A DNA stretch of 64,000 bases from Vacuolonema iberomarrocanum LEGE 07170 (lineage in GTDB: Bacteria; Cyanobacteriota; Cyanobacteriia; Elainellales; Elainellaceae), in the NCBI GenBank assembly GCA_015207365.1, contig JADEXA010000017.1:1-64000 (forward strand). The letters are read 5' to 3'. A program made the position numbers and the translations under genes. Positions 1-64,000 of the stretch are shown piece after piece. Position 1 is the stretch's first letter; every line of letters starts with the position of its first letter. The notes under the pieces were generated by a model. The model was not told where the DNA came from, ran no database searches, and was given only the letters and a program-made list of their open reading frames with translations.

Positions 1-850
1 GTTCACCGTTGAGGGGAATGGGGTGGGGTTTGGCTTCGAAGCTGGGAATGGCGGAGATCAAGGCTTTGGTATAAGGGTGAGCGGGATTGTTGAAGATGTT
101 ATCGACGGAACCAGACTCTACAATTTTGCCCAAGTACATGACCAGAACGCGATCGCACAACAACCGCACCACATTCAAATCATGGGACACAAACAGGTAG
201 CTCATCCCCAGCCGTTCCTTCAGGTCAGCCAACAGATGCAGGATAAGCGCTTGCACCGACACATCCAGGGCAGAGGTCGGTTCGTCGAGAACTAGAAGTT
301 GAGGATGGAGCGCGATCGCTCGGGCAATGCCCACCCGTGCCTTCTGTCCACCCGAGAGCTGATGCGGGTAGCGGGGCAATAGCTCTAGCGGCAAGCTGAC
401 GAGTTCTGCCAATTCCATCGCGCGTTCTCGCAGGGTTTGGCGGCTCTTTACATGTCCCAGGCGACGCAGCGGTTCGGTGATGGTGTCGAAGGCCGTGAAG
501 CGGGGGTTGAGGCTATCAGTGGGGTCTTGAAACACCAGTTGGATCTGGGAACGTTCCGGGCGATCGGCAAAATAGCGCGCGGGAATCTGGCTAATCTTGG
601 TATCTTCAAACGCCACCATCCCCTCTGTCGGGTCGAGCAATCGCGTGATGAGCCGAATCAGGGTGGACTTGCCGCAACCGGATTCCCCCACCAGCCCGAC
701 ACTCTCACCACGCCCAATGGCAAAGCTGACATGATCCACGGCATGCAGCATTTGGGGATGTAGGGGCGAACCGCCAACCGGGAAGTGTTTGGCCAATCCC
801 ATGACGGTGAGCAAGGGAGCCGTAGAGGTAGGGGTTTGGGTGAGGGGCAT
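1..850 (-). CDS. Oligopeptide/dipeptide ABC transporter ATPase, DppF-like, 3' end cut by window edge
   Basis: This is the cytoplasmic ATPase subunit of a family-5 solute (peptide, opine or nickel type) importer. About 283 codons are visible from an ATG at 850 and the frame runs off the left edge without a stop. Reading the minus strand shows Walker A (GESGCGKST), a Q-loop (QLVFQDP), the signature LSGGQ and Walker B (LLVLDEPTSALD), then the switch histidine (VSHDL) and the start of the C-terminal oligopeptide-ATPase extension (HPYTKAL). It belongs with the DppD-like ATPase at 7000-8013 and the permeases and binding protein further right, all on the same strand. It is separated from them by about 6 kb of siderophore-uptake genes, so it is probably no longer in one operon with them. 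The family is clear; the substrate is not. Confidence 0.93.
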   Translation of the reverse strand, partial: MPLTQTPTSTAPLLTVMGLAKHFPVGGSPLHPQMLHAVDHVSFAIGRGESVGLVGESGCGKSTLIRLITRLLDPTEGMVAFEDTKISQIPARYFADRPERSQIQLVFQDPTDSLNPRFTAFDTITEPLRRLGHVKSRQTLRERAMELAELVSLPLELLPRYPHQLSGGQKARVGIARAIALHPQLLVLDEPTSALDVSVQALILHLLADLKERLGMSYLFVSHDLNVVRLLCDRVLVMYLGKIVESGSVDNIFNNPAHPYTKALISAIPSFEAKPHPIPLNGE

Positions 851-1107
851 GGTGGTTAGAGAGCGATATCAATTTGGAAGTTTAGACTCTTGAATTGATT
901 GAGCCAACAGCGCTAAGGCTATTCGTTTTGTCATATTAGAATAAGAATTATATGCGAGTGAAGGAGAACTAGGCAATATCAATCCTATAAACTAGGAATA
1001 CAGAAGTAATTGCCACTATCAAAGCCCTTCACTCCCTCTTAGCCATTGTATATACATAAGCTTTATCTTACCTCAAATCTAAGTTTAGATTTCTCCTAAC
1101 TCCTATT

Positions 1108-1154
1108 TAGGACTTATGCAAGGGAGCCAAAATAAAATGCAACTCTGTAAGTCC
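1108..1154. repeat. Short inverted-repeat element, family D copy
   Basis: The 47-bp segment begins TAGGACTTATGCA and ends GTAAGTCCT, an imperfect terminal inverted repeat of the same type as the 93-bp element at 41524-41616 and the 64-bp element at 56359-56422. It lies in the 327-bp gap between the DppF-like ATPase and the iron-binding lipoprotein gene. I see no gene in the rest of that gap. Confidence 0.5.
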
Positions 1155-1177
1155 TGGATTCGTTAGAAATCAAATAA

Positions 1178-2233
1178 TCAGCCGTTTTCATTAACCAGCG
1201 GAAGCAGCATTTGAGGAAGTTTTTCCAGAATTAACTGGTCTGTGATAGGGCCACGAGTATTGCTAGCCCAAAGAAAATAGTCTACAAACAATATGCGCCC
1301 ATCTTTAAAGGCTGGCATTTGACTGAGAAGCGGATTGTTACCCCATTGCTGTTTAATTTTTTCCTGTGGATACGGTTCATTTTCTGACCAATTTTCTGAC
1401 CAAGCCATCACAAAGATTAGATCAGTTTCAATCTGGGGAAACGCCTCTACAGAAATGGGTAAATTGCCATTAGGTAAAAGAGAAGAGGCTTCGGACGTGA
1501 CAATTTCAAACCCTATCTCTCGCAGCAAGTTGGAGGCTGTGCTGTCTTCCATAAAGTAAATGGTACCGGCCAGATCGTCAGGAGCAATCGCTAGCACTCG
1601 TGGGTAAGCTGCTACTACTGGAGCCAACTTTTCGCGAGCGATCGCAATCTGCTCAGAATAACGAGTTAATAGTGCTTCGGCTTGGTCTTCTCGGCCTAGT
1701 GCTTCGGCAATTCCTTGGATGTTATAACGCCAGTGCTGGCGACCATTTTCCCCAACATCGCTAAATAGCAGTGTTGGGGAAATTTGAGATAAAAATTCGT
1801 ACTGGTCTTCAAGATGCCAGTTTTCACCTAAAATCACATCGGGTTGCGACTGCACTAAGCGTTCTAGGGAAGGGCTTCGGCGACTGCCCAAATTAATCGG
1901 TTGAGTGGTTACATAACGTCCTAAATAAGGAATTTGCTCCTCTGGCTGATCGAATCTTTGCCCATTAAGCACGCCACCCTGAGCATAGGCGAATGGTTGA
2001 ACGCCAAGAGATAGGATACTGTCAAGAATGTGGGGACTGAGTGCCACAACTCGCTGGGGTTGACCACATACCTCAGTTGTTCCCATTTCGTGTTCCACGA
2101 TGCGGCAATCATTTGTCGTGGGCGTTGGTTCTTCTACATGCGGTAATTCGACCAAGGACGTTTGACAGGCAATGCTCAGCAGAGCCATGAGCAGTAACAG
2201 TAATAGAAATCGAATCGGTTGGCGAAGAGTCAT
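1178..2233 (-). CDS. Iron-siderophore ABC transporter substrate-binding lipoprotein (FecB/FhuD-like)
   Basis: A periplasmic receptor that would bind a ferric siderophore and pass it to an inner-membrane permease. I start it at the ATG at 2233 (351 residues) because that places a lipoprotein signal at the N-terminus: charged MTLRQPIR, a leucine-rich core and the lipobox LSIAC with Cys23. A longer GTG frame to 2296 would bury the signal. The body has the type-III (helical backbone) binding-protein start, RVVALSPHILDSILSLGV, followed by a YLGRY segment and PDVILG, typical of FecB/FhuD. It sits downstream of the TonB receptor and AraC regulator on the same strand. No FecCD-type permease or matching ATPase is present in the window, so they must be supplied from elsewhere. 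Confidence 0.85.
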   Translation of the reverse strand: MTLRQPIRFLLLLLLMALLSIACQTSLVELPHVEEPTPTTNDCRIVEHEMGTTEVCGQPQRVVALSPHILDSILSLGVQPFAYAQGGVLNGQRFDQPEEQIPYLGRYVTTQPINLGSRRSPSLERLVQSQPDVILGENWHLEDQYEFLSQISPTLLFSDVGENGRQHWRYNIQGIAEALGREDQAEALLTRYSEQIAIAREKLAPVVAAYPRVLAIAPDDLAGTIYFMEDSTASNLLREIGFEIVTSEASSLLPNGNLPISVEAFPQIETDLIFVMAWSENWSENEPYPQEKIKQQWGNNPLLSQMPAFKDGRILFVDYFLWASNTRGPITDQLILEKLPQMLLPLVNENG

Positions 2234-2382
2234 TTTTATCGGAACCAAGCTAAAGGGAAACAGCCAATGTTTTGGTGCATTAAAACATTTGTGCACCCCG
2301 TCGCCTATAAGACGTCAAGGCTCTAAGCCCATCGCATTATCCTAAGCACCTGGGCCAATGCAATATCGGATGATCAGCCTCT

Positions 2383-5046
2383 TTAAAATCGGACTGAAAT
2401 CCTTCCTACAACTGTAAATGGCGCACCAGGGAAAATTAAGCCAGTATTCTGAGTCGATTCAAAATAGTCTGTATCAAACAGGTTCTGAAAATTAAGCTGA
2501 ACTTGCCAATTATCACGATTATAGAAAATACTGGCATCGCCTCGCACATAGGAAGGTAAGACGACATCATTGGGAATTTCTGCTTCGCGATCGCCAACAT
2601 AAAATACGCCTACGCCAAATCCCAACCCTTGTAAATCACCTACTTGAATTTCGTAAGTTGTCCACAAACTTGCACCCGATCTGGGAGCATTAATCAGATT
2701 GTCATCTTCAGGATTAAATTCGTCACCTTCAGATATAAAAGCATCATTAAAGAATAAAGAAGCGATAACATTCCAGCCGTCTATTATCTCTCCCGCCACA
2801 TCTAATTCAATACCACGGCTTCTGACTTCCCCAATAGGAATAGAAAAATCGGAATTATCAGGATCAGTTCGGGCAATATTGGTTTTGGTAATATCATAAG
2901 CCGCTAAGTTAACGGAAATATCGCCAAATTCTCCTCTGATGCCGACTTCATACTGCGTACCTCGTTCTGGCTCGATCACTTCACCGTCACTAGTGGTAGC
3001 ACTATTAGGAATAAAGGATCGGCTATAACTAGCATAGAGAGAAATAGGTTCGATGGGTTGATAAACTAAACCCACGCGGGGAGAAAAAGCTTCGCTATTA
3101 AATTCACTAGACTCAACAAAAGGGTCACCAATCGATATAAGGTCAACTCTACTTTCAGTCTCGACAAAATCATATCGACCACCTACCAACAGTTTAAGAT
3201 TCGGCAACAACGTAACTTGGTCTTGTAGATAAAAACTCAAGTTACTCACTGTAGTCTCGAATTCTCCAATGACATTACGATTATCGGAACTGGGGATCGG
3301 CGTGCCATATTGCGGATCCAATACATTAATTGTCAATATATTTTCGAAGTCTAAAAAATCTGCCCTTGATTCTGATGCATCAGTTCGTGCTAACTCGAAT
3401 CCCGCTAATAGCTGATGTCCTATCGAACCAGTGTTGAACTCACTAATCAGATCCGTTTGCCAGGAAAGGTTATCGACAGCAATATCTCTCGCAACATATT
3501 GTCTACTATTATCACCAGTTTCTGGATCGAATCCATTGAATATCAAACGAAAAGCAGTTTCGTCAACGTCGGAGAGTTCTGCCCCAAAGCCACTGCGCAG
3601 TCTAATGTCGTCGTTAAAGCGGTGGTCTAAGGTTAAGTAGAAGCTGTTGGTCGTATTGTCAAAAGAATCATCTGGTTCGCTTAAGGTCCGATCCCTGGGT
3701 AGGTCAAATGCGATCGGATCGATAGGCAAACCCTCGTCGTACGTTTGACTAGAATCTAAATACACATATTCAAAGGTCAGGCTGGTGGCATCGCTAAACT
3801 CATAGCGAAGCGTAGGTGCAACGACGAGTCTTTCTGACTCAACAAAATCTCTGAAGCTATCGCTGTTTTGATAAGAGACATTCAAGCGATAGGTTAGTCT
3901 CTCATCAACCGTCAGTGGCCCTGAAAGGTCTACAGATGGCTCAAGATAGCCAAAACTTCCCGCAGTAAACGCCAAATCATAAAACGGGTCTCGCGAGGGT
4001 TACTCGGTGACAAAGTTAACCACCCCTCCTGGCTCTACTTGACCGAATATCACCGAGGCAGGCCCTTTCAGCACTTCAATCCGTTCTACTGTGTTAGGTG
4101 CAATTGTTAGCGTGCCGCCAAGTGTAGATCCCGTTCGAAACCCATTTCTCAAGATTCTAGATTGATCGAACCCACGAATTGTGAAGCGATCGCTAGCATT
4201 CGTCCGATCCCTTTGACGTGTTACCCCCGAAACATTGCGTAAAGCATCGCCAATTCGAACAATACCCTGGTCTTCAATCACTTGCCGAGGTACGACCTGA
4301 ATCGACTGAGGAATATCCCGCAGGGGTGTATTGGTTCGGGTAGCCGTCGATGCATCTGGGACAAAGTAACCGTCATCCTCCTCTCCCGTCACCACCACCT
4401 GAATTGCATCTTCATCGGCACCCGCCGCTGTTGCCACCCCAGGCTCCACACTCAGCACCAAATTTCCAGCTTCGATGCTGACCTCAGCCTGCGGCGGGGC
4501 ATCCGTTCCCGTAATCGAAACTTGCACGCGCCCATTTAGCATGTTCGTCACACGAATTAGCGCAATCCCCGTTGCTGAGTCAAACTGCTCAAACAGCTCA
4601 CTTTCTGGTAAGTCCAGCACCGCATTAGGAATCTCGACAATCAGCGCATTCCCCACTGTCTGAGTGCTTGGAGCAGACAGTTCGCCTCCAGCTGTATCCA
4701 ACACAATTTGCAAGTCCGCTTCAGTCTCGTCTACGCGCACGCCCGTAATCGTCACCTGAGACTGAGCAATTTGAACTGCCCATTCTTCTACCGTGGTAGC
4801 AGGCTGTTCAAACTCGGACAGCAGAGTTGGTGTAGAGGGAAGAGATGTGGAAGGTTCTGCCTGGGATTCTGCATCTGCTGCTTCATTCTGCGTGGCCCCG
4901 ATCTGCGCTTCTGTAGCCCCTCGCTGGAGCGCTTCACTCGCCCGACTGGGTGTACTTCCTATCAATAGAAACCCAGCTAAGCATAGAACTAGCCCACTAG
5001 AGCATTGCTTCCAATTAAACCGATGCCGCGTTGCGAACAAACCCAT
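2383..5046 (-). pseudogene. TonB-dependent siderophore receptor with AMIN domain, interrupted by one in-frame ochre stop
   Basis: This outer-membrane receptor would import ferric siderophores. The ATG at 5046 is preceded by GGAGAG and opens a signal peptide (GLVLCLAGFLLIG...SRA). It is followed by an AMIN domain (about residues 75-200), a plug domain (RDIPQSIQVVPRQVI, IRGFDQSRI, ERIEVLKGPASVIFG, GGVVNFVTE) and a 22-strand-type barrel ending in FTVVGRISVRF. Codon TAA at 4002-4000 falls right after VNFVTE. The frame continues unbroken on the other side with PSRDPFYDLAFTAG, exactly where relatives have a single residue, often Gln. A CAA to TAA transition is the simplest explanation. No frameshift is present: the two halves are in the same frame, 888 codons in all. 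The downstream part could only be made by readthrough or reinitiation at TTG 3975, without a signal peptide. Confidence 0.9.
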
Positions 5047-5103
5047 TGCGTTTCTCTCCACACACCTTTCCAACACTGATAGCAACTCATTATTGCTAAG
5101 AAG

Positions 5104-5113
5104 TATTCTCAAG
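5104..5113. promoter_or_regulatory. TGAGAATA half-site upstream of the TonB receptor
   Basis: TATTCTCAAG (minus strand CTTGAGAATA) lies about 58-67 bp before the receptor start codon. The same TGAGAAT core occurs three times at a similar distance before the neighbouring AraC-family gene (6216-6269). I infer a binding half-site of that regulator; this is unproven. Confidence 0.4.
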
Positions 5114-5177
5114 AAGATACTGGAGAGTCAGCCTCTGTGGGCATGGGCGATCGCTCTCATCGGGATCTTTTTGCGCC

Positions 5178-6173
5178 CTAGCCGGATTTTTTGCTCAAAA
5201 GATACGCTTTGGGATTCATCCCGAATTGCTTACGGAATGCAGACGCAAACCGACTTTGATTAGCATATCCAACCGTCCGAGCCACCTCTTTAACGTTCAT
5301 CCGTTGCTCTGCTAGTAGCTGACGAGCCATTTCCATCCGATGCTGATGCAGGTAGCCAAACACCGTTGTACCAAATACCTGCCGAAATCCAACTTTGAGC
5401 TTGTAATCATTGAGGCTTACCTGACGCGCTAATTCCATCAACGACGGTGGATGCTCGGGGTTATCCCTCAGAATGGTCTTCGCGAGATGAATGCGCTCAA
5501 CATCATCCGGCTTCAGCACAGAGGATGGGCCTATATGCTTGCTTATCTCTTTCAACTGTTCTAATTTCAGCGCAATCAGTTCTAAACACTTACTTTCTAG
5601 ATAAATCTGTTTTGTTTTTCCTTGAAACGGACATTGAAAAATTTGTTCCAGTGGCGATCGCATCGCGGGTGTAATTCTACTCATTTCGCCCAGCCAGCTT
5701 CCGTCGCAATCTTCCAAACACTGAGGAATTTCTGCTAGCAGATCTTCTAGCGTGTCCGTAATGATCTGACTTAATCCATTTGAAGGCTCTATATGAATAT
5801 CAACCTTAAGGATTGGATCATCTGCATACGTAACTGCCACCCACTTTTCTGGATAGTCACGGCAACCCCATTCAATAAAGCTTTCTCCCGTACATTTACC
5901 ACATCGATTACCCGATAGATGAAATCCAATTTCGCCAACCAGGGAATTGATATCTTGTGCCTTCTCAATCACATGGACATCTCCATGAAACTGATATTGA
6001 AACAGGGTTAGCTCAATGCCATGCCAATGCATCGATTGCATATAACCCTGACCTAGCCGTTCAGGAACATTCAATCGGCGCTCTGAAAAGCCGGAATGGG
6101 TTGCTATTGCAGGAGCCAAGTTATGCTCCTGCCACAATTCATCGTAATCTGCCCGTGAGAGGGTGATAGTCAT
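5178..6173 (-). CDS. AraC-family transcriptional regulator, PchR-like
   Basis: A 331-residue DNA-binding regulator from the ATG at 6173, where MTITLSRADYDELW matches the usual family N-terminus; a longer frame to 6245 adds an unlikely leader. The N-terminal half is the ligand-sensing region. The C-terminal 100 residues hold the two AraC helix-turn-helix motifs (SLMELARQVSLNDYKLKVGFRQVFG and NVKEVARTVGYANQSRFASAFRKQFG). PchR-type members sense a ferric siderophore and activate receptor genes. Here the gene lies directly upstream of, and in the same direction as, an AMIN-domain TonB receptor, with repeated TGAGAAT sites in front of both genes. The intact regulator now sits beside a receptor carrying a stop codon. 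Confidence 0.9.
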   Translation of the reverse strand: MTITLSRADYDELWQEHNLAPAIATHSGFSERRLNVPERLGQGYMQSMHWHGIELTLFQYQFHGDVHVIEKAQDINSLVGEIGFHLSGNRCGKCTGESFIEWGCRDYPEKWVAVTYADDPILKVDIHIEPSNGLSQIITDTLEDLLAEIPQCLEDCDGSWLGEMSRITPAMRSPLEQIFQCPFQGKTKQIYLESKCLELIALKLEQLKEISKHIGPSSVLKPDDVERIHLAKTILRDNPEHPPSLMELARQVSLNDYKLKVGFRQVFGTTVFGYLHQHRMEMARQLLAEQRMNVKEVARTVGYANQSRFASAFRKQFGMNPKAYLLSKKSG

Positions 6174-6215
6174 AATAGAGAGCGTGACTTCAAGCCAGTT
6201 TTTACTAATGAAAGT

Positions 6216-6269
6216 AATTCTCAAATGTGTGATGAGAATAGTCAAGCTGGATGAGAATAGCCAAGCCGG
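6216..6269. promoter_or_regulatory. Dyad plus direct repeat of TGAGAAT upstream of the AraC-family gene
   Basis: Positions 6217-6239 read ATTCTCA, nine bases, then TGAGAAT, forming a dyad. A 19-bp direct repeat follows, with GATGAGAATAG at 6231 and again at 6250. The cluster is about 43-96 bp upstream of the regulator's start codon and shares its core with the site at 5104-5113 before the receptor gene. Probable operator for autoregulation (inference). Confidence 0.5.
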
Positions 6270-6356
6270 TAGAAGCGCTACTATCAGGATGCGTTAGGCT
6301 ATAACGCTAAGCCAAAGGGAGATAGTGTCGAGCTTTGGAATCGCGCTTTAAGAAGC

Positions 6357-6755
6357 TTAGGTTGAGCACAAGATGCTAGGGCCTGGAATGACTTCAATCC
6401 GCTCAACAAAGTTAGGATGAAGGATTGAGAGTAGTTCGTCAATGGTGACGGGGACGCCATCAACGAAGACCCTTACAGGCCGCCCTCGCAGGCTGGGATG
6501 GCGATCGCCAAACGTCGTAAATCCCGGTACTTCAGTTGTAAGGATATCTTGGAGGTCTTGACTGAAGCGCGATCGCTCTTCGATTTGCTCTCGATCAATG
6601 ATGAGACCTTGGTTGCGGGGCGCGTCAGCTCCGCCCGGAAGGCAGGAGGTCGCTAGTTGCAAAGGATTAGACTGGGCAGCAACAGACGGAATAAATAGTA
6701 GAGCCACACTGCCCCAGAAACCGAGGAAGGATAACAACTTTAGGCTATAGTGCAT
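6357..6755 (-). CDS. Orphan TonB-receptor plug-domain protein, probably a truncated receptor
   Basis: A 132-residue reading frame with a signal peptide (LLSFLGFWGSVALLFIPSVAAQ) and then a plug-domain fragment: QDLQDILTTEVPGF, RVFVDGVPVTIDEL and FVERIEVIPGPSIL. In full receptors this last motif is followed by the end of the plug and a barrel of about 550 residues. Here the protein stops after three more residues, and I find no barrel coding in the roughly 180 bp before the AraC gene. It is either the 5' remnant of a deleted second receptor or a secreted plug-only protein. Position upstream of a PchR-like gene fits the former. Start ATG 6755 has only a weak ribosome-binding site. Confidence 0.6.
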   Translation of the reverse strand: MHYSLKLLSFLGFWGSVALLFIPSVAAQSNPLQLATSCLPGGADAPRNQGLIIDREQIEERSRFSQDLQDILTTEVPGFTTFGDRHPSLRGRPVRVFVDGVPVTIDELLSILHPNFVERIEVIPGPSILCST

Positions 6756-6999
6756 CTTTTGGTTCGTAGGTGCTGAGGTCTGTAAGTATTTATCTATAGC
6801 TTAGCTAATACAAGGTGATGGAATTTGGGCAATTTTAGCTGACTGTAGTGCTTCTAGAAACTGTTTCCGAAAGATACCTCCCTTTAGGCATCAAGGCAAC
6901 GTTGGAAAAACTGCAGCAAAGCATCACTTCGCGGAGAAATCAACTGTAGTCCAGAATCGTTCGACTGAGCTCACGACGAAGCCCAAAATCTAAAATTGC

Positions 7000-8013
7000 T
7001 TACTCCAACGGATGCCAGCAGGCGACCTGATGCCCAGGGGCAACGGTGGTGTTGGGTAAAGGCGGCTGGTCGCATTCGGGAGTGTGGCGATCGCACCGTC
7101 CACTAAACCGACAAGGCGGCAGTGTGGCGGAGCGCAGGTCGGGGAGGTTACCAGGAATGGGGAGGAGATCGGCGAAGGTTTTGTGGGGTTCGGGGGTAGA
7201 TGCAATCAGGCGGGCGGTGTAAGGATGGCGAGGGGCAGTGAAGAGGGTGTGGGTAGAAGCGGATTCGACGACGTGGCCTGCATGCATGACGATGATGCGA
7301 TCGCAATACTCCGAGGCCAGCGCCAGATCATGGGTAATCAGCACCGCCGCCATGTTTTGCTGAACGGCCAGATCTTTGATCAGATTCATCACTGTGGCTT
7401 GGGTTGTCACATCCAGCCCCGTCGTCGGTTCATCGGCAATCAACAGCTTGGGCGAGCAGGCCAGCGCCAGGGCAATCATCACCCGCTGGCACATGCCGCC
7501 AGACAGCTCGTAGGGGTAGGCTGCATAGCGGGTGGCAGGGTCGGGAATGCGGACTTGAGCCAGACTGGCGATCGCCCGTTCCTGCAACGCTTGTCCCTTC
7601 AACCCCGAGTGGCAGCGCAGCACATCCTCAATCTGTTTACCCACCCGCCGAATCGGGTTCAGCGCCGTGCGGGGATTCTGGAAGATCATGGAAAGCTCTT
7701 TACCCCGGAGCAATCGCAATTCCTTTTCCGGTGTCGTCAATAAATCGACTTGCTTCCCGGCTTCCGTGGTGAACAGCGCTTGTCCAGTCGTTACCTTACC
7801 TGCGCGATCGAGCAACCCCATCACGGTAAAAGCCGTCACAGATTTTCCAGAACCACTTTCCCCCACAATTCCCAGGGTTTCGCCTTGGCGAATGCGAAAG
7901 CTGACACGCTCTAACGCTCGCACGATTCCCGACCGTGTTCGGAACTCGACAGCTAGGTCTTCCACAGATAGGATTTCGGTGCGCGTTGGAGCCGAGACAG
8001 TGGGGGCGTTCAT
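7000..8013 (-). CDS. Oligopeptide/dipeptide ABC transporter ATPase, DppD-like
   Basis: The partner ATPase of the DppF-like protein at the left edge. Its 337 residues contain Walker A (GESGSGKS), Q-loop ([12 protein letters not shown]), signature LSGGM, Walker B ([12 protein letters not shown]) and the switch region ITHDL. The C-terminal extension carries the Cys-rich tail seen in Dpp/Opp ATPases (PPCRFSGRC...ECDQ...ACWHPLE). It lies downstream of the two permease genes on the same strand, separated from the nearer one by a 234-bp gap that holds a palindromic repeat (8088-8199). The next subunit gene, DppF-like, is 6 kb further on beyond a siderophore islet. Confidence 0.93.
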
Positions 8014-8087
8014 GGCGATTTTTGGGTGATGAATGTCTGGTCTAAGGAAAGCCGTTGGGTAGGTCTTGCATTTGCAAAAGGGGGGGG

Positions 8088-8199
8088 AGATCCCCCTAAA
8101 TCCCCCTTAAAAAGGGGGACTTTGAAATCCGCTTTCCCCCTGTTGAGGAGGACGTTAAAATCCGCTTCCCCCTTTTTTAAGGGGGGTTAGGGGGGATCT
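8088..8199. repeat. 112-bp element with ~31-bp terminal inverted repeats rich in CCCCCT/AGGGGG
   Basis: The left arm (8088-8118, starting AGATCCCCCTAAATCCCCC) is nearly the reverse complement of the right arm (8168-8199, ending GGGGGGATCT). A loop of about 50 bp contains two further related GAAATCCGCTTT-type segments. This is a repeat type often seen between cyanobacterial genes. It separates the DppC and DppD genes and could form a strong hairpin in the operon transcript. Confidence 0.75.
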
Positions 8200-8247
8200 G
8201 CATCCTCACGCCGAAATAAGTAACACAACGAAATTCCTGACTGATGC

Positions 8248-9093
8248 CTACGTTCGCATTCGCGGATCGATCAAGTCGCGCAGCCCATCGCCCAGGAGAT
8301 TGAAGCAAAACACCGCCAGCATCAGCACCGTACCCGGAAACAGCGCCAGCCACCATTCCCCCGAAACAATGTAGGTGGCGCCTTCGGCAACCATGATGCC
8401 CCACTCTGCCGTGGGCGGACGAACGCCCAAACCAATGAAGGACAAGCCTGCGGCATTTAAAATCGCCCAGCCCATGTTGAGGGAAATATGCACCATCGTG
8501 ACGGGGAGGACGTTGGGGAAAATGTGATTGCCCATAATCCGCAGGTGGCCGTTGCCGACCAAGTGCGCCGCTTCCACATAGCCTGCCTGTCGCTGCACCA
8601 GTACCTCCGATCGCACGACCCGGGTATAGAGCGGCAGGTTGATAATCGCAGTGGCGTAGATGATGTTCTCAATCGTGTTGCCTAGGGCAGCGACCAACCC
8701 CATCGCCAGCACAAAGAGGGGAAACGCCATTAGGGTATCGATCAGGCGGCTGATAATGCGATCGCACCATCCCCCAAAGTAAGCCGCGCAGGTGCCTAAG
8801 ATGCTACCCAAGACAAAGGACAGCGCTACGGCGACAACAGCAATGCCCAAATCTAGGCGCGTCGCCACAATCACACGGCTGAGGACATCGCGCCCTAGCT
8901 CGTCGGTGCCAAACCAATGGGCGAAAGATGGAGGCTGCAAGGCAAGGGCAGAGTTGCTGGCAAGCGGATTGTAGGGGGCGATCGCCTCTCCAAAGATCGC
9001 AAACAGCACCATCGCAAAGAAAAAGATAAACGCCCCAAAGGTGACAAGATTCTCGCCCATGACATAGCGAGCGTGGCGCAAGGTTTCGTTCAT
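8248..9093 (-). CDS. Peptide ABC transporter permease, DppC-like
   Basis: Inner-membrane permease of the family-5 importer, 281 residues. It has an N-terminal membrane segment (LVTFGAFIFFFAMVLFAIFG), the DppC-type segment WFGTDELGRDVLSR and the conserved permease EAA loop (EAAHLVGNGHLRIMGNHIFPNVLP). It ends GLRDLIDPRMRT, the typical C-terminus. The start codon overlaps the stop of the upstream permease gene (ATGA at 9093-9090), implying translational coupling. Confidence 0.94.
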   Translation of the reverse strand: MNETLRHARYVMGENLVTFGAFIFFFAMVLFAIFGEAIAPYNPLASNSALALQPPSFAHWFGTDELGRDVLSRVIVATRLDLGIAVVAVALSFVLGSILGTCAAYFGGWCDRIISRLIDTLMAFPLFVLAMGLVAALGNTIENIIYATAIINLPLYTRVVRSEVLVQRQAGYVEAAHLVGNGHLRIMGNHIFPNVLPVTMVHISLNMGWAILNAAGLSFIGLGVRPPTAEWGIMVAEGATYIVSGEWWLALFPGTVLMLAVFCFNLLGDGLRDLIDPRMRT

Positions 9094-10118
9094 GTTTCCA
9101 CTCCTGCTCGGGGGTCAATCACCACGTACAGCATGTCAATCAACAGATTCAGCACCACATAGAGCAACGCCATTGCCAACACAAACCCTTGCACGGGTGC
9201 ATAGTCCGATGCCACCACCGCACCAACCGCATAGGAACCAATCCCCGGCCACGCAAAGACTTTCTCCACCAGAATATTGGCGCCAAGGAGAAAGGAGAAC
9301 ACGACTCCAAAGGTCGTCACTACGGGCAACAGGGCATTACGAAAGGCATAGCCAAATAACACCTGCAGCGGTGGCAATCCGCTGGCGCGGGCAGTACGAA
9401 TAAAGTCACTGGACAGGACGCCCAGCATTGCCGCCCGTGTCACCCGCGCTAGGGGGGCCAGTGCGAATAAACCGAGAGTAATCGCGGGTAATACCAGTTG
9501 TGTTAGGGACGCCCAAAATAGCTCTAAATCCCCCTCCAGCAAACTGTCGATGAGATAAAACCCTGTCACCTGATTGGGGGCGCTGTAGAGGATATCCAGG
9601 CGTCCGGTCGGGGGCGGTGCAATGCCCAAGCGAAAGTACAACACGTACAGCAGAAACAGCCCGGTGAAGAAGGTGGGGAGCGACACACCAGCGGTTGCCA
9701 AGATGCGAACTCCGTGGTCGATCCAGGAACCCGCGCGGAGAGCCGCTAGGATGCCGAGGGGGAGGGCAAGGGCGATCGCAAAGGCCAATCCCGCCAAGGT
9801 CAACTCCAGGGATGCAGGCAATCGGGTCGTCAGGTCATACACAACCGTCTGCCCCGTCGTCAGGGAATTTCCCAAATCGCCCCGTGCTAGCTCGCCCAAA
9901 TAGATGAAGAACTGCTCGGGTAAGCTCCGATCTAGCCCCAGGGTTTGGCGAATCTCGGCGATCGCCTCTGGTGTTGCCGCTGGTCCCGCAAAAAACGCTG
10001 CCGGATCCCCCGGCAATGCCCGCGTTAACAGAAACGTGACTATCACCACCCCGATCACCGTTGGCAGTGACGACAGTAATCGCTGGGCAATAATGGTTCC
10101 TTTCGACGTCTTAGCCAT
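9090..10118 (-). CDS. Peptide ABC transporter permease, DppB-like
   Basis: Inner-membrane permease paired with the DppC-like protein, 342 residues. The N-terminal segment (LPTVIGVVIVTFLLTRALPGDPAAFFAGP) and the motif LGLDRSLPEQFFIYLGELARGDLGNSL are classic DppB. The EAA loop is IRTARASGLPPLQVLFGYAFRNALLPVV, and the tail LLIDMLYVVIDPRAG is also typical. The gene is the first of the permease pair but is separated from the binding-protein gene by a divergent hicAB pair and a terminator, so it needs its own promoter, probably in 10119-10260. Confidence 0.94.
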   Translation of the reverse strand: MAKTSKGTIIAQRLLSSLPTVIGVVIVTFLLTRALPGDPAAFFAGPAATPEAIAEIRQTLGLDRSLPEQFFIYLGELARGDLGNSLTTGQTVVYDLTTRLPASLELTLAGLAFAIALALPLGILAALRAGSWIDHGVRILATAGVSLPTFFTGLFLLYVLYFRLGIAPPPTGRLDILYSAPNQVTGFYLIDSLLEGDLELFWASLTQLVLPAITLGLFALAPLARVTRAAMLGVLSSDFIRTARASGLPPLQVLFGYAFRNALLPVVTTFGVVFSFLLGANILVEKVFAWPGIGSYAVGAVVASDYAPVQGFVLAMALLYVVLNLLIDMLYVVIDPRAGVET

Positions 10119-10260
10119 AGGAGCAATGTTCTAAAAACGGATGTGCAATGCGAAAAGTAAGAGAGAAAATAGTCAAAGAGCGTGCGATCGTCATAACTCG
10201 TTGTCCAATACAAAATTGACATGAGAAAATCAAGATACTTATCGAGACAAAATAAGACCT

Positions 10261-10485
10261 ATGCCTCGAAAAATTCGTGAGCTAAAGGCTTAGCTTACAC
10301 GCGAGGGATTTGTGTATCTATCGAAACGTGGCAAGGGAAGTCATGAACGCTGGAGACACCCATTACTTAGAAAAACCCTGACTATCTCTGGCAAGGATGG
10401 AGATGACGCACCACGCTATCTAGAAAAACAGCTTAGCGACCTATTGGCTGAACTAGCGGAATTACGAGAAGAGGAAAACTCATGA
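10261..10485 (+). pseudogene. hicA: HicA toxin gene with amber stop at codon 11
   Basis: HicA proteins are small double-stranded-RNA-binding-fold mRNA interferases. Reading from ATG 10261 gives MPRKIRELKA, a TAG codon at 10291-10293, then LTREGFVYLSKRGKGSHERWRHP and TISGKDGDDAPRYLEKQL. Apart from the TAG this is a full-length, 74-residue HicA including the catalytic-histidine region (GSHERW). Relatives usually have Gln or Glu at the stop position, so CAG to TAG is the likely lesion. The TGA stop overlaps the hicB ATG (10482-10485), the usual hicAB arrangement. The only in-frame restart I see is GTG 10312-10314, which would remove the first strand and helix. The toxin is probably inactive. Confidence 0.88.
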
Positions 10486-10700
10486 GTCGATACAGTATGC
10501 TCATCCAATGGTCAGACGAAGATCAGCTTTTCCTAGTGACAATTCCAGAATTTGCAGAGCGCGTCGTCATGCCTTGCACCCATGGCAAGAGTCGTGAAGA
10601 TGCTATTCGCAAAGGTGAAGAGGTGATTGAAATGTACCTGGATGCTTGGCAAGCCGAAGGAGAATCAATACCCGATCCAACCACTTTACAAATCGCTTAG
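10482..10700 (+). CDS. hicB: HicB-family antitoxin
   Basis: This 72-residue protein has the HicB fold signature: MSRYSMLIQWSDEDQLFLVTIPEFAERVV, then THGKSREDAIRKGEEVIEMYLDAWQAEGESIP. It would bind and neutralise HicA. It is of the short type without an obvious DNA-binding C-terminal domain. The gene overlaps hicA by four bases and is intact, while its toxin has a stop codon. The pair is on the opposite strand to the flanking transporter genes, so it looks like an insertion between them. Confidence 0.92.
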   Translation: MSRYSMLIQWSDEDQLFLVTIPEFAERVVMPCTHGKSREDAIRKGEEVIEMYLDAWQAEGESIPDPTTLQIA

Positions 10701-10740
10701 AAAAATAGGTCTTCGACTTCTTAGAGAAGTCGAAGACCTA
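10701..10740 (-). terminator. Intrinsic terminator of the peptide-binding protein gene
   Basis: A perfect 15-bp stem (10706-10720 with 10726-10740) with loop TTAGA is followed on the minus strand by TTTTT (10705-10701). It lies six bases after the end of the minus-strand binding-protein gene and would also end the convergent hicAB transcript less efficiently, since the plus side lacks a T run. Confidence 0.85.
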
Positions 10741-10746
10741 GGGGGC

Positions 10747-12435
10747 TTACGCCTTCTGGAGTTGGCGGAAGTCGAGTTGGCGGTGGAACCAGTACTGATA
10801 TCCGGAAACATTGGGCTGCATGGCAACCGATAGCACAGGTTGTACTGTGGGAACCCGTGGCATCTCTTCAAAGGCAATCTCAAGGAAGCCTTTTACGCTT
10901 TCCTCATAGGTTGGATCACCCGGCTCTGTCGCTAACGCTGCTTCGATCAGCGTATCCATCTCAGCATTCTTGTAGGACGCGCCATTAAAGGTCGCATCCT
11001 GCCCGTGGTAGGAGTAGAAGAAGAAGTAATCGGGATAGTTGAGCCAGCCGCCGAAGTTATTGATAATCATCGGACGGCTCTTTTCAACCAAAATGCCCCG
11101 GAAGTTGGAGTTGGGGACTTTCTCCAACGTAACATTGATGCCGATTTCTGCTAGCGATTCCTGGACCAGGACAGCCATCGGTTCGGCCCATTCCTGCATC
11201 CCTAGGTCAAAGGCAAGCGTCGTGTCAAAGCCATCGGGATAGCTAGATTCGGCCATTAGCTGCTTGGCCTGCTCGATGTCGGTGTCATAGGGATAGGGCT
11301 GGGGCCAAGCGATATCCTGCGGCTCCATCGACTCGCCGCCAAACATAGGAATGGTTTGCCCGAAGAAAGCGGTGTCGTAAATAGACTGGTAGGGCATTGC
11401 ATAGGCCACCGCCTGACGCACCTTCACATCGCTAAAGGGATTGGGCTGGCCGCCCAACTCTGGATTGGCATGGAGGTCGATGCAGTAGAGGCAATTTTCG
11501 ATTGGCGTGGCCACCATCGTGAAGTCGTCCATCTCCCGCAATTCCATTGCATCCTTATCGGCTAGGTCGAAGTTGACATCAACATCGCCTCGCTCCAGCA
11601 ACGCACGGCGGTTTCCAGCCTCTGGCACATTGAGGATGATCACCTCTTGGATGGCAGGCAAAGCCCCCGACTTCCATTCCTCATTGCGTACCAGGGTGAT
11701 CCGTTCGTTGGGTCGGTATTCTCCAAGCGTGTACGCACCACCACCAGCCGGGTTGTTGTTGGTCCACTCGACACCCCAGGGGTCATCGGAGGTGACATGT
11801 TGCTTCACCAACTCCGAGTTCATGACCACAGGGATGGGCACCGCCAAATCCATCATGGTCAGCTTATCAGGACGAATGAAGTCCACGCGGAAGGTATAGT
11901 CATCCACTACCACAAACTGTTCGGGATTTTCCAGTGCCCCCGCTTTCATCTGAAAGGTGGGGAAACCACCGATAGAAACGGCGCGATCAAACGACCACTT
12001 CACATCGTTGGCGGTAACGGGCGTGCCATCGTGGAAAGTCGCATCCTGGCGCAGATTAAAGGTTACGGACATACCATCTTCAGCGAACTCCCAGGACTCG
12101 GCTAGTTCTGGCTCCAGCACCGTGTAGTCATAGGAAATTGAGCCATCGTCCAAGGTCTTTTTGCCAAAGGTCATGAGGCGATCGTAAATCGCCCAGGACA
12201 CGCCATAGGCCGGACGGTTGGTGCCTACCCGATGCAAGTCCAAACTGTTGGGAAACCCACCCCCTTGCACAACGGTGAGGGTTGCTTCGGTGTCAGCAGC
12301 AGCCGTCTCTCCCTCAGCAGCAGGAGAAGCACTGGGGGCACTGGCTTCAGGCCCCGCACAGCCTTTTAAGGCGTTGGCGATCGCCAAACTCCCAGCAAGA
12401 CCAGCACTGGCTCGGAATAAATCGCGTCGTTTCAT
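10747..12435 (-). CDS. Peptide ABC transporter substrate-binding protein, family 5, Tat-exported
   Basis: Periplasmic binding protein of 562 residues. The N-terminus MKRRDLFRASAGLAGSLAIANALKGCAG has a twin-arginine motif and a possible, slightly atypical lipobox (LKGC). The body shows the SBP family-5 hallmarks: a TFNLRQDATFHDGTPVTANDVKWSFDRA segment, NPAGGGAYTLGEY and DVKVRQAVAYAMP. An Ala/Ser/Glu-rich linker follows the signal. It is the expected first gene of the importer to its left but is cut off from dppB by hicAB and a terminator. It is divergent from the CHASE histidine kinase, with 464 bp between them. The substrate cannot be read from sequence. Confidence 0.93.
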   Translation of the reverse strand: MKRRDLFRASAGLAGSLAIANALKGCAGPEASAPSASPAAEGETAAADTEATLTVVQGGGFPNSLDLHRVGTNRPAYGVSWAIYDRLMTFGKKTLDDGSISYDYTVLEPELAESWEFAEDGMSVTFNLRQDATFHDGTPVTANDVKWSFDRAVSIGGFPTFQMKAGALENPEQFVVVDDYTFRVDFIRPDKLTMMDLAVPIPVVMNSELVKQHVTSDDPWGVEWTNNNPAGGGAYTLGEYRPNERITLVRNEEWKSGALPAIQEVIILNVPEAGNRRALLERGDVDVNFDLADKDAMELREMDDFTMVATPIENCLYCIDLHANPELGGQPNPFSDVKVRQAVAYAMPYQSIYDTAFFGQTIPMFGGESMEPQDIAWPQPYPYDTDIEQAKQLMAESSYPDGFDTTLAFDLGMQEWAEPMAVLVQESLAEIGINVTLEKVPNSNFRGILVEKSRPMIINNFGGWLNYPDYFFFYSYHGQDATFNGASYKNAEMDTLIEAALATEPGDPTYEESVKGFLEIAFEEMPRVPTVQPVLSVAMQPNVSGYQYWFHRQLDFRQLQKA

Positions 12436-12899
12436 GGTGATTCTTTTGGATGACCTCTTGAAAAGTTGTGAATAAATAGCAAGCAGATATAGAGCGTTGA
12501 TACTGATAATTTGAGATGCCTAACTGTTCTATGAAAAAAATCGTCGTGACCGTCAACGATGTGTAATCGATAGTGTGTAATCGAGAAATTTTGCAGGATG
12601 CATTACGGCTGGCGTTCGATGCCTCTTTCAATCGATGATCTGAAAGACTTGACGCGCTATGCTGCGCTAACATCCCCTACGGAATAAGAGTCTTGGGATT
12701 TTGGGCGATCGCCGATTCTCTCCTTCAAATTTAGAGAAATCATCGTTACAGCCTTGCAATTTTGAAACGTTTCGCTAAAATCGAAACAGTAAATTTCGTA
12801 ACAGTTTTACCCCTCTTAGATTGCAACGCTAGAACAGCAACTCGAATGGAAACGTAGAAGAAAAGTTAGTTGTAGTTCTAGGGCAAGGTCAGGAAACAT
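12436..12899. other. Divergent intergenic region between binding protein and histidine kinase
   Basis: I find no gene here. The region is AT-rich, with TTTAAATTTAGAGAAAT near 12726 and GTAACAG-type segments near 12743 and 12798, and must hold promoters for both flanking genes. I cannot assign specific boxes. Confidence 0.4.
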
Positions 12900-14702
12900 T
12901 TGGGGAAGTTTTCGGGAAGAAATCGGGAAGATCGACATCGCACGGGTTGGCAGTGTTATGGCTCAACGGTCCTGACCCTGTGCGTCGGGATTGGCCTGTC
13001 TATTGGTGCCGCACTGTGGGTCGGGCGCTGGGAGCAGGTGTCACGGCAGCAGCAGTTTCAACAACAGATCAGCAACCTCAACACGGCCTTACAGCGCAGC
13101 CTAAACCGCTACGCTGAATTGCTTCTGAGCCTGGGTGATCTATACCGCATGGCAAACAATGAGGTGAGCCAGGATGAATTCTCTCGGTTTGTGCAGCGGG
13201 CTGTCGTCAGCTATCCAGGGATTCAGGCACTGGAATGGGCACCTCGGATCCCGGCAGCGGAGCGATCGCCCTACGAAGCCAATCCCTCCTTTGGGTCTCT
13301 CAATATCACTGAGCGCAATCCCCTCGGAGCTATGGTTGTCGCAGCGGGCGATCGCCCCGAATATGTCCCCGTTACCTATATCGAACCCCTACGTGGCAAC
13401 GAAGTAGCGCTGGGCTATGATCTGGCCTCCGACCCCACTCGCCGCATTGCCCTCGAACGGGCTCGGGACACCGGAAAGCTAGCCGCCACCGCCCGCATTC
13501 GTCTGGTCCAGGAAGTGGCCGAAGCACAATACAGCTTTCTGGCCTTCTTGCCCATCTATGATGCCGCCTCCGATCAATCGGCCATGCCTCTCGCAGAGCG
13601 GCGACAACTGCTCGATGGCTATGTCCTCGGCGTGTTTCGAGTCGCCGATGTGGTCGAAGAAGCCCTGCAAGATCTGAACTATGACATCGACTTTTTCATC
13701 ACCGATCGCACCGCTATCCCCCAAGAGCAGTTCCTGGGAGCCTATGAATCCGAAAGCCAGCAGGTCATCAGTATCGAAAACAATGACTGGCAAGAACGAC
13801 TTGGCCAAGGCGCACTCTGCCCCACAAGAGCCGACTGCACACTAGCCGTGAACTTTGGGCAACGAGAGTGGGCAATTTTGTTCCTCCCTGCACCGAACTA
13901 TGTCGCCGACTGGCAACCCTGGGGAGCGATCGCCACCCTTTGCATCGGCTTTTTGCTAACCGTGGGAGTTACAGGCTTTGTGTGGCGATCGCAAACCACC
14001 CTCGACCGCACCCGCGAACTGAGCGACCTGAAGATTCGCTTCTTCTCCATGGCCTCCCACGAACTCCGCACTCCCCTCAGTACAATCCTGCTCACGGCCC
14101 AATCCCTGGATACCAATCAGGCTGTGCTGTCTTCTGCACAGAAACAAAACGCGATCGAGCGCATCCACAGCTCCGCCCACCGCATGACGCAACTGCTCAA
14201 TGACATCCTTACCCTTACTCGCGCCGAAGCCGAGCGGCTGGAGTTTTCCCCTGAGATTGTGGATGTTGCGGCCTTTTGCAACGGCATCATGGACGACATA
14301 CGGCTCCAAGCCAAGATCGGACAAACTCTGACGACAGAGATTGCCGTTACCGATCCGAAAGCCTATCTGGACAAGAAGTTGGGGCGATCGCTCCTCCACA
14401 ACCTTCTCACCAATGCTCTTAAGTACTCTCCACCCCCTAGCACCATCCACCTGCAGGTGTGGAACGATCCCAAAACCCTATACTTTCAGATTAAAGACTC
14501 TGGTATCGGCATCCCTGCTCACAGCCAACCCTATATCTTCGAAGCGTTTTATCGCGGCAGCAACGTTGGAGACATTCCCGGTACTGGCTTGGGGCTGGCT
14601 GTGGTCAAAACCTGTGTCGATCGTCACCAGGGTTCTATCACCCTTCGCAGCGCCCCCGGACAGGGAACAACGATCACCATCGGGTTACCTCATGCTGAAT
14701 AG
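12900..14702 (+). CDS. Membrane sensor histidine kinase with CHASE domain
   Basis: A 600-residue two-component sensor. The TTG at 12900 is preceded by AGGA at a good distance, and no ATG gives a better N-terminus. Order of parts: a membrane segment (about residues 21-42), an extracytoplasmic CHASE domain (about 70-300, including PGIQALEWAPRIP and the PVTYIEP segment), a second membrane segment (about 341-362), HisKA with the phospho-acceptor His387 in SMASHELRTP, and HATPase_c with N box NLLTNALKYS, G1 DSGIGIP and G2 GTGLGLAVVK. CHASE domains bind small extracellular ligands in other systems; the ligand here is unknown. A response regulator follows 293 bp downstream on the same strand. Confidence 0.93.
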   Translation: MGKFSGRNREDRHRTGWQCYGSTVLTLCVGIGLSIGAALWVGRWEQVSRQQQFQQQISNLNTALQRSLNRYAELLLSLGDLYRMANNEVSQDEFSRFVQRAVVSYPGIQALEWAPRIPAAERSPYEANPSFGSLNITERNPLGAMVVAAGDRPEYVPVTYIEPLRGNEVALGYDLASDPTRRIALERARDTGKLAATARIRLVQEVAEAQYSFLAFLPIYDAASDQSAMPLAERRQLLDGYVLGVFRVADVVEEALQDLNYDIDFFITDRTAIPQEQFLGAYESESQQVISIENNDWQERLGQGALCPTRADCTLAVNFGQREWAILFLPAPNYVADWQPWGAIATLCIGFLLTVGVTGFVWRSQTTLDRTRELSDLKIRFFSMASHELRTPLSTILLTAQSLDTNQAVLSSAQKQNAIERIHSSAHRMTQLLNDILTLTRAEAERLEFSPEIVDVAAFCNGIMDDIRLQAKIGQTLTTEIAVTDPKAYLDKKLGRSLLHNLLTNALKYSPPPSTIHLQVWNDPKTLYFQIKDSGIGIPAHSQPYIFEAFYRGSNVGDIPGTGLGLAVVKTCVDRHQGSITLRSAPGQGTTITIGLPHAE

Positions 14703-14995
14703 CGAAGATGCAACTTGGCTTCAGTCAAAAATCCATACGGCTTCAGAAAACCAGACCCTGCAATAGGGAGCAATCCTAAATTTTGTGTGCTGGCATACAA
14801 CGCAGATAACCGCTCCCCGCAAAAATTTTCTTAAGGTTTTTGCAGAAATCGAGAGGTGCAGGAGCTGTCGTCCTTCTGCCATAGGTTGATTCATTTTGCT
14901 GAGTGACGCAGTCGGTTACAGCAAAGGCTTTGTCAACCCATCTCCTCTCCATCTTTGAGGATTGGCAGCATAGCTGGATGCAATGGGGAGGTGTC

Positions 14996-15664
14996 ATGCG
15001 AATTTTGCTAGTGGAAGACGACCTGTATTTAGCTGCATCCCTTTCCGAGGCCCTAACAGCACAGCACTATGCGGTGGATGTAGTGCGAGACGGCGAAATG
15101 GCCTGGCATTATCTCACCTCCCTACCCTACGACCTGACGTTGCTAGATGTCACCTTACCCTTATTGGATGGCCTGAGCCTGTGCCAGCGGATGCGATCGC
15201 GCGGCAACCATGCCCCTGTCCTGATGCTGACAGCACGGGACACCAGCTCCGACAAAGTGAAAGGACTGGATGCGGGAGCTGATGCCTACATGGTCAAACC
15301 CTTTAACCTCTCAGAGTTGCTGGCCCAAATCCGTGCCTTGTTGCGGCGCGGGCAAGTCACGACCTCTTCAGTACTGGGCTGGGGCGAGTTGCGGCTCAAT
15401 CCTACAACCTACGATGTGCAGTATGGCGATCGCCCCATTCGCCTCACCCCAAAAGAATTCGCCATCCTAGAACTGTTGCTACATAATGGTCGCCGTGTTC
15501 TCAGTCGACCTGCCATTATCGAAGCCGTCTGGGCCTTAGAAGAACCGCCTGGGGAAGAAACGGTGAAGGCTCATGTCAAAGCCCTGCGTCAAAAGTTACG
15601 GAAAGGGGGTGCTTCTTCCCGCCTGATCGAAACAGTTCATGGACGGGGTTATCGCCTGAGCTGA
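14996..15664 (+). CDS. OmpR/PhoB-family response regulator
   Basis: The ATG at 14996 is preceded by GGGGAGG and gives the canonical MRILLVEDD start (222 residues); longer frames upstream are not supported. The receiver domain has the acidic pair Asp8/Asp9, the phosphorylation site Asp51 (TLLDVTLP) and the Lys of MVKPF. The winged-helix output domain contains RLTPKEFAILELLL and TVKAHVKALRQKLR...ETVHGRGYRLS. It is the obvious partner of the CHASE kinase, although the 293-bp gap suggests it may also have its own promoter. Its targets are not evident; the divergent peptide transporter is one possibility. Confidence 0.95.
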   Translation: MRILLVEDDLYLAASLSEALTAQHYAVDVVRDGEMAWHYLTSLPYDLTLLDVTLPLLDGLSLCQRMRSRGNHAPVLMLTARDTSSDKVKGLDAGADAYMVKPFNLSELLAQIRALLRRGQVTTSSVLGWGELRLNPTTYDVQYGDRPIRLTPKEFAILELLLHNGRRVLSRPAIIEAVWALEEPPGEETVKAHVKALRQKLRKGGASSRLIETVHGRGYRLS

Positions 15665-15697
15665 TGGGCTAGTAGTTCTGTTTGCCTTAGAATCGCG

Positions 15698-15768
15698 AAT
15701 AAAACACCATAGTTTTGGGGAGAAGCGCGGCGCAGCCGCGCTTCTCCCCAAAACTATGGTGTTTTATT
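15698..15768. repeat. 71-bp perfect palindrome between convergent genes
   Basis: Two 34-bp arms (15698-15731 and 15735-15768) are perfect reverse complements around a three-base centre, GCA. The inner part is GC-only and the ends are A/T-rich (AATAAAAC / GTTTTATT). It lies between the stop of the response regulator and the stop of the convergent decarboxylase-fold gene and could terminate both transcripts. It is far longer than a terminator needs and resembles the other long palindromes in this window. Confidence 0.9.
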
Positions 15769-15798
15769 TAATCCATGATCCTTACCAAAAATTACCTG

Positions 15799-16461
15799 TC
15801 ACAACGGCGTCGGTTGTTGCACGCACAGAGTCAAGTCTTCGAGGCCAAACGCCATGATGGGATGAGTGAAATTCAACGACGCAAAGGGGCTCGTATCTGG
15901 AACTTCGATGGCAGCCTCCATTAGCCAGTGCGTTTTGACACTCCCTTGGACGGAGAACCACATGACCTGAGACTGAAGCCAACTAAATGCGCCAGCAAAA
16001 GCAGGAATAGGGGTCGGAATGCCAGGAAGTCGCCAGCGATAGCTGAAGTGGCAAAGTTGTCCACCCGCCTGAAAGACTGTCACTTGGGGATGATCACCTT
16101 GTCCCCAGCGAAAGGAAGCCAACTGTTTTGGTAAGCCCCATATATTCCGCCCTCCAGCAACCGACTGGGGATGATCGACATAGATATGCGTCACCCAAGT
16201 ACTGATGCGATCGCCATAACGTACCAATCCACAAAATACGATCAGTTCGTTGTAGCTCAGCACTGAGCCCTCTCCATAGGACGATAGATAGATCCCCCCC
16301 AGGGTTTTACCTGGAAAGATCGGCAGAATTTCCAGCATGGCAGGAAGAAAGTGCTGCATTGCTGCGATATCTACCACATGAAAACTAATCAAGGCAGTGC
16401 CTTGCAATGACCAAGGGGCGATCGGATAGTCGAATGTTTCGGTAGGAAGGGAAGTCGTCAT
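15799..16461 (-). CDS. Acetoacetate decarboxylase-fold family protein
   Basis: I start it at ATG 16461 (220 residues, MTTSLPTETFDYPIAPW), since this is where family similarity begins; the longer frame to 16566 adds a Cys-rich leader. Recognisable blocks are GGIYLSSYGEGSVLSYNELIVF and ISTWVTHIYVDHPQSVAGGRNIWGLPKQLASF, which match the ADC superfamily. In true acetoacetate decarboxylases a lysine in the core forms a Schiff base; the Lys in WGLPKQ is a candidate, but activity on acetoacetate is not assured. Cyanobacterial members are mostly uncharacterised. It converges on the response regulator gene across a 71-bp palindrome. Confidence 0.8.
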   Translation of the reverse strand: MTTSLPTETFDYPIAPWSLQGTALISFHVVDIAAMQHFLPAMLEILPIFPGKTLGGIYLSSYGEGSVLSYNELIVFCGLVRYGDRISTWVTHIYVDHPQSVAGGRNIWGLPKQLASFRWGQGDHPQVTVFQAGGQLCHFSYRWRLPGIPTPIPAFAGAFSWLQSQVMWFSVQGSVKTHWLMEAAIEVPDTSPFASLNFTHPIMAFGLEDLTLCVQQPTPL

Positions 16462-17664
16462 AGCGATCTGACAAGGGCAAGAGATGGACATGAGGCCGAG
16501 ACACTCGGCAGCACCATAACATTGACACTTCTCACACACCAGCAAGAACCGGATCAAAGCCACCACATCTCCTCACAAAGCTCCAGTGATAAGCAATAGA
16601 TCCAAAACTGTAACCAGAAGCCGGATCAAGGCGAAGGAGATGAATACATTCAATAGCGCAAGGTATTTCCACGCATGACTGAAGCGCTCTATAAAAAGTC
16701 TAGCCTTTGTCAGATATTAGATTTTGGTCATTCATAATTTACCACCGAGATAAAATTTCACCTTCTTGCTCGGCAGAAGATTCATCTCTGAATGCAGATA
16801 GCCTAATCCTATTTGCAAGAAGATGAGTTAATCGCCTTAGTTTTTCGGAGAAAATACCAACATGTATGTGACACATTAAACCTTCTAAAGAGATGCTTTA
16901 TGCCTATACGCAGTGGTACCTCACATCATTATCTCTTTATAGCTATTCACGTAGAATATCTGTAGGGTTTGAGGGTCAATATACTCATTTTTCGACTCTA
17001 TATGAACGTTATAACTGATCATAGTCAAGGTTAAATTTCTAACCAGCCTCCATCCATAAAATTAGCTAAAGAAGCAAGAGAAATATCACATATTAACCTT
17101 TTCTATGATGGTGGCAATAACATCTCACAAGTCAGGTCAGGTCAGCACCTCAGCAACTTTCAGTAGTAGCAGATGGCATGAAATTCCACAGTCAAGCTTT
17201 GTTTTATATGCAAGAAGGAAATTTAACTTACAGAATCCAGAAGCGTCTTAAATCAATGCATAGAGGGTTGTAGAGAGAATATTGAAAGCTCTTTATATTC
17301 CGTCGAAATTTAGATTGGCCGCATTATACAAGCAGATAAGAAGCATAGATAAACAGATAATAATTAACTAATTCTCGATTTTGGAGCATGGGAGGCACAG
17401 ATATTTCTTTGATGGTGGCTGTCTCATGTATTTTTAGTCGAGTATTTTTCAGAAATACGTCATTTGAAAAACTCATATCAGCCAGTTATCTTCTATGCCT
17501 GCGGACGACTAGTGTTAAACTCAACTACGCCAGGCGCTAAACACCAGAAACAAAATCAGTAGGGGCATGTTATAGCTACTAAAATTCAGGGCAAAGCGTT
17601 AAGAGCTACAGCCTCATCCCCACAAATTCTGATGACATTTTGATTAGTTAGCGAGGAGATTTTG
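16462..17664. other. 1.2-kb AT-rich region without a convincing gene
   Basis: No RNA gene, repeat family or long reading frame stands out. One short minus-strand frame, 16739-16876 (45 residues, starting MCHIHVGIFSEKLRRLTHLL and ending in ILSRW), has plausible protein composition and could be the tail of a decayed gene, but nothing supports its expression. Confidence 0.4.
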
Positions 17665-18360
17665 ATGATTAAACGTACAACTGCGATCGCACTTACAGCG
17701 ACCCTAGTAAGTTTGGGCATCGGCCTACCGCTATCCGCTCAAGAAGCTGACGAGTTGCCCAACGTTATTACCCAGGAAGAAATTCCAAGTGATGATACAG
17801 GATTCCCTGACACTGGAGAAGAGGATGACACTCTTGATCCAATCGGTGGGCCAACTGACGATCCGCTAGGCGATCCGACTGATGATCCAATGGATGATCC
17901 GCTAGGCGATCCGACTGACGACCCGATGGATGATCCGCTAGGCGATCCGACTGACGATCCAATGGATGATCCGCTAGGCGATCCAACTGATGATCCGATG
18001 GATGATCCACTAGGCGATCCAACTGATGACCCGATGGACGATCCACTAGGCGATCCGACTGACGATCCGATGGATGATCCACTAGGCGATCCAACTGATG
18101 ACCCGATGGACGATCCACTAGGCGATCCGACTGACGATCCGATGGACGATCCACTAGGCGATCCAACCGAAGATCCAATGGACGATCCACTAGGCGATCC
18201 AACTGATGATCCAACCGCTCCCACAGAAGAGCCTTTCGGCCTTGATGATCCAGCATTGGAGTACGAAATTGAAGCGAATGAGCTGGATGGAATCGAGGAT
18301 CCAGAAGCAGGCAAACCCGACACCGTTGATGGAACCAGGAACGATTCCACACGTCAATGA
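17665..18360 (+). CDS. Secreted acidic repeat protein, nine DPLGDPTDDPMD units
   Basis: The ATG at 17665 follows GAGGAG and opens a signal peptide (TAIALTATLVSLGIGLPLSAQ), so the 231-residue protein is exported. From about residue 65 to 185 it is a tandem array of nine 12-residue units (GDPTDDPMDDPL, one with E for D), 36 bp each at DNA level, about 17869-18200. The copies differ at silent positions (GAT/GAC, CCA/CCG), so the array is not brand new and the protein sequence appears constrained. Regularly spaced Asp residues suggest calcium or other cation binding, but this is not a standard RTX or thrombospondin repeat. After the stop, another frame continues as acidic, proline-containing sequence to 18445 (ending ADSVDDLEPADIVQ), so a C-terminal frameshift is possible. 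Confidence 0.8.
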   Translation: MIKRTTAIALTATLVSLGIGLPLSAQEADELPNVITQEEIPSDDTGFPDTGEEDDTLDPIGGPTDDPLGDPTDDPMDDPLGDPTDDPMDDPLGDPTDDPMDDPLGDPTDDPMDDPLGDPTDDPMDDPLGDPTDDPMDDPLGDPTDDPMDDPLGDPTDDPMDDPLGDPTEDPMDDPLGDPTDDPTAPTEEPFGLDDPALEYEIEANELDGIEDPEAGKPDTVDGTRNDSTRQ

Positions 18361-18507
18361 GTCGAGCGAGGCTGACGACAGAGCCGTCATTTACCCGCCC
18401 GCAGACAGTGTTGATGATCTCGAACCTGCAGACATCGTCCAGTAGGTCAGTTTAATATCCATCAGGTGGACATCGTCCATCAACATGAACGCAATAACTC
18501 CTAACTC

Positions 18508-18551
18508 GTACCCAGCTAAGCCTTCAACAAGTAAGGCAGCTGGGTACTTTT
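18508..18551 (+). terminator. Intrinsic terminator after the acidic repeat gene
   Basis: GTACCCAGCT (18508-18517) pairs with AGCTGGGTAC (18538-18547). A second short stem, GCCTT/AAGGC, lies inside, and TTTT follows at 18548. It sits between two convergent genes. Confidence 0.75.
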
Positions 18552-18564
18552 GGGACATCGAGAA

Positions 18565-20568
18565 TCAAGCCGACTCAAGGAACTGAAGCCAGCGCACCAG
18601 TTCGACATCGTTGAGCAGAGCCTGCAATGGCTTTCCTGTACAAACCAACAAGTGATGCCGCAAGGTCGGTGCCGTCCAATTCAAACGAGCCAGATGGTAG
18701 GCGATCGCCTGCACAACCCCTTGAAACTGCTCTTGATGGGTAATCGGCCTATCCAAGCAATTGGTCTGATTCTTCTGAATAGGTATCTTCTCTAACGGTT
18801 CTACCGTTTTTACCCGCGACAGCTCACCAGAAGGTTTTGTAACCAGCGGCAGATCAGTTTGAATATCCTCAGCTTTTTTAGGAGCCCTATCAGCATCTGA
18901 TAGCGACTCAGAGGCGTCAAACTGGGCAAACCAGGCTTGTGCCTCTGCCATCAGGATCGCATCTCCTGAAACTAAATAGCGCTGCATGCGATCGCGGTAA
19001 GCTTCCTGCCACTGCGATCGCTGTTTTTGTATCAGTGTTGTTTGCTCAACAACTGGAACTGAACCACTAACATGCAAACAATCATCGTAAAAATTACACC
19101 CCGGCTCCAAAAGTTGGTGTTCGAGATCGCTGGAAGACTCTAGGAATCTAAGATTACGACCATCAGCCTCTAATAAGCTTTTAAGAGCTGGGTCGTAATC
19201 GTTTTCAGATTGCGACCCAGCCTTCATTGCAGTAGGAAAGTCGAAATTTTGGTGCTCAAAATTTTCTTCTTTAATTTCTGAAGAAATGGAATCATCGGTT
19301 GCAAGCTGCTGCTGTAGATATGTGGGATGCCAGAGATCGCGATGCCGATAGAGCGTTCCACCGCCTATGCCTTCTTGAACAAGCAAATGGAACCGAGCCG
19401 TTGTTGAAGTAGGAAAACGATTACCCTCAAACAGTTTTGCAACCGCCCTTGCGATGCGAGAACGTGCATCACTTTCCTGCTTCTGATTCCAGGAAATTTC
19501 TGTAGGTGATTGATCAGATAATCTTGCAAAAGCAATCTGATTTTTACTATGTCCATAGGGAAAATAGTGACTATTCTCAGCACAGCGAGCCCACTCCTCT
19601 GCTCGATCTTCTATTTCATGCTGGTGACAGCACCATTCTCGATAACCTGGCAATTGGCAAGCGACTCGGACAATATCATTAACTAACTGAGCACCTTCCA
19701 AAGGAGCACTCAGTCCATTTAGTAAATGTCCGAATATATAGGAGCGCATGGCAATGCGCCCGAGCAGTCGGTTGGTTTGTCCATGACCCGTCCAACCTTG
19801 CTCTATCTCCGTATTCAGATCATCTAAAAATTTACTAGCAGGCTGGGAAAGTCCTTGTTGAAAGCGCCGAGCTTGAGCCACTGTCTTTTGTAACATCTCA
19901 ACTTGCAGCTCATTTCGATTTGCAACCTGCTTCCAGCTCCGAGCCAACTCAAGCTGAGATGTAAATCGAGGACTCCAGTCTGCCGTTAGTAAGTAAGAGC
20001 CAGGTTCCTGCAAAGGTAGTCGGTGAGCCGCATACAGATTTGGAGTTTCATTTTGAGCATAGAGCTTGGGATTAGGAAACAATTCCAAAGAACCAGGGCT
20101 AACCCTAAACCCTGCCCGTTGCAGAAGCGTTTGAACGGCGAAAGCAAGATCCCAGGTTTTGTAGGGACGATCTAATGGAAAGTAAAGGTGGAGTCCACCG
20201 CTATAAGAACTCGTGCAGGGTAAAAAACTAACTAGCCCAATGGGTTCAAGAGCTTCGACCAAGCGGGCAATCGCAAGTCGGTCGTGTTTTGGATGATAGG
20301 GACTCGACACATCCACATCAATCATCAAGTACTGAGTCTGTGAACCAAAGCGAACGCCATAAAGATACTGGCCTTGGATCATCTGGCGATCGCTCAACGG
20401 ATAGCGGCTTTCTGTCTGCCAAGCAGGGCGCTGACCTGGAGCAGGGCGCTGACCTGGAGCAGGCCGCTCTGCCCAAATAAAATCATATCGATGAGGAAAT
20501 AACCCTAGATATGGATTGTTTTGTTCAGCAACAAAGGCGTAGGAAGCTGTATTCGGAGTTGTCACCAT
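18565..20568 (-). CDS. Primase-like replication protein (archaeo-eukaryotic primase fold suspected)
   Basis: A 667-residue protein from ATG 20568, which is preceded by GGAGG; the longer frame to 20676 is rejected. About residues 70-150 carry the features of an AEP catalytic core: YLMIDVDVSS (hydrophobic-DxD metal site) and, further on, SSYSGGLHLYFPLDRP (small-G-G-x-H motif), then a LELFPNPK block. The remaining roughly 450 residues have no domain I can name. A short tandem duplication lies near residue 40 (APGQRP twice). The gene sits beside the iteron origin and initiator gene on the opposite strand, as expected for plasmid-encoded replication primases. The family assignment is motif-based and tentative; a replication role is well supported by context. 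Confidence 0.6.
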   Translation of the reverse strand: MVTTPNTASYAFVAEQNNPYLGLFPHRYDFIWAERPAPGQRPAPGQRPAWQTESRYPLSDRQMIQGQYLYGVRFGSQTQYLMIDVDVSSPYHPKHDRLAIARLVEALEPIGLVSFLPCTSSYSGGLHLYFPLDRPYKTWDLAFAVQTLLQRAGFRVSPGSLELFPNPKLYAQNETPNLYAAHRLPLQEPGSYLLTADWSPRFTSQLELARSWKQVANRNELQVEMLQKTVAQARRFQQGLSQPASKFLDDLNTEIEQGWTGHGQTNRLLGRIAMRSYIFGHLLNGLSAPLEGAQLVNDIVRVACQLPGYREWCCHQHEIEDRAEEWARCAENSHYFPYGHSKNQIAFARLSDQSPTEISWNQKQESDARSRIARAVAKLFEGNRFPTSTTARFHLLVQEGIGGGTLYRHRDLWHPTYLQQQLATDDSISSEIKEENFEHQNFDFPTAMKAGSQSENDYDPALKSLLEADGRNLRFLESSSDLEHQLLEPGCNFYDDCLHVSGSVPVVEQTTLIQKQRSQWQEAYRDRMQRYLVSGDAILMAEAQAWFAQFDASESLSDADRAPKKAEDIQTDLPLVTKPSGELSRVKTVEPLEKIPIQKNQTNCLDRPITHQEQFQGVVQAIAYHLARLNWTAPTLRHHLLVCTGKPLQALLNDVELVRWLQFLESA

Positions 20569-20904
20569 AGATATCCCTCCAAGCACAGCCAAAGGGGATA
20601 CCCAACAGATCCAACAACCTGAGCTAGAAAAAATACAAAAAAACTCTGTGACCGCTTGATTGACAAGCGATCGCAATTGATAGAATTGAAACGCATATGA
20701 CTCAGCTCAACCTAAATTGAGTTGATGATTAATCTAATCTCCTCGGCAGACTGTGGCAAGGACGCTAGAGGAGATTTACTTTCTTGCACAAGCGGTTAGA
20801 ATCTTTACTCTCCTTAACAAATGAGTACTGAATAAGTACATGGGTACAAAAGCTAATGAACGTTAACACCGAATTTTTAGAATCTCAATAGCTGAAACAG
20901 CCGG

Positions 20905-21221
20905 ATACGCAGGAGTTACAGGTCATGCATACGGCGGAGTTATAGGCCAAAACTATACGCCGGAGTTACAGAGCCTGTGAAATTCATACGGCGGAGTTAC
21001 AGCCTAAAATCATACGCCGGAGTTACAGGCTCGATAGTCAAATAGCTTGGATTTTCGATAGCTGGATGTAGCTAGTTAGGCTTTTTATACGGCGGAGTTA
21101 TAGGCCAGAACTATACGCCGGAGTTACAGGCTAAGCGTTCACTATACGGGAAAGTTACAGGCTCAAATCGTACGCCGGAGTTACAGGCAATTTCTTCAAA
21201 AACGTACGCCGGAGTTATAGA
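20905..21221. repeat. Iteron array of ten 18-bp repeats: probable plasmid replication origin
   Basis: The consensus is ATACGCCGGAGTTACAGG, with starts at 20905, 20929, 20955, 20986, 21012, 21087, 21113, 21144, 21170 and 21204, all in the same direction. Two four-repeat blocks (20929-21029 and 21087-21187) have identical start-to-start spacing of 26, 31 and 26 bp, so the block appears duplicated. Variants alternate ACGCC and ACGGC; 21144 is the most diverged. The array lies directly upstream of the initiator gene at 21394. The AT-rich stretch at 20800-20890 is a possible unwinding region. I did not find a convincing DnaA box. The rest of the 20569-21393 gap holds promoters for the two divergent genes. 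Confidence 0.92.
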
Positions 21222-21393
21222 GCTTCAACCAGATCTGGGCTATTCAGCCACCTTAGATCTCCAAAAACACTAGGGATAGGACGTTAGTTGCGGCAAAAAG
21301 GCGATCGATCTCCCAGCTATGCTGCTAAGATTTGGGCAATTTGCACCAGGCTTTCTGGCGCGATCCTCTTAGCGTTTTGGGGTTAAGCGAACG

Positions 21394-22476
21394 GTGACTC
21401 AGACAATCAGCGATACCTTTCCCGTCGATGGACAACTGCTCATGGTATTACCTAGAGCAGGCGCATCTGTGAGAAATCCCGATCTCCAGTTTCCTATTCT
21501 GCGCTCCGATGATGATGGCTATTACCTAGAAATGCGGGTCGAGGCAGATCCCAAGGATCCTGCCGAAGTAGCTGTAACACGCCGTGTACCGCTAGAGGAT
21601 CTTTCAAACGAAGAGTGGGAAGACCTAAAGACACAGTATGCGCTGCTCGATCTCAAAACCTGCACTCACCAAGGTATTAGCAAAGGACTGGAAAAAATAC
21701 AGGATCGCAAGATCCAGCGGCTTTTCGTGGCCCTCCTCACCTTCCTAAATCCGCGCCAGGTTTCGATTGTGCTGTACCTCTATAAACTGGCGGCTCAACA
21801 AGGTAATGGCCCTCTAGTTCAGTTTCGCTCTAATGATCTGTTAGAAAGCTTGGGCTACACCCGGACAAAGGATGGTGGGTTTCCAGCAAAGCTGCGATCG
21901 CAACTCAACCGTGACTTGGTAGCACTGCACCGTACTGAACTCATCTTTGCCCAGTCTTTGCGCAAAGGCGACAGCATGGGAGCTAAGGTCACGATCAAAA
22001 GTGTCTTACGGATTCGTGGCTACGAAGTTGACAATGTGCCACGGGACTTTGATCTAGCAAAAGCAGCCGACTATACCTATGAATTGGCAGATGCCTACTC
22101 CGTGGCGCTAGAGTTTTTCGATGGCCCCAGCCGCACTGGTGACTATGTGCTCTTTGCCAATACCCTCGATATCACCCAAAAGCTAGGCAGCAATGCCAAA
22201 AGCGACTACAAAACAAAACTCCTGGTCTATATCGCCAGCCGCCTGAAATGGGATAAACCGGAAGATGGCCAGTACCTCAGCATTTCTAAGCAATACCTCT
22301 TCAAAAATATGGATTTGTTGGGAAGTAACTCGTCTCGCAACAATCAAATCTTTTGGCGAACGGTAGATGAGCTCAAGCAAGAAGACTACATCCTCGGAGC
22401 CCAAGAACTTCCTGGCAAACGCCGCTCTGCCTTAATCCAATTCCAACTCAACCCAGACAAACTCAAAAACTCTTAA
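21394..22476 (+). CDS. Plasmid replication initiator protein (Rep)
   Basis: A 360-residue protein starting at GTG 21394. I assign it as Rep mainly from its position 170 bp after the iteron array and next to the primase-like and partition genes. Composition fits: no signal or membrane segment, and alternating helix-rich blocks compatible with two winged-helix domains (KIQRLFVALLTFLNPRQVSIVLYLYKLA; VQFRSNDLLESLGYTR; YLSISKQYLFKNMDLLGSN). I do not recognise a named Rep family by motif. It would bind the iterons and probably repress its own gene. Confidence 0.75.
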   Translation: MTQTISDTFPVDGQLLMVLPRAGASVRNPDLQFPILRSDDDGYYLEMRVEADPKDPAEVAVTRRVPLEDLSNEEWEDLKTQYALLDLKTCTHQGISKGLEKIQDRKIQRLFVALLTFLNPRQVSIVLYLYKLAAQQGNGPLVQFRSNDLLESLGYTRTKDGGFPAKLRSQLNRDLVALHRTELIFAQSLRKGDSMGAKVTIKSVLRIRGYEVDNVPRDFDLAKAADYTYELADAYSVALEFFDGPSRTGDYVLFANTLDITQKLGSNAKSDYKTKLLVYIASRLKWDKPEDGQYLSISKQYLFKNMDLLGSNSSRNNQIFWRTVDELKQEDYILGAQELPGKRRSALIQFQLNPDKLKNS

Positions 22477-22543
22477 TAACGCTTGCCACCTCTTCTATAG
22501 GGCAGTTGGTACCCACCTACTGTATTTTCGTCTGCTATCAGTA

Positions 22544-22604
22544 TTTTCATTCATGTGCAGAATTAACTTTTCAGAGAATTCAGGATTCTGCATATGAATG
22601 AAAA
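22544..22604. repeat. Inverted repeat with CATTCATGTGCAGAA arms, copy 1
   Basis: Arms of 20 bp (22544-22563 and 22585-22604) pair with one mismatch around a 21-bp loop. The same core, CATTCATGTRCA, forms a second inverted repeat at 24825-24880. The element lies between the Rep gene and the nuclease gene and may act as a terminator or an operator. Confidence 0.7.
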
Positions 22605-22642
22605 CTGTTTCTGCATTGCTTGACACTGCCACTCGATGTCCC

Positions 22643-23692
22643 TTATTCGTTCTCTTGGTCTTCCAGCTCTGAAAGCGCAACCTCAATTTCTGTTTCGAGT
22701 TGCTCAATGGTTGGCAAACTCTTCTGCAAACGCTCTGGCATTTGATGTGTTGCAACGGCCATTGGTGTATTGATATTTCGCAAAGCGTACTCCGCGATCG
22801 TTTTGTCCTTAGACCTACACAAAACAATGCCAATTGTTGGATTGTCGTCTGGATGCCGTAGCAAATCATCTACAGCGGCGATGTAAAAGTTCATCTTGCC
22901 CGTATACTCAGGGCGAAACTCTGTGACCTTCAAGTCGATTACTACGAAACACCGCAACTTCAAGTGATAAAACAACAAGTCAATAAAGTATTCATTTCCT
23001 GAGACTTCTAGCCGATGCTGATTGCCAACAAAGGCAAAGCCGACTCCCAGCTCCAATAAAAATTCTCGAATATGCTCTACTAGGGCATTTTCGAGTTCCC
23101 GCTCCTGCACCGATTGGCTAACAGTCAGGAAGTCGAGGTGGTATGGGTCTTTAATGAGTTGTTGTGCTATGTCTGACTGAGTTGAGGGCAGCGTACGCTC
23201 GAAATTGGTAATAGCTCCGCCCTGCCGCTGGAATAACCCGCTTTCAATTTGCAGCACCAAAACATTGCGGCTCCAGCCATGCTCAAGGGACTGTTGAGCG
23301 TACCAGAGCCGTTGTTCTGGGTCTTTCAGTTTGTCGAGTAAGACCTGATTGTGTCGCCAGGGGATTTGTGCAGCGCTACGCTGCACAATTTGTTCGTCAG
23401 GATAAGCTTGAGCAAATGCTCGCATGTACTTCAGGTTGCGAGGGGAGAAGCCTTTCATATCCGGGAACTCGCGCTGCAAGTCTTGGGATAGCCGATCGAT
23501 CACCTTTGCACCCCATCCCTCTGCTTGCTGACGCGTCAGGATATCTTGTCCAATCTGCCAATAGAGCAGAATGAGTTCCTGGTTGACCGCGATCGCCGCT
23601 CTCACCTGCGCCGTACGAATCCGCGCCTTCAAGTCTTGCAAGAAGGCTGAATACTGCTTATCACCTGGGGAGAGAGAAGAGTGTTTGGGCAT
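22643..23692 (-). CDS. PDDEXK nuclease-domain protein, YhcG/DUF1016 family
   Basis: 349 residues from ATG 23692. The N-terminal DUF1016 part shows VNQELILLYWQIGQDILTRQ, WGAKVIDRLSQDLQREFPDMKGFSPRNLKYMRAF and PWRHNQVLLDKLKD. The C-terminal YhcG domain carries the nuclease-like motif FIDLLFYHLKLRCFVVIDLKVTEFRPEYTGKMNFY. Members are predicted endonucleases found on mobile elements and in defence contexts; a precise role is not established. Here it lies between the Rep gene and the partition operon and is bracketed on the left, with the reductase gene on the right, by a pair of related inverted repeats (22544 and 24825). Confidence 0.9.
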   Translation of the reverse strand: MPKHSSLSPGDKQYSAFLQDLKARIRTAQVRAAIAVNQELILLYWQIGQDILTRQQAEGWGAKVIDRLSQDLQREFPDMKGFSPRNLKYMRAFAQAYPDEQIVQRSAAQIPWRHNQVLLDKLKDPEQRLWYAQQSLEHGWSRNVLVLQIESGLFQRQGGAITNFERTLPSTQSDIAQQLIKDPYHLDFLTVSQSVQERELENALVEHIREFLLELGVGFAFVGNQHRLEVSGNEYFIDLLFYHLKLRCFVVIDLKVTEFRPEYTGKMNFYIAAVDDLLRHPDDNPTIGIVLCRSKDKTIAEYALRNINTPMAVATHQMPERLQKSLPTIEQLETEIEVALSELEDQENE

Positions 23693-23916
23693 TACTATGG
23701 CATACAATACAGAACCAAAGAGACAATCTTTAGCTTAGTACAGATGTTGTAAGGGAGCCTGCAAGTAGCGATTGCATCCAGCAACGTTCAGGCATCAAAA
23801 AACGATTATTCTTTAAAGAACCCTGTTTTCGACAGCTTCATCTTGGGTGACTCATATCTCGATGACACAGTACTTGACGGCATAGTAAAGCAGAAACGTA
23901 AAGAGAGAGGTTAACC

Positions 23917-24750
23917 ATGCGAACGCTGCAACTACCTTCTGGACAGTCTATTCCAGCTTTAGGAATGGGAACCTGGCGCATGGGCGAGCGAAGACGCGAT
24001 CGCCAGAGTGAAATCGCTGCCCTGCGTCATGGTTTAGATCTGGGCTTCTCTCTCATAGATACTGCGGAAATGTATGGGGAAGGGGGAGCCGAAGAAGTTA
24101 TTGCCGAAGCGATTACCAACCGACGTTCAGAAGTGTTTTTGGTCAGTAAGGTTTATCCACACAATGCTTCCAAGCAAGGAGCGATCGCCGCGTGTGAGCG
24201 GAGCCTAAAACGATTGCAGACCGACTACCTCGATCTCTATCTGTTGCACTGGCGTGGCTCTGTGCCTCTTGCTGAAACCTTGGATGCGTTGCAGACACTC
24301 CAGCAGCAAGGAAAGATCCGCAGCTATGGCGTTAGCAACTTTGATGTAGCAGATATGGAAGAGGCCATGCCGCTGCCAGGAGGCGAGGCGATCGCCTCGA
24401 ACCAGGTGCTTTATAACCTGCAACGGCGTGGGATTGAGGTGAATTTGCTACCTTGGTGTCGACAACGTGGCATCCCTGTAATGGCCTATTCACCTATCGA
24501 ACAGGGGCGTCTCTTGAACGATGCCACCTTGAAGTTGATCGCAAAAGAGCGAAATGTGACTACGGCCCAAGTGGCGATCGCCTGGTTACTCCACCAGCCC
24601 GATATAATTGTGATTCCTAAGTCCAGCAATATTTCTCATGTCGAGCAAAACTACGCTACGCTCAAGCTCAAATTGACGGAATCTGAATTGGACAGGCTAG
24701 ATAAGGCTTTCCCCACCCCTACTCGCGCTACACCTCTAGCTATGCTTTAA
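23917..24750 (+). CDS. Aldo/keto reductase
   Basis: A cytoplasmic NADPH-dependent oxidoreductase with a TIM-barrel fold. 277 residues from ATG 23917, preceded by AGAGAGAGG. The catalytic tetrad is complete: Asp48 and Tyr53 (LIDTAEMYGEGG), Lys78 (LVSKVYP) and His111 (LYLLHWRG). The C-terminal coenzyme-binding segment IVIPKSSNISHVEQN is also present. The gene is divergent from the nuclease gene. Its substrate is not predictable. Confidence 0.93.
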   Translation: MRTLQLPSGQSIPALGMGTWRMGERRRDRQSEIAALRHGLDLGFSLIDTAEMYGEGGAEEVIAEAITNRRSEVFLVSKVYPHNASKQGAIAACERSLKRLQTDYLDLYLLHWRGSVPLAETLDALQTLQQQGKIRSYGVSNFDVADMEEAMPLPGGEAIASNQVLYNLQRRGIEVNLLPWCRQRGIPVMAYSPIEQGRLLNDATLKLIAKERNVTTAQVAIAWLLHQPDIIVIPKSSNISHVEQNYATLKLKLTESELDRLDKAFPTPTRATPLAML

Positions 24751-24824
24751 GCTCAAGGTTCCCTAGATAATGAGAATAAGTTCGCTGTGACGCCAAAAGT
24801 TTCCACAACATTCTCATGTGACAT

Positions 24825-24880
24825 GCATTCATGTACAGAAAATCCATTCCCTTTATTATGAAAGATTTGCACATGAATGC
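24825..24880. repeat. Inverted repeat with CATTCATGTGCA arms, copy 2
   Basis: GCATTCATGTACA (24825-24837) pairs with TGCACATGAATGC (24868-24880) across a loop of about 30 bp. It is related to the repeat at 22544-22604. The 347-bp gap between the reductase and parB (24751-25097) otherwise shows nothing I can identify. Confidence 0.6.
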
Positions 24881-25097
24881 TTTAAATCAAGACACCTTGA
24901 TTGCCAGTGTTGTTAAACTTTTTAATTTCTTTAAAAATTGCTTACTGTTGCTGTGGGGTGTCTTTCGCGAAGCGTAACGCACATTTGGTCGATGCTTTCA
25001 CTTTGAGCGATCCCAAGAATGCTGACCTGTAGGAGAGGATGATCTAGTAAAGCTATGACGCAAAAACTCTTACGAGATCATTTATCGAAGTAGCGTA

Positions 25098-26153
25098 TCA
25101 CTTCGTTGCGATATAGTCTTCGATTTCTTGTAGTAATTGGCTAACTTTGGCAAGTTTCTTTTGAACGCGTGCGTCTCCCCCGGTCTTCATAAACCTCGAC
25201 TGCTGAATGCGCTTCCACTTGGCGGTGACGACAGCTGTCAGCGGTTGATTATCTTCCTCTTCGGTCTTCTGGGGAATGATACTTTTCCCGTTCGTAGAGG
25301 TTGGGGCTTCCTGAAATTGCTTGAGTTCAGTGATAAAACGGCGGAGTTCTCGCTTGCTTAGAGTTGCGCCCTGTTCGAGTAGATGATGGTGCAGGCTCTC
25401 TGGGCTGCGGGCAATTAGGAGTGCATTTGTGGGATTGACTTTTCCCCCTTCTACGGCATCGCGCAGGTAGGATGGCAGGTCTAACAGAGGTAATCTTGCA
25501 ACCAAACTGCCTAACTGTAAACCCAGAGAGTTAAGGATACCTTGAACCGTTTGGGGCTGACTGGCCTCGAAATCTGTGGTTTTGCTGTTTCCTACAGCGG
25601 CGTTGTTGAGGGAATAGAGCAGTCGACGAACGCTGGCTTCGTCCATTTCCAAACGTAGACGTAGCAGGTTCATAATCGAGATCGTCTGCTCCAACGGACT
25701 AACCTGTTCCCGCAGGCAATGGCTTGTCAGCGATCGCTCCAATGCCTTTTCATCGCTGATGCCCTCAAGAATGAAGCCTGGAATTGTGGATTTGCCGAGT
25801 TCCCTATGGCAGCGCCACCGCCTTTCCCCATCAATAATGCCAAACAATCCATCTGATAGCTGACGAACAAAGATGGGCTCATGCAGTCCGTTCTCTGCAA
25901 TTGATTGTTTCAATGCATCTAACCGATCGGTATCAAAATAGCTGCGGGGTTGATGGATGATCCGACCTTCATCATGGGTGGCAATCTTTAGTGGAAAGAT
26001 GCGATCCACCGGAAGGTCAAGAGTACCCTGACCACTACTGTCGTTTGCTATAGAATCTAATTCCTGCTTTAGGCGCTCGATTTCATCATCCTTTTGCGCG
26101 CTAATTGCTCCCTGCGCCATTGCAGTGATGGGTCGGCGGTTGCCTTTCGCCAT
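25098..26153 (-). CDS. parB: ParB-family partition protein
   Basis: A 351-residue DNA-binding CTPase-type partition protein. The ParB/Srx core runs from about residue 45 (LPVDRIFPL) through SYFDTDRLDALKQSIAENGLHEPIFVR and the GERRWRC box to SLTSHCLREQVSPLEQ, which corresponds to the ENxQR region in chromosomal ParB. A helix-turn-helix region and a coiled C-terminus follow. An N-terminal coiled segment (DDEIERLKQELDSIAND) precedes the core. It is translated from an ATG one base after the parA stop. It would load at the centromere-like sites near parA and recruit ParA for plasmid segregation. Confidence 0.93.
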   Translation of the reverse strand: MAKGNRRPITAMAQGAISAQKDDEIERLKQELDSIANDSSGQGTLDLPVDRIFPLKIATHDEGRIIHQPRSYFDTDRLDALKQSIAENGLHEPIFVRQLSDGLFGIIDGERRWRCHRELGKSTIPGFILEGISDEKALERSLTSHCLREQVSPLEQTISIMNLLRLRLEMDEASVRRLLYSLNNAAVGNSKTTDFEASQPQTVQGILNSLGLQLGSLVARLPLLDLPSYLRDAVEGGKVNPTNALLIARSPESLHHHLLEQGATLSKRELRRFITELKQFQEAPTSTNGKSIIPQKTEEEDNQPLTAVVTAKWKRIQQSRFMKTGGDARVQKKLAKVSQLLQEIEDYIATK

Positions 26154-26154
26154 G

Positions 26155-26952
26155 TCAAACCTCCACGATCATTTGTGCTATTTCTTCAAAGGCTTTGTTG
26201 ATTTCTTCTCCGGTTCGCCAAATACCTAAAGGTAAACCATTTGCAGATGCATTGGTGAGATGGGCGCTCTCTCGGATGGTGGGAAATTTGTGAATACCCA
26301 TTGACTTCAGTGCCTCCGGCAGCGATCGCTCTGGATCATTTCCCATGTTGTCTCGATGCATAGCCAGATCTTTGCGAAATCCATTGGGGCATACCCCCAG
26401 AATCTCTGGGGCGGGTTTTAGCCGCAAAACCTTGCGGGCATCGTAGATCCAATTCAGCAGCTTAAAGCCAGCATCAATATCCTTGTCAACTGGGCGAATG
26501 ACAACCAGGACATGGGTGCTGGCACTGAGGGCGACTTCATGAAACCGTTCAATCGTTCCAGGACAATCCAGCAGTAAAACATCATGGGACAAGGGATGAT
26601 CTTCTAAAGCATCGGCAAGGAGATACGCCCCACGAGGCTCTTTTTCTAAACGTTTTGCCGTTTGAGTGAGCACCAATCCCCCCAGAACAGCATCAATCCC
26701 CTCCATGCGATCGGGCCACACCGGGTACAAGGGATAATCCCCCGAAAAGCTAGTGTTTAGTACATGATCCAGGGTTTGCGCGGGCTCCGGTGGATCATCA
26801 AGTCCAGCAAACAACGTTAAAGACCCATTAGGGTCGCAACCCAATAAGCAAACAGATTGCCCTATGCGAGCGAGTTGATAGGCGAGATTAACGGCAAAGG
26901 TTGTTTTCCCCGTCCCTCCTGCATTCGACATGATTGCGATGCGCTTTTGCAT
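26155..26952 (-). CDS. parA: ParA-family partition ATPase lacking the signature lysine
   Basis: A 265-residue deviant-Walker ATPase that should pattern on the nucleoid and move ParB-bound DNA. The P-loop is MSNAGGTGKTT at residues 8-18: the catalytic Lys16 is present, but the ParA signature lysine (first residue of KGGxGKT) is Ala11. The DNA on the minus strand reads TCGAATGCAGGAGGG, so this is not a translation error. Other motifs are normal: LLGCDPNGS and LLLDCPGT (Walker B region). Loss of the signature Lys is known for McdA-type carboxysome-positioning ATPases, but the direct coupling to parB and plasmid replication genes favours plasmid partition. No long N-terminal HTH is present, so it is a short type-Ib-like ParA. 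Confidence 0.93.
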   Translation of the reverse strand: MQKRIAIMSNAGGTGKTTFAVNLAYQLARIGQSVCLLGCDPNGSLTLFAGLDDPPEPAQTLDHVLNTSFSGDYPLYPVWPDRMEGIDAVLGGLVLTQTAKRLEKEPRGAYLLADALEDHPLSHDVLLLDCPGTIERFHEVALSASTHVLVVIRPVDKDIDAGFKLLNWIYDARKVLRLKPAPEILGVCPNGFRKDLAMHRDNMGNDPERSLPEALKSMGIHKFPTIRESAHLTNASANGLPLGIWRTGEEINKAFEEIAQMIVEV

Positions 26953-26961
26953 TTCTAATTT

Positions 26962-27036
26962 CTAAAAGTCCAGGCTTTTACTATGATTTTGCCGCAAGAT
27001 CGATCGGATGAACCAACTAAAAGTCCAGACTTTTAG
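26962..27036. promoter_or_regulatory. Two palindromic CTAAAAGTC sites upstream of parA: candidate parS/operator
   Basis: CTAAAAGTCCAGACTTTTAG at 27017-27036 is a palindrome with 9-bp arms. A near copy lies at 26962-26981, about 10 bp upstream of the parA start codon. The spacing is 55 bp. A third relative is at 63093-63113. The position fits either a partition site or a ParA/ParB autoregulatory operator. Confidence 0.75.
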
Positions 27037-27112
27037 AAAAAAGGCTGAAATGAGGTGAAATTTTTGTTGCGAGTATTATGTCTAAGCTAAAATTCTCGCG
27101 TCTAATCCCCGA

Positions 27113-27844
27113 TTAAAAATCCATGTCAAGCGCAATGGAAAACTCCCCGACTAGGCTGTTTGAGGATTCTTCTAAAGCAATCGTGAGCTGCTCTCCGCCT
27201 GCTTGAAAAAGGCCATCTCTAGGATTTGGTGTCCATGCTCCCCCCTGGCTGTAGGTTGAACCTGCCAGAACAGTTTCAGTGACGGCATCATCGAAATAAA
27301 GCTGTGACGTAAATTCATAAGGAAGATTCGATGTCTGAGCGCTTCGAATCTTGAAGTGGATGTGTACAGCCCTACCTGGATAGGAACCGGGGAAAATAGT
27401 TGTAAACTGAGCCATGCCTTGGGTGTTTGTGACTTGATATCCGCGCAGAAATTGCTGGCCGACTGTATTTCCCCGGAAACTGTCTGCGTCTGAATAAAGC
27501 CCTTCAGCATCGCAGTGCCATAGGTCGACGATCGCCTCGCTTAAAGGAATGCAGCGGCGATCGCGCAACTGAAGAACTCGAAACGTTAACTGTAATGGAA
27601 CGCCAGCTTTTATCAAACCACTGGTGGGATCTGAGCGGATGTCGGAACGGTTGAGGCGCTCCTCTACAAAGAAGGGGCCTTCAGATTGCTGAGGTCTCAC
27701 CACACAAGCAGGGAGAGTCATAACTTCTGCGGAAGGTGGCATGGAAGCTCGTGTCGATTGAGGAGTCACTTCACGCCAGCATCCAGCTAGGGAAACAGCC
27801 GCGCCTCCTCCAAGGAATCCAAGTAGCTCTCGACGGGTAAACAT
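27113..27844 (-). CDS. Exported intradiol ring-cleavage dioxygenase family protein
   Basis: 243 residues from ATG 27844. The N-terminus MFTRRELLGFLGGGAAVSLAGC has a twin-arginine motif and a lipobox (Cys22), so export as a lipoprotein is likely. The catalytic domain retains the iron ligands of protocatechuate/catechol intradiol dioxygenases: Tyr in EGLYSDAD, Tyr in FPGSYPGRA and the two His of VHIHFK. Such enzymes cleave catechol rings between the two hydroxyls; an extracytoplasmic version could act on phenolics or catecholate siderophores, which is speculation. The gene is upstream of nothing obvious and lies between parA and an operon of unknown genes. Confidence 0.87.
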   Translation of the reverse strand: MFTRRELLGFLGGGAAVSLAGCWREVTPQSTRASMPPSAEVMTLPACVVRPQQSEGPFFVEERLNRSDIRSDPTSGLIKAGVPLQLTFRVLQLRDRRCIPLSEAIVDLWHCDAEGLYSDADSFRGNTVGQQFLRGYQVTNTQGMAQFTTIFPGSYPGRAVHIHFKIRSAQTSNLPYEFTSQLYFDDAVTETVLAGSTYSQGGAWTPNPRDGLFQAGGEQLTIALEESSNSLVGEFSIALDMDF

Positions 27845-27894
27845 GGTCTGAATAACTTTCCTGAATAACTTTCCTGCTAGTTTGACGCATCTAC

Positions 27895-28521
27895 TCAATC
27901 AACCACACAAACAACAACGCCATTGCGCTGATAGAACTCTCCTGTTTGGCGTAGTTCGAATTGTGCATTTAGCAAAGCGGTCATCCAGACCTGTACAAGA
28001 GGCATGTTTGACCGATCGCCCAATTCCACCAATGGTAAGGATTGCCCTCGGAGGTATGGCTGAAGCTGCTGTCCCCATTCAGAAATAGCCTCTTCGTGCG
28101 AAAGCTCTACGATCGCTTGAGCAGCTTCCTGTTCGACGACAGCGATTAATGTGGCCTTGTCTACTTCACCAACGATAGAATCGCTTGGTGCGATCGCTCG
28201 TTTACGCGATTTTCGTGGAGGCTTAGCTTTCATAAAGTTGCTCGCATTGAACTGCATTGAACGTGTAAATGGATCAATGAGTTCCCTTGTTAGACGCTGA
28301 GCTGACAGTTCTGCAGGTTCAGGTGTCTCGTTATTAAGTAACATTTGAGCACGCCGCGCCAGAATGTCGGCCATTTTAAGAATGACATCACCAGCAATCT
28401 CGAATTGCTGCCGCTGGGGAAGCGGAGCCAACGCTTCCATGAGCAACTCCCACAGCGTATTCAATTCTGCTGATTTTGGATTGGCGATCGCTTCTGCCAA
28501 AGCTGTGTTGAGTACGTTCAT
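27895..28521 (-). CDS. Unknown protein, second gene of a two-gene operon
   Basis: A 208-residue soluble protein with no signal or membrane segment. It has a helical N-terminal half (ELNTLWELLMEALAPLPQRQQFEIAGDVILKMADILARRAQMLL), a basic linker (KAKPPRKSRKRA) and a C-terminal half that may hold a small sheet (QRNGVVVCVVD). I do not recognise a family. Its ATG overlaps the stop of the upstream gene (TAATG at 28523-28519), so the two are co-translated and probably act together. Confidence 0.7.
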   Translation of the reverse strand: MNVLNTALAEAIANPKSAELNTLWELLMEALAPLPQRQQFEIAGDVILKMADILARRAQMLLNNETPEPAELSAQRLTRELIDPFTRSMQFNASNFMKAKPPRKSRKRAIAPSDSIVGEVDKATLIAVVEQEAAQAIVELSHEEAISEWGQQLQPYLRGQSLPLVELGDRSNMPLVQVWMTALLNAQFELRQTGEFYQRNGVVVCVVD

Positions 28522-29024
28522 TAGGATTCAGAAGAATGCATTGGACAGGGACGTAATGGACAGGCTGAAGGGGGTAACTCAATGATTTCCCATTCGAAGC
28601 CTGTGATGTTGAACTGGTGGCGTAATGTGTTTAGCAGCTCAGCAATTACGGCTTGAATCGGTTCGACTCGGGCACCCGCTTGATGTTGTGGAATTGCTTT
28701 TAGCCCAAAGGTGTGAATTGCTTGTGTTAGTCCAATTTTAGTGCTTCCCTGCCAAATCTCCGCTGCCACTGCGTGAACGGGAGCTTCTTTGCTGCTGCGA
28801 TATAACACTAGAAACGCAGCATAACTACTGGGAATGGCAATAGGTTCTGTTTCTACAATCGGTTGCTGCCGCTGGAGGCTAGCCTGACGGCGGAGGCGAT
28901 CGCGATGACGGTAATGGGACCGACGGCGATGGCAGCGCGATTCGACCCAGCACTCTTGCTGTCGGGCTTCTTCTACAGAGAGTTGAACACAGGCTATACA
29001 ACGAGGATCAACAGGGCGTGCCAT
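28521..29024 (-). CDS. Unknown protein with Cys/His/Arg-rich N-terminus, first gene of operon
   Basis: 167 residues from ATG 29024. The N-terminal third has CIAC, then CWVESRCHRRRSHYRHRDRLRRQ, a spacing that could bind zinc and nucleic acid. The rest (YAAFLVLYRSSKEAPVHAVAAEIWQG) looks like a compact alpha/beta domain. The protein ends with Cys-Pro pairs (ACPLRPCPMH). No family recognised. Translationally coupled to the following gene; proximity to parAB suggests a replicon-maintenance or cargo role, unproven. Confidence 0.65.
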   Translation of the reverse strand: MARPVDPRCIACVQLSVEEARQQECWVESRCHRRRSHYRHRDRLRRQASLQRQQPIVETEPIAIPSSYAAFLVLYRSSKEAPVHAVAAEIWQGSTKIGLTQAIHTFGLKAIPQHQAGARVEPIQAVIAELLNTLRHQFNITGFEWEIIELPPSACPLRPCPMHSSES

Positions 29025-29058
29025 ACGCAATTAACGGTAATTATGGGCTAGATGTTAT

Positions 29059-29236
29059 TTAGCGTAAGTTTAGCGTAAGTATTAGGAAGATGCAGGATAT
29101 TCTTGGGGGCAAAGGTTCGGCACAAAGCAGAGAACGAGAAAAACAGCAGATTGATCTGGAGTCATATAGCAGTAGAAGCGCCGATCTCTAGGCCATTCGC
29201 TTGCCTTTAAATAGACTTACACTAAACTTACGCTAA
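29059..29236. repeat. 178-bp segment bounded by 22-bp inverted repeats of TTAGCGTAAG
   Basis: TTAGCGTAAGTTTAGCGTAAGT at 29059-29080 is matched by its reverse complement, with one mismatch, at 29215-29236. Each arm is itself a tandem of the 11-mer TTAGCGTAAGT. It lies upstream of the two-gene unknown operon. It could be a small mobile element or paired operators. Confidence 0.6.
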
Positions 29237-29411
29237 GGATAAAGAATCCTAAATTGCCCAGCTCTACCCCAGAGAATTCATCGCTGCTGATTCGTATAAT
29301 GTGCTTAGAAGAAAATGGCGTGGCAGCTCATTGTCAGTCAACCAGATCAGAAATCTACTCTAAGGATTGGAATGCACCCATGGGGTAGCCAGACAAAAAT
29401 ACCAGCGTTGC

Positions 29412-29506
29412 TATAGCGCTATGCGCGTTAGTTAAGTACGGTTGTGTGGGGCGCGCCGCGCCCCACACAACCGTTGCTGTGCTTAATGCGGTTGCACACC
29501 GCTATA
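29412..29506 (+). mobile_element. Family A palindromic element (MITE-like), copy 1
   Basis: A 95-bp element beginning TATAGCGCTATGCG and ending TGCACACCGCTATA, with a central perfect palindrome of 12-bp arms plus extension (GGTTGTGTGGGGCGCG on the left, mirrored on the right). The outer left arm (GTTAGTTAAGTAC) does not match the right arm. TA at both ends suggests a TA target duplication. Other copies are at 38276, 53242 and 55982. The remainder of the 29025-29613 gap holds no gene I can see. Confidence 0.85.
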
Positions 29507-29613
29507 AGAAGCAATACCAAAATGCCTAAAAATAGGTCAAAACGCTGGAGGGTGATTGTTTTCCCAGCGTTTCGACCTCAAAAAACAGGAACGATTCACT
29601 TTGTAACGTCAGC

Positions 29614-30348
29614 TTAATCGTTTGAACGGGACAAGCTCCATGTGGTAATTTTCCGAGGTGCTGCTTTTAGAGCTTCGCGGAGAGCTTCATCTGATTCAAA
29701 CTGAAGCTGCGTAAGATGGCAGGTGTCAATGGAGAGGGCAAATGTATCCGCTGTAAATGGCCAAGGATCAATGGTTACATTGCCAGAGTCGAGTTGACGG
29801 AGCCAATAGCTTTCTCCTTCAGGCCCGTTGGTGATTTCTAACGCACGCCCTGCATCAGGAATTTTCCGTTGGCAAAGAATGAGCGAAAGGCGATCGCACC
29901 ACTGCATAAAGTTGTAGGCGGCCTTCGCATTTTCTTGGTTTAACTCCATTTCTTCGCGCCATTGCTTCTGCTTCTTTTCCTGGTTCTCCAGAAACTCTGC
30001 GACCTTATGATTATCGTCTTTTTGAGACTGCATCAAAAAGCATAGATGCATAGAAGTGAGTAGAGCGACCCAGCGGCCTCGATGGAGAGCTCCATCGATA
30101 TGGTCGTACAGGTCTTCAACGACAGTTAGGGGATCCAGGGTAAAGTCCTGAGGAGCACCGGCTTCGGTTATTTGAGCATCCTCCCATCCCCTCTCGAGAT
30201 CATCGTGGTGCGAAATGGTAGCGATTATCTCATAGGGGCGGTAGAAGCACTCACTCGTGTCCCAATTGCCAGCGATTTGAGCGGCGAGTAAAGCGTGGGC
30301 GCGGTGGTAAATAATTTCCCAACCGGAGGACTGTAGATTAACGATCAT
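29614..30348 (-). CDS. DUF3891 family protein
   Basis: 244 residues from ATG 30348 (MIVNLQSSGWEIIYHRAHALLAAQIAGNW). The early His-x-x-His-like residues and the later ISHHDDLERGWEDA resemble the DUF3891 family, which has the feel of a metal-dependent hydrolase but no assigned function. A coiled segment follows (LENQEKKQKQWREEMELNQENAK). The start overlaps the end of the GAF gene by 11 bases, indicating co-translation. Confidence 0.8.
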   Translation of the reverse strand: MIVNLQSSGWEIIYHRAHALLAAQIAGNWDTSECFYRPYEIIATISHHDDLERGWEDAQITEAGAPQDFTLDPLTVVEDLYDHIDGALHRGRWVALLTSMHLCFLMQSQKDDNHKVAEFLENQEKKQKQWREEMELNQENAKAAYNFMQWCDRLSLILCQRKIPDAGRALEITNGPEGESYWLRQLDSGNVTIDPWPFTADTFALSIDTCHLTQLQFESDEALREALKAAPRKITTWSLSRSND

Positions 30349-30919
30349 GAACGGCCTCGAGTACATCTTGATTGATGGATTGATTCACATACTTTACTGC
30401 TAGAGGTGTGAACCAGTAGACCACTTGATGGACGAGTAAGCGATCGGATGGGCTCCATCGGCGGGGGGTGTGAAACACGCAGGGTTGAAAAATACCCCAA
30501 AGCTTCCCGTTGTGACAAAGATGAGCGTGAATGAGCGCTCGATGGCCAAAGTTTCTGGCTTCGAAGTGAGAATTGACAACACTGGGATCAGCCGTTTCTA
30601 CGTTCTCAATAAACTGGGTTGGCTCTGTTTTCAATGCAGCCGCGAATAGAGGATCTTGATGGGCTAATTTTGGAGGTTCTACATTCCACATCGCATTGTA
30701 TATTTCTGGAACGTCATTTCGACTGCGCCAGCAGAAAGGGACACGCCCGATACGATAGTGAGGAGAGCGGAGGTAGAGGAAGATGCGATCGCATTGTAAA
30801 GCCTCTCCCAATACTGGTAGTAGGTGATCGAATGCTCTCTCAGGATCAAAATTCTGGGCAGTATATGCGATGTAACGTTCAAGATATTTGATGTTGCTCT
30901 CGATGCTAATGTTCTGCAT
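30338..30919 (-). CDS. GAF-domain protein
   Basis: A 193-residue single-domain sensor. About residues 25-185 form a GAF domain (FDPERAFDHLLPVLGEALQCDRIFLYLRSPHYRIGRVPFCWRS; ALIHAHLCHNGKLWGIFQPCVF; SPSDRLLVHQVV). Cysteines are present in the domain, but I cannot assign a bilin-attachment motif. It is the first gene of a pair with DUF3891; together they may form a signal-responsive unit of unknown output. Confidence 0.82.
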   Translation of the reverse strand: MQNISIESNIKYLERYIAYTAQNFDPERAFDHLLPVLGEALQCDRIFLYLRSPHYRIGRVPFCWRSRNDVPEIYNAMWNVEPPKLAHQDPLFAAALKTEPTQFIENVETADPSVVNSHFEARNFGHRALIHAHLCHNGKLWGIFQPCVFHTPRRWSPSDRLLVHQVVYWFTPLAVKYVNQSINQDVLEAVHDR

Positions 30920-31195
30920 GGTTACTCGAAGCTATGACGTGCAGTGTGGCTTAAGCCATAAGAAGACTGTTGAGCCTTTGGTGTTCTGGACACCTTGTTT
31001 TTCAATATGGACAGGCGCTTAGAATAGCTAAACGGTTGCAACATCGCATCAATCGGGTGACAGTTTTTGCTTCTTTCTAAAGATAGAGTTTTCCTTCGCA
31101 GCTTCTTGTGAAATATGGCGAATTAAGAACATATATCTGAAAACTCCACTTTATAAAGCATTTGAGATCGCTACACCATTTTATGTAAGTAGCTC

Positions 31196-31275
31196 GGCAT
31201 GATAAGAAAGCAGATCCTAAAAACCTGCAACGCCTGCGCTGCAGGTTTTTAGGTTTAATAGCACCTGGCAACTTA
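31196..31275 (+). mobile_element. Family C palindromic element, copy 1
   Basis: An 80-bp element starting TAAGTAGCTCGGCATGAT and ending AGCACCTGGCAACTTA. The core is a palindrome, CCTAAAAACCTG paired with CAGGTTTTTAGG (31216-31253). A second copy in the opposite direction is at 33802-33908. The surrounding gap (30920-31633) holds no gene that I can support. Confidence 0.75.
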
Positions 31276-31633
31276 TTGACTTTTCAGGGTTTATTTAAGA
31301 CTTTCTAAACGATGTTGGATTTTCCTATGCATGGCGTAACCAATCAACATTTCAAATAGCCGTCTCACAAAACATTGCCTCAAAGCTCTGACATGAGATA
31401 GATGCAAGATTTTGCGTAAGTCTGTTAGAAGTTGCCTATCAGGAGTTCACCAATTTCATCGTTACGCTAATCTTGTTCGCGAAAAGCTGCATGATGTCGA
31501 GTCTTCTGCTTGAAGGTTTGGATGGCGAGTCCGTTGAGGAATGTCCATTTACATCAGAAATCGGCAGGGCGTTTGGTTGAAAGGCTCCGTGAGAAACGGA
31601 GGGATACCGATTAGAAACGTTAAGAGGGCTTCC

Positions 31634-32470
31634 ATGAATAGTAGTAAGTTATCTCGTCAAGTATCTCGTAAAGAGCCAGCGAAGTGGATTGAGTATCTAG
31701 CTCGCTTTGGTTATGGGGCAAAGGGTTTGGTATATGTTGTGGTTGGATTCTTAGCGTTTCAAGCTGCATTCAATTGGGGTGGGCAAACCACAGGGAGTAG
31801 AGGAGCCTTTTGGGCAATTGCTTCTCAACCGTTTGGCAAGGCTATGCTTTTTGTCGTAGCGGTTGGTTTGCTAGGGTATGTTGTCTGGCGGTTTGTTCAA
31901 GCATTGAAAGATCCCGAGCATGATGATGATGGTGCAGGTGCATGGGCTAGACGAGCATCTTACTTCGTCAGCGGTCTAATCTATGGCAGTTTAGCGATTT
32001 TCGCGATGCGGATTGTCTTCGGTCAACCATCTAGCAGTGGGAATGGTGGCTCCGGAAACTCAACTGCAGCAACGTTGATGTCTCAACCCTTTGGGCGATG
32101 GCTAGTTGGATTTGTCGGTGTTGCTGTGATTGCCTATGGGTTCTACTGCTTCTATCGAGCTTTTTCAACCAAGTTCCGCCGTAAGTTGAAGCTGCATGAG
32201 ATGAGCGAGAAAGAAGAGAAGTTTTCTACACGAATTGCGCAGTTTGGCCTGACATCGAAGGGTGTTGTCTCTGTTGTCATTGGCTACTTCTTTATTCAAG
32301 CGGCGAAAACCTACGATCCCAGTAAGGCGCGAACGACAGAAGGTGCTTTGCAAGCGATCCAGCAGCAACCCTTTGGCGCATGGTTGATGGGGTTAGTTGC
32401 GTTAGGACTGATTGCCTATGGCATTCACCTAGGAGTGCAAGCTCGATACCGTCGGATTTCCCCCTCTTGA
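31634..32470 (+). CDS. DUF1206 membrane protein
   Basis: 278 residues from ATG 31634, preceded by GAGGG; an upstream extension to 31541 is unlikely. The protein is three repeats of the DUF1206 unit, each with two membrane segments: RFGYGAKGLVYVVVGFLAFQAA / QPFGKAMLFVVAVGLLGYVVWR; RASYFVSGLIYGSLAIFAMR / QPFGRWLVGFVGVAVIAYGFYCFYRA; QFGLTSKGVVSVVIGYFFIQAA / QPFGAWLMGLVALGLIAYG. An inner-membrane location is clear. No function is established for the family. Confidence 0.93.
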   Translation: MNSSKLSRQVSRKEPAKWIEYLARFGYGAKGLVYVVVGFLAFQAAFNWGGQTTGSRGAFWAIASQPFGKAMLFVVAVGLLGYVVWRFVQALKDPEHDDDGAGAWARRASYFVSGLIYGSLAIFAMRIVFGQPSSSGNGGSGNSTAATLMSQPFGRWLVGFVGVAVIAYGFYCFYRAFSTKFRRKLKLHEMSEKEEKFSTRIAQFGLTSKGVVSVVIGYFFIQAAKTYDPSKARTTEGALQAIQQQPFGAWLMGLVALGLIAYGIHLGVQARYRRISPS

Positions 32471-32688
32471 GGAGCCGAGGAAGCGAACAGAGAAAGCAAA
32501 GAAAGGTTGTTGGAGGCCCTGTGGAAGGCATTAATGCGACCATGCAACCCCAGAAATATTGAATCCATAGCTTTCAGCCAACCACTCAGGCTTTGCTTCA
32601 TAGGGTAGGGTGATTGGGGGGATGGTTTTTCCTGAGAAGCAATTTGTGTATAGGGGTAGGTTTGGATGTTATGCTTCACCTACCTCCC

Positions 32689-33558
32689 TTAGGCTTGTGC
32701 TGCAGGGCGACGTTGCATCCACCAAGCGAAAACGCCACTGACAAGAAACATGAGTAATGAGTAGATGGCGGCAGGAATTGCCATGCTTGGTGTGTTTAGT
32801 AGCGTAGTGGCGATCGCAATGGCCAAGGTGCCGTTTTGAATGCCGACTTCAATGGTAATAGCTGTCGCTTTTGGTTGGCTGAGTTGTGAAAGGATGGCGA
32901 TCGCATATCCTAAGGCCATAGTCATCACCATGAGGGTGAACGTTACCCAGCCCACCTGCAAGAAAAAGCTAGCGACATTTGCCCGCTCCCGTATCAGCAA
33001 GCCTGCAATGATCAACCCAAGGAAAAATAGGGATAGCCATTTCACCCCTTTTTCGATCGTGGCCGCAAATGTTGGAATTTTGGCGTGCAATATCATACCC
33101 AAAGCCACAGGGATTAGGGTAATGACAGCAATCCGAATCACTGTCTCTATAAAAGGAAGCTGTAATGTTGTCCCCGCTCCTAAGAATTGCTGCATTGCTA
33201 GATTGACCACCAGCGGAATGGTGAAAACCGTGATCAAACTGCTGATAGCTGTCAGAGTGATAGACAGTGCTACATTTCCTTTCGCCAAATAGGTAACTAA
33301 GTTAGAGGTCGGGCCGCCCGGACAAGCCGCTATGATGATCAGGCCGACGGCTAGTTCTGGGGTAAGGGGAAAAATTGTTGCTAGCAGAAACCCCACTAGC
33401 GGCAGCATAATTAGTTGAGCCAGCAGCCCTAATGTAACGGCTTTAGGCTCTGTGAAAATCCGCTTGAAGTCATCTAATTCTAGCCCTAGCCCCATACCTA
33501 GCATGATAATAAATAGGGCTAGAGGCAGGAAGATGGCAGTTAGAAAGCTTGATTCCAT
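32689..33558 (-). CDS. Bile acid:sodium symporter (BASS) family transporter
   Basis: A 289-residue integral membrane protein with about nine to ten hydrophobic segments. The family block is VGLIIIAACPGGPTSNLVTYLAKGNVALSITLTAISSLI, which contains the sodium-site region. BASS proteins carry organic anions such as pyruvate, glycolate or bile acids with sodium; the substrate here is unknown. It converges on the DUF1206 gene. Confidence 0.92.
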   Translation of the reverse strand: MESSFLTAIFLPLALFIIMLGMGLGLELDDFKRIFTEPKAVTLGLLAQLIMLPLVGFLLATIFPLTPELAVGLIIIAACPGGPTSNLVTYLAKGNVALSITLTAISSLITVFTIPLVVNLAMQQFLGAGTTLQLPFIETVIRIAVITLIPVALGMILHAKIPTFAATIEKGVKWLSLFFLGLIIAGLLIRERANVASFFLQVGWVTFTLMVMTMALGYAIAILSQLSQPKATAITIEVGIQNGTLAIAIATTLLNTPSMAIPAAIYSLLMFLVSGVFAWWMQRRPAAQA

Positions 33559-33801
33559 GGGGGTGGTAAAGAGACGGCAAAAGTCCCCAGCTAGTTTACA
33601 GCATTGCTAACTCACATTGCCGTTCATCTAGAGGGGATATGGTTTGCCGCCCCCATGGAGCCTACGAAGAAAGAAATGAGGGAGTGCGTTAGCCGGAGTG
33701 CGACGGATTCCCCCAGAAATTCTTGAGACACATCGCAAATGAGGAGATCAGACTCACGCGTGTCGTTTGATCATAAACTCTTGGATATAGACTCTGTGGA
33801 C

Positions 33802-33908
33802 TAAGTTAGCAGGTGCAATTAAACCTAAAACCCTAAAAACCTGTGCCGCCCGCAGCGCGGGCGGCACAGGTTTTTAGGGTCTGGTTTTTCATCATGCCGA
33901 GCTACTTA
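33802..33908 (-). mobile_element. Family C palindromic element, copy 2
   Basis: A 107-bp element, inverse in direction to the one at 31196-31275, with the same ends (TAAGTTAGC and GCTACTTA) and flanking tracts. Its core, 33830-33880, is a perfect palindrome of 24-bp arms around AGC. The outer part (CCTAAAAACCTG) is shared with copy 1; the inner GC-rich part is different but still self-complementary. The remainder of the 33559-33917 gap is empty. Confidence 0.78.
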
Positions 33909-33917
33909 TAACAAAGA

Positions 33918-34076
33918 TTAACGCCGGAGAATGATCCAGACAGCGTGAATAATGCCGGGTATATATCCCAGAAGGGTTAATAAAACATTGAGCCAGAACT
34001 GACCGCTTAGCCCCACCTGTAGAAAAACACCCAAAGGTGGGAGTAGAATAGCAACAATCAATCTAAATATATCCAT
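33918..34076 (-). CDS. PMP3/YqaE-family small membrane protein
   Basis: A 52-residue proteolipid with two membrane segments: IVAILLPPLGVFLQVG and WLNVLLTLLGYIPGIIHAVWII. Start ATG 34076 is preceded by GGAGA; a longer frame to 34169 is not supported. Members are induced by salt, cold or drying in plants, yeast and bacteria and affect membrane potential. Confidence 0.92.
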   Translation of the reverse strand: MDIFRLIVAILLPPLGVFLQVGLSGQFWLNVLLTLLGYIPGIIHAVWIILRR

Positions 34077-34342
34077 CAAAGTCTCCACAAAATAACAATC
34101 AGCATTCTTTACCTTATTAAGCCTTCTAGAACCATAAAAAACATCTGTCGAAAGAGCATAAAAATTCAACCAAAAGTTAGAAATCGATCGAATAAATTGA
34201 TCATTAATGAGGCCACTAATAATGTGTCAAAGGGGAGATGAATGAACTTATAGAATCATGAAAACTACATTGTTGTAAGTAGCTGTTTACAGCCTTTATC
34301 CGATCGCGCCTAGTTGTTTGATCGGACAAAGTTGAAGAGTTC

Positions 34343-34558
34343 ATGGTGAAACCTATGGCAAATCAAGAAACGAACCAAAACAGTGGGGAAAGCTCTGCTT
34401 ATCCTAATGCAAAGAACACTCCGATCGAGCCGGCTGCACGGCGGACTGGGCAAGATGCTCGTTCGTCTGATATGAAGGAAGGCGCTGAACCAGAGGCGGC
34501 TGGCAACAAGAATACTGATACTCCTGGTGATCCTAACCAGGGAACTGAAGCGCGATAA
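34343..34558 (+). CDS. Small hydrophilic, probably disordered protein
   Basis: 71 residues rich in Asn, Glu, Ala, Gly and Pro with almost no hydrophobic residues (NQNSGESSAYPNAKNTPIEPAARRTGQDA). No family recognised. GAAGAG precedes the ATG and a good terminator follows, supporting real expression. Composition recalls stress-associated hydrophilins, as does the protein at 52742-53149. The 266-bp gap upstream must contain its promoter. Confidence 0.65.
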   Translation: MVKPMANQETNQNSGESSAYPNAKNTPIEPAARRTGQDARSSDMKEGAEPEAAGNKNTDTPGDPNQGTEAR

Positions 34559-34563
34559 ATTCG

Positions 34564-34597
34564 AAGCCCAGAACTATTGGTACATAGTTCTGGGCTT
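34564..34597 (+). terminator. Intrinsic terminator of the small hydrophilic protein gene
   Basis: A perfect 14-bp stem (AAGCCCAGAACTAT with ATAGTTCTGGGCTT) and a six-base loop, six bases after the stop codon, followed by a T-rich run ending in TTTTTT. Confidence 0.85.
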
Positions 34598-34850
34598 TGG
34601 TTTAGTCTATTTTTTGATTTCTTATTGCTTGATTGCTCAGAATTTATTGACGAATATTACTCGATGAAAACACTATTTGTAGCGCTCATCAAAGCAAGAT
34701 AAGTGACCTTATTTTTTTTAGAAAATTTATGACTTTTTCTAATGGATCGTTTTTAAGAAAGCGATGTGTTATCACGAAAAATCATAAACATTGACGCTAT
34801 TGAGTTGAACTGCTTTAGCGTGTAGTTTTAGATTCTAAGTAAATGTTTTT

Positions 34851-34894
34851 AATTCTTAGGATGTATTAGCGATCGCGCACACATCCTAAGAATT
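34851..34894. repeat. Inverted repeat after the topoisomerase gene
   Basis: AATTCTTAGGATGT (34851-34864) and its exact reverse complement (34881-34894) flank a 16-bp loop. It lies 60 bp past the minus-strand topoisomerase stop, but no T run follows on that strand. The 34598-34954 gap otherwise holds no gene. Confidence 0.6.
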
Positions 34895-34954
34895 CATCCG
34901 TCTCAGGCATTAGACATGCGGAGCAGCTACGATCGCCATCGAGCCGTCCAGTTA

Positions 34955-36061
34955 TTAGGTCGAATGATTGAGGACAGTCAATAGTGCCTTTTCATCAGGA
35001 GTTAACGCCAGAGATTCGGGGTGCTTGGTTGGCTGTTTCGCTGCTTTCCAGATTTCCAGTAGCCAGCCCTCTTCGTAGGCTTGAGGGATGCTGGGGTGGA
35101 TGTAATAGTTGCGACAGGTTGCAACTCTATTACCAAGATGTTTGGCAGCACCTTGAATGGCTTCTCGGATATTTTCCTGAGCTTGGTTACTCGATTGGGC
35201 TTCACCCAGCTCTTCTAAAACTTGCGCAGTATAGGCTGTTCCTGCCCATGTGCGGAAATCTTTAGATGTAAAAGCTTCGCCTGTAATAGCTTGCAGGTAG
35301 TCGTTGACATCGGTTGAACTGATACCACGAACTTCTCCCGCGTCATCAACATATTGGAACAGCTCCTGCCCCGGAAGCTCCTGACAGCGTTTGATGGCGT
35401 GGGCTAATCGGCGATCGCTCAATTCTATGTCATGTTCCACCCCACTTTTGCCAGTGAACTGAAAGCGAACCTTGGTGCGCCTCAGTTCGATATGATGGCT
35501 GCGTAAAGTTGTGAGCCCAAAAGACTGATTTTGTTGGGCATACTCATCATTACCGACCCGAATTAACGTTGCTTCTAACAGGCGTACCACAACAGCCAAC
35601 AACTTCTCCTGGCACAGCGAATGCATTCGCATATGTTGATCGGTGGCTTCGCGAATTTTTGGTCGCACAAAGCCGAATGGAATCAGTCGATCAAATTTGT
35701 TCTGGTTGCGGATGTTTCGCCACTCGGGATGATAACGGTATTGTTTCCGTCCCTTGGCATCACGACCTGTAGCGAGCAAATGTCCATTAGGAAAGGGACA
35801 AATCCATACATCATTCCAAGACGGAGGAATGGGAAGTGCTTTTAAGCGCTTTAATTCTGTGGGTTCCTGGATGCGATCGCCCTCCAGATCAAAATAACTG
35901 AATCCTCTCCCCCATCGCTGTCGTCGAATTCCTGGCTGCTCATCAGAGACATAGCGTAGACCAGCTGCACGGGCAGACTTGTCTGGTTCCTCTGGCGCTG
36001 CGGATGGCACGCTGTGCGGAGAGGGAAGAAGGGCACTGGATGGGGAAGGGGTTTGTACCAT
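34955..36061 (-). CDS. DNA topoisomerase IB (poxvirus-like bacterial type)
   Basis: A 368-residue enzyme that relaxes supercoils through a 3'-phosphotyrosyl intermediate. It starts at ATG 36061. N-terminal domain: GIRRQRWGRGFSYFDLEG, LPIPPSWNDVWICPFPNGHLLATGRDAKGRKQYRYHPEW. Catalytic domain: LIRVGNDEYAQQNQSFGLTTLR, RFQFTGKSG, KDFRTWAGT, and the tyrosine in VATCRNYYIHPSI. All expected residues appear present. The N-terminal 30 residues are Pro/Ser-rich and probably disordered. Found on bacterial chromosomes and plasmids alike. Confidence 0.95.
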   Translation of the reverse strand: MVQTPSPSSALLPSPHSVPSAAPEEPDKSARAAGLRYVSDEQPGIRRQRWGRGFSYFDLEGDRIQEPTELKRLKALPIPPSWNDVWICPFPNGHLLATGRDAKGRKQYRYHPEWRNIRNQNKFDRLIPFGFVRPKIREATDQHMRMHSLCQEKLLAVVVRLLEATLIRVGNDEYAQQNQSFGLTTLRSHHIELRRTKVRFQFTGKSGVEHDIELSDRRLAHAIKRCQELPGQELFQYVDDAGEVRGISSTDVNDYLQAITGEAFTSKDFRTWAGTAYTAQVLEELGEAQSSNQAQENIREAIQGAAKHLGNRVATCRNYYIHPSIPQAYEEGWLLEIWKAAKQPTKHPESLALTPDEKALLTVLNHST

Positions 36062-36676
36062 GGTGTCTCAATGAATGATTGCTCAAGTAAAGCAGTCAGA
36101 GTTCTAGAATAAAGCTAAGATTCGATGTGCTATTGTTTCCATTCCACTGTGCTTGTTAGAGAGCTCTTACATGTCGGTATGTCCATGGAAGGACTTTACA
36201 GCCAGTAAATGATTTTCTTTTCAGCTTCCGTGTGGACAGTTCAATCTTCACGAAGCTGGCTGGGCAGAGACTCAGTTTCTTCTTCTTAAACCAGATTTGT
36301 TTCTCTAGTTGAGAGACTACTCCTCGCTACCCATGATGAGTGTCTAGGCAACTCTTACATCTACGAGTTCTTCAGCGATCGCAAATCGCTTTTTCTCATT
36401 CTTCAATGGTGCGGACATTCCTGAAGTCTCCTCTCAAAAAACTCCAAAGTACAGTCTAGAAGCATTCTTGGCGGCAAGTATCTGTCTGTAGGATTGAATA
36501 GACCTAAGAGTTTCTTGGCGGAAACTCTATCCAGAGAAACGTAAACAATTGTGAGTATTGGAATAGATCTAGCTAAGGATAGATGCTGGCCGATAGAAGA
36601 CTGATGCTAGATGGGAAGTGAAGATTTCTATTGATGAATCTTAAACGTGAACTCAGTCACAAGTTAGGAAGAAGTA
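36062..36676. other. 615-bp intergenic region, divergent promoters
   Basis: No gene, RNA or repeat family recognised. It separates the divergent topoisomerase and oxidoreductase genes. Two similar TTCTTGGCGG segments occur near 36463 and 36511. Confidence 0.4.
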
Positions 36677-38218
36677 ATGGCGTTATCTGCCTCTCTTAAA
36701 ACCCATCGTTCGTTTTGGATCGCATCGACGCTTCAGTCATGTTATCCAGCATTAGTGAAGGATTTGCATGTGGATGTGGCAATCATTGGTGGTGGGCTGG
36801 CCGGTATCACCGCTGCCATGCTGCTGAAGAAGGCCGGCAAGCGTGTTGCTGTGCTAGAAGCTGGACGGGTGGCAGAAGGCGTGTCAGGGCATACAACGGC
36901 CAAGGTGACATCACTACATCACCTGATTTATGCGTCTCTGTTAAAAGATATTGGAGAAGATAAAGCCCGTCTTTATGGTGAGTCGAATCAGGTGGCGATC
37001 GAAAAGATGGCAGCGCTAGTGAGAGATGAGCAAATCGACTGTGACTTCACGCGAGAAGATGCTTACACCTTTGCCGAAGCGTCGAAGCATGTGGACGAGA
37101 TAGTCGCTGAGGCAGAAGCCGCGAAACAGTTAAGCTTACCGGCTTCCTTTGTCACAGAAACGCCGCTACCGTTCCCTGTACAGGGAGCTGTCAAGTTTAG
37201 CAATCAGGCGCAATTCCATCCCCGTAAGTATATCCTCTGCTTGGCCGATAAGGTTCATGGAGACGGAAGTGACATCTTTGAAAATACTCGAGTGAAAACG
37301 GTAGAGGGAGAAAGCCCTTGCCAGGTGCAGACCGAAAATGGGTATACCGTCACGGCTCAGGATGTCATTGTGACCACCCACCTCCCGATTCTGGATCAGG
37401 GATTGTTCTTTGCAAAGACCTATCCCAAGCGCTCTTACCTGATTGGAGCCCGCATCGATTCGGCTAAAGTTCCAGATGGAATGTTCATTGGAATGGGGGA
37501 AAACTATCACTCCATTCGAGCAGCATCCATGGATGAGGGCGGTTCCTTGTTGCTGATTGGTGGAGAAGGTCACAAAGTTGGCGAAGCGTCGGATACTGAA
37601 GAGCGCTACCAGCGTTTGGCTACCTATGCTCGCGAGCGGTTTGGTATCGAGACGGTCGACTTCTACTGGTCGAGTCAAGATACGGTGTCTTTCGATAAGT
37701 TACCCTACATAGGTAGGCTGACGCCGATGCATCAGCACACCTATGTGGCAACAGGCTTCAGCCTTTGGGGAATGAGTAAGTCCACGTTGTCGGCGATGAT
37801 TTTGTCGGACTTAATTTTGGGGCAATCCAATTCCTGGGCAAACCTCTACGATGCCACTCGTCCGACTCCCTTTGTGACTCAGGATTCGATTAAGAATAAC
37901 TTGGATGTGGGGGTACATTGGGTTGGCGATCGCTTCAAAGGTCTATTCGACGGCCCAGAGAAGGTGCGTCAGGGCGAAGGGCGACTGGTGACGATAAGTG
38001 GGAAGAAAATCGCTGCTTACCGGGATGAGTCCGGCGAATTGCATCAGGTTTCGGCGGTCTGCCCTCATTTGGGTTGCATCGTTGACTGGAATGCTGCTGA
38101 AAAAAGCTGGGATTGCCCCTGCCATGGCTCGCGCTTTTCGACGGAGGGCGACATCCTGCATGAACCTGCGGTGCATGGTCTTGCGCTAGTGCCCGATGAA
38201 GTTGCTTCGCAAAAATAA
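36677..38218 (+). CDS. FAD-dependent oxidoreductase with C-terminal Rieske [2Fe-2S] domain
   Basis: A 513-residue fusion. The N-terminal FAD fold begins VDVAIIGGGLAGITAAMLLKKAGKRVAVLEAG (GxGxxG at about 38-43) and belongs to the glycine/D-amino-acid oxidase (DAO) group. The last 110 residues are a Rieske domain with both ligand pairs, CPHLGC and CPCHGSRF. The Rieske centre would pass electrons from or to the flavin. This architecture is common in bacteria, but substrates are unknown. SD AGGAAGAAGT precedes ATG 36677. Confidence 0.94.
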   Translation: MALSASLKTHRSFWIASTLQSCYPALVKDLHVDVAIIGGGLAGITAAMLLKKAGKRVAVLEAGRVAEGVSGHTTAKVTSLHHLIYASLLKDIGEDKARLYGESNQVAIEKMAALVRDEQIDCDFTREDAYTFAEASKHVDEIVAEAEAAKQLSLPASFVTETPLPFPVQGAVKFSNQAQFHPRKYILCLADKVHGDGSDIFENTRVKTVEGESPCQVQTENGYTVTAQDVIVTTHLPILDQGLFFAKTYPKRSYLIGARIDSAKVPDGMFIGMGENYHSIRAASMDEGGSLLLIGGEGHKVGEASDTEERYQRLATYARERFGIETVDFYWSSQDTVSFDKLPYIGRLTPMHQHTYVATGFSLWGMSKSTLSAMILSDLILGQSNSWANLYDATRPTPFVTQDSIKNNLDVGVHWVGDRFKGLFDGPEKVRQGEGRLVTISGKKIAAYRDESGELHQVSAVCPHLGCIVDWNAAEKSWDCPCHGSRFSTEGDILHEPAVHGLALVPDEVASQK

Positions 38219-38240
38219 GTGAGTCTGATCTAGCGGTCGA

Positions 38241-38416
38241 GCATTGCTGTTGAGGGGATAATTTTTCTAAGAAGGTATAGCGCTATGCGCATTAAGCACA
38301 GCAACGGTTGTGTGGGGCGCGCCGCGCCCCACACAACCGTTGCTGTGCTTAATGCGGTTGCACACCGCTATATGTACCGCGCACCTTCTCAGAAAAATTG
38401 TCCTTGGATTCTGCAA
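38241..38416 (+). mobile_element. Family B palindromic element, copy 1, split by a nested family A element
   Basis: The left part GCATTGCTGTTGAGGGGAT and right part TCCTTGGATTCTGCAA match the ends of the element inside the GUN4 gene (63732-63820). Between them, the hairpin arms CTAAGAAGGT and ACCTTCTCAG are separated by a 97-bp family A element at 38276-38372. This is a transposon-in-transposon arrangement that gives relative age: B first, then A. Confidence 0.8.
38276..38372 (+). mobile_element. Family A palindromic element, copy 2, fully symmetric interior
   Basis: Unlike the other three copies, both arms here carry GCATTAAGCACAGCAACGG, so the interior is a perfect palindrome with arms of over 30 bp. 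The left arm seems to have been rewritten to match the right. It starts and ends with TATAGCG/CGCTATA and sits in a family B element. Confidence 0.85.
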
Positions 38417-38474
38417 TTTCTATCTGGCCGTCGATAAGCTTGGTTGATGAAAGGAGTGGGGTTGGTGAGGCGAT

Positions 38475-38507
38475 CGCGTTCAGGAACACTAATTACCCCT
38501 GAACGCG
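38475..38507. terminator. Hairpin downstream of the spondin/RTX gene
   Basis: CGCGTTCAGG (38475-38484) pairs with CCTGAACGCG (38498-38507), 13 bp past the stop of the minus-strand gene. No T run follows, so termination strength is uncertain. Confidence 0.4.
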
Positions 38508-38519
38508 AAACCTGTGCGA

Positions 38520-40058
38520 TTACACTGTCGCAATGGGCGAGAGCTGGGTGAATGCAGCATCCAGATCACCATTGACCAAGATCGAATCACCACTGCTCAG
38601 GCTGACTTCTAGTAGGGTTGTTTGGCGAGTGAGAGAGAGTTGGCCACCTGCTCCCAGGAAAACACTGAAGTCGAACTGGTCATCTGCCGTGAAGTCCTTG
38701 ATCGTGTCGCTATCTGCTGTGCGATCGTTCAGGATGTCTTCACCAAAGACGAATACATCACGGCCTGCGTTGCCTGTTAGTGTGTCATTGCCGATACCAC
38801 CGACCAAGTAGTCGTCACCATCACCACCTCGCAGCCAGTCATTGCCTGACTGCCCGTAGAGCTCATCATCACCCCCTTGGCCGTTGATGATGTCATCTGA
38901 GTCATCGAAGCCGCGCACCCGGTTGTCCAAGTCATTGAAGAAGGTTACGGTGTTGCGGTTGAAGAGGTAATCCTGAGAGGAGTCGGCATTCACTACATCA
39001 AAGCTATCTTGAATAGTTGAATCGCCATCGAACAGGATGTTGCCTTGGCCGCTGGGTAAGTTATCAAGATTTGTCAGCTCAAAGTCTCGCAGTATTGCAG
39101 CTGTGCCGTCAATGCCATCGAAGCTAAGATAAAGGTCATCACCATTCTGTGTGAGCAGTAGGTTTTGAGCCGTTAGACCTTTGCCCACAAACTGAATTGT
39201 GTCGATTTCTGCGGTGGTATTTGTGCTGGGTGATGTCCCCTCTCCAACGCCACCAAAGTCATTGATAGTAAAGGTATTGTTCAGAGATACAGTGAACTGG
39301 TTTTGCCCGCCGCTACCTTCTAAAGCAAGTAGGTGCTCGGCGTAGACCTGTATCTGTGCAACCTGATAGCCTTCAGCCGTAAAGTCCCCATTGCTAAACC
39401 GTGGGTCGCTGAGGATGGGGCCATCTGGGATGAATCCTTCCGCTAAGGTGATAACGCCGTTTTCATCCTCCCCTGTATTAGGAGCCATTTGCCCAAAGAA
39501 GGCAGTGTTTCCTGGAATTTCGTCGTTTACTTCGGTGCCTGCATCTAGTACGTTGGAGCCAAAAACAATGAAGTCTGCGCCGATAAAGTTACCTGCTTCA
39601 TCAAAGATAGGGTGCGCCTGTTCATTTCCGTTCGCGATAAAGAAGTCGTTGCTAGGAATGATCATCGAGGCATAGTTGAAGAAACGGCTGCCTGGATCAT
39701 TCGGATCGAGCTGAACTGTGAAGGTTGCTTCTTCTCCGGAGTCAATCGGGCCGGGAGCCCCTTCGGTGCCCAGAATTGTTCCTTGCACGGTGCCGAATCC
39801 GGCTAAATCAAACTCTTGGGAAATAAGGTCTGTTGCTCCGTCCTCGGCTAAGGATTCCAACCCAGGTGAGGAGGGGCGTCCGCGGTCGTAGGTGTCGAAT
39901 CCTCCATCATGGAACCCAAACCATACAGGCGTGAGCAATGTGCCGTTTTCAGGGGACAAGTTTTCGACGGAAACCGTGACTTCGATTAAAGAACTTTCGG
40001 CGAGCGTTTCTGCTGCAACCGTTTGGTCTGTAACGGAATTGATGGTGTTGTTATCCAC
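38520..40058 (-). CDS. Spondin-domain protein with C-terminal RTX calcium-binding repeats
   Basis: A 512-residue protein that is probably secreted. It starts at GTG 40058 with AAGGAG upstream. No N-terminal signal is present, as expected for type I secretion. About residues 23-235 form a spondin_N domain (VTVSVENLSPENGTLLTPVWFGFHDGGFDTYDRG; FFNYASMIIPSNDFFIANGN). About residues 400-450 contain RTX nonapeptides (GQGGDDELYGQSGNDWLRGGDGDDYLVGG), followed by the C-terminal segment typical of RTX proteins. Likely an adhesin-like or surface-layer calcium-binding protein. No matching type I exporter is in the window. Confidence 0.9.
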   Translation of the reverse strand: MDNNTINSVTDQTVAAETLAESSLIEVTVSVENLSPENGTLLTPVWFGFHDGGFDTYDRGRPSSPGLESLAEDGATDLISQEFDLAGFGTVQGTILGTEGAPGPIDSGEEATFTVQLDPNDPGSRFFNYASMIIPSNDFFIANGNEQAHPIFDEAGNFIGADFIVFGSNVLDAGTEVNDEIPGNTAFFGQMAPNTGEDENGVITLAEGFIPDGPILSDPRFSNGDFTAEGYQVAQIQVYAEHLLALEGSGGQNQFTVSLNNTFTINDFGGVGEGTSPSTNTTAEIDTIQFVGKGLTAQNLLLTQNGDDLYLSFDGIDGTAAILRDFELTNLDNLPSGQGNILFDGDSTIQDSFDVVNADSSQDYLFNRNTVTFFNDLDNRVRGFDDSDDIINGQGGDDELYGQSGNDWLRGGDGDDYLVGGIGNDTLTGNAGRDVFVFGEDILNDRTADSDTIKDFTADDQFDFSVFLGAGGQLSLTRQTTLLEVSLSSGDSILVNGDLDAAFTQLSPIATV

Positions 40059-40685
40059 GGTGAGTACTCCTTAGAGGAAGAGTGAACGATGTTTGAGTGT
40101 TGAGCCCAGTCATCAGGGAAAAACGCACAAAGAATTGGACGCACGGTTAGTGCGCCTCAATGTGCATTCGACAGAAGGTCAATCTTGATGTGGCAAGCGT
40201 TTAAGGGCTTGTGCCGCCGGATCGACTCGGGGATCCAGATACTCAAGCTAAACGCTTTCCCATGAGTAAACCAGAGGGAGGCAAGGGCTTATTGCTGCGC
40301 CTCCTCTTCCTTCCAAACCCTCTACGTACTGTCCTGTCCATTTGGATGTAATTTAGATGAAAAAACCTTAATTCCTTGCCGGTTTGTTTGTGCCTTCTGT
40401 AGTTGTTTTAGGTTCTCTGATAGTTGTCCTGTAATGGCTTGAGCGATCGCCCTCATTTCAGACAACTCAACCTGGAACGCTTCTGAAGTCATTTCTCTAC
40501 TGTCAGTGCCTGTAAAAAATAGAGTGGTGACAGGCTACTGCTGTAGATGAGATTGGATGATGCAGCATGCTCCATAAACCCCAAAAACCCTATCCCAAGA
40601 AATGTGTGCTCCTTCCTTCTGGTAGAGGAATAGATCCATTCCCCTTTCTTAGAATTATTTGTAAACTTATGTTGCAGGGGACGTT
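40059..40685. other. 627-bp divergent intergenic region
   Basis: No gene that I can support. A short plus-strand frame at 40567-40782 overlaps the SDR start in another frame and is spurious. Promoters for the spondin and SDR genes must lie here. Confidence 0.4.
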
Positions 40686-41489
40686 ATGGATTTTGGAATT
40701 AGTGGCAAGGTTGCTGTCATTACTGGGGGAGACTCGGGAATTGGACAGGCAACTGCGAAGTTGTTGGCGGCTGAAGGCGTAAAGATCGCGCTGCTCGATC
40801 GCACCAAGGAAAGCTTAGAAAATGCTGTAGAAGAAGTTTCAAAGATAGGAGATGTACTACCTGTAGAGGCTGATCTCACGAATCTGGAAGAAGTAGAGGC
40901 GGCCAAGCAGAAAGTTGTTGATCACTTTGGCGCGGCTCATATCCTCGTTAACTGTGCGGGAATCACAGGCGCACAAAAGGACTTTTTGGAACTCACAGAC
41001 AAAGACTGGTACGAGACCATTGATGTCGACTTCATGGCGGCAGTGCGTGTTTGTCGAGCTTTCATTCCTCTAATGCAACAGGCTGGCTGGGGCCGCATCG
41101 TGTTGATTGGCTCAGAGGACGCGGTGCAGCCCTATGTGGATGAGATGCCTTATTGTGCTGCAAAAGCAGCATTACTCAACTTCACTAAGAACCTGTCCAA
41201 CGCTGTTGCCCAGAATGGCATCCTGGTGAATGCGGTCTCTCCGGCCTACATCGAGACGCCGATGACGGACAAGATGATGGAGAAGCGCTCGAAAGAGGAA
41301 GGGATGGACTTCGATACAGCCGTGAAGACGTTTCTGCAGGAGAAGCGGCCGCACCTGGTACTGCAACGCCGGGGTAAGGCGTCTGAAGTTGCGGCTGTTA
41401 TTGCATTCCTGTGTTCACAGCATGCCAGTTTCGTGGTTGGTTCAAACTTCCGGGTCGACGGTGGCTCGGTTGCCACTGTGCACCAGTAG
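40686..41489 (+). CDS. Short-chain dehydrogenase/reductase
   Basis: A 267-residue classical SDR. The cofactor motif is TGGDSGIG (residues 13-20), with Asp38 after the second strand (ALLDRT), which favours NAD(H). The NAG motif is NCAG, and the catalytic triad is Ser143 (IGSEDA), Tyr156 and Lys160 (YCAAK). The C-terminus GSNFRVDGGSVATV is typical. ATG 40686 is preceded by AGGGGACG. The substrate is not predictable. Confidence 0.95.
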   Translation: MDFGISGKVAVITGGDSGIGQATAKLLAAEGVKIALLDRTKESLENAVEEVSKIGDVLPVEADLTNLEEVEAAKQKVVDHFGAAHILVNCAGITGAQKDFLELTDKDWYETIDVDFMAAVRVCRAFIPLMQQAGWGRIVLIGSEDAVQPYVDEMPYCAAKAALLNFTKNLSNAVAQNGILVNAVSPAYIETPMTDKMMEKRSKEEGMDFDTAVKTFLQEKRPHLVLQRRGKASEVAAVIAFLCSQHASFVVGSNFRVDGGSVATVHQ

Positions 41490-41523
41490 GCTGCGCTCGC
41501 TCCAGCCTTTACTGGGAATGTAT

Positions 41524-41616
41524 TAGGACTTACGCAAGACTTGCATAATCCTGAGCTAATTCGTTGATTTTATGGCCGCGACGCGGCCATAAAATCAACA
41601 AAAGGCGTGAGTCCTA
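41524..41616. mobile_element. Family D palindromic element, longest copy
   Basis: A 93-bp element with 12-bp terminal inverted repeats (TAGGACTTACGC / GCGTGAGTCCTA, one mismatch). It contains a perfect 35-bp palindrome at 41564-41598 (17-bp arms, one central A). The rest of the 41490-41816 gap is empty apart from the hydrolase promoter. Confidence 0.75.
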
Positions 41617-41816
41617 TGTAGGTGGGATGCTGTTGGGTAGAGCTACATTGCGCCTTCCCAAGGAGACTCGGCGCGTTACTGCTCGCTAACGCATCCTACG
41701 AAAATCGATGATGCACTGCTGTAGTTAGGTGTGTGTTTGATAGCTCACGGGTGATGCGATCGTCGATACTTCACTTGAGTCAAAATCACTTATTGTAAAG
41801 GATCATAAGGGTTTCT

Positions 41817-42611
41817 ATGGATATGAAGATGAATCCTGTGCCAACGCCTGCAATGGAATGGGGTGAGGGTAAGCCCACCCTGGTATTTCTCCATTACTTT
41901 GGAGGGGCAGCAACTAGCTGGCAGTGGGTTGCTCAACAGTTATCTGACTTTCGCTGTGTTGCGCTCGACCTCCCTGGCTTTGGAGAAGCGCCTGTCCTGG
42001 AGATACCTTCTTTGTCTCACTATGCTCGGGTGGTATCGGAGGAGCTAGAGCAGTTGGCGATCGCCGACTACATTTTGATTGGGCATTCGATGGGGGGCAA
42101 GATTGCGCTGCAAGTGGCCGTGGAGAGTGATCGTCCACCCAAGCAGGTCATCCTGGTTGCGCCGTCACCACCGACTCAGGAACCCATGCCTGTAGAGGAA
42201 AAGCAGCGGCTACTGAATAACCACCCCAGCCGAGAAAATGCAGAAACGACGTTGAACAGTACGACTCGGAGAGAGTTGAGAGATGAGCAGCGGGCGATCG
42301 CTCTAGAAACCCACATGGTCGTGGCAGATACGGCGTGGCGCTGGTGGCTATTGGAAGGTATGAATCATTCCATTGCTGACCAAGTTGCCAATCTTCAAAT
42401 TCCTGTTACGGTTGTTGCATCCCAAGATGATCCAGTGATTTCCTTCGATACCATTCACAATGAAGTGCTGGAGTATGTTCCCAATAGTCACCTGATTGCT
42501 ACAGAAGGGGTCGGGCACTTAATCCCTCTTGAAGCAGCAGATTGGCTGGTAGAGCAAATCCGAACCGTGACATCGGAGGCAGTTGTTGATCGATCGCTAT
42601 CCTTGGTTTAG
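41817..42611 (+). CDS. Alpha/beta hydrolase
   Basis: A 264-residue serine hydrolase. The oxyanion region is LVFLHYFGG, the nucleophile elbow is GHSMGG with Ser91, the acid is probably Asp in VVASQDDPVI and the His is in EGVGHLIPLE. ATG 41817 follows AAGGGTTTCT. Close to the SDR gene on the same strand but 327 bp apart with a repeat element between, so probably separately transcribed. Substrate unknown. Confidence 0.93.
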   Translation: MDMKMNPVPTPAMEWGEGKPTLVFLHYFGGAATSWQWVAQQLSDFRCVALDLPGFGEAPVLEIPSLSHYARVVSEELEQLAIADYILIGHSMGGKIALQVAVESDRPPKQVILVAPSPPTQEPMPVEEKQRLLNNHPSRENAETTLNSTTRRELRDEQRAIALETHMVVADTAWRWWLLEGMNHSIADQVANLQIPVTVVASQDDPVISFDTIHNEVLEYVPNSHLIATEGVGHLIPLEAADWLVEQIRTVTSEAVVDRSLSLV

Positions 42612-42747
42612 ATATTTCTTAGGGTGCTCTCAAAAAAACATATACCTACCGCAGGGTGCTGTTAGCGATGCGTTCTCAAGGCATTCTATGCACCCTTTAG
42701 TTTGAGTATTTTGGGTTAAGTACAAGACAAAAATCAAAATCTCGCTA

Positions 42748-42804
42748 AGAATCTTAATTTTTAGTGGCATGGGCAGTGCCCGCGCCACTAAAAATTAAGG
42801 TTCT
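42748..42804. repeat. Long near-perfect palindrome
   Basis: Arms of 21 bp (42748-42768 and 42784-42804, one mismatch) with outer AGAATCTTAATTTTTAGTGGC and a loop ATGGGCAGTGCCCGC that itself pairs GGGC/GCCC. The surrounding 881-bp gap (42612-43492) has no supported gene; a 70-residue frame at 42928-43140 looks spurious. Confidence 0.8.
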
Positions 42805-43492
42805 CTGGTTTTGGCCTGGACTCAGAGTTTGAGACATGAGCCTGTATGGTGCCATGCGCTTAGGTGAAAGCTAATTTTCCTAAAAGCCATGTGCTGTGGA
42901 ACTTTCATAAAAACTGTCGTGACCTAAATGCGTAAAGCTGTATCACTTCTACAAGAACTAAAACTAGATAAGTTCTTGGAACCCGTTGGCTTTTGCTGGC
43001 GCATCTATCTTAGTTTCGACAGACTGAATTTTGGCATAACACCAAGGGAGCTTTGTCCATCTCTCATCAGTCTTAGACCAGTATCTTTCATAGGACTGAC
43101 CTTTGAAAAGCTCACCTTGTGGTTATCGAGATCAGCCTAAATGTTAGGGCATTTCCAAAAAAATTATATCTTGAGCTAGATGTAGCCCGATGTAAAAAGC
43201 AGTCTCATAGAGTTGTGCGGCACAGTCTCTAGGCTACCTACCTATATGTTTTTGCGGGATGGGCAAGCGCTATCAAGAGGGTAGTTATTTTTCCCCATAC
43301 AGATAAAGGAATGCTCGGCGGGATTGAGGATTTCATAAGGCTGATTTTAATCAGGCTAATCTGTTTAGCGAAAACTTGAGGTTGGCACAGGCGTTGCGAT
43401 CGCTGCAAACCATCAAGGGTTTGGTTTAGCTAGCAGAGCATGAGATGAGGTAGCAGTCGATTATGAATAATAATGTTCGAGGTTAAATCAAC

Positions 43493-46400
43493 ATGACTGA
43501 ATTGTTGTATGGACTGCGAGCAAGCAATGTTAGTACATTGCTTGCTCAGCTTTCGGATCCAGGAATTGACACGCCAGAGGAGACGGCGATGCTGTTTTCT
43601 GGCCCTCAGTTTTTTATTGCCCTAATTTCAGGATTGGTATTAACGTTTGGGTTTCACCTGCTGCTGACGAATCTCTCTTTGGCAGCAGGAATTTCTTATT
43701 TAGGTCATTCATCTTCGTCGTCATCCGACTCATCTTCTAGTAGTGGCAACGGCGTGAAGAAAATTGGTGTCGCCTTTGGTATTTGGACATTGGTGACGGT
43801 CAGCTTAGCGCTGTTTTTTGCGTGCTGGCTAGCCGTTAAGCTGAGTCTTTACGACAGTGCATTGCTGGGTGCAATCACAGGTTTGGTCATCTGGGGTACC
43901 TATTTCTGCTTGCTGTTCTGGGTGAGTTCTACGACTGTCGGTTCTTTGATTGGTTCTGTTGTGAAGACAGCGACTTCGAGCTTTCAGTCGTTGGTCGGTG
44001 CAGCGACGTCAGCCGTTGGTGCACGAGCGGCAGGAAACCAGATGGTGGAAACGGCTGAAGCAACAGCGGCGGCTGTGCGGAAAGAGCTGCTCAGTGCATG
44101 GAATGGAGATAACGTTGGCGATACCCTGCGCGACTATCTGATGTCTCTACGATCGCCCTCCATTGATGTTGAGGGTCTGGAAGGTGAATTTGAGCGCCTG
44201 ATTCATGAATCGAATATTGTATCCACTGCAGATCGTGAGACCCTAAGTCAGCTCAATCGCGACACCTTCGAAAAGTTGGTTAGCAGCCGGACTGATCTCT
44301 CTCGCCAAGAAACCAAGCGAATCGCCGACCGTCTTTATAAGAGCTGGCGAAAGGCTATGGGAAGTGGATCCAGCAACAATGCTGTGGCGGAGTTGGTTGA
44401 TTACTTGAAGACGGCTCACCCTGAAGAGCTTTTGTCTGAAAGCTTGAACGATCGTCTGGATGAATTTCTTGCAGAGTTCCGTCAGCAGCGGCGCAGTCAA
44501 CAATCTGGTCCTTTGTCACAAGGTATTAATTCCCTGATGGGAATCGTTGTTGGACGAACCGATTTGTCAGATTTGGATGTCGAAAAGGTAACTCAGCGCT
44601 TGAAAGAAGTGCAAAGTCAGCTGGGTTCTCAAGTCGAAACCGTCGCCAGCCAAGTGAGGGGTGGCGATCGCTACAGTACAACCCGCGCTGATGTAGAAGC
44701 TTATCTGATGAATGCCTACCCCTGGCAAATGCGCCCTGAGCGTCTAGGTCAGGAGTTTCGAGATGTCATCTACGATCCATTCGCCGATCCTGGATTAATG
44801 CGACAGGAACTAATGCACTTGAATCGTTCCTACTTTGTTGAAGTTTTGGCATCAAGGGGTTTGTTGACGCAGCAAGAGATCTCACGCGTCGTTGATCTCC
44901 TTGAGGAGGTTCGTCGCAGAGCCTTGGGCGAAGTGACAGAGCGCTATCGCATTGAGACAGCTAAGGACTTGCAAGTTCGACTTTATACATTTCTCCGCCA
45001 AACGCCGAAAGAAGAACTCCTGTCGAGCATGGGGACAGATGCATTCCGTGCTTTGGTAGAAGATCCCTATGCCGACTCCGATGACTTGCGCGAACGCTTC
45101 TCTCCATTTGGTTACGAAGCCTTTATGCAAACACTGCGTAGTCGGGATGATCTGAACGAAACAGAAGCTCAGCAGATTGCCAGTCGTCTAGAAGGCGTCA
45201 TGAACAACGTTCGGGCAGATGCTGATGGTCTTCAGTCTGCGGCAAAAGCACGCATCGACAATCAATGGCAAGCGCTCCAGCACCATCTAAGTAGCACAGG
45301 GCGACCAGAACTGGATCCTGAAACCCTCAAGGCTGATATTCGGATGCTGTTGCACGAACCAGATGCGGGTGTGCATCGTCTACGTCAACGGCTGGCCCAG
45401 TTTGATCGGGGAACCCTGGTTCAACTGCTGAGTCAACGTCATGACCTTTCTGAGGCAGAAGTTCAACGTACGATTGATCAGGTGGAGTCTATCTGGCATC
45501 AGACCGTTAATGCTCCATCTTCCCTCACGGCTCAAGCCAAGGCTAAGTATGATGAAGCGACGAGTGCGATCGAGCGCTATCTGCTCGAAACGGGTAAGCC
45601 TGAGCTGAACCCCAAAGGGATTCAGCGGGATCTGGAACTCTTGCTCAGCAATCCCAAGATGGGTATAACGGCTATGCGCCATCGGTTGTCGGAGGTCGAT
45701 CGCGACACGCTGGTACAGCTATTGAGCCAGCGCGATGACCTGACGGAGGCTGAAGCCAACCAGATTATTGACGACATTCTGACGCAGATCCGTGAGCTGT
45801 TGCATTTGCCTCAGCGCCTAGCACGGCGCGCTCAAGCCCAGGTCATGTCATTCGAGTCTGCGTTGGAGGATTACCTCCGCAACACAGATAAGGAGGCATT
45901 GAATCCTGATGGAATCAAGCGCGACTTGCAACTGTTGCTGAATGATCCTCGCTTGGGTGCTGAGCGTCTGCAGACACGACTGTCGATGGTCGATCGCGAT
46001 GCAGTGGTTGCTTTGCTAGCCCAGCGGCAAGACATGACGCGCGAAGAAGCGGAAGATGTTGTCGATCGTATCTTGGGTGTACGGGATCAGATTGTGAATC
46101 AAATCCGCAATGTGCAGGAGCAGGTTAAGCTTGCCATTCGTAGCATCTTGACACGGATTCGGAACTACTTGAATTCGCTCGATCGCCCCGAGCTGAATTA
46201 CTATGGTATCAAGCAAGATCTACAAAAGCTGATGGACGATCCTCAGACAGGATTTGAGGCGTTGCGGATGCGGTTGAGCCAAGTGGATCGCGGTACATTG
46301 GTGGCTCTGATGAGTTCTCACGATGCCATCTCAGAAACGGATGCCAATCGCCTTGTTGGCCATGTTGAAGAGGCAAGGGATACAGCGTTGCGCAAAGCAG

Positions 46401-46573
46401 AACAACTAGAGCGTGCTGTAGAGAATCGCTTAGCTGAGTTGAAGCATCAAATGCATCAGCAGGTTGAGGACACTCGTAAGACCGCTGAAGCTGCTGCCTG
46501 GTGGATCTTCGGTACAGCAACAATTTCTGCCGTATGTGCAGCGGTGGCTGGAGGCCTAGCCGTTATCAACTAG
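43493..46573 (+). CDS. Large membrane-anchored protein with eight ~98-residue helical repeats
   Basis: A 1026-residue protein of no family I can name. Residues about 35-65, 90-115 and 118-147 are membrane segments, and one more lies at the C-terminus (about 1003-1024, WWIFGTATISAVCAAVAGGL). Between them are eight units starting at about residues 214, 303, 403, 499, 597, 695, 793 and 891. The last four steps are exactly 98 residues. The consensus is YLxxTGKPELNPxGIxxDLxxLL, then DPxxGxxxLRxRLSxVDRxTLVxLLSQRxDLxEAExxxI, then a charged helix. The design predicts a long helical rod anchored at both ends in a membrane. Relatives in cyanobacteria are sometimes labelled as transporters, which this architecture does not support. 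Confidence 0.85.
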   Translation: MTELLYGLRASNVSTLLAQLSDPGIDTPEETAMLFSGPQFFIALISGLVLTFGFHLLLTNLSLAAGISYLGHSSSSSSDSSSSSGNGVKKIGVAFGIWTLVTVSLALFFACWLAVKLSLYDSALLGAITGLVIWGTYFCLLFWVSSTTVGSLIGSVVKTATSSFQSLVGAATSAVGARAAGNQMVETAEATAAAVRKELLSAWNGDNVGDTLRDYLMSLRSPSIDVEGLEGEFERLIHESNIVSTADRETLSQLNRDTFEKLVSSRTDLSRQETKRIADRLYKSWRKAMGSGSSNNAVAELVDYLKTAHPEELLSESLNDRLDEFLAEFRQQRRSQQSGPLSQGINSLMGIVVGRTDLSDLDVEKVTQRLKEVQSQLGSQVETVASQVRGGDRYSTTRADVEAYLMNAYPWQMRPERLGQEFRDVIYDPFADPGLMRQELMHLNRSYFVEVLASRGLLTQQEISRVVDLLEEVRRRALGEVTERYRIETAKDLQVRLYTFLRQTPKEELLSSMGTDAFRALVEDPYADSDDLRERFSPFGYEAFMQTLRSRDDLNETEAQQIASRLEGVMNNVRADADGLQSAAKARIDNQWQALQHHLSSTGRPELDPETLKADIRMLLHEPDAGVHRLRQRLAQFDRGTLVQLLSQRHDLSEAEVQRTIDQVESIWHQTVNAPSSLTAQAKAKYDEATSAIERYLLETGKPELNPKGIQRDLELLLSNPKMGITAMRHRLSEVDRDTLVQLLSQRDDLTEAEANQIIDDILTQIRELLHLPQRLARRAQAQVMSFESALEDYLRNTDKEALNPDGIKRDLQLLLNDPRLGAERLQTRLSMVDRDAVVALLAQRQDMTREEAEDVVDRILGVRDQIVNQIRNVQEQVKLAIRSILTRIRNYLNSLDRPELNYYGIKQDLQKLMDDPQTGFEALRMRLSQVDRGTLVALMSSHDAISETDANRLVGHVEEARDTALRKAEQLERAVENRLAELKHQMHQQVEDTRKTAEAAAWWIFGTATISAVCAAVAGGLAVIN

Positions 46574-46593
46574 AACTGGATAAACAACTACTA

Positions 46594-46632
46594 AAAAGGG
46601 AGACTGCAAGACAACGCAGTCTCCCTTTTCTT
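46594..46632 (+). terminator. Intrinsic terminator of the repeat membrane protein gene
   Basis: A 14-bp perfect stem (AAAAGGGAGACTGC with GCAGTCTCCCTTTT), an eight-base loop and then CTTT, 21 bases after the stop codon. Confidence 0.85.
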
Positions 46633-47002
46633 TGCATAAGCCTTCAATGAAAAATATGGAACATTGATTACTCCACAGGTTAGCCCAGCCAGATCGTTGG
46701 GTACACAATCTGTCATTGTGTACGATGAAAGTGAATAACGATTTGATATTAGGCTTTCAGAAAAACTGACAATAAGAGATGGGTAGAGTTCGTTAGTATG
46801 CGTCCTGATAAAACTGATGAGATATCTAGGATAGATGGTTTGTTCGTCCTAGCGATCGCCTGCCTCTACAATCATTTACCTGCACGAGAGGTTCGAGAGA
46901 CTCTTGTGACTGTCGATCGACAATCACAAGGACAAGACACCTAACTGGATTGTCCTTGCAGCTCTATCCGTTTAGCGATCGAGCTGCGCCTTGTTAGAAA
47001 AG

Positions 47003-47075
47003 TTTTCTCTAAAGACAAATACCCCTGCCCATTCGCCACAACTGAATGGGCAGGGGTATTTGTCTTTAGAGAAAA
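47003..47075. repeat. 73-bp palindrome with 32-bp perfect arms
   Basis: 47003-47034 and 47044-47075 are exact reverse complements (outer TTTTCTCTAAAGACAAAT, inner GCCCATTC) with loop GCCACAACT. It lies 25 bp beyond the stop of the minus-strand TPR gene and may serve as its terminator. The other part of the 46574-47099 gap shows no gene. Confidence 0.85.
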
Positions 47076-47099
47076 GATTAGGCGCTGAGAGGTGATTTT

Positions 47100-47987
47100 C
47101 TAATTCATTAGGTAGATGCTGACATTCTCAATCGCTTCAGTGGCGTAGTAATCCTCAGGACGCTCGTTCAATGCTTGCTGGAAGAACTCTAGGGCTGTTT
47201 CATAGTTCCCCCGCTGAGTTGCATCATAGCCGAGGCGCATTAGCTGGTCATAACGACTCTCGGCTACTTCTTCGCTACCTAAACCGGCTTCTCCATCGCG
47301 CGCTCCATCGACCGCATTCCAGTAGGCGATTGTTGCCCAGCGATCATCTGGACGTTCGTACAGAGCACTTCGAAAATAGCCAGCTGCTGTCGTGAACAAC
47401 TCTTCCTGCAGCGCGGCGTAGCCAAGGCGCATATAGCGATCGTAGGGGGCTTCTCCCAAATACTCTTGAGACCCGACCGCTACTTCATCGGCAGACGATG
47501 TAGATAAGGCTACAGGATCAACAGCATTCATCGCCAGCTCGTCGGAGTTGAGATAAGTCTGCACGTTTCGAATAGCCTGGGTTGCATAGTAATTTCCTAG
47601 CCGTAACGACAGCGCCTGCTGAAAATACTCTAAAGCGGCTTGGTATTCCCTAGCTTCTGTCGCGTCATAGCCTCGATTCATATATACATCGAAGGGGACT
47701 GGTGTTTCGCGGTTGTTGCTTAGCGCATCCCTTGCATTCCAGTAAGCCGTGATAGCTGCCCTGTCCTGTGGGTTGAGATATAACGCATAACGGAAATACT
47801 GAGTCGCTTCATAGTATCTCCCCTCTTGTTCGGCGTTGTAACCGAGACTCATATAGTCATTGTAGGTTAGCACTACGGCTTCTTCTAAGGTCGAGTTAGG
47901 GGAGGCGGTGTTTTGTGCTTGGACATCAAACGGCAATCCAACACTGCCTAAGATAACTACACCAGAAAGTAAATGTATGAATCGCAT
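47100..47987 (-). CDS. Exported TPR-repeat protein
   Basis: 295 residues with a signal peptide (LLSGVVILGSVGLPFDVQAQ). Four TPR-like units follow, each of the form YDxYMxLGYxAxxxGxYxxAxxYFxxALxxxPxDxxAxxAYxN, grouped as two alternating pairs (AITAYWNARDAL / ATQAIRNVQTYL / ATIAYWNAVDGA / ATEAIENVSIYL). TPRs mediate protein-protein contacts; here in the periplasm or beyond. No partner is obvious. Confidence 0.87.
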   Translation of the reverse strand: MRFIHLLSGVVILGSVGLPFDVQAQNTASPNSTLEEAVVLTYNDYMSLGYNAEQEGRYYEATQYFRYALYLNPQDRAAITAYWNARDALSNNRETPVPFDVYMNRGYDATEAREYQAALEYFQQALSLRLGNYYATQAIRNVQTYLNSDELAMNAVDPVALSTSSADEVAVGSQEYLGEAPYDRYMRLGYAALQEELFTTAAGYFRSALYERPDDRWATIAYWNAVDGARDGEAGLGSEEVAESRYDQLMRLGYDATQRGNYETALEFFQQALNERPEDYYATEAIENVSIYLMN

Positions 47988-48109
47988 AGGTTTTGCTTTT
48001 ACTGTTTTACTTGCGTTGCTAGGATGCTAAACCCTGTTTAAATGCATAATTAATGCCATACCAAGACCCAGCATTGCCGGATCTTGGCATGGTTTGTCTA
48101 GATGCCGAC

Positions 48110-48964
48110 TTACAAGGCAGATGGGTAAATCTCATCTGCAATAAAGACAGGTCGATTTTCGTATTCAGCTTCGATCTGCTGTTGCACGTCCAAATCCCAG
48201 GTTAAGTCATAATCCTGCTCAAACTCAGCTAAGACAAATGGCCGAAGTACTCCAGTGATGACGACTGTTTCATCCTCTTGAGCCGCGACGGGTACTTGGG
48301 GGCTAATAACCAACAGTTCTTCACCACCAAAAAGCGTCTCATCGTCGATGGTGATGACATTTGCGCTCTGAATGCTGCCAACTTCACCTTCTACAGCAAT
48401 GCGCTTGTTGTAGTACTGCTCTGGATCTGAGCTGATGTCTGCCGGATCAGGAGAGAGGGCAACCGATTGAGCGACAATAACGGGGCGCTCTTCATACTCG
48501 CCAAAGATGTCGGGGTCAAAACCCAAACCGTAATCACTTTCAAAATCGGCCATGAGGAATTCGCGAACTTCGCCCGTGACTTGAACTTGGGTGTCTTCCC
48601 CATCGACCAGCTCAAGCCCTTGCTCAGAAGCGTTGATAACCAGAACTTGCTCACCACCAAACAACTCGCTGTTTTCCAGCGTGAACGAGTACTCTCCCAC
48701 AACTTCGGCAATCTCTTCGCGTACGCTGACAGTTTCACCCAAGTAGGCTTCCAGGTTATCCGTTAACTCTTCAACGGTAACGTTATCTTCTTCGACTCCG
48801 GCTGCGTTTTCTTCAATGGTCGCTTCTGGATCTGCCGCTTCAGGTTCAGCGGGAATGGTGCAAGCGGGTAGCGCGATCGCGACAGCTGCTAAGGCCGCTA
48901 ATCCTACATTGTTAAGGAGCTTAGCGAACAAATTATCTGTTTTGCTGGCTTTGCTAGTAGGCAT
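48110..48964 (-). CDS. Lipoprotein with two tandem OB-like domains
   Basis: 284 residues from ATG 48964, which has AGGAGG upstream; the longer frame to 49051 is rejected. The N-terminus ends in a lipobox, ALPAC (Cys35). After an acidic linker come two homologous domains: LGETVSVREEIAEVVGEYSFTLENSELFGGEQVLVI and YNKRIAVEGEVGSIQSANVITIDDETLFGGEELLVI. Each is followed by VTGxxRxFxxAxFExDYxLxxD and a YExRPVxxA segment. The pattern matches an internal duplication of an OB-fold-like domain. Membrane-bound periplasmic protein of unknown role. Confidence 0.8.
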   Translation of the reverse strand: MPTSKASKTDNLFAKLLNNVGLAALAAVAIALPACTIPAEPEAADPEATIEENAAGVEEDNVTVEELTDNLEAYLGETVSVREEIAEVVGEYSFTLENSELFGGEQVLVINASEQGLELVDGEDTQVQVTGEVREFLMADFESDYGLGFDPDIFGEYEERPVIVAQSVALSPDPADISSDPEQYYNKRIAVEGEVGSIQSANVITIDDETLFGGEELLVISPQVPVAAQEDETVVITGVLRPFVLAEFEQDYDLTWDLDVQQQIEAEYENRPVFIADEIYPSAL

Positions 48965-49978
48965 GTAAGTTCCTCCTAAAAATACTTGAGCATTTTCAAC
49001 CTCAGCCACATCTAGGTCAGGTAAACGCAGTTTTGTCTGCCACTTACTCATTAGATGTCGCCTCTATCTAATCATTGGGAACAGTAGCTAAGGCGTCACC
49101 ACGATACTTCGTGAACTGCGATGTAGAGGCGATAAACAGGATAGGCTTCAGGATACCTATCAATGCCCCACCACCATGAATCAGTCCTAAGCTGACAGAA
49201 CTTCGAAATCAAGGATAGATAGATGCTGTCCTTCATCCTTGAACTTCTCTTTGCATGTATTCCTAGCTAACTTTCTCGCCCTAGCTAACGAGCATCTTGT
49301 GCGTCTATTGCTCGCCTGATATACGTGCGATCGCTTAGCTCTATTCCTAACTTTCTTAAGCTATGCTAAGGCTTTCTTCAGTGGGCATACCTCTATCATT
49401 AATCTGAATCAAAGCTTAAAAAAACTCATCTAAAAGATAGAGATCAATGCTTCCCCATCCTCGTGACTAACTTTTGATCAAGAAGAAATAATCTTGCAGA
49501 TACTAACTCTATTCAAGGCCAAATTGCTTATTTAAGGCTTGCGCGTTTTGTTTATCTTGTGATCGCAATACAAGCATAAAATTAAGAGAGTTACTTGCAT
49601 AGAACTAAGAGAATTACTCAGGATTACACAAAGTCCGCGTAATCCTTTTGCTGTTTATAACTTACGTTTAAGAGAATACAGAATAGCTTGATTGACTGGT
49701 ACAACTCAAGGTTAGATTGAGTCTCGTTAACATTGGCAAAGCCCGTCTGAAAGACGCCGTAGCTCTACCGAAGACAACAAACCACGTACTCAGGTGTTTT
49801 AGCGGGTGTGTTGTGTTTTGCTTCAGTCAATCTCACCTATGGAAAGCAGGAGTTCTCCAAGAGCTTTTTCCAGGCAACCAGCTTATCAATCCTAATTCTG
49901 ATATTGATTTGCGCCTTGCTCAACGCCAACCTTAATCATAATTTTTGTCAGTCAGACTGCCCGATCGCAGGGACGAAG

Positions 49979-50203
49979 TTAAGACTGCAAGGAGCAATTG
50001 GGAAACCGCCCTATCTTGTTGGCTTCTACAATTTCATTGCGGCACTGTAGCATGCTTTTCCCAGTTCGTTCTGCAAGTAATCGTAGGTCAATGGTTGGAT
50101 GGCTGTCTTGAGGAGCATCAAGATAGAGGCTGTAAGCAACTTCGAGGATTTTCGAGTTGTTAAGGACAAGGGGCTTGATTTGAGTTTCTAAAAGATCAAA
50201 CAT
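49979..50203 (-). CDS. Possible small protein, unknown
   Basis: A 74-residue frame, MFDLLETQIKPLVLNNSKILEVAYSLYL..., with good protein-like composition and a helix-turn-helix-like stretch (TIDLRLLAERTGKSMLQCRNEIVEANK). The ribosome-binding site is weak and no family is recognised. It lies in a 1.54-kb gap (48965-50504) that otherwise contains nothing I can support; plus-strand frames at 49717 and 49808 overlap it. Confidence 0.4.
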   Translation of the reverse strand: MFDLLETQIKPLVLNNSKILEVAYSLYLDAPQDSHPTIDLRLLAERTGKSMLQCRNEIVEANKIGRFPNCSLQS

Positions 50204-50504
50204 GATTCTTATCTATTAGGATTCTTGGGCAATGGACTATCGAATCAACTTAATCCTGGGAATCTATGATTTGAAACATTGGGTCGCTCTGCGTCTGAAA
50301 AACTATTTGCTGAATGACAAATGACATCTTTGCTGAAAGAGGCCGTATTGGCAATTGCAATATGAATCTCAGATGCGTGATCATATCATGATGACAACAT
50401 CCTCGGGTATAGCAATGCTGTAATCATCTTCCATTTGAGAGGTGTTGCCCATTTCCCTCTTTTGAATCAGGACAAATCAATATCGAACTGTAAAAATTGA
50501 CCGC

Positions 50505-50918
50505 ATGAATACTTCATCTCGCTTACGAAATCTAAATCGGATTCGCCGTATTAGTCGTTTCATGGATACGGCGTTCAAGCTTCCACTCATTGGTATTAGG
50601 ATTGGGTGGGATCCCATCCTGGGGTTGATTCCAGGTGCGGGAGATCTGATTGCTACAGCGATCTCTGCTTACGTCATCTTCTTGGCGGCGAGGTTTCGAT
50701 TACCCAATGGTGTTTTGGGTCAAATGATCTTTAACGTCCTGCTTGAAATGGTCATTGGTGCTATTCCGCTCTTGGGAGATATTTTTGATGCCTTCTACAA
50801 GTCAAACGTCCGTAACCTTGCGCTATTGGAGACTCACTTGCAGAACCAGCTCCCTGATTTGCAAATGCAGGATCGCCTGCACCTCGATAGCGTGAAGTCG
50901 GGGAATATCGTCACGTGA
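50505..50918 (+). CDS. DUF4112 membrane protein
   Basis: 137 residues starting at ATG 50505. DUF4112 signature blocks are FMDTAFKLPLIGIRIGWDPILGLIPGAGDLIATAISAYVIFLAARF and NVLLEMVIGAIPLLGDIFDAFYKSNVRNLALLE. Two to three membrane segments. No known function. The 319-bp gap to glgC shows no feature. Confidence 0.93.
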   Translation: MNTSSRLRNLNRIRRISRFMDTAFKLPLIGIRIGWDPILGLIPGAGDLIATAISAYVIFLAARFRLPNGVLGQMIFNVLLEMVIGAIPLLGDIFDAFYKSNVRNLALLETHLQNQLPDLQMQDRLHLDSVKSGNIVT

Positions 50919-51237
50919 TGAGAAGCATGACGGATATAGAGTAGGTTGAACTTGTATAAGAGATTGAGGTAGGGCGATCGCTCCAAGATCTCAAGTTAAA
51001 TGCTTTCGCCGTGATACTGAGACCACTTACGTCGCAATAACAAGCGTTTCTCGCCGGAGAGGGCTCATCCCAATTTCCTTCTATCGTTAAGAATATTTCT
51101 TTCCTTAGACCTATACCCCTAGTGCAAGAAACCTAGAGCATGGGAGATACTATTGCGTCAAATCGTTGGATCCAATGATATGGTTCAATTCGTATAGGTA
51201 TGCAGTAGGCTCGATAACAAAGGGGGCAGAATTAATT

Positions 51238-52530
51238 ATGAAAAAAGTACTCAGCATTATTCTTGGAGGTGGAGCAGGAACACGTCTCTATCCGCTTACA
51301 AAAATGCGCGCAAAGCCTGCTGTACCTCTGGGAGGTAAGCATCGGTTAATTGATATTCCTATCAGTAACTGCATTAACTCGGATATTCTGAAAATTTATG
51401 TGCTGACACAGTTTAATTCAGCTTCGTTGAACAAGCATGTTTCACAAAGCTATGGATTTGCAGGATTTCAGCAAGGGTTTGTGGAAATTCTGGCGGCTCA
51501 GCAGACCCCTGAGAATCAGGAATGGTTTCAGGGTACAGCGGATGCTGTTCGGCAGTATATTTGGCTTTTTGAAGAGATCGATGATGTAGATGAATATCTA
51601 ATATTGTCCGGCGACCATTTGTACCGCATGGATTATCGTGCATTCGTGCAGCATCATCGTGCAACAAATGCTGACATTACACTGTCTGTCTTGCCAATTG
51701 ATGAAGCGCGCGCGTCTAGCTTTGGCCTCATGAAAGTTGATGAATCTGGTCGCATCACTGATTTTAGTGAGAAGCCCAAAGGAGATGACCTGAAGCATAT
51801 GCAAGTTGATACCTCATCTCTGGGTTTATCGACAGATGAAGCAAAGTTGAAACCTTTTATTGCTTCCATGGGTATTTACTTGTTCAAGCGAGACGTACTG
51901 ATTGATCTTCTCAAGCAAGAACCGAAATATACAGACTTTGGCAAAGAAATCATTCCCAATGCTGCCAAAGATCATAATGTGCAAGCCTATCTGTTTAATG
52001 ATTACTGGGAAGATATTGGAACGATCGAGGCATTTTTCAATGCCAACTTAGCGTTGGTTCGACAGCCTGATCCGCCCTTTAGTTTCTATAACGAATCTGC
52101 ACCCATCTATACCCGTGCTCGCTATCTGCCACCGACTAAACACCTAAATTGTCAAATTTCAAACTCCATGATTAGCGAGGGTTGCATTCTCAAAGAGTGC
52201 GAAATTTCTAATTCTGTTATCGGAATTCGTACTCGGATTGAGTCGGGATGTGTGATTCGAGATAGTTTGCTGATGGGAGCAGACTACTACCAACCTAACT
52301 TTGAGCGGCAGGGAAGCCGCGATCGCACAACCATTCCTCTTGGTATTGGCGCAGGCAGTGAAATTCACCACGCGATCATCGACAAAAATGCTCGCATTGG
52401 CTGTAACGTCAAAATTCTCAACAAAGATCATGTGGAAGAAGCAGAGCGCGAGGATGAAGGGTTCTACATTCGAAGTGGTATTGTCACTGTCATAAGAAAT
52501 GCCGTTTTGCTAGATGACACAGTCATTTAG
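51238..52530 (+). CDS. glgC: Glucose-1-phosphate adenylyltransferase
   Basis: A 430-residue ADP-glucose pyrophosphorylase that commits glucose-1-phosphate to glycogen synthesis. ATG 51238 gives the typical cyanobacterial start, [41 protein letters not shown]. The nucleotidyltransferase domain has [22 protein letters not shown] and FSEKPKG. The C-terminal left-handed beta-helix (about residues 300-430) has [15 protein letters not shown] and ends [13 protein letters not shown]. All expected motifs, including the C-terminal allosteric region, are present. Chromosomal glgC is near-universal in cyanobacteria, so this may be a second copy if the replicon is a plasmid. Confidence 0.95.
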
Positions 52531-52741
52531 TCAGCGCAAAAGGGTGAGTGCTTCGTTTATGTAGTCAGCCTGAGTCGCAGGCTACCTACCTCATCGGCAA
52601 GCCTGGAATCCGTTCTGTAGATAGGTGAACAGACTCAACCCTATTGGATATTCCTAAGGGTTGGTCATACGAAAAGGAAACTTGGGTTATTTCTAGGGAA
52701 TGATGTCGGCAGGCATGACTGTTATTTAGAGTTGAAAACAA

Positions 52742-53149
52742 ATGAAGTTTTTCGATAGGTTAAATATGAATACTTCCACGTCTGATCGCTCTAATTCAAC
52801 TCATGAAAACCGTCAGCAAGATGGGCAAGAGCCAGTACGTCAACCGCTTTCGCCGGAACAGATTTCCTCGCAGCAAAGAGCAGAAAATCAACAAGTTCTT
52901 GATCAGTCCAACCCAACGGTGAATCCAGGCGATCAGGTGAATGAGGAGAAGACCCTCCAGGAAAAAGCCCAGCAAGTTGCGGTGAACACTGGCGATATCA
53001 CGGGCGATCGCGTCGTCGTTCCCACCTACTTTGTTGTAGATGACCCCGAGGAGGGGCAAAAAGCTCTACATCATGTGAAAGATGCTGAAGAGATCTCGGA
53101 TGTCATTCGCCAAGCCCGCACAGATGAATCGGGCGATCGCAAGTGGTAG
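52742..53149 (+). CDS. Hydrophilic, mostly disordered protein
   Basis: 135 residues; the N-terminal 75 are rich in Asn, Gln, Ser and Glu (TSTSDRSNSTHENRQQDGQEPVRQP). The C-terminal 50 look ordered (GDRVVVPTYFVVDDPEEGQKALHHVKDAEEISDVIRQA). No family recognised. ATG 52742, with another in frame at 52766. A strong terminator follows, supporting expression. It resembles the small hydrophilic protein at 34343-34558 only in general composition. Confidence 0.65.
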   Translation: MKFFDRLNMNTSTSDRSNSTHENRQQDGQEPVRQPLSPEQISSQQRAENQQVLDQSNPTVNPGDQVNEEKTLQEKAQQVAVNTGDITGDRVVVPTYFVVDDPEEGQKALHHVKDAEEISDVIRQARTDESGDRKW

Positions 53150-53188
53150 CAATAACCTGCTGCACAAGTCTTAGTGGACTCAACACAC

Positions 53189-53226
53189 AGAAGGGCGCAA
53201 CAACATGTTGTTTGCGCCCTTCTTTT
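53189..53226 (+). terminator. Intrinsic terminator after the disordered protein gene
   Basis: A 12-bp stem, AGAAGGGCGCAA with TTGCGCCCTTCT, followed by TTT, 40 bases past the stop codon. Confidence 0.8.
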
Positions 53227-53241
53227 ACGATTGACGTGACA

Positions 53242-53335
53242 TATAGCGGTGTGCAACCGCATTAAGCACAGCAACGGTTGTGTGGGCGCGCCGCGCCCCA
53301 CACAACCGTACTTAACTAACGCGCATAGCGCTATA
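53242..53335 (-). mobile_element. Family A palindromic element, copy 3 (inverted)
   Basis: A 94-bp copy in the opposite direction to the other three, with the same asymmetric outer arm (GTTAGTTAAGTAC on the minus strand) and one G missing from the inner stem. TATAGCG/CGCTATA ends are intact. Confidence 0.85.
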
Positions 53336-53358
53336 GTTGTCATGTACTATGATTGTTT

Positions 53359-53916
53359 CTATGGACGAATTGCAACGACTTCAATTTCGACCAGCCAGCC
53401 AGGATTCACTAGCCCTGCAATCTCCATAGTCGAGCGAGCTGGGAGGTTAGGTTGTTCCTCTGTTCCAAAGAACTGAGTGTAGCCTTCCATAAAGCCACTG
53501 AAATCCATGCTGCCCCCTGTTGCTGGATCGCCGACCAGAAAAGCTTGCATCTTCACCACATCACTCATGGACATATCCAGGCTTTCCAGAATTCCCTGAA
53601 TTCGTTCTAACACTCCAACGGTTTGAGTCTGGGTATCGCCAAAGGCGTCGATGGAGCTTGGCTCCGCTGTTTCGTCAATAACAGGAGGAACTTGGCCGCT
53701 AAGGTAGACGATTGTGGCGTCTGTCGGCAGTTCAACCGCCTGTGCAATGGGGAAATCCGAGTTAGGAATGGGATACCGAATGATGTCCTGGGCGACGGAA
53801 CGATTCGCCGTTGTTAGAATCAATCCCAGGGCGCAGAGCAGCGCAATCGCCAGCCCTCGCCAGGACTGAACCAACGACTGGAGAACTTGCACAGACCGAA
53901 CAAATTGATATTTCAT
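53359..53916 (-). CDS. Exported RidA/YjgF-family protein
   Basis: 185 residues: an N-terminal signal sequence (GLAIALLCALGLILTTANRSVAQ) and then a RidA-fold domain with IVYLSGQVPP, DTQTQTVGVLERIQGILESLDMSMSDVVKMQAFLV and NLPARSTMEIAGLVNPGWLVEIEVVAI. The Arg of PARST corresponds to the catalytic Arg that stabilises imine substrates in RidA. Most RidA proteins are cytoplasmic; this one should be exported. It lies 125 bp downstream of an exported flavin oxidase on the same strand, whose imine product is the natural RidA substrate. Confidence 0.88.
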   Translation of the reverse strand: MKYQFVRSVQVLQSLVQSWRGLAIALLCALGLILTTANRSVAQDIIRYPIPNSDFPIAQAVELPTDATIVYLSGQVPPVIDETAEPSSIDAFGDTQTQTVGVLERIQGILESLDMSMSDVVKMQAFLVGDPATGGSMDFSGFMEGYTQFFGTEEQPNLPARSTMEIAGLVNPGWLVEIEVVAIRP

Positions 53917-54041
53917 GATCTTCTCAATGGGTATGACTTATGTGTAATGAAAGTGTGAATGTGAAAAATGGCCAGATAGCTGGATTCTGAGGAGATGCAG
54001 GGTATACACACCCTGCATCCCAGACCTTAGCTACGCCCCGA

Positions 54042-55643
54042 TTATGTTGCCTGGATGCGTGTGGCGATCGCCTGCACCACATGATGAGCCGACAGCACAG
54101 AGCCTTCTTGCCATCCTGTCAGGTAGCTCAAATGCTCACCTGCCAGGTAGATGGGGCCATCCGGCTCTAGCAGTAGAGGGTAGGCCGTTTCTCGTGCTTC
54201 ATCCGACCATTCAGCCCAGCCTCCCAATTGATAGGGCAATTTGCCCCAGCCAACGCTCATCCCCGTTGACCGATTGACCTCTGCCCCATAGTTGGGATGG
54301 ATGCGATTCCCTTCGGCGATCGCTTGCTCCAGTCGTTGCTCTAGCGACTGAGCGGCAAAGGCATCACTGACGTCGTTGTCCCAAATGTAAGCACCTACGA
54401 TGACGCCTTTCTGGTTATGAAACCCGCCTGCGGGATACCAGAGCTGGGTAATGGCTTGATCGGTCCAGGAAATGCCGCCGTAGATTTGATAGTCTTCTTC
54501 CCAAAAGCGACGATCGCACTGAAATGCAACCTTCACCGCATTGTTGTAGTCACAGGCGGCGATCGCATTTTGGAAGGGGGGGGAAAAGTCTGTTTCCAGT
54601 CCGGCCAATACCTTGAGAGGGAGAGTACAAATGGCAAACGCGGCGTCCAAGGCTTGCTCAGAGCCACTGGCATCGGTGTAGACAACCCGCACCCCTTCTG
54701 GGGTTTTACGAAGCTGCTGCACTACTGCGTTGTACTCGATCAAGTTGCCCACTTGGCGCTCAAATGCTTTGGCGATCTGATCCATGCCACCGACGGGTTG
54801 CAGCATCGTTGCTGCCTGGTTAAAGCCCTCGCCAAAGTGCATTTTGTAGCGCCAGAAATCAGACTTCAGCAACTCTGTCAGCTCCAGCGGCTCATTTTCT
54901 TCGCCACTCTGGAGCATTGCTCCTGGGGCTGTGGTATAGCCTGCCCGACTCGACCCCGTGTAGGTGTCGTCGCTTGATAGGTTGCCAAAGCGTCGCACAA
55001 ACTCCAGCACCATTTCTTTGTCGTCTGGCGTCAGCTCCTGATCCAGTGCATTCTGGTTTAAAGCTTTTGCCAAAAGCTCTGCAATGTAGCCCCGGCTATC
55101 ATTGACAACCCGCCGATTCAGCACGGGTTCTCCACCAAATGCGCCGTCATTCTGGAAATAGGCTGCACGGTTCTCATTCACAATGACCTCTAGCGGTACG
55201 CCAAAGGCCTTGCAGTAGTTCAAAATACCCTGGTGGTGATAGGGAATCCGGGCGGGGCCGGGGTTGAAGTAGAGGGAGCTATCATCGTCGAAGTCGCATA
55301 CCTGGCGGCTATCCATTTCTTCGATCGCATCACCCTGACGCACTGTCCAGCAGCGTCCTCCAGCATAATCCTGAGCTTCGAGGATCGTGCATTCATAGCC
55401 AGCTTTATTGAGTTCGTAGGCGGCTGTCATCCCGGCAAGTCCTGCCCCGAGAATGGCGACGGTTGTACCTCGACCGGATTCTGCAGGTAACTCTGGTGGT
55501 TCGGTTGCCTTGGCTGGAGCGGCCATCAGCCCCATGGCTTCCATCACATTATGGACGGCGACCGCGCCACCTGCGCCACCGACCATCTGTAAAAAGCGGC
55601 GACGGGTAGGTGTTAGTCTACCCCATGGATTGGCGTTTCTCAT
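54042..55643 (-). CDS. Tat-exported flavin monoamine / L-amino-acid oxidase family protein
   Basis: 533 residues from ATG 55643, which has AAGGAGAA upstream; a longer frame to 55769 is not credible. A twin-arginine signal, TPTRRRFLQMVGGAGGAVAVH, is followed by the FAD motif VAILGAGLAGMTAAYELNKAGYECTILEA and GGRCWTVR. The C-terminal FAD block is GPIYLAGEHLSYLTGWQEGSVLSAHHV. The family oxidises amines or amino acids to imines, releasing hydrogen peroxide. Together with the downstream exported RidA it forms a plausible oxidise-then-hydrolyse pair outside the cytoplasm. The substrate specificity is not readable. Confidence 0.92.
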   Translation of the reverse strand: MRNANPWGRLTPTRRRFLQMVGGAGGAVAVHNVMEAMGLMAAPAKATEPPELPAESGRGTTVAILGAGLAGMTAAYELNKAGYECTILEAQDYAGGRCWTVRQGDAIEEMDSRQVCDFDDDSSLYFNPGPARIPYHHQGILNYCKAFGVPLEVIVNENRAAYFQNDGAFGGEPVLNRRVVNDSRGYIAELLAKALNQNALDQELTPDDKEMVLEFVRRFGNLSSDDTYTGSSRAGYTTAPGAMLQSGEENEPLELTELLKSDFWRYKMHFGEGFNQAATMLQPVGGMDQIAKAFERQVGNLIEYNAVVQQLRKTPEGVRVVYTDASGSEQALDAAFAICTLPLKVLAGLETDFSPPFQNAIAACDYNNAVKVAFQCDRRFWEEDYQIYGGISWTDQAITQLWYPAGGFHNQKGVIVGAYIWDNDVSDAFAAQSLEQRLEQAIAEGNRIHPNYGAEVNRSTGMSVGWGKLPYQLGGWAEWSDEARETAYPLLLEPDGPIYLAGEHLSYLTGWQEGSVLSAHHVVQAIATRIQAT

Positions 55644-55981
55644 GCAATTCGTTCTCCTTACCCTGAAACATGAAGAGATGCCCAATGCGTGGAGTGGATC
55701 CTTCCACGCAACCATCGATCCAAAGTCATTTGAGAGGAGAGCAAACGTCTGCATCATCAGGAGTAACAAAGTTGTTACAACTTTGGCGCAGATAAGGCTT
55801 TGGAGACTAGATGGTTAGGGTATTCAGAAGTCAGGTTAGCGAGTGTTTTCAGGAAAAACTGTTGGCCAAATGGCAGATATAATTACTAATGTATGCAGTC
55901 TACGAATAACTTAATTTTCTTTTGAAAAAGCCTCTAAAACCTATCATGAAACAATCACAAATATTTCAATATGCCGTTAGT

Positions 55982-56076
55982 TATAGCGCTATGCGTGTTA
56001 GTTAAGTACGGTTGTGTGGGGCGCGTCGCGCCCCACACAACCGTTGCTGTGCTTAATGCGGTTGCACACCGCTATA
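55982..56076 (+). mobile_element. Family A palindromic element, copy 4
   Basis: A 95-bp copy nearly identical to copy 1 (29412-29506), with a different central base (T instead of C) and TGCGTG for TGCGCG in the outer arm. It lies in the 906-bp gap 55644-56549, which also holds the family D element at 56359 and no supported gene. Confidence 0.85.
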
Positions 56077-56358
56077 AATAACTTTTGGCAGACTGATGTA
56101 AATAGATGAACTGTTTATGGAAAGCAGAATTAGACAGTTCACTTTGAGCGTTCAGCTATATGCAAGCTTGCATCATTCAAACTCATTAAAATGTGGACAG
56201 ATAATTTATAAGCTTCGAGTGTTTTGACTACGAAATACATCTAAATAATGTTCAAATTAGGCTGAGACGATCAGGCTCTTTGATAATCAGGCTTCGGACG
56301 AGTAGAAGTCTGCCACTGCTCAGGAAAGCTTTGTCTGCGCCGATTCGGTTAAGTTCAA

Positions 56359-56422
56359 AGGACTTACATACAAAACAAGGGCGTCCGTTTTGTAGAGCGG
56401 ACGCCCTTGCACAAGAAGTCCT
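56359..56422. repeat. Palindromic element with AGGACTTAC ends, family D-like
   Basis: A 64-bp element with ends AGGACTTAC and AAGAAGTCCT. The inner stem is CAAGGGCGTCCG (56376-56387) with CGGACGCCCTTG (56398-56409). The short frame 56280-56468 that crosses it is not a credible gene. Confidence 0.65.
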
Positions 56423-56549
56423 CGGAGACTTCCGCCGTTCTCTAGAGTTGATGGAAGGGGGCTATTAACTCCCTTATCCTGCGCCACAGCGACGGAATCA
56501 ATGCAGATGAAAAGTTCTTTGTTCGTAGGAACGTTTGAGGACGATCGCC

Positions 56550-58373
56550 CTATCCCACTAGCTCTTTCTCTGCCTGCCGTGCCTTGATGCTGTCTAACTT
56601 TGCGGTCGGAATCGACTCGATCAGTTGGCGTGTGTATTCCTCTTGGGGGTGGTTGTAGACCGCATCGGCGGGTCCCATTTCTTCGATGTGGCCGCTGTTC
56701 ATTACCATGATGCGATCGCTCACAAACTTGACCACACTGAGGTCGTGGGAGATGAAGATGTAGGTCAAGCCGAATTCTTTTTGGAGGTCTTTAAGGAGGT
56801 TCAAGACCTGCGCTTGTACCGACACATCCAGCGCAGAAACCGACTCATCGCAGATGATGAAGCTGGGTTCACAGGCGAGGGCACGGGCAATACAAATCCG
56901 TTGTCGCTGTCCGCCAGAGAACTCGTGGGGCATACGACCGAGGGCGCTAGAGTCCAACCCTACCCGGTTGAGTAAGTCGACCGCGCGATCGCGTCGTGCT
57001 TCTTCCGAGTCATACAGGTTGTGGATGATCATTGGCTCCATCAACGCGGCTCCAATTGTTTGCCGCCCATTGAGTGATCCGTAGGGATTCTGGAAGATAA
57101 TCTGCATCCGGCGGCGGAGCTGCCGCATCGATGTCTCATCTAGCTCTATGACCGACTGCCCATCGAAGATAATCTCACCCGCAGTGGGCTCAATCAGCCG
57201 CAGCAGACACCGACTCAGGGTTGATTTGCCACAGCCCGACTCGCCGACCAACCCTAGGGTTTCGCCGGGATAGACCTCAAAGGACACATCATCGACGGCA
57301 TTCAGCACCGAGGCTTTGCTGAAAAACCCACGGCGCACTGGGAAGGCTTTTGTCAGGTTCCGCACGGTCAGCAGGGGAGCTTGCTGTTGTAAGGCATCGT
57401 AGTGTGCTTGGGTTTCGGTCGGGCTGACCTGCTCTAACAACGCTTGTTCTTCTTCAGAACTATGAACTTTGGAGTGAATTTCTAGCTCACCACTCTCGTT
57501 GGTGGTAACGGTCATGAAGTCAGACACGGTGGGCAAGCGCTTGAGCCGCTGATCGGGACGCGGGCGGCAGTTTAGTAAGCCTTGGGTGTAGGGGTGTTGG
57601 GGGCGGGCGAAGAGCTCATAGACCGGAGCTGTTTCGACGGCATGGCCACGATACATCACCACCACCCGATCGGCGATTTCGGCTACCACGCCCATGTCGT
57701 GGGTGATGAAGATGACGGACATATCCCGGCGTTGCTGAATTTCGCGCAACAGCTCCAGAATCGTTGCCTGGATTGTTACGTCCAAAGCGGTGGTCGGTTC
57801 GTCGGCAATCAGCACAGATGGGTTGCCTGCCAGTGCCATGGCAATCATGACCCGCTGCTGCTGCCCCCCAGATAGCTGGTGAGGAAAGCGGTTAACGATA
57901 CCTTCTGGATCGGGAAGTTGGACTTCACGGAAGAGGGCGATCGCTCTTTCCTTGGCCTCTTCCCGGCTTACCTGCTGATGCAGCCGAATGGCTTCTGTCA
58001 CCTGATTGCCACAGGTATAGACCGGATTGAGTGAACTCAACGGCTCCTGGAAAATCATGGAGATGATGCCGCCCCGATAGCTGCGCCGTTCTTCGTTGTC
58101 CAGAGCCAATAGGTTAAGCGGTTTGGCATCCGGTTGATTTGGGTCACGAAACAGGATCTCTCCAGTCTGGATAGCTTTGGTCGGTAACAAACCGATGACT
58201 CCCAAAGAGGTAACCGATTTTCCAGAGCCAGATTCACCAACGATCGCCAGCGTTTCTCCGGGGTTTAACACAAAAGAAATTTGGCTGACAGCCTCTACCG
58301 TTTCGACTTTGCTACGAAACTCGACAGAAAACTGGCGCACATCTAAAACAGGCAACGGGGCGGATGAATTCAC
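56550..58373 (-). CDS. Fused double-ATPase subunit of a family-5 ABC importer
   Basis: A 607-residue protein equivalent to DppD and DppF joined, as in GsiA. First cassette: [39 protein letters not shown]. Second cassette from about residue 335: [28 protein letters not shown], ending in the oligopeptide tail. The start is GTG 58373. A charged linker (about 285-330) lies between the cassettes. It is divergent from the binding protein and permeases at 58925-62979, which lack their own ATPase, so this most likely drives that importer. Confidence 0.93.
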
Positions 58374-58924
58374 AATTCTTAAGAACCTTTGTTAGTTAAA
58401 GAGTGATGAACAGGAGTAGCCACTATCTGGTAGCAATCCTTCACAAAAAGGTGAGAAAGGAATATATCAGATCGCAGTCCCTAGGACAGAACCCTGAGCC
58501 AGGTTTTTGTCAGGGGATCGCACGATCTTACAGCAGCGGTTCTCTGCATCAGCTAGACCAGAATGATTTGGTAATGTAGCAGCAATTGCCTATCTGAACT
58601 GTTCTTTAGAAGCAAAATTTAATCCTTGTCTGACAATTAAAAATCCTCCTTTTGAGAGGATTTTCCAGTGTTTCTTAAAACATTCTGTGAAAAATCGAGC
58701 TGATAGACACAACTTCAGCTAAGCTCCTTTAATCGGTTAATTCTACTTTTGTAGCCATTCACCCTACTTCGTTTGTGGGATTGCAGTATGGTAATTTGCG
58801 ACTAATATCATTACCCTGTCTGCTGAATTTTTATGATGGAGATTTAGGTCGCCCTATCATTCAATGGTAGGTTTTCTCCACATAATTTATTGCGGTACAC
58901 GCACATTTTGAAAAGGAGTTTTGA
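58374..58924. promoter_or_regulatory. Divergent control region of the second peptide importer
   Basis: 551 bp without a gene. A small hairpin, AAAATCCTC with GAGGATTTT (58640-58664), lies near the middle. Promoters for both the ATPase and the binding-protein genes must be here; I could not assign -10/-35 boxes with confidence. Confidence 0.35.
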
Positions 58925-60589
58925 ATGCGGATCTGGCGCAAACTTTTTAGATTCGTGAGTTTGGCGATCGTTACCTGTGGTTTGGCGATCGCCCTGGTTA
59001 ATTGTGGTAGCCCCACCGATACGACCACTTCAGAGGTCGATCCGGCAGCAGCGCCGGAGGGTGGTGCAGAAACGACGGCATTGGTCTATGGTTCTGGCGG
59101 GCAGCCTGTCAATCTAGAGCCGGGGAATATCACCGATGGCAACTCGATTATTGTTCAACAACAAATTTACGACCGTCTGATTGACTTTGAGCCAGGGACA
59201 ACCGATTTGGTTCCATCCCTGGCAGAAGAATGGACGTCTTCTGAGGATGGCTTGACCTGGACATTCACGTTGCGTGAAGGCGTGATGTTCCACGATGGCA
59301 CGGAATTCAACGCAGAAGCCGTGGCATTTAATATCAATCGCTGGTGGGATCCGGAATTTGAGTTTGGCTACCGCGATGCGGGTCGGCTCTATGAAATTTG
59401 GGGCTATCTCTTTGGTGGTGAAAGAGGATCGGAAGACTCTATCCTTGCCGATGTTGTTGTGACGGGAGACTATAGCCTTGATCTGGTGCTGAACCAACCG
59501 TTTGCGGCGTTGCCTGCCGCACTGGCATCCGGTTACTTTGGCATTGCGAGCCCGACGGCGATTCAAGCGGGGACTGACTATGGCACACCCTCGGGTGCGG
59601 CCATTGGTACGGGGCCATTTGTGTTTGAGGAATGGCGTTCGGGCGATCGCATCGTCTTGAGTGCGAACCCTGAATATTGGAATGAAGGGTTCCCCGTTGA
59701 GGAGCAGTTGGTCATTACGTTTGTGGAAGATCCAGCGGCACGTCTGGCGCAATTGCGGGCAGGAACTCTCGACTTCACCGTGGATCTGACTCCAGACCAG
59801 CTAGCGGAAATCGAAGGGGATACCAACCTGGAAGCGGTCTATCGCCCATCGTTCAACGTTGGTTATCTGGCACTCAACCCTAGCTATGAGCCCCTCGCGA
59901 CCCCAGAAGTTCGGCAGGCGATCGCCATGGCCATCAACAAGCCTGCCATCGTTGAAGCCTTTTGGGGTGAACTGGGCCTGACCGATGGTCACTTCACGCC
60001 GCCTTCGATGGAAGAGTACCAATCGGCTGCCGTCGATGACTATGAGTACAACCCCGATACAGCTCGGCAAATGCTGGCGGATGCGGGCTACCCCGATGGC
60101 TTTGAACTAGAACTGTGGTATATGCCTGTCAGTCGTCCTTACTTCCCCAACCCTAAGCCGATTGCGGAAGCGTTTGCGGCAGAACTGAGCACCATCGGCA
60201 TCAATGTTACTCTCCAGACCAAAGACTGGGGCGCGTATCTAGAAGATCGCAACACGCCTCCTGGTTTCCAGTCATTCATGTTGGGATGGACGGGTGACTA
60301 TGGTGACCCCGACAACTTCCTCTATGCCCACTTTGGCCCCGGTGCAACCGATGACATTGGCAAATGGGAAGATGAGCAGGTCTTTAGTCTGCTGAATGAT
60401 GCTCGTGCTGAAAGTGATCCAGACGCTCGTGCTGAGATGTATGCTCAGGTAGATGAGATCTTGTTCAACGAAGCGCTGCGGATTCCCATTGTTCACTCGC
60501 AACCACTGCTGGCCAAGCGCAGCAATATTAGCGACTGGACGCCTAGCCCACTCGGTTCCGAGTCCTTTGAGGCGATTGAGAAATCCTAA
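58925..60589 (+). CDS. Peptide ABC transporter substrate-binding lipoprotein, family 5
   Basis: 554 residues from ATG 58925, preceded by AAAAGGAG. The lipoprotein signal ends in ALVNC (Cys27). Family-5 blocks: LVPSLAEEWTSSEDGLTWTFTLREGVMFHDGTEFNAEAVAFNINRWWDP, GTGPFVFEEWRSGDRIVLSANPEYW, TPEVRQAIAMAINKPAIVEAFW. The GDYGDPDNFLYAHFG segment near the C-terminus is typical of dipeptide- or glutathione-type receptors. It heads a plus-strand set with two permeases. Confidence 0.95.
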   Translation: MRIWRKLFRFVSLAIVTCGLAIALVNCGSPTDTTTSEVDPAAAPEGGAETTALVYGSGGQPVNLEPGNITDGNSIIVQQQIYDRLIDFEPGTTDLVPSLAEEWTSSEDGLTWTFTLREGVMFHDGTEFNAEAVAFNINRWWDPEFEFGYRDAGRLYEIWGYLFGGERGSEDSILADVVVTGDYSLDLVLNQPFAALPAALASGYFGIASPTAIQAGTDYGTPSGAAIGTGPFVFEEWRSGDRIVLSANPEYWNEGFPVEEQLVITFVEDPAARLAQLRAGTLDFTVDLTPDQLAEIEGDTNLEAVYRPSFNVGYLALNPSYEPLATPEVRQAIAMAINKPAIVEAFWGELGLTDGHFTPPSMEEYQSAAVDDYEYNPDTARQMLADAGYPDGFELELWYMPVSRPYFPNPKPIAEAFAAELSTIGINVTLQTKDWGAYLEDRNTPPGFQSFMLGWTGDYGDPDNFLYAHFGPGATDDIGKWEDEQVFSLLNDARAESDPDARAEMYAQVDEILFNEALRIPIVHSQPLLAKRSNISDWTPSPLGSESFEAIEKS

Positions 60590-60610
60590 CGATCGCATGG
60601 TTAAGTAAGT

Positions 60611-60634
60611 CCCCCTTCTTAAGAGAGAAGGGGG
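60611..60634 (+). terminator. Hairpin downstream of the binding-protein gene
   Basis: CCCCCTTCT pairs with AGAAGGGGG around TAAGAG, 21 bases past the stop. No strong T run follows. It may attenuate, so that the permease genes 300 bp further on are less expressed. The 60590-60937 gap otherwise shows no gene. Confidence 0.5.
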
Positions 60635-60937
60635 ATTCAAATACAGCTTTCATGTATCCTCCCTGATAATGTTTCAGCTCTAACGTTGTAAACAAGGCGA
60701 GCCGTTCCCCATCACGGAATTCGGCTTTGAGCGATCGCTGTATCCAACAAATCAATCTCGATGCATTCTTCGGGTGGGCATTGCCCACCCATTCTCGAAT
60801 AGATGTAGGTAAAGCTTTCTGCACGACCAATCGACCGTATGTGTCAAAGTCAAGTGCTCTCGAAGTAGCTTTGTCAAGCGCTGCCTGCTCTATATCGCAT
60901 TACTTTTTCCTTCTTACTTCTTACATTCCAAACCACT

Positions 60938-61948
60938 ATGGGTCGCTATATTTTTCGTCGTCTGCTAAACCTCATCCCCGTGTTGTTTGGCATCACGTTG
61001 CTGGTGTTTCTGTTCCTGCATCTGATTCCTGGCGATCCAGCCATCGTCATGCTGGGCGATCGCGCCACCCCCGATCAAGTTGAAGCTTTGCGAGAACGCA
61101 TGGGCTTAAACGAGCCGTTGCCACTGCAATACCTGGCATTTCTAGGTAACTTAGTGCGGTTTGACCTAGGGAGCAGCATTTTCACGGGTGTTCCCATCAT
61201 TCGGGAAATTTTGATTCGTTGGCCTGCAACCTTTGAACTATCCGTTGCAGCTATGCTCATTGCTTTGGTGCTCGGCATTCCTGCCGGAGTTTTGGCGGCG
61301 GTTCGCAAAAATAGCTGGCTCGACAACCTGACGATGAGTGGGTCACTCATCGGCGTTTCCATGCCTGTTTACTGGCTCGGTTTGCTGCTAGTTTACCTGT
61401 TTGCCGTCAACCTGCAATGGTTGCCGCCCAGTGGACGAATTAGTGTCGATGCGGGTCTTTCCTTCGAACCCATTACAGGCTTCTACTTGTTCGATACCTT
61501 GATCCAAGGTGACTTTGCTGCTTTTCAGGATGTGTTGGCACACCTGGCTCTGCCCGCACTTACCCTCAGCACCATTCCTCTAGCAATTTTGGCGCGCATT
61601 ACTCGCAGTGCGATGCTGGAAGTATTGTCCCAAGATTACATCCGCACGGCGCGTGCCAAGGGCTTGCTAGAACTGCGGGTGATCTTCAAACATGCCCTGA
61701 AAAATGCCATGCTTCCAGTGATTACTATCGTCGGGCTAGAGTTTGGTACCTTGCTCGGCGGCGCAATTCTAACCGAAACAATTTTTTCGTGGCCTGGCAT
61801 TGGCAAATGGATTTACGAAGGCATTCTTAGCCGAGACTACCCTGTGGTGCAGGGCGGTGTCATTTTCGTGGCGACCGCTTTTGTGCTGATCAACTTGCTG
61901 GTTGATTTGTCCTATGCTCTCCTCGATCCGCGAATTCAGTACAAGTAA
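60938..61948 (+). CDS. Peptide ABC transporter permease, DppB-like
   Basis: 336 residues from ATG 60938. DppB markers: RLLNLIPVLFGITLLVFLFLHLIPGDPAIVMLG, LNEPLPLQYLAFLGNLVRFDLGSSIF, EAA loop IRTARAKGLLELRVIFKHALKNAMLPVI, and the tail LLVDLSYALLDPRIQYK. Pairs with the DppC-like permease 143 bp downstream. Confidence 0.95.
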   Translation: MGRYIFRRLLNLIPVLFGITLLVFLFLHLIPGDPAIVMLGDRATPDQVEALRERMGLNEPLPLQYLAFLGNLVRFDLGSSIFTGVPIIREILIRWPATFELSVAAMLIALVLGIPAGVLAAVRKNSWLDNLTMSGSLIGVSMPVYWLGLLLVYLFAVNLQWLPPSGRISVDAGLSFEPITGFYLFDTLIQGDFAAFQDVLAHLALPALTLSTIPLAILARITRSAMLEVLSQDYIRTARAKGLLELRVIFKHALKNAMLPVITIVGLEFGTLLGGAILTETIFSWPGIGKWIYEGILSRDYPVVQGGVIFVATAFVLINLLVDLSYALLDPRIQYK

Positions 61949-62091
61949 GGGCGTTCATAACGGGCTAATGTGCTGATAGCCACCCAGTTGAGCGATAAGC
62001 CATCATGAGCGGTGGGCGATGCCCACCTTACTGTTTTACTAACCGAACGATTCAAAAACTCCACTTCATTCTTTTTGGTTCTTCATTCCCA

Positions 62092-62979
62092 ATGACCACT
62101 ACCACACCCGCCTCTACTCAGCCTTGGCAGCGCTTTCTAAAGCAGCGATCGGTACAGCGCTTTCTGCAATCGACCTCTGGTCTCATCGGATTAGGCTTGA
62201 CCTTACTGATCGTGCTGATGGCTGCGCTAGCGCCCGTGCTACGCCCCTATGATCCCGCGACCGATCGCAACTATGCTGCCCGCTTACAGTCCCCTGGTGC
62301 TGAGTACTTGTTTGGTACAGACGGCCTGGGACGCGATATTCTGAGCCAGGTCTGGTACGGGTTGCAAACCTCATTGCTCATTGGTTTAGTTGCGGTGGCA
62401 ATTGGGATGGTGCTGGGGGTCGCCCTAGGTTTGCTGGCAGGCTACTTTCGAGGGCGGCTGGAAACAGTGGTGGGCTGGCTCACGGATGTCATGCTGGCGT
62501 TTCCGTCAATTCTGTTGGCGATCGCCATTGTTACAGTTACAGGCCCCAGTGTCGTCAGTGTGATGTTTGCGGTCGGCTTGGTGCAACTGCCCAAATTTAT
62601 CCGCCTTACCCGCAGTATGGTTCTTTCCCTGCGGGAACAGGAGTTTGTGCAAACGGTTCGTGCCTTTGGGGCAACCCCACCGCGCATCATTCTGCGCCAC
62701 ATCTTTCCTGCTAGCCTCGCGCCAATCGTGGTGCAAGCAACGCTGGCAATTGGGACGGCCACTTTAGAAGCAGCAGGACTGGGCTTCCTCGGCCTGGGCG
62801 CACAACCACCCACGCCTGAGCTGGGAACGATGCTTTCTGACGCCTTCAAAGGTGGCTACTCTCTGTCTTCTCCCTGGACGATTCTCTTTCCTGGGCTCTT
62901 CATTACTCTCACGGTGTTGGCCTTTAATTTGCTAGGCGATGGTCTGCGAGATGCGCTCGATCCGAAAGGCGGACGGTAA
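62092..62979 (+). CDS. Peptide ABC transporter permease, DppC-like
   Basis: 295 residues from ATG 62092 (MTTTTPASTQPW); an upstream extension to 62005 is not supported. Markers: LIGLGLTLLIVLMAALAPVLRPYDP, YLFGTDGLGRDILSQVWYG, EAA loop VQTVRAFGATPPRIILRHIFPASLAPIV, and the tail LLGDGLRDALDPKGGR. With the binding protein, DppB partner and fused ATPase it completes an apparently intact importer, unlike the interrupted one at the left. Confidence 0.95.
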   Translation: MTTTTPASTQPWQRFLKQRSVQRFLQSTSGLIGLGLTLLIVLMAALAPVLRPYDPATDRNYAARLQSPGAEYLFGTDGLGRDILSQVWYGLQTSLLIGLVAVAIGMVLGVALGLLAGYFRGRLETVVGWLTDVMLAFPSILLAIAIVTVTGPSVVSVMFAVGLVQLPKFIRLTRSMVLSLREQEFVQTVRAFGATPPRIILRHIFPASLAPIVVQATLAIGTATLEAAGLGFLGLGAQPPTPELGTMLSDAFKGGYSLSSPWTILFPGLFITLTVLAFNLLGDGLRDALDPKGGR

Positions 62980-63092
62980 AGTGATTGTTCAAATGCAATA
63001 GTCCTTTGCCAGTCAATCAGGTTCCAACCATATATCTCATTGAAGGGTCAGCCAGAAATGACAGAGTTCTTTGGCCAATAAAGCCAACCAGT

Positions 63093-63113
63093 CTAAAAGT
63101 CCGGAATTTTAAG
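63093..63113. promoter_or_regulatory. Third CTAAAAGTCC palindrome, candidate partition site
   Basis: CTAAAAGTCCGGAATTTTAAG resembles the two sites before parA (26962 and 27017), with an identical left half and a degenerate right half. It lies in the 328-bp gap between DppC and the GUN4 remnant, which has no gene. Confidence 0.45.
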
Positions 63114-63307
63114 GATAAAAAATTTGATCTGACGAGTGTAAACGACTGGATGTAAAGCAGGATCTGATGGTTTGTAAACATCTGCCATAAGCCGATATTG
63201 ACTGGATAAAACCTGTCTCCAGAAGCCTGTTTCGCTGGGTTAGCGTAAACGTAAACGATCCTACGGCAGGACAATATTTCCAAGCGGTTTGCCTGTCAGT
63301 TTGCCTG

Positions 63308-64000
63308 TCAGTCAGATAGCTGGTTAAGGGTTCCGATTACCCCATAGCGATCGCCCTGAAGGGCCATCGCATCGATCATGCAACTGCCACAGCTTTGCGC
63401 GTTCAGTATGGCTTGGATCTGGCTCCAGGAAATTCCGACCCAAGGGAAATGCCCTACCGGAGCCTCCATGGACTGGGTCAGCTCTGGTTCTGTGAACCAC
63501 TCTGGAGAGACAACGTTATCGTGATCGATTGTCGGATGCATCCAACCGACCTGCTGTCCAAATGCTCGGACGGCTTCTTCCCGGTCGTTGGGATATTGGG
63601 CCATCACTTCCTGTCAAATTTGTCCCTGTACACTAAAACCGAATCGACCATCGCTGGCTTCCAGCCACAGCTGATCCAGAATTTGCAGTTGATCGGCTGG
63701 AATGTTTTCTACTAGGGGAATAACAAAAATAGGGGTTGCAGAATCCAAGGATGATTTTTTCTGAGAGGGGGCGCACCGCGCCCCCTCTCAGAAAAAATCA
63801 TCTCCTCAATCAGCAATGCGCAAAAATATGGCCATTGGGATGGATCCACTGATTCAGCAACTGACGGGTCTCGCGATCGGCGTTTTGCCAGTCCTGATTA
63901 TCCAGCTCGTTTCGTAGAGCGGCGAGGACATCATCACTGGCTTCGTTGGGAGGAGCTTGAGCAACTTGAACGGGGGAAGGAGCCAGGGCGGGTGCTTCAG
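63308..64000 (-). pseudogene. GUN4-domain protein gene, broken by element insertion and a TGA stop; start beyond the window
   Basis: GUN4 domains bind Mg-porphyrins and regulate chlorophyll synthesis; many cyanobacterial proteins carry GUN4 on other modules. Here a Pro/Ala-rich linker (APALAPSPVQVAQAPPNE) leads into LRNELDNQDWQNADRETRQLLNQWIHPNGHIF, then an 89-bp palindromic element (63732-63820) brings a stop. Downstream in another frame the domain resumes: VIPLVENIPADQLQILDQLWLEASDGRFGFSVQGQI, TGA at 63616-63614 where relatives have Trp, then QEVMAQYPNDREEAVRAFGQQVGWMHP and MEAPVGHFPWVGISW to the stop at 63308. Removing the element and one copy of the 8-bp TATTTTTG duplication joins the halves exactly in frame. 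Confidence 0.88.
63732..63820 (-). mobile_element. Family B palindromic element inserted in the GUN4 gene, with 8-bp target duplication
   Basis: 89 bp. The duplicated target TATTTTTG (minus strand) is at 63821-63828 and 63724-63731. The inner palindrome 63750-63802 has perfect 25-bp arms around ACC. The ends are CGCATTGCTGATTGAGG and CTTGGATTCTGCAACCCC, shared with the copy at 38241-38416. It has no coding capacity, so it must be moved by an enzyme supplied elsewhere. Confidence 0.9.

Follow-up and report, generated by a model that had tools for sequence, protein, structure and literature searches.

A long perfect hairpin lies inside a degraded GUN4-domain gene of the window, by which we mean the whole 64-kb stretch of DNA analysed here. 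What is this hairpin, what put it there, and how does its stem stay so perfect? The preliminary description had taken it for a mobile non-coding element of 89 bp, with a 53-bp perfect palindrome and an 8-bp duplication on both sides. Both lengths are confirmed at 63732–63820 (Table 1), where two arms with 100% complementarity enclose a short tip (25 + 3 + 25 = 53 bp), and the two flanking octamers are identical as had been claimed. The octamer CAAAAATA reads TATTTTTG in the direction of the GUN4 gene.

Table 1. Coordinates of the features discussed. Positions are those of the window unless a contig is given.
Feature	Position	Strand	Sequence or length	Basis or remark
Whole element, MITE	63732..63820	+	89 bp	Boundaries recurring in other copies, covariance model, copy-set reading
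Left target-site duplication	63724..63731	n/a	CAAAAATA, 8 bp	8/8 identical to right repeat
Right target-site duplication	63821..63828	n/a	CAAAAATA, 8 bp	8/8 identical to left repeat
Left terminal inverted repeat	63732..63755	+	GGGGTTGCAGAATCCAAGGATGAT	Consensus of 65 copies; 2 mismatches to IS1-subgroup end motif
Right terminal inverted repeat, inward reading	63797..63820	-	CGCATTGCTGATTGAGGAGATGAT	3 mismatches to IS1-subgroup end motif
Hairpin core, left arm	63750..63774	+	25 nt
Hairpin tip	63775..63777	+	ACC, 3 nt	Sister copies with GGT, the reverse complement of ACC
Hairpin core, right arm	63778..63802	+	25 nt
Interrupted GUN4-domain gene, upstream part	63829..63998	-		Reading frame, Pfam, relatives
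Interrupted GUN4-domain gene, downstream part	63308..63723	-		In-frame stop at 63614-63616; reading frame, Pfam, relatives
Second palindromic family	29412-29506, 55982-56076, 38276-38372			Ends TATAGCG / CGCTATA
Probable old member of the IS1-type MITE family	38240..38420	-		By eye; split by unrelated 97-bp palindromic stretch 38276-38372
Own-genome IS1 element	C76:158746-159522		777 bp	Both frames open

The gene is read on the minus strand. When 97 bp are omitted, its frame HPNGHIF-VIPLVENIP becomes continuous, and so GHIF joins VIPLVEN just as the preliminary description had stated. Pfam finds the GUN4 domain in all three gene pieces, in one above the curated cut-off and in two below it. The read-across protein was searched against 36 genomes, the own genome among them, and its closest relatives are those of the same-genus genome G001 (64% identity, open frame of 675 aa) and of G005 (56%, 666 aa).

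The insert is absent from the GUN4 gene in both of these relatives, which supply the empty site that had been called for in a related gene. Over the insertion site the G005 protein is gapless (HPNGDVFSSPLASNIP against HPNGHIFVIPLVENIP) and the G001 protein is shorter by one residue. The window gene also has the in-frame stop listed in Table 1 and misses the WD40 C-terminus of its relatives. Hence the insertion is not the sole lesion and the gene is a pseudogene.

The element is one of many. BLAST finds further copies in the genome that share its boundaries, and the family numbers about 120 copies, as a covariance model built from 27 copies matched at least 122 distinct places. This number is a lower bound, since 150 of the 4500 candidates were scored. 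We read 119 of the 122 with up to 1 kb of flank on each side, and the three places left unread are C61:57758 (58.6 bits), C53:83071 (51.3) and C92:35511 (44.4). L019, the opposite strand of L012, was omitted from one comparison; L019, L025 and L030 were excluded from the copy alignment. Within the window, the copy at 63732–63820 is the single intact member (115.2 bits), and the next matches are other palindromes of 47.5 bits at most, the level that unrelated palindromes can reach with this model.

The length is exactly 89 bp in 64 of the 119 copies. The flanking octamers are identical at 8/8 positions in 43 copies, 7/8 in 22, 6/8 in 12 and 5/8 or fewer in 42. Thus 77/119 copies have octamers matching at 6/8 or better, as against 188/14042 (1.3%) control pairs that join the left flank of one copy with the right flanks of other copies. 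The mean identity of the flanking repeats is 0.72 at length 8 and 0.25–0.37 at lengths 5–7 and 9–12. The defined length and the 8-bp staggered cut proposed earlier accordingly agree with the whole copy set, where the duplication signal appears at length 8 only.

These copies decide against coincidence. A chance palindrome next to a chance 8-bp repeat might be imagined in a degenerate gene, and the GUN4 gene is indeed a pseudogene. However, the relatives lack the insert and many other copies have the same boundaries and duplications. With the duplication data of 119 copies we count this explanation as refuted, its probability being practically nil.

The targets are AT-rich and mostly non-coding. 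AT content is 67% in the 43 perfect target repeats and 50% in the flanks. Sites rejoined without the element lie inside an ORF of at least 200 aa for 8/119 copies vs 605/1172 random flank positions. With its second stop, the GUN4 site reaches no more than 98 aa in this test, and its coding status is taken from the relatives.

The family is real and well-delimited, a MITE family of a known kind. It is short (89 bp) and has no transposase gene, its terminal inverted repeats are imperfect (left GGGGTTGCAGAATCCAAGGATGATTT and right GGCATTGCTGATTGAGGGGATGATTT in the consensus of 65 copies with flanking repeats of at least 7/8), its target-site duplication has a fixed length of 8 bp, and its copies are many and dispersed (at least 122 places). 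A genome search with the 89-bp element, which the preliminary description had advised, yields numerous copies that agree in their boundaries and have 8-bp repeats. These copies, their fixed length, the duplications and the empty relatives together argue that the palindrome is a mobile non-coding element, as that description held. Among 60 related genomes, BLAST finds the 89-bp element in six, the own one included, and does not find it in the same-genus G001. A 30-base pattern had no match in a genome-contig collection that may leave out the own or near genomes.

Which transposase moves it? The 8-bp duplication was expected to narrow the class, and the class narrows to the IS1 family. In the 60 related genomes, a short end motif, GGYRTTGCTKAWT, is present 2109 times and the reversed pattern 81 times. 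A 24-base end motif, GGYRTTGCTGAATNNNNGNATGAW, derived from the MITE ends of relatives, is found with four mismatches or fewer at both ends of 73/119 MITE copies. Both ends carry it in 36 of the 43 copies with 8/8 repeats, as against none of 1182 flank positions.

The same motif bounds full-length IS1 elements, so that an insertion sequence with this end motif, the sort of partner that had been looked for, does exist. From 446 relatives of the own IS1 second frame in named genomes, 80 loci were kept, many of them from shared genomes; four were cut by contig ends and 76 were usable. The motif, searched only where ends were expected, stands on both sides of 68 of these 76 loci with at most four mismatches, and 146/149 control windows are at six or more mismatches. 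Among the 68 loci, 53 are 752–757 bp long and 38 have an 8/8 duplication. Full IS1 elements with 8/8 duplications are seen, for instance, in G031 (757 bp), G016 (744 bp) and G005 (754 bp).

The motif-bearing IS1 elements are at most a subgroup, because both ends are within four mismatches in only 6/25 loci of a separate set of distinct IS1 loci, in which partial transposase matches may hide an end. Elsewhere, two elements of 146 and 198 bp (L102 in G025:C1 and L099 in G025:C25) have like ends and unrelated interiors, with octamers of 8/8 and 7/8 by eye.

The own genome holds one IS1 element in which neither frame is interrupted (Table 1). The frames score 125.3 and 112.1 bits with NCBIfam NF033558 (cut-off 100), and the element scores 68 bits with PF03400 (cut-off 24.1). 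A defining trait of the IS1 family is a pair of frames linked through a –1 frameshift within a run of A. Here the two frames overlap at TAAAAAAAC, an A7C run, where a –1 frameshift is presumed.

The ends of this own element match loosely. Its left end differs from the right end of the 63732–63820 copy at 7/24 positions and its right end from the left end of that copy at 9/24, chance giving 6–7 mismatches at best in the 64-kb window. It comes closest to a second MITE subfamily, from whose right end it differs at 3/24 positions, and it has no in-register duplication (4/8). Hence the IS1 assignment rests on the subgroup motif and the shared duplication length. A closer IS1 partner that has been lost or is unassembled would fit the loose match.

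In sum, the MITE shares its end motif and its duplication length with the IS1 subgroup, and an IS1 transposase is encoded by the own-genome element. We put the probability at about 0.85 that the element is a MITE mobilised in trans by a cyanobacterial IS1-subgroup transposase. This transposase, from elements mostly of 752–757 bp (777 bp here), would recognise the terminal repeats, act in trans, make a target cut staggered by 8 bp and leave the 8-bp duplication. Mobility and its recency, the mover and the frameshift are inferred.

Duplications of 8 bp are made by other families too, with ISKra4/ISMich2, ISL3, ISAs1, IS66, IS1595 and IS6 as candidates. The MITE could be moved by one such family, with an old or convergent resemblance to the IS1 ends. 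The loose match of the own-genome IS1 ends would agree with this, and so would G013, where 116 short end motifs occur without any IS1 match, and the five ISKra4 fragments at own-genome contig ends. Further points against the IS1 reading are the 42/119 copies with octamers of 5/8 or fewer and the weak correlation of motif and IS1 counts over the 60 genomes (Spearman 0.29, p 0.025; 0.31, p 0.07 within the family).

On the other side, the ISKra4 fragments lack the shared terminal repeats and terminate by eye in GGGAGCATGTCAC, not GGGGTTGC. DDE_Tnp_1 has two loci in the genome, neither with a pair of matching ends. Moreover, the motif on both sides of 68/76 IS1 loci and the 8-bp duplication in 38/68 speak for IS1. 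The comparison of ends took in IS1, ISKra4 and DDE_Tnp_1, and on this basis a mover from another family is unlikely in our judgement.

Some further transposase sequences were met. ISKra4-family transposase ends lie at five contig ends of the own genome (L085, L087, L090, L091, L093); they are probably a multicopy insertion sequence collapsed in assembly. One DDE_Tnp_1 locus we take by eye to be IS982-like, and downstream of it, from about 2200 of L031, an ORF resembles by eye an integrase-type (rve/Mu-like) transposase. In G013, two end motifs at a distance of 873 bp had the look of an insertion sequence and turned out to be one MITE with a fortuitous motif match in a gene close by.

The stem shows compensation. 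In 27 copies, 13/26 stem pairs are changed on both sides, 500 shuffles never gave values as high as those observed, and slid pairings give far lower ones. These compensatory changes, together with the rarity of the copies in coding frames, are what could be said for a hairpin maintained by the host as a regulatory RNA, a transcription element or an mRNA-stability element, with no transposon involved. Against it are the 8-bp target duplications, and Rfam returns for the element only four microRNA models, far below their cut-offs.

The decay of the copies also opposes host maintenance. The more the flanking repeat has decayed, the more stem positions are unpaired (rho –0.50, 119 copies), and the stem is fully paired in 28/43 copies with 8/8 repeats vs 6/42 with 5/8 or fewer. 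Single-sided departures make up 3.3% of the stem cells with perfect repeats, 12.3% with 6–7/8 and 14.7% with 5/8 or fewer. Since the stems are mostly perfect with intact duplications and rarely otherwise, which is the opposite of maintenance, we conclude that the hairpin is not under host maintenance; nothing here suggests that the host keeps the stem. A host-kept hairpin without a transposon is highly improbable. Stem mismatch has no association with how far the ends have diverged (rho 0.09, p 0.31), and the age of a copy is therefore only roughly resolved.

Well-formed tips are present in 69 of the 119 copies, which make 227 pairs with nearly identical arms. The tip is the same in 105 pairs. 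In 26 pairs all three tip bases differ as exact reverse complements (ACC, GGT), and the two forms stand at 3:3 and 4:2 in the two main arm groups. Another 88 pairs differ by one base in the reverse-complement manner (AAT, ATT), for which a plain substitution is equally possible, and the other eight differences all come, as far as the counts allow, from one CCC copy. The three-base swaps are unlikely to have arisen by substitution alone.

Similar changes appear on a larger scale. Among the 119 copies, the layout of the ends is the usual one in 57, the interior is inverted in eight, both ends are of one type in seven, and 47 are otherwise arranged or unclassed; the inversion of the interior relative to the terminal bases is judged from two positions per end. 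The tip flips, the core inversion and the end overwriting point to hairpin-templated copying. Recombination between the arms could flip the tips; it would not easily overwrite an end.

Tentatively, the hairpin core may be self-templating. In source copies, one arm would repeatedly serve as the template for the other by way of an intrastrand hairpin, formed either when the DNA is replicated or as an intermediate of transposition itself, and perfect palindromes would be kept by this copying, not by selection. The same process could also flip the tip and perhaps the core. We regard it as a possible mechanism, short of a favoured one. If it holds true, inversion and overwriting at nested scales, in the tips, the eight cores and the seven ends, would be its mark.

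Other palindromes in the window touch on this question. The ends of the second palindromic family suggest a TA-target MITE, perhaps IS630-like. By eye, the stretch 38240–38420 is a probable old copy of the IS1-type MITE, seemingly with a member of that second family inside its hairpin; a scripted comparison gave no match there and the covariance model one fragment with E = 1. Unlike the members at 29412–29506 and 55982–56076, the one at 38276–38372 has its left arm copied from the right arm, so making a longer perfect palindrome, which suggests arm overwriting in an unrelated element. Self-templating may therefore be general for the MITEs of this genome.

A third palindromic family with common arms CCTAAAAACCTG occurs at 33830–33880, at 31216–31253 and at about 1–110 of L111, where it adjoins an IS1 transposase fragment. 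The long perfect or near-perfect palindromes at 15698–15768, 47003–47075, 42748–42804 and 41560–41602 showed no flanking direct repeat of 6–9 bp by script.

One of several unexplained palindromes is thereby assigned to a defined mobile family, for which a transposase class can be named and an 8-bp target rule given. That a bacterial repeat folds into a perfect hairpin does not by itself imply a host function. The copy set can be ordered by duplication decay and offers natural data on how perfect palindromes originate and persist in a genome. The pattern of hairpin inversion is the part most worth following.

Hairpin-associated small inversions are known from plastid non-coding DNA, where the loop between inverted repeats is found in both orientations. 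The tips described here likewise occur in both orientations, in this case inside a mobile element family.

The titles listed by a text search of the literature for the end motifs are unrelated. The titles and abstract openings listed in our literature search do not announce an IS1-type MITE of cyanobacteria, by which we do not claim its absence from print. In the portions consulted of the MITE review PMC10969869, an IS1-type MITE is not met; the reference list there cites Nezha of cyanobacteria.

The end motif and the 8-bp duplication are in common between the MITE and cyanobacterial IS1 insertion sequences, from which it differs in being 89 bp and non-coding. ISMae3 of Microcystis, an IS1-like insertion sequence according to PMC11448079, is likened here by description. 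The same paper gives a 187-nt Microcystis MITE with an ISL3-type transposase as its likely mover; it is likewise cyanobacterial but has another length and another transposase family.

Palindrome-associated elements (PATEs) of Haloquadratum, as outlined in the consulted part of PMC3119063, are also transposase-free, palindromic and dispersed, but they have neither terminal inverted repeats nor target duplications and are tied to IS605-type elements. The bacterial MITEs covered in the excerpt of PMC10969869 are closer, being short, non-coding and multicopy with IS-related terminal repeats and target duplications, as the family here is. The present family differs from them in that a single hairpin takes up most of the element and has a tip that is found in both orientations.
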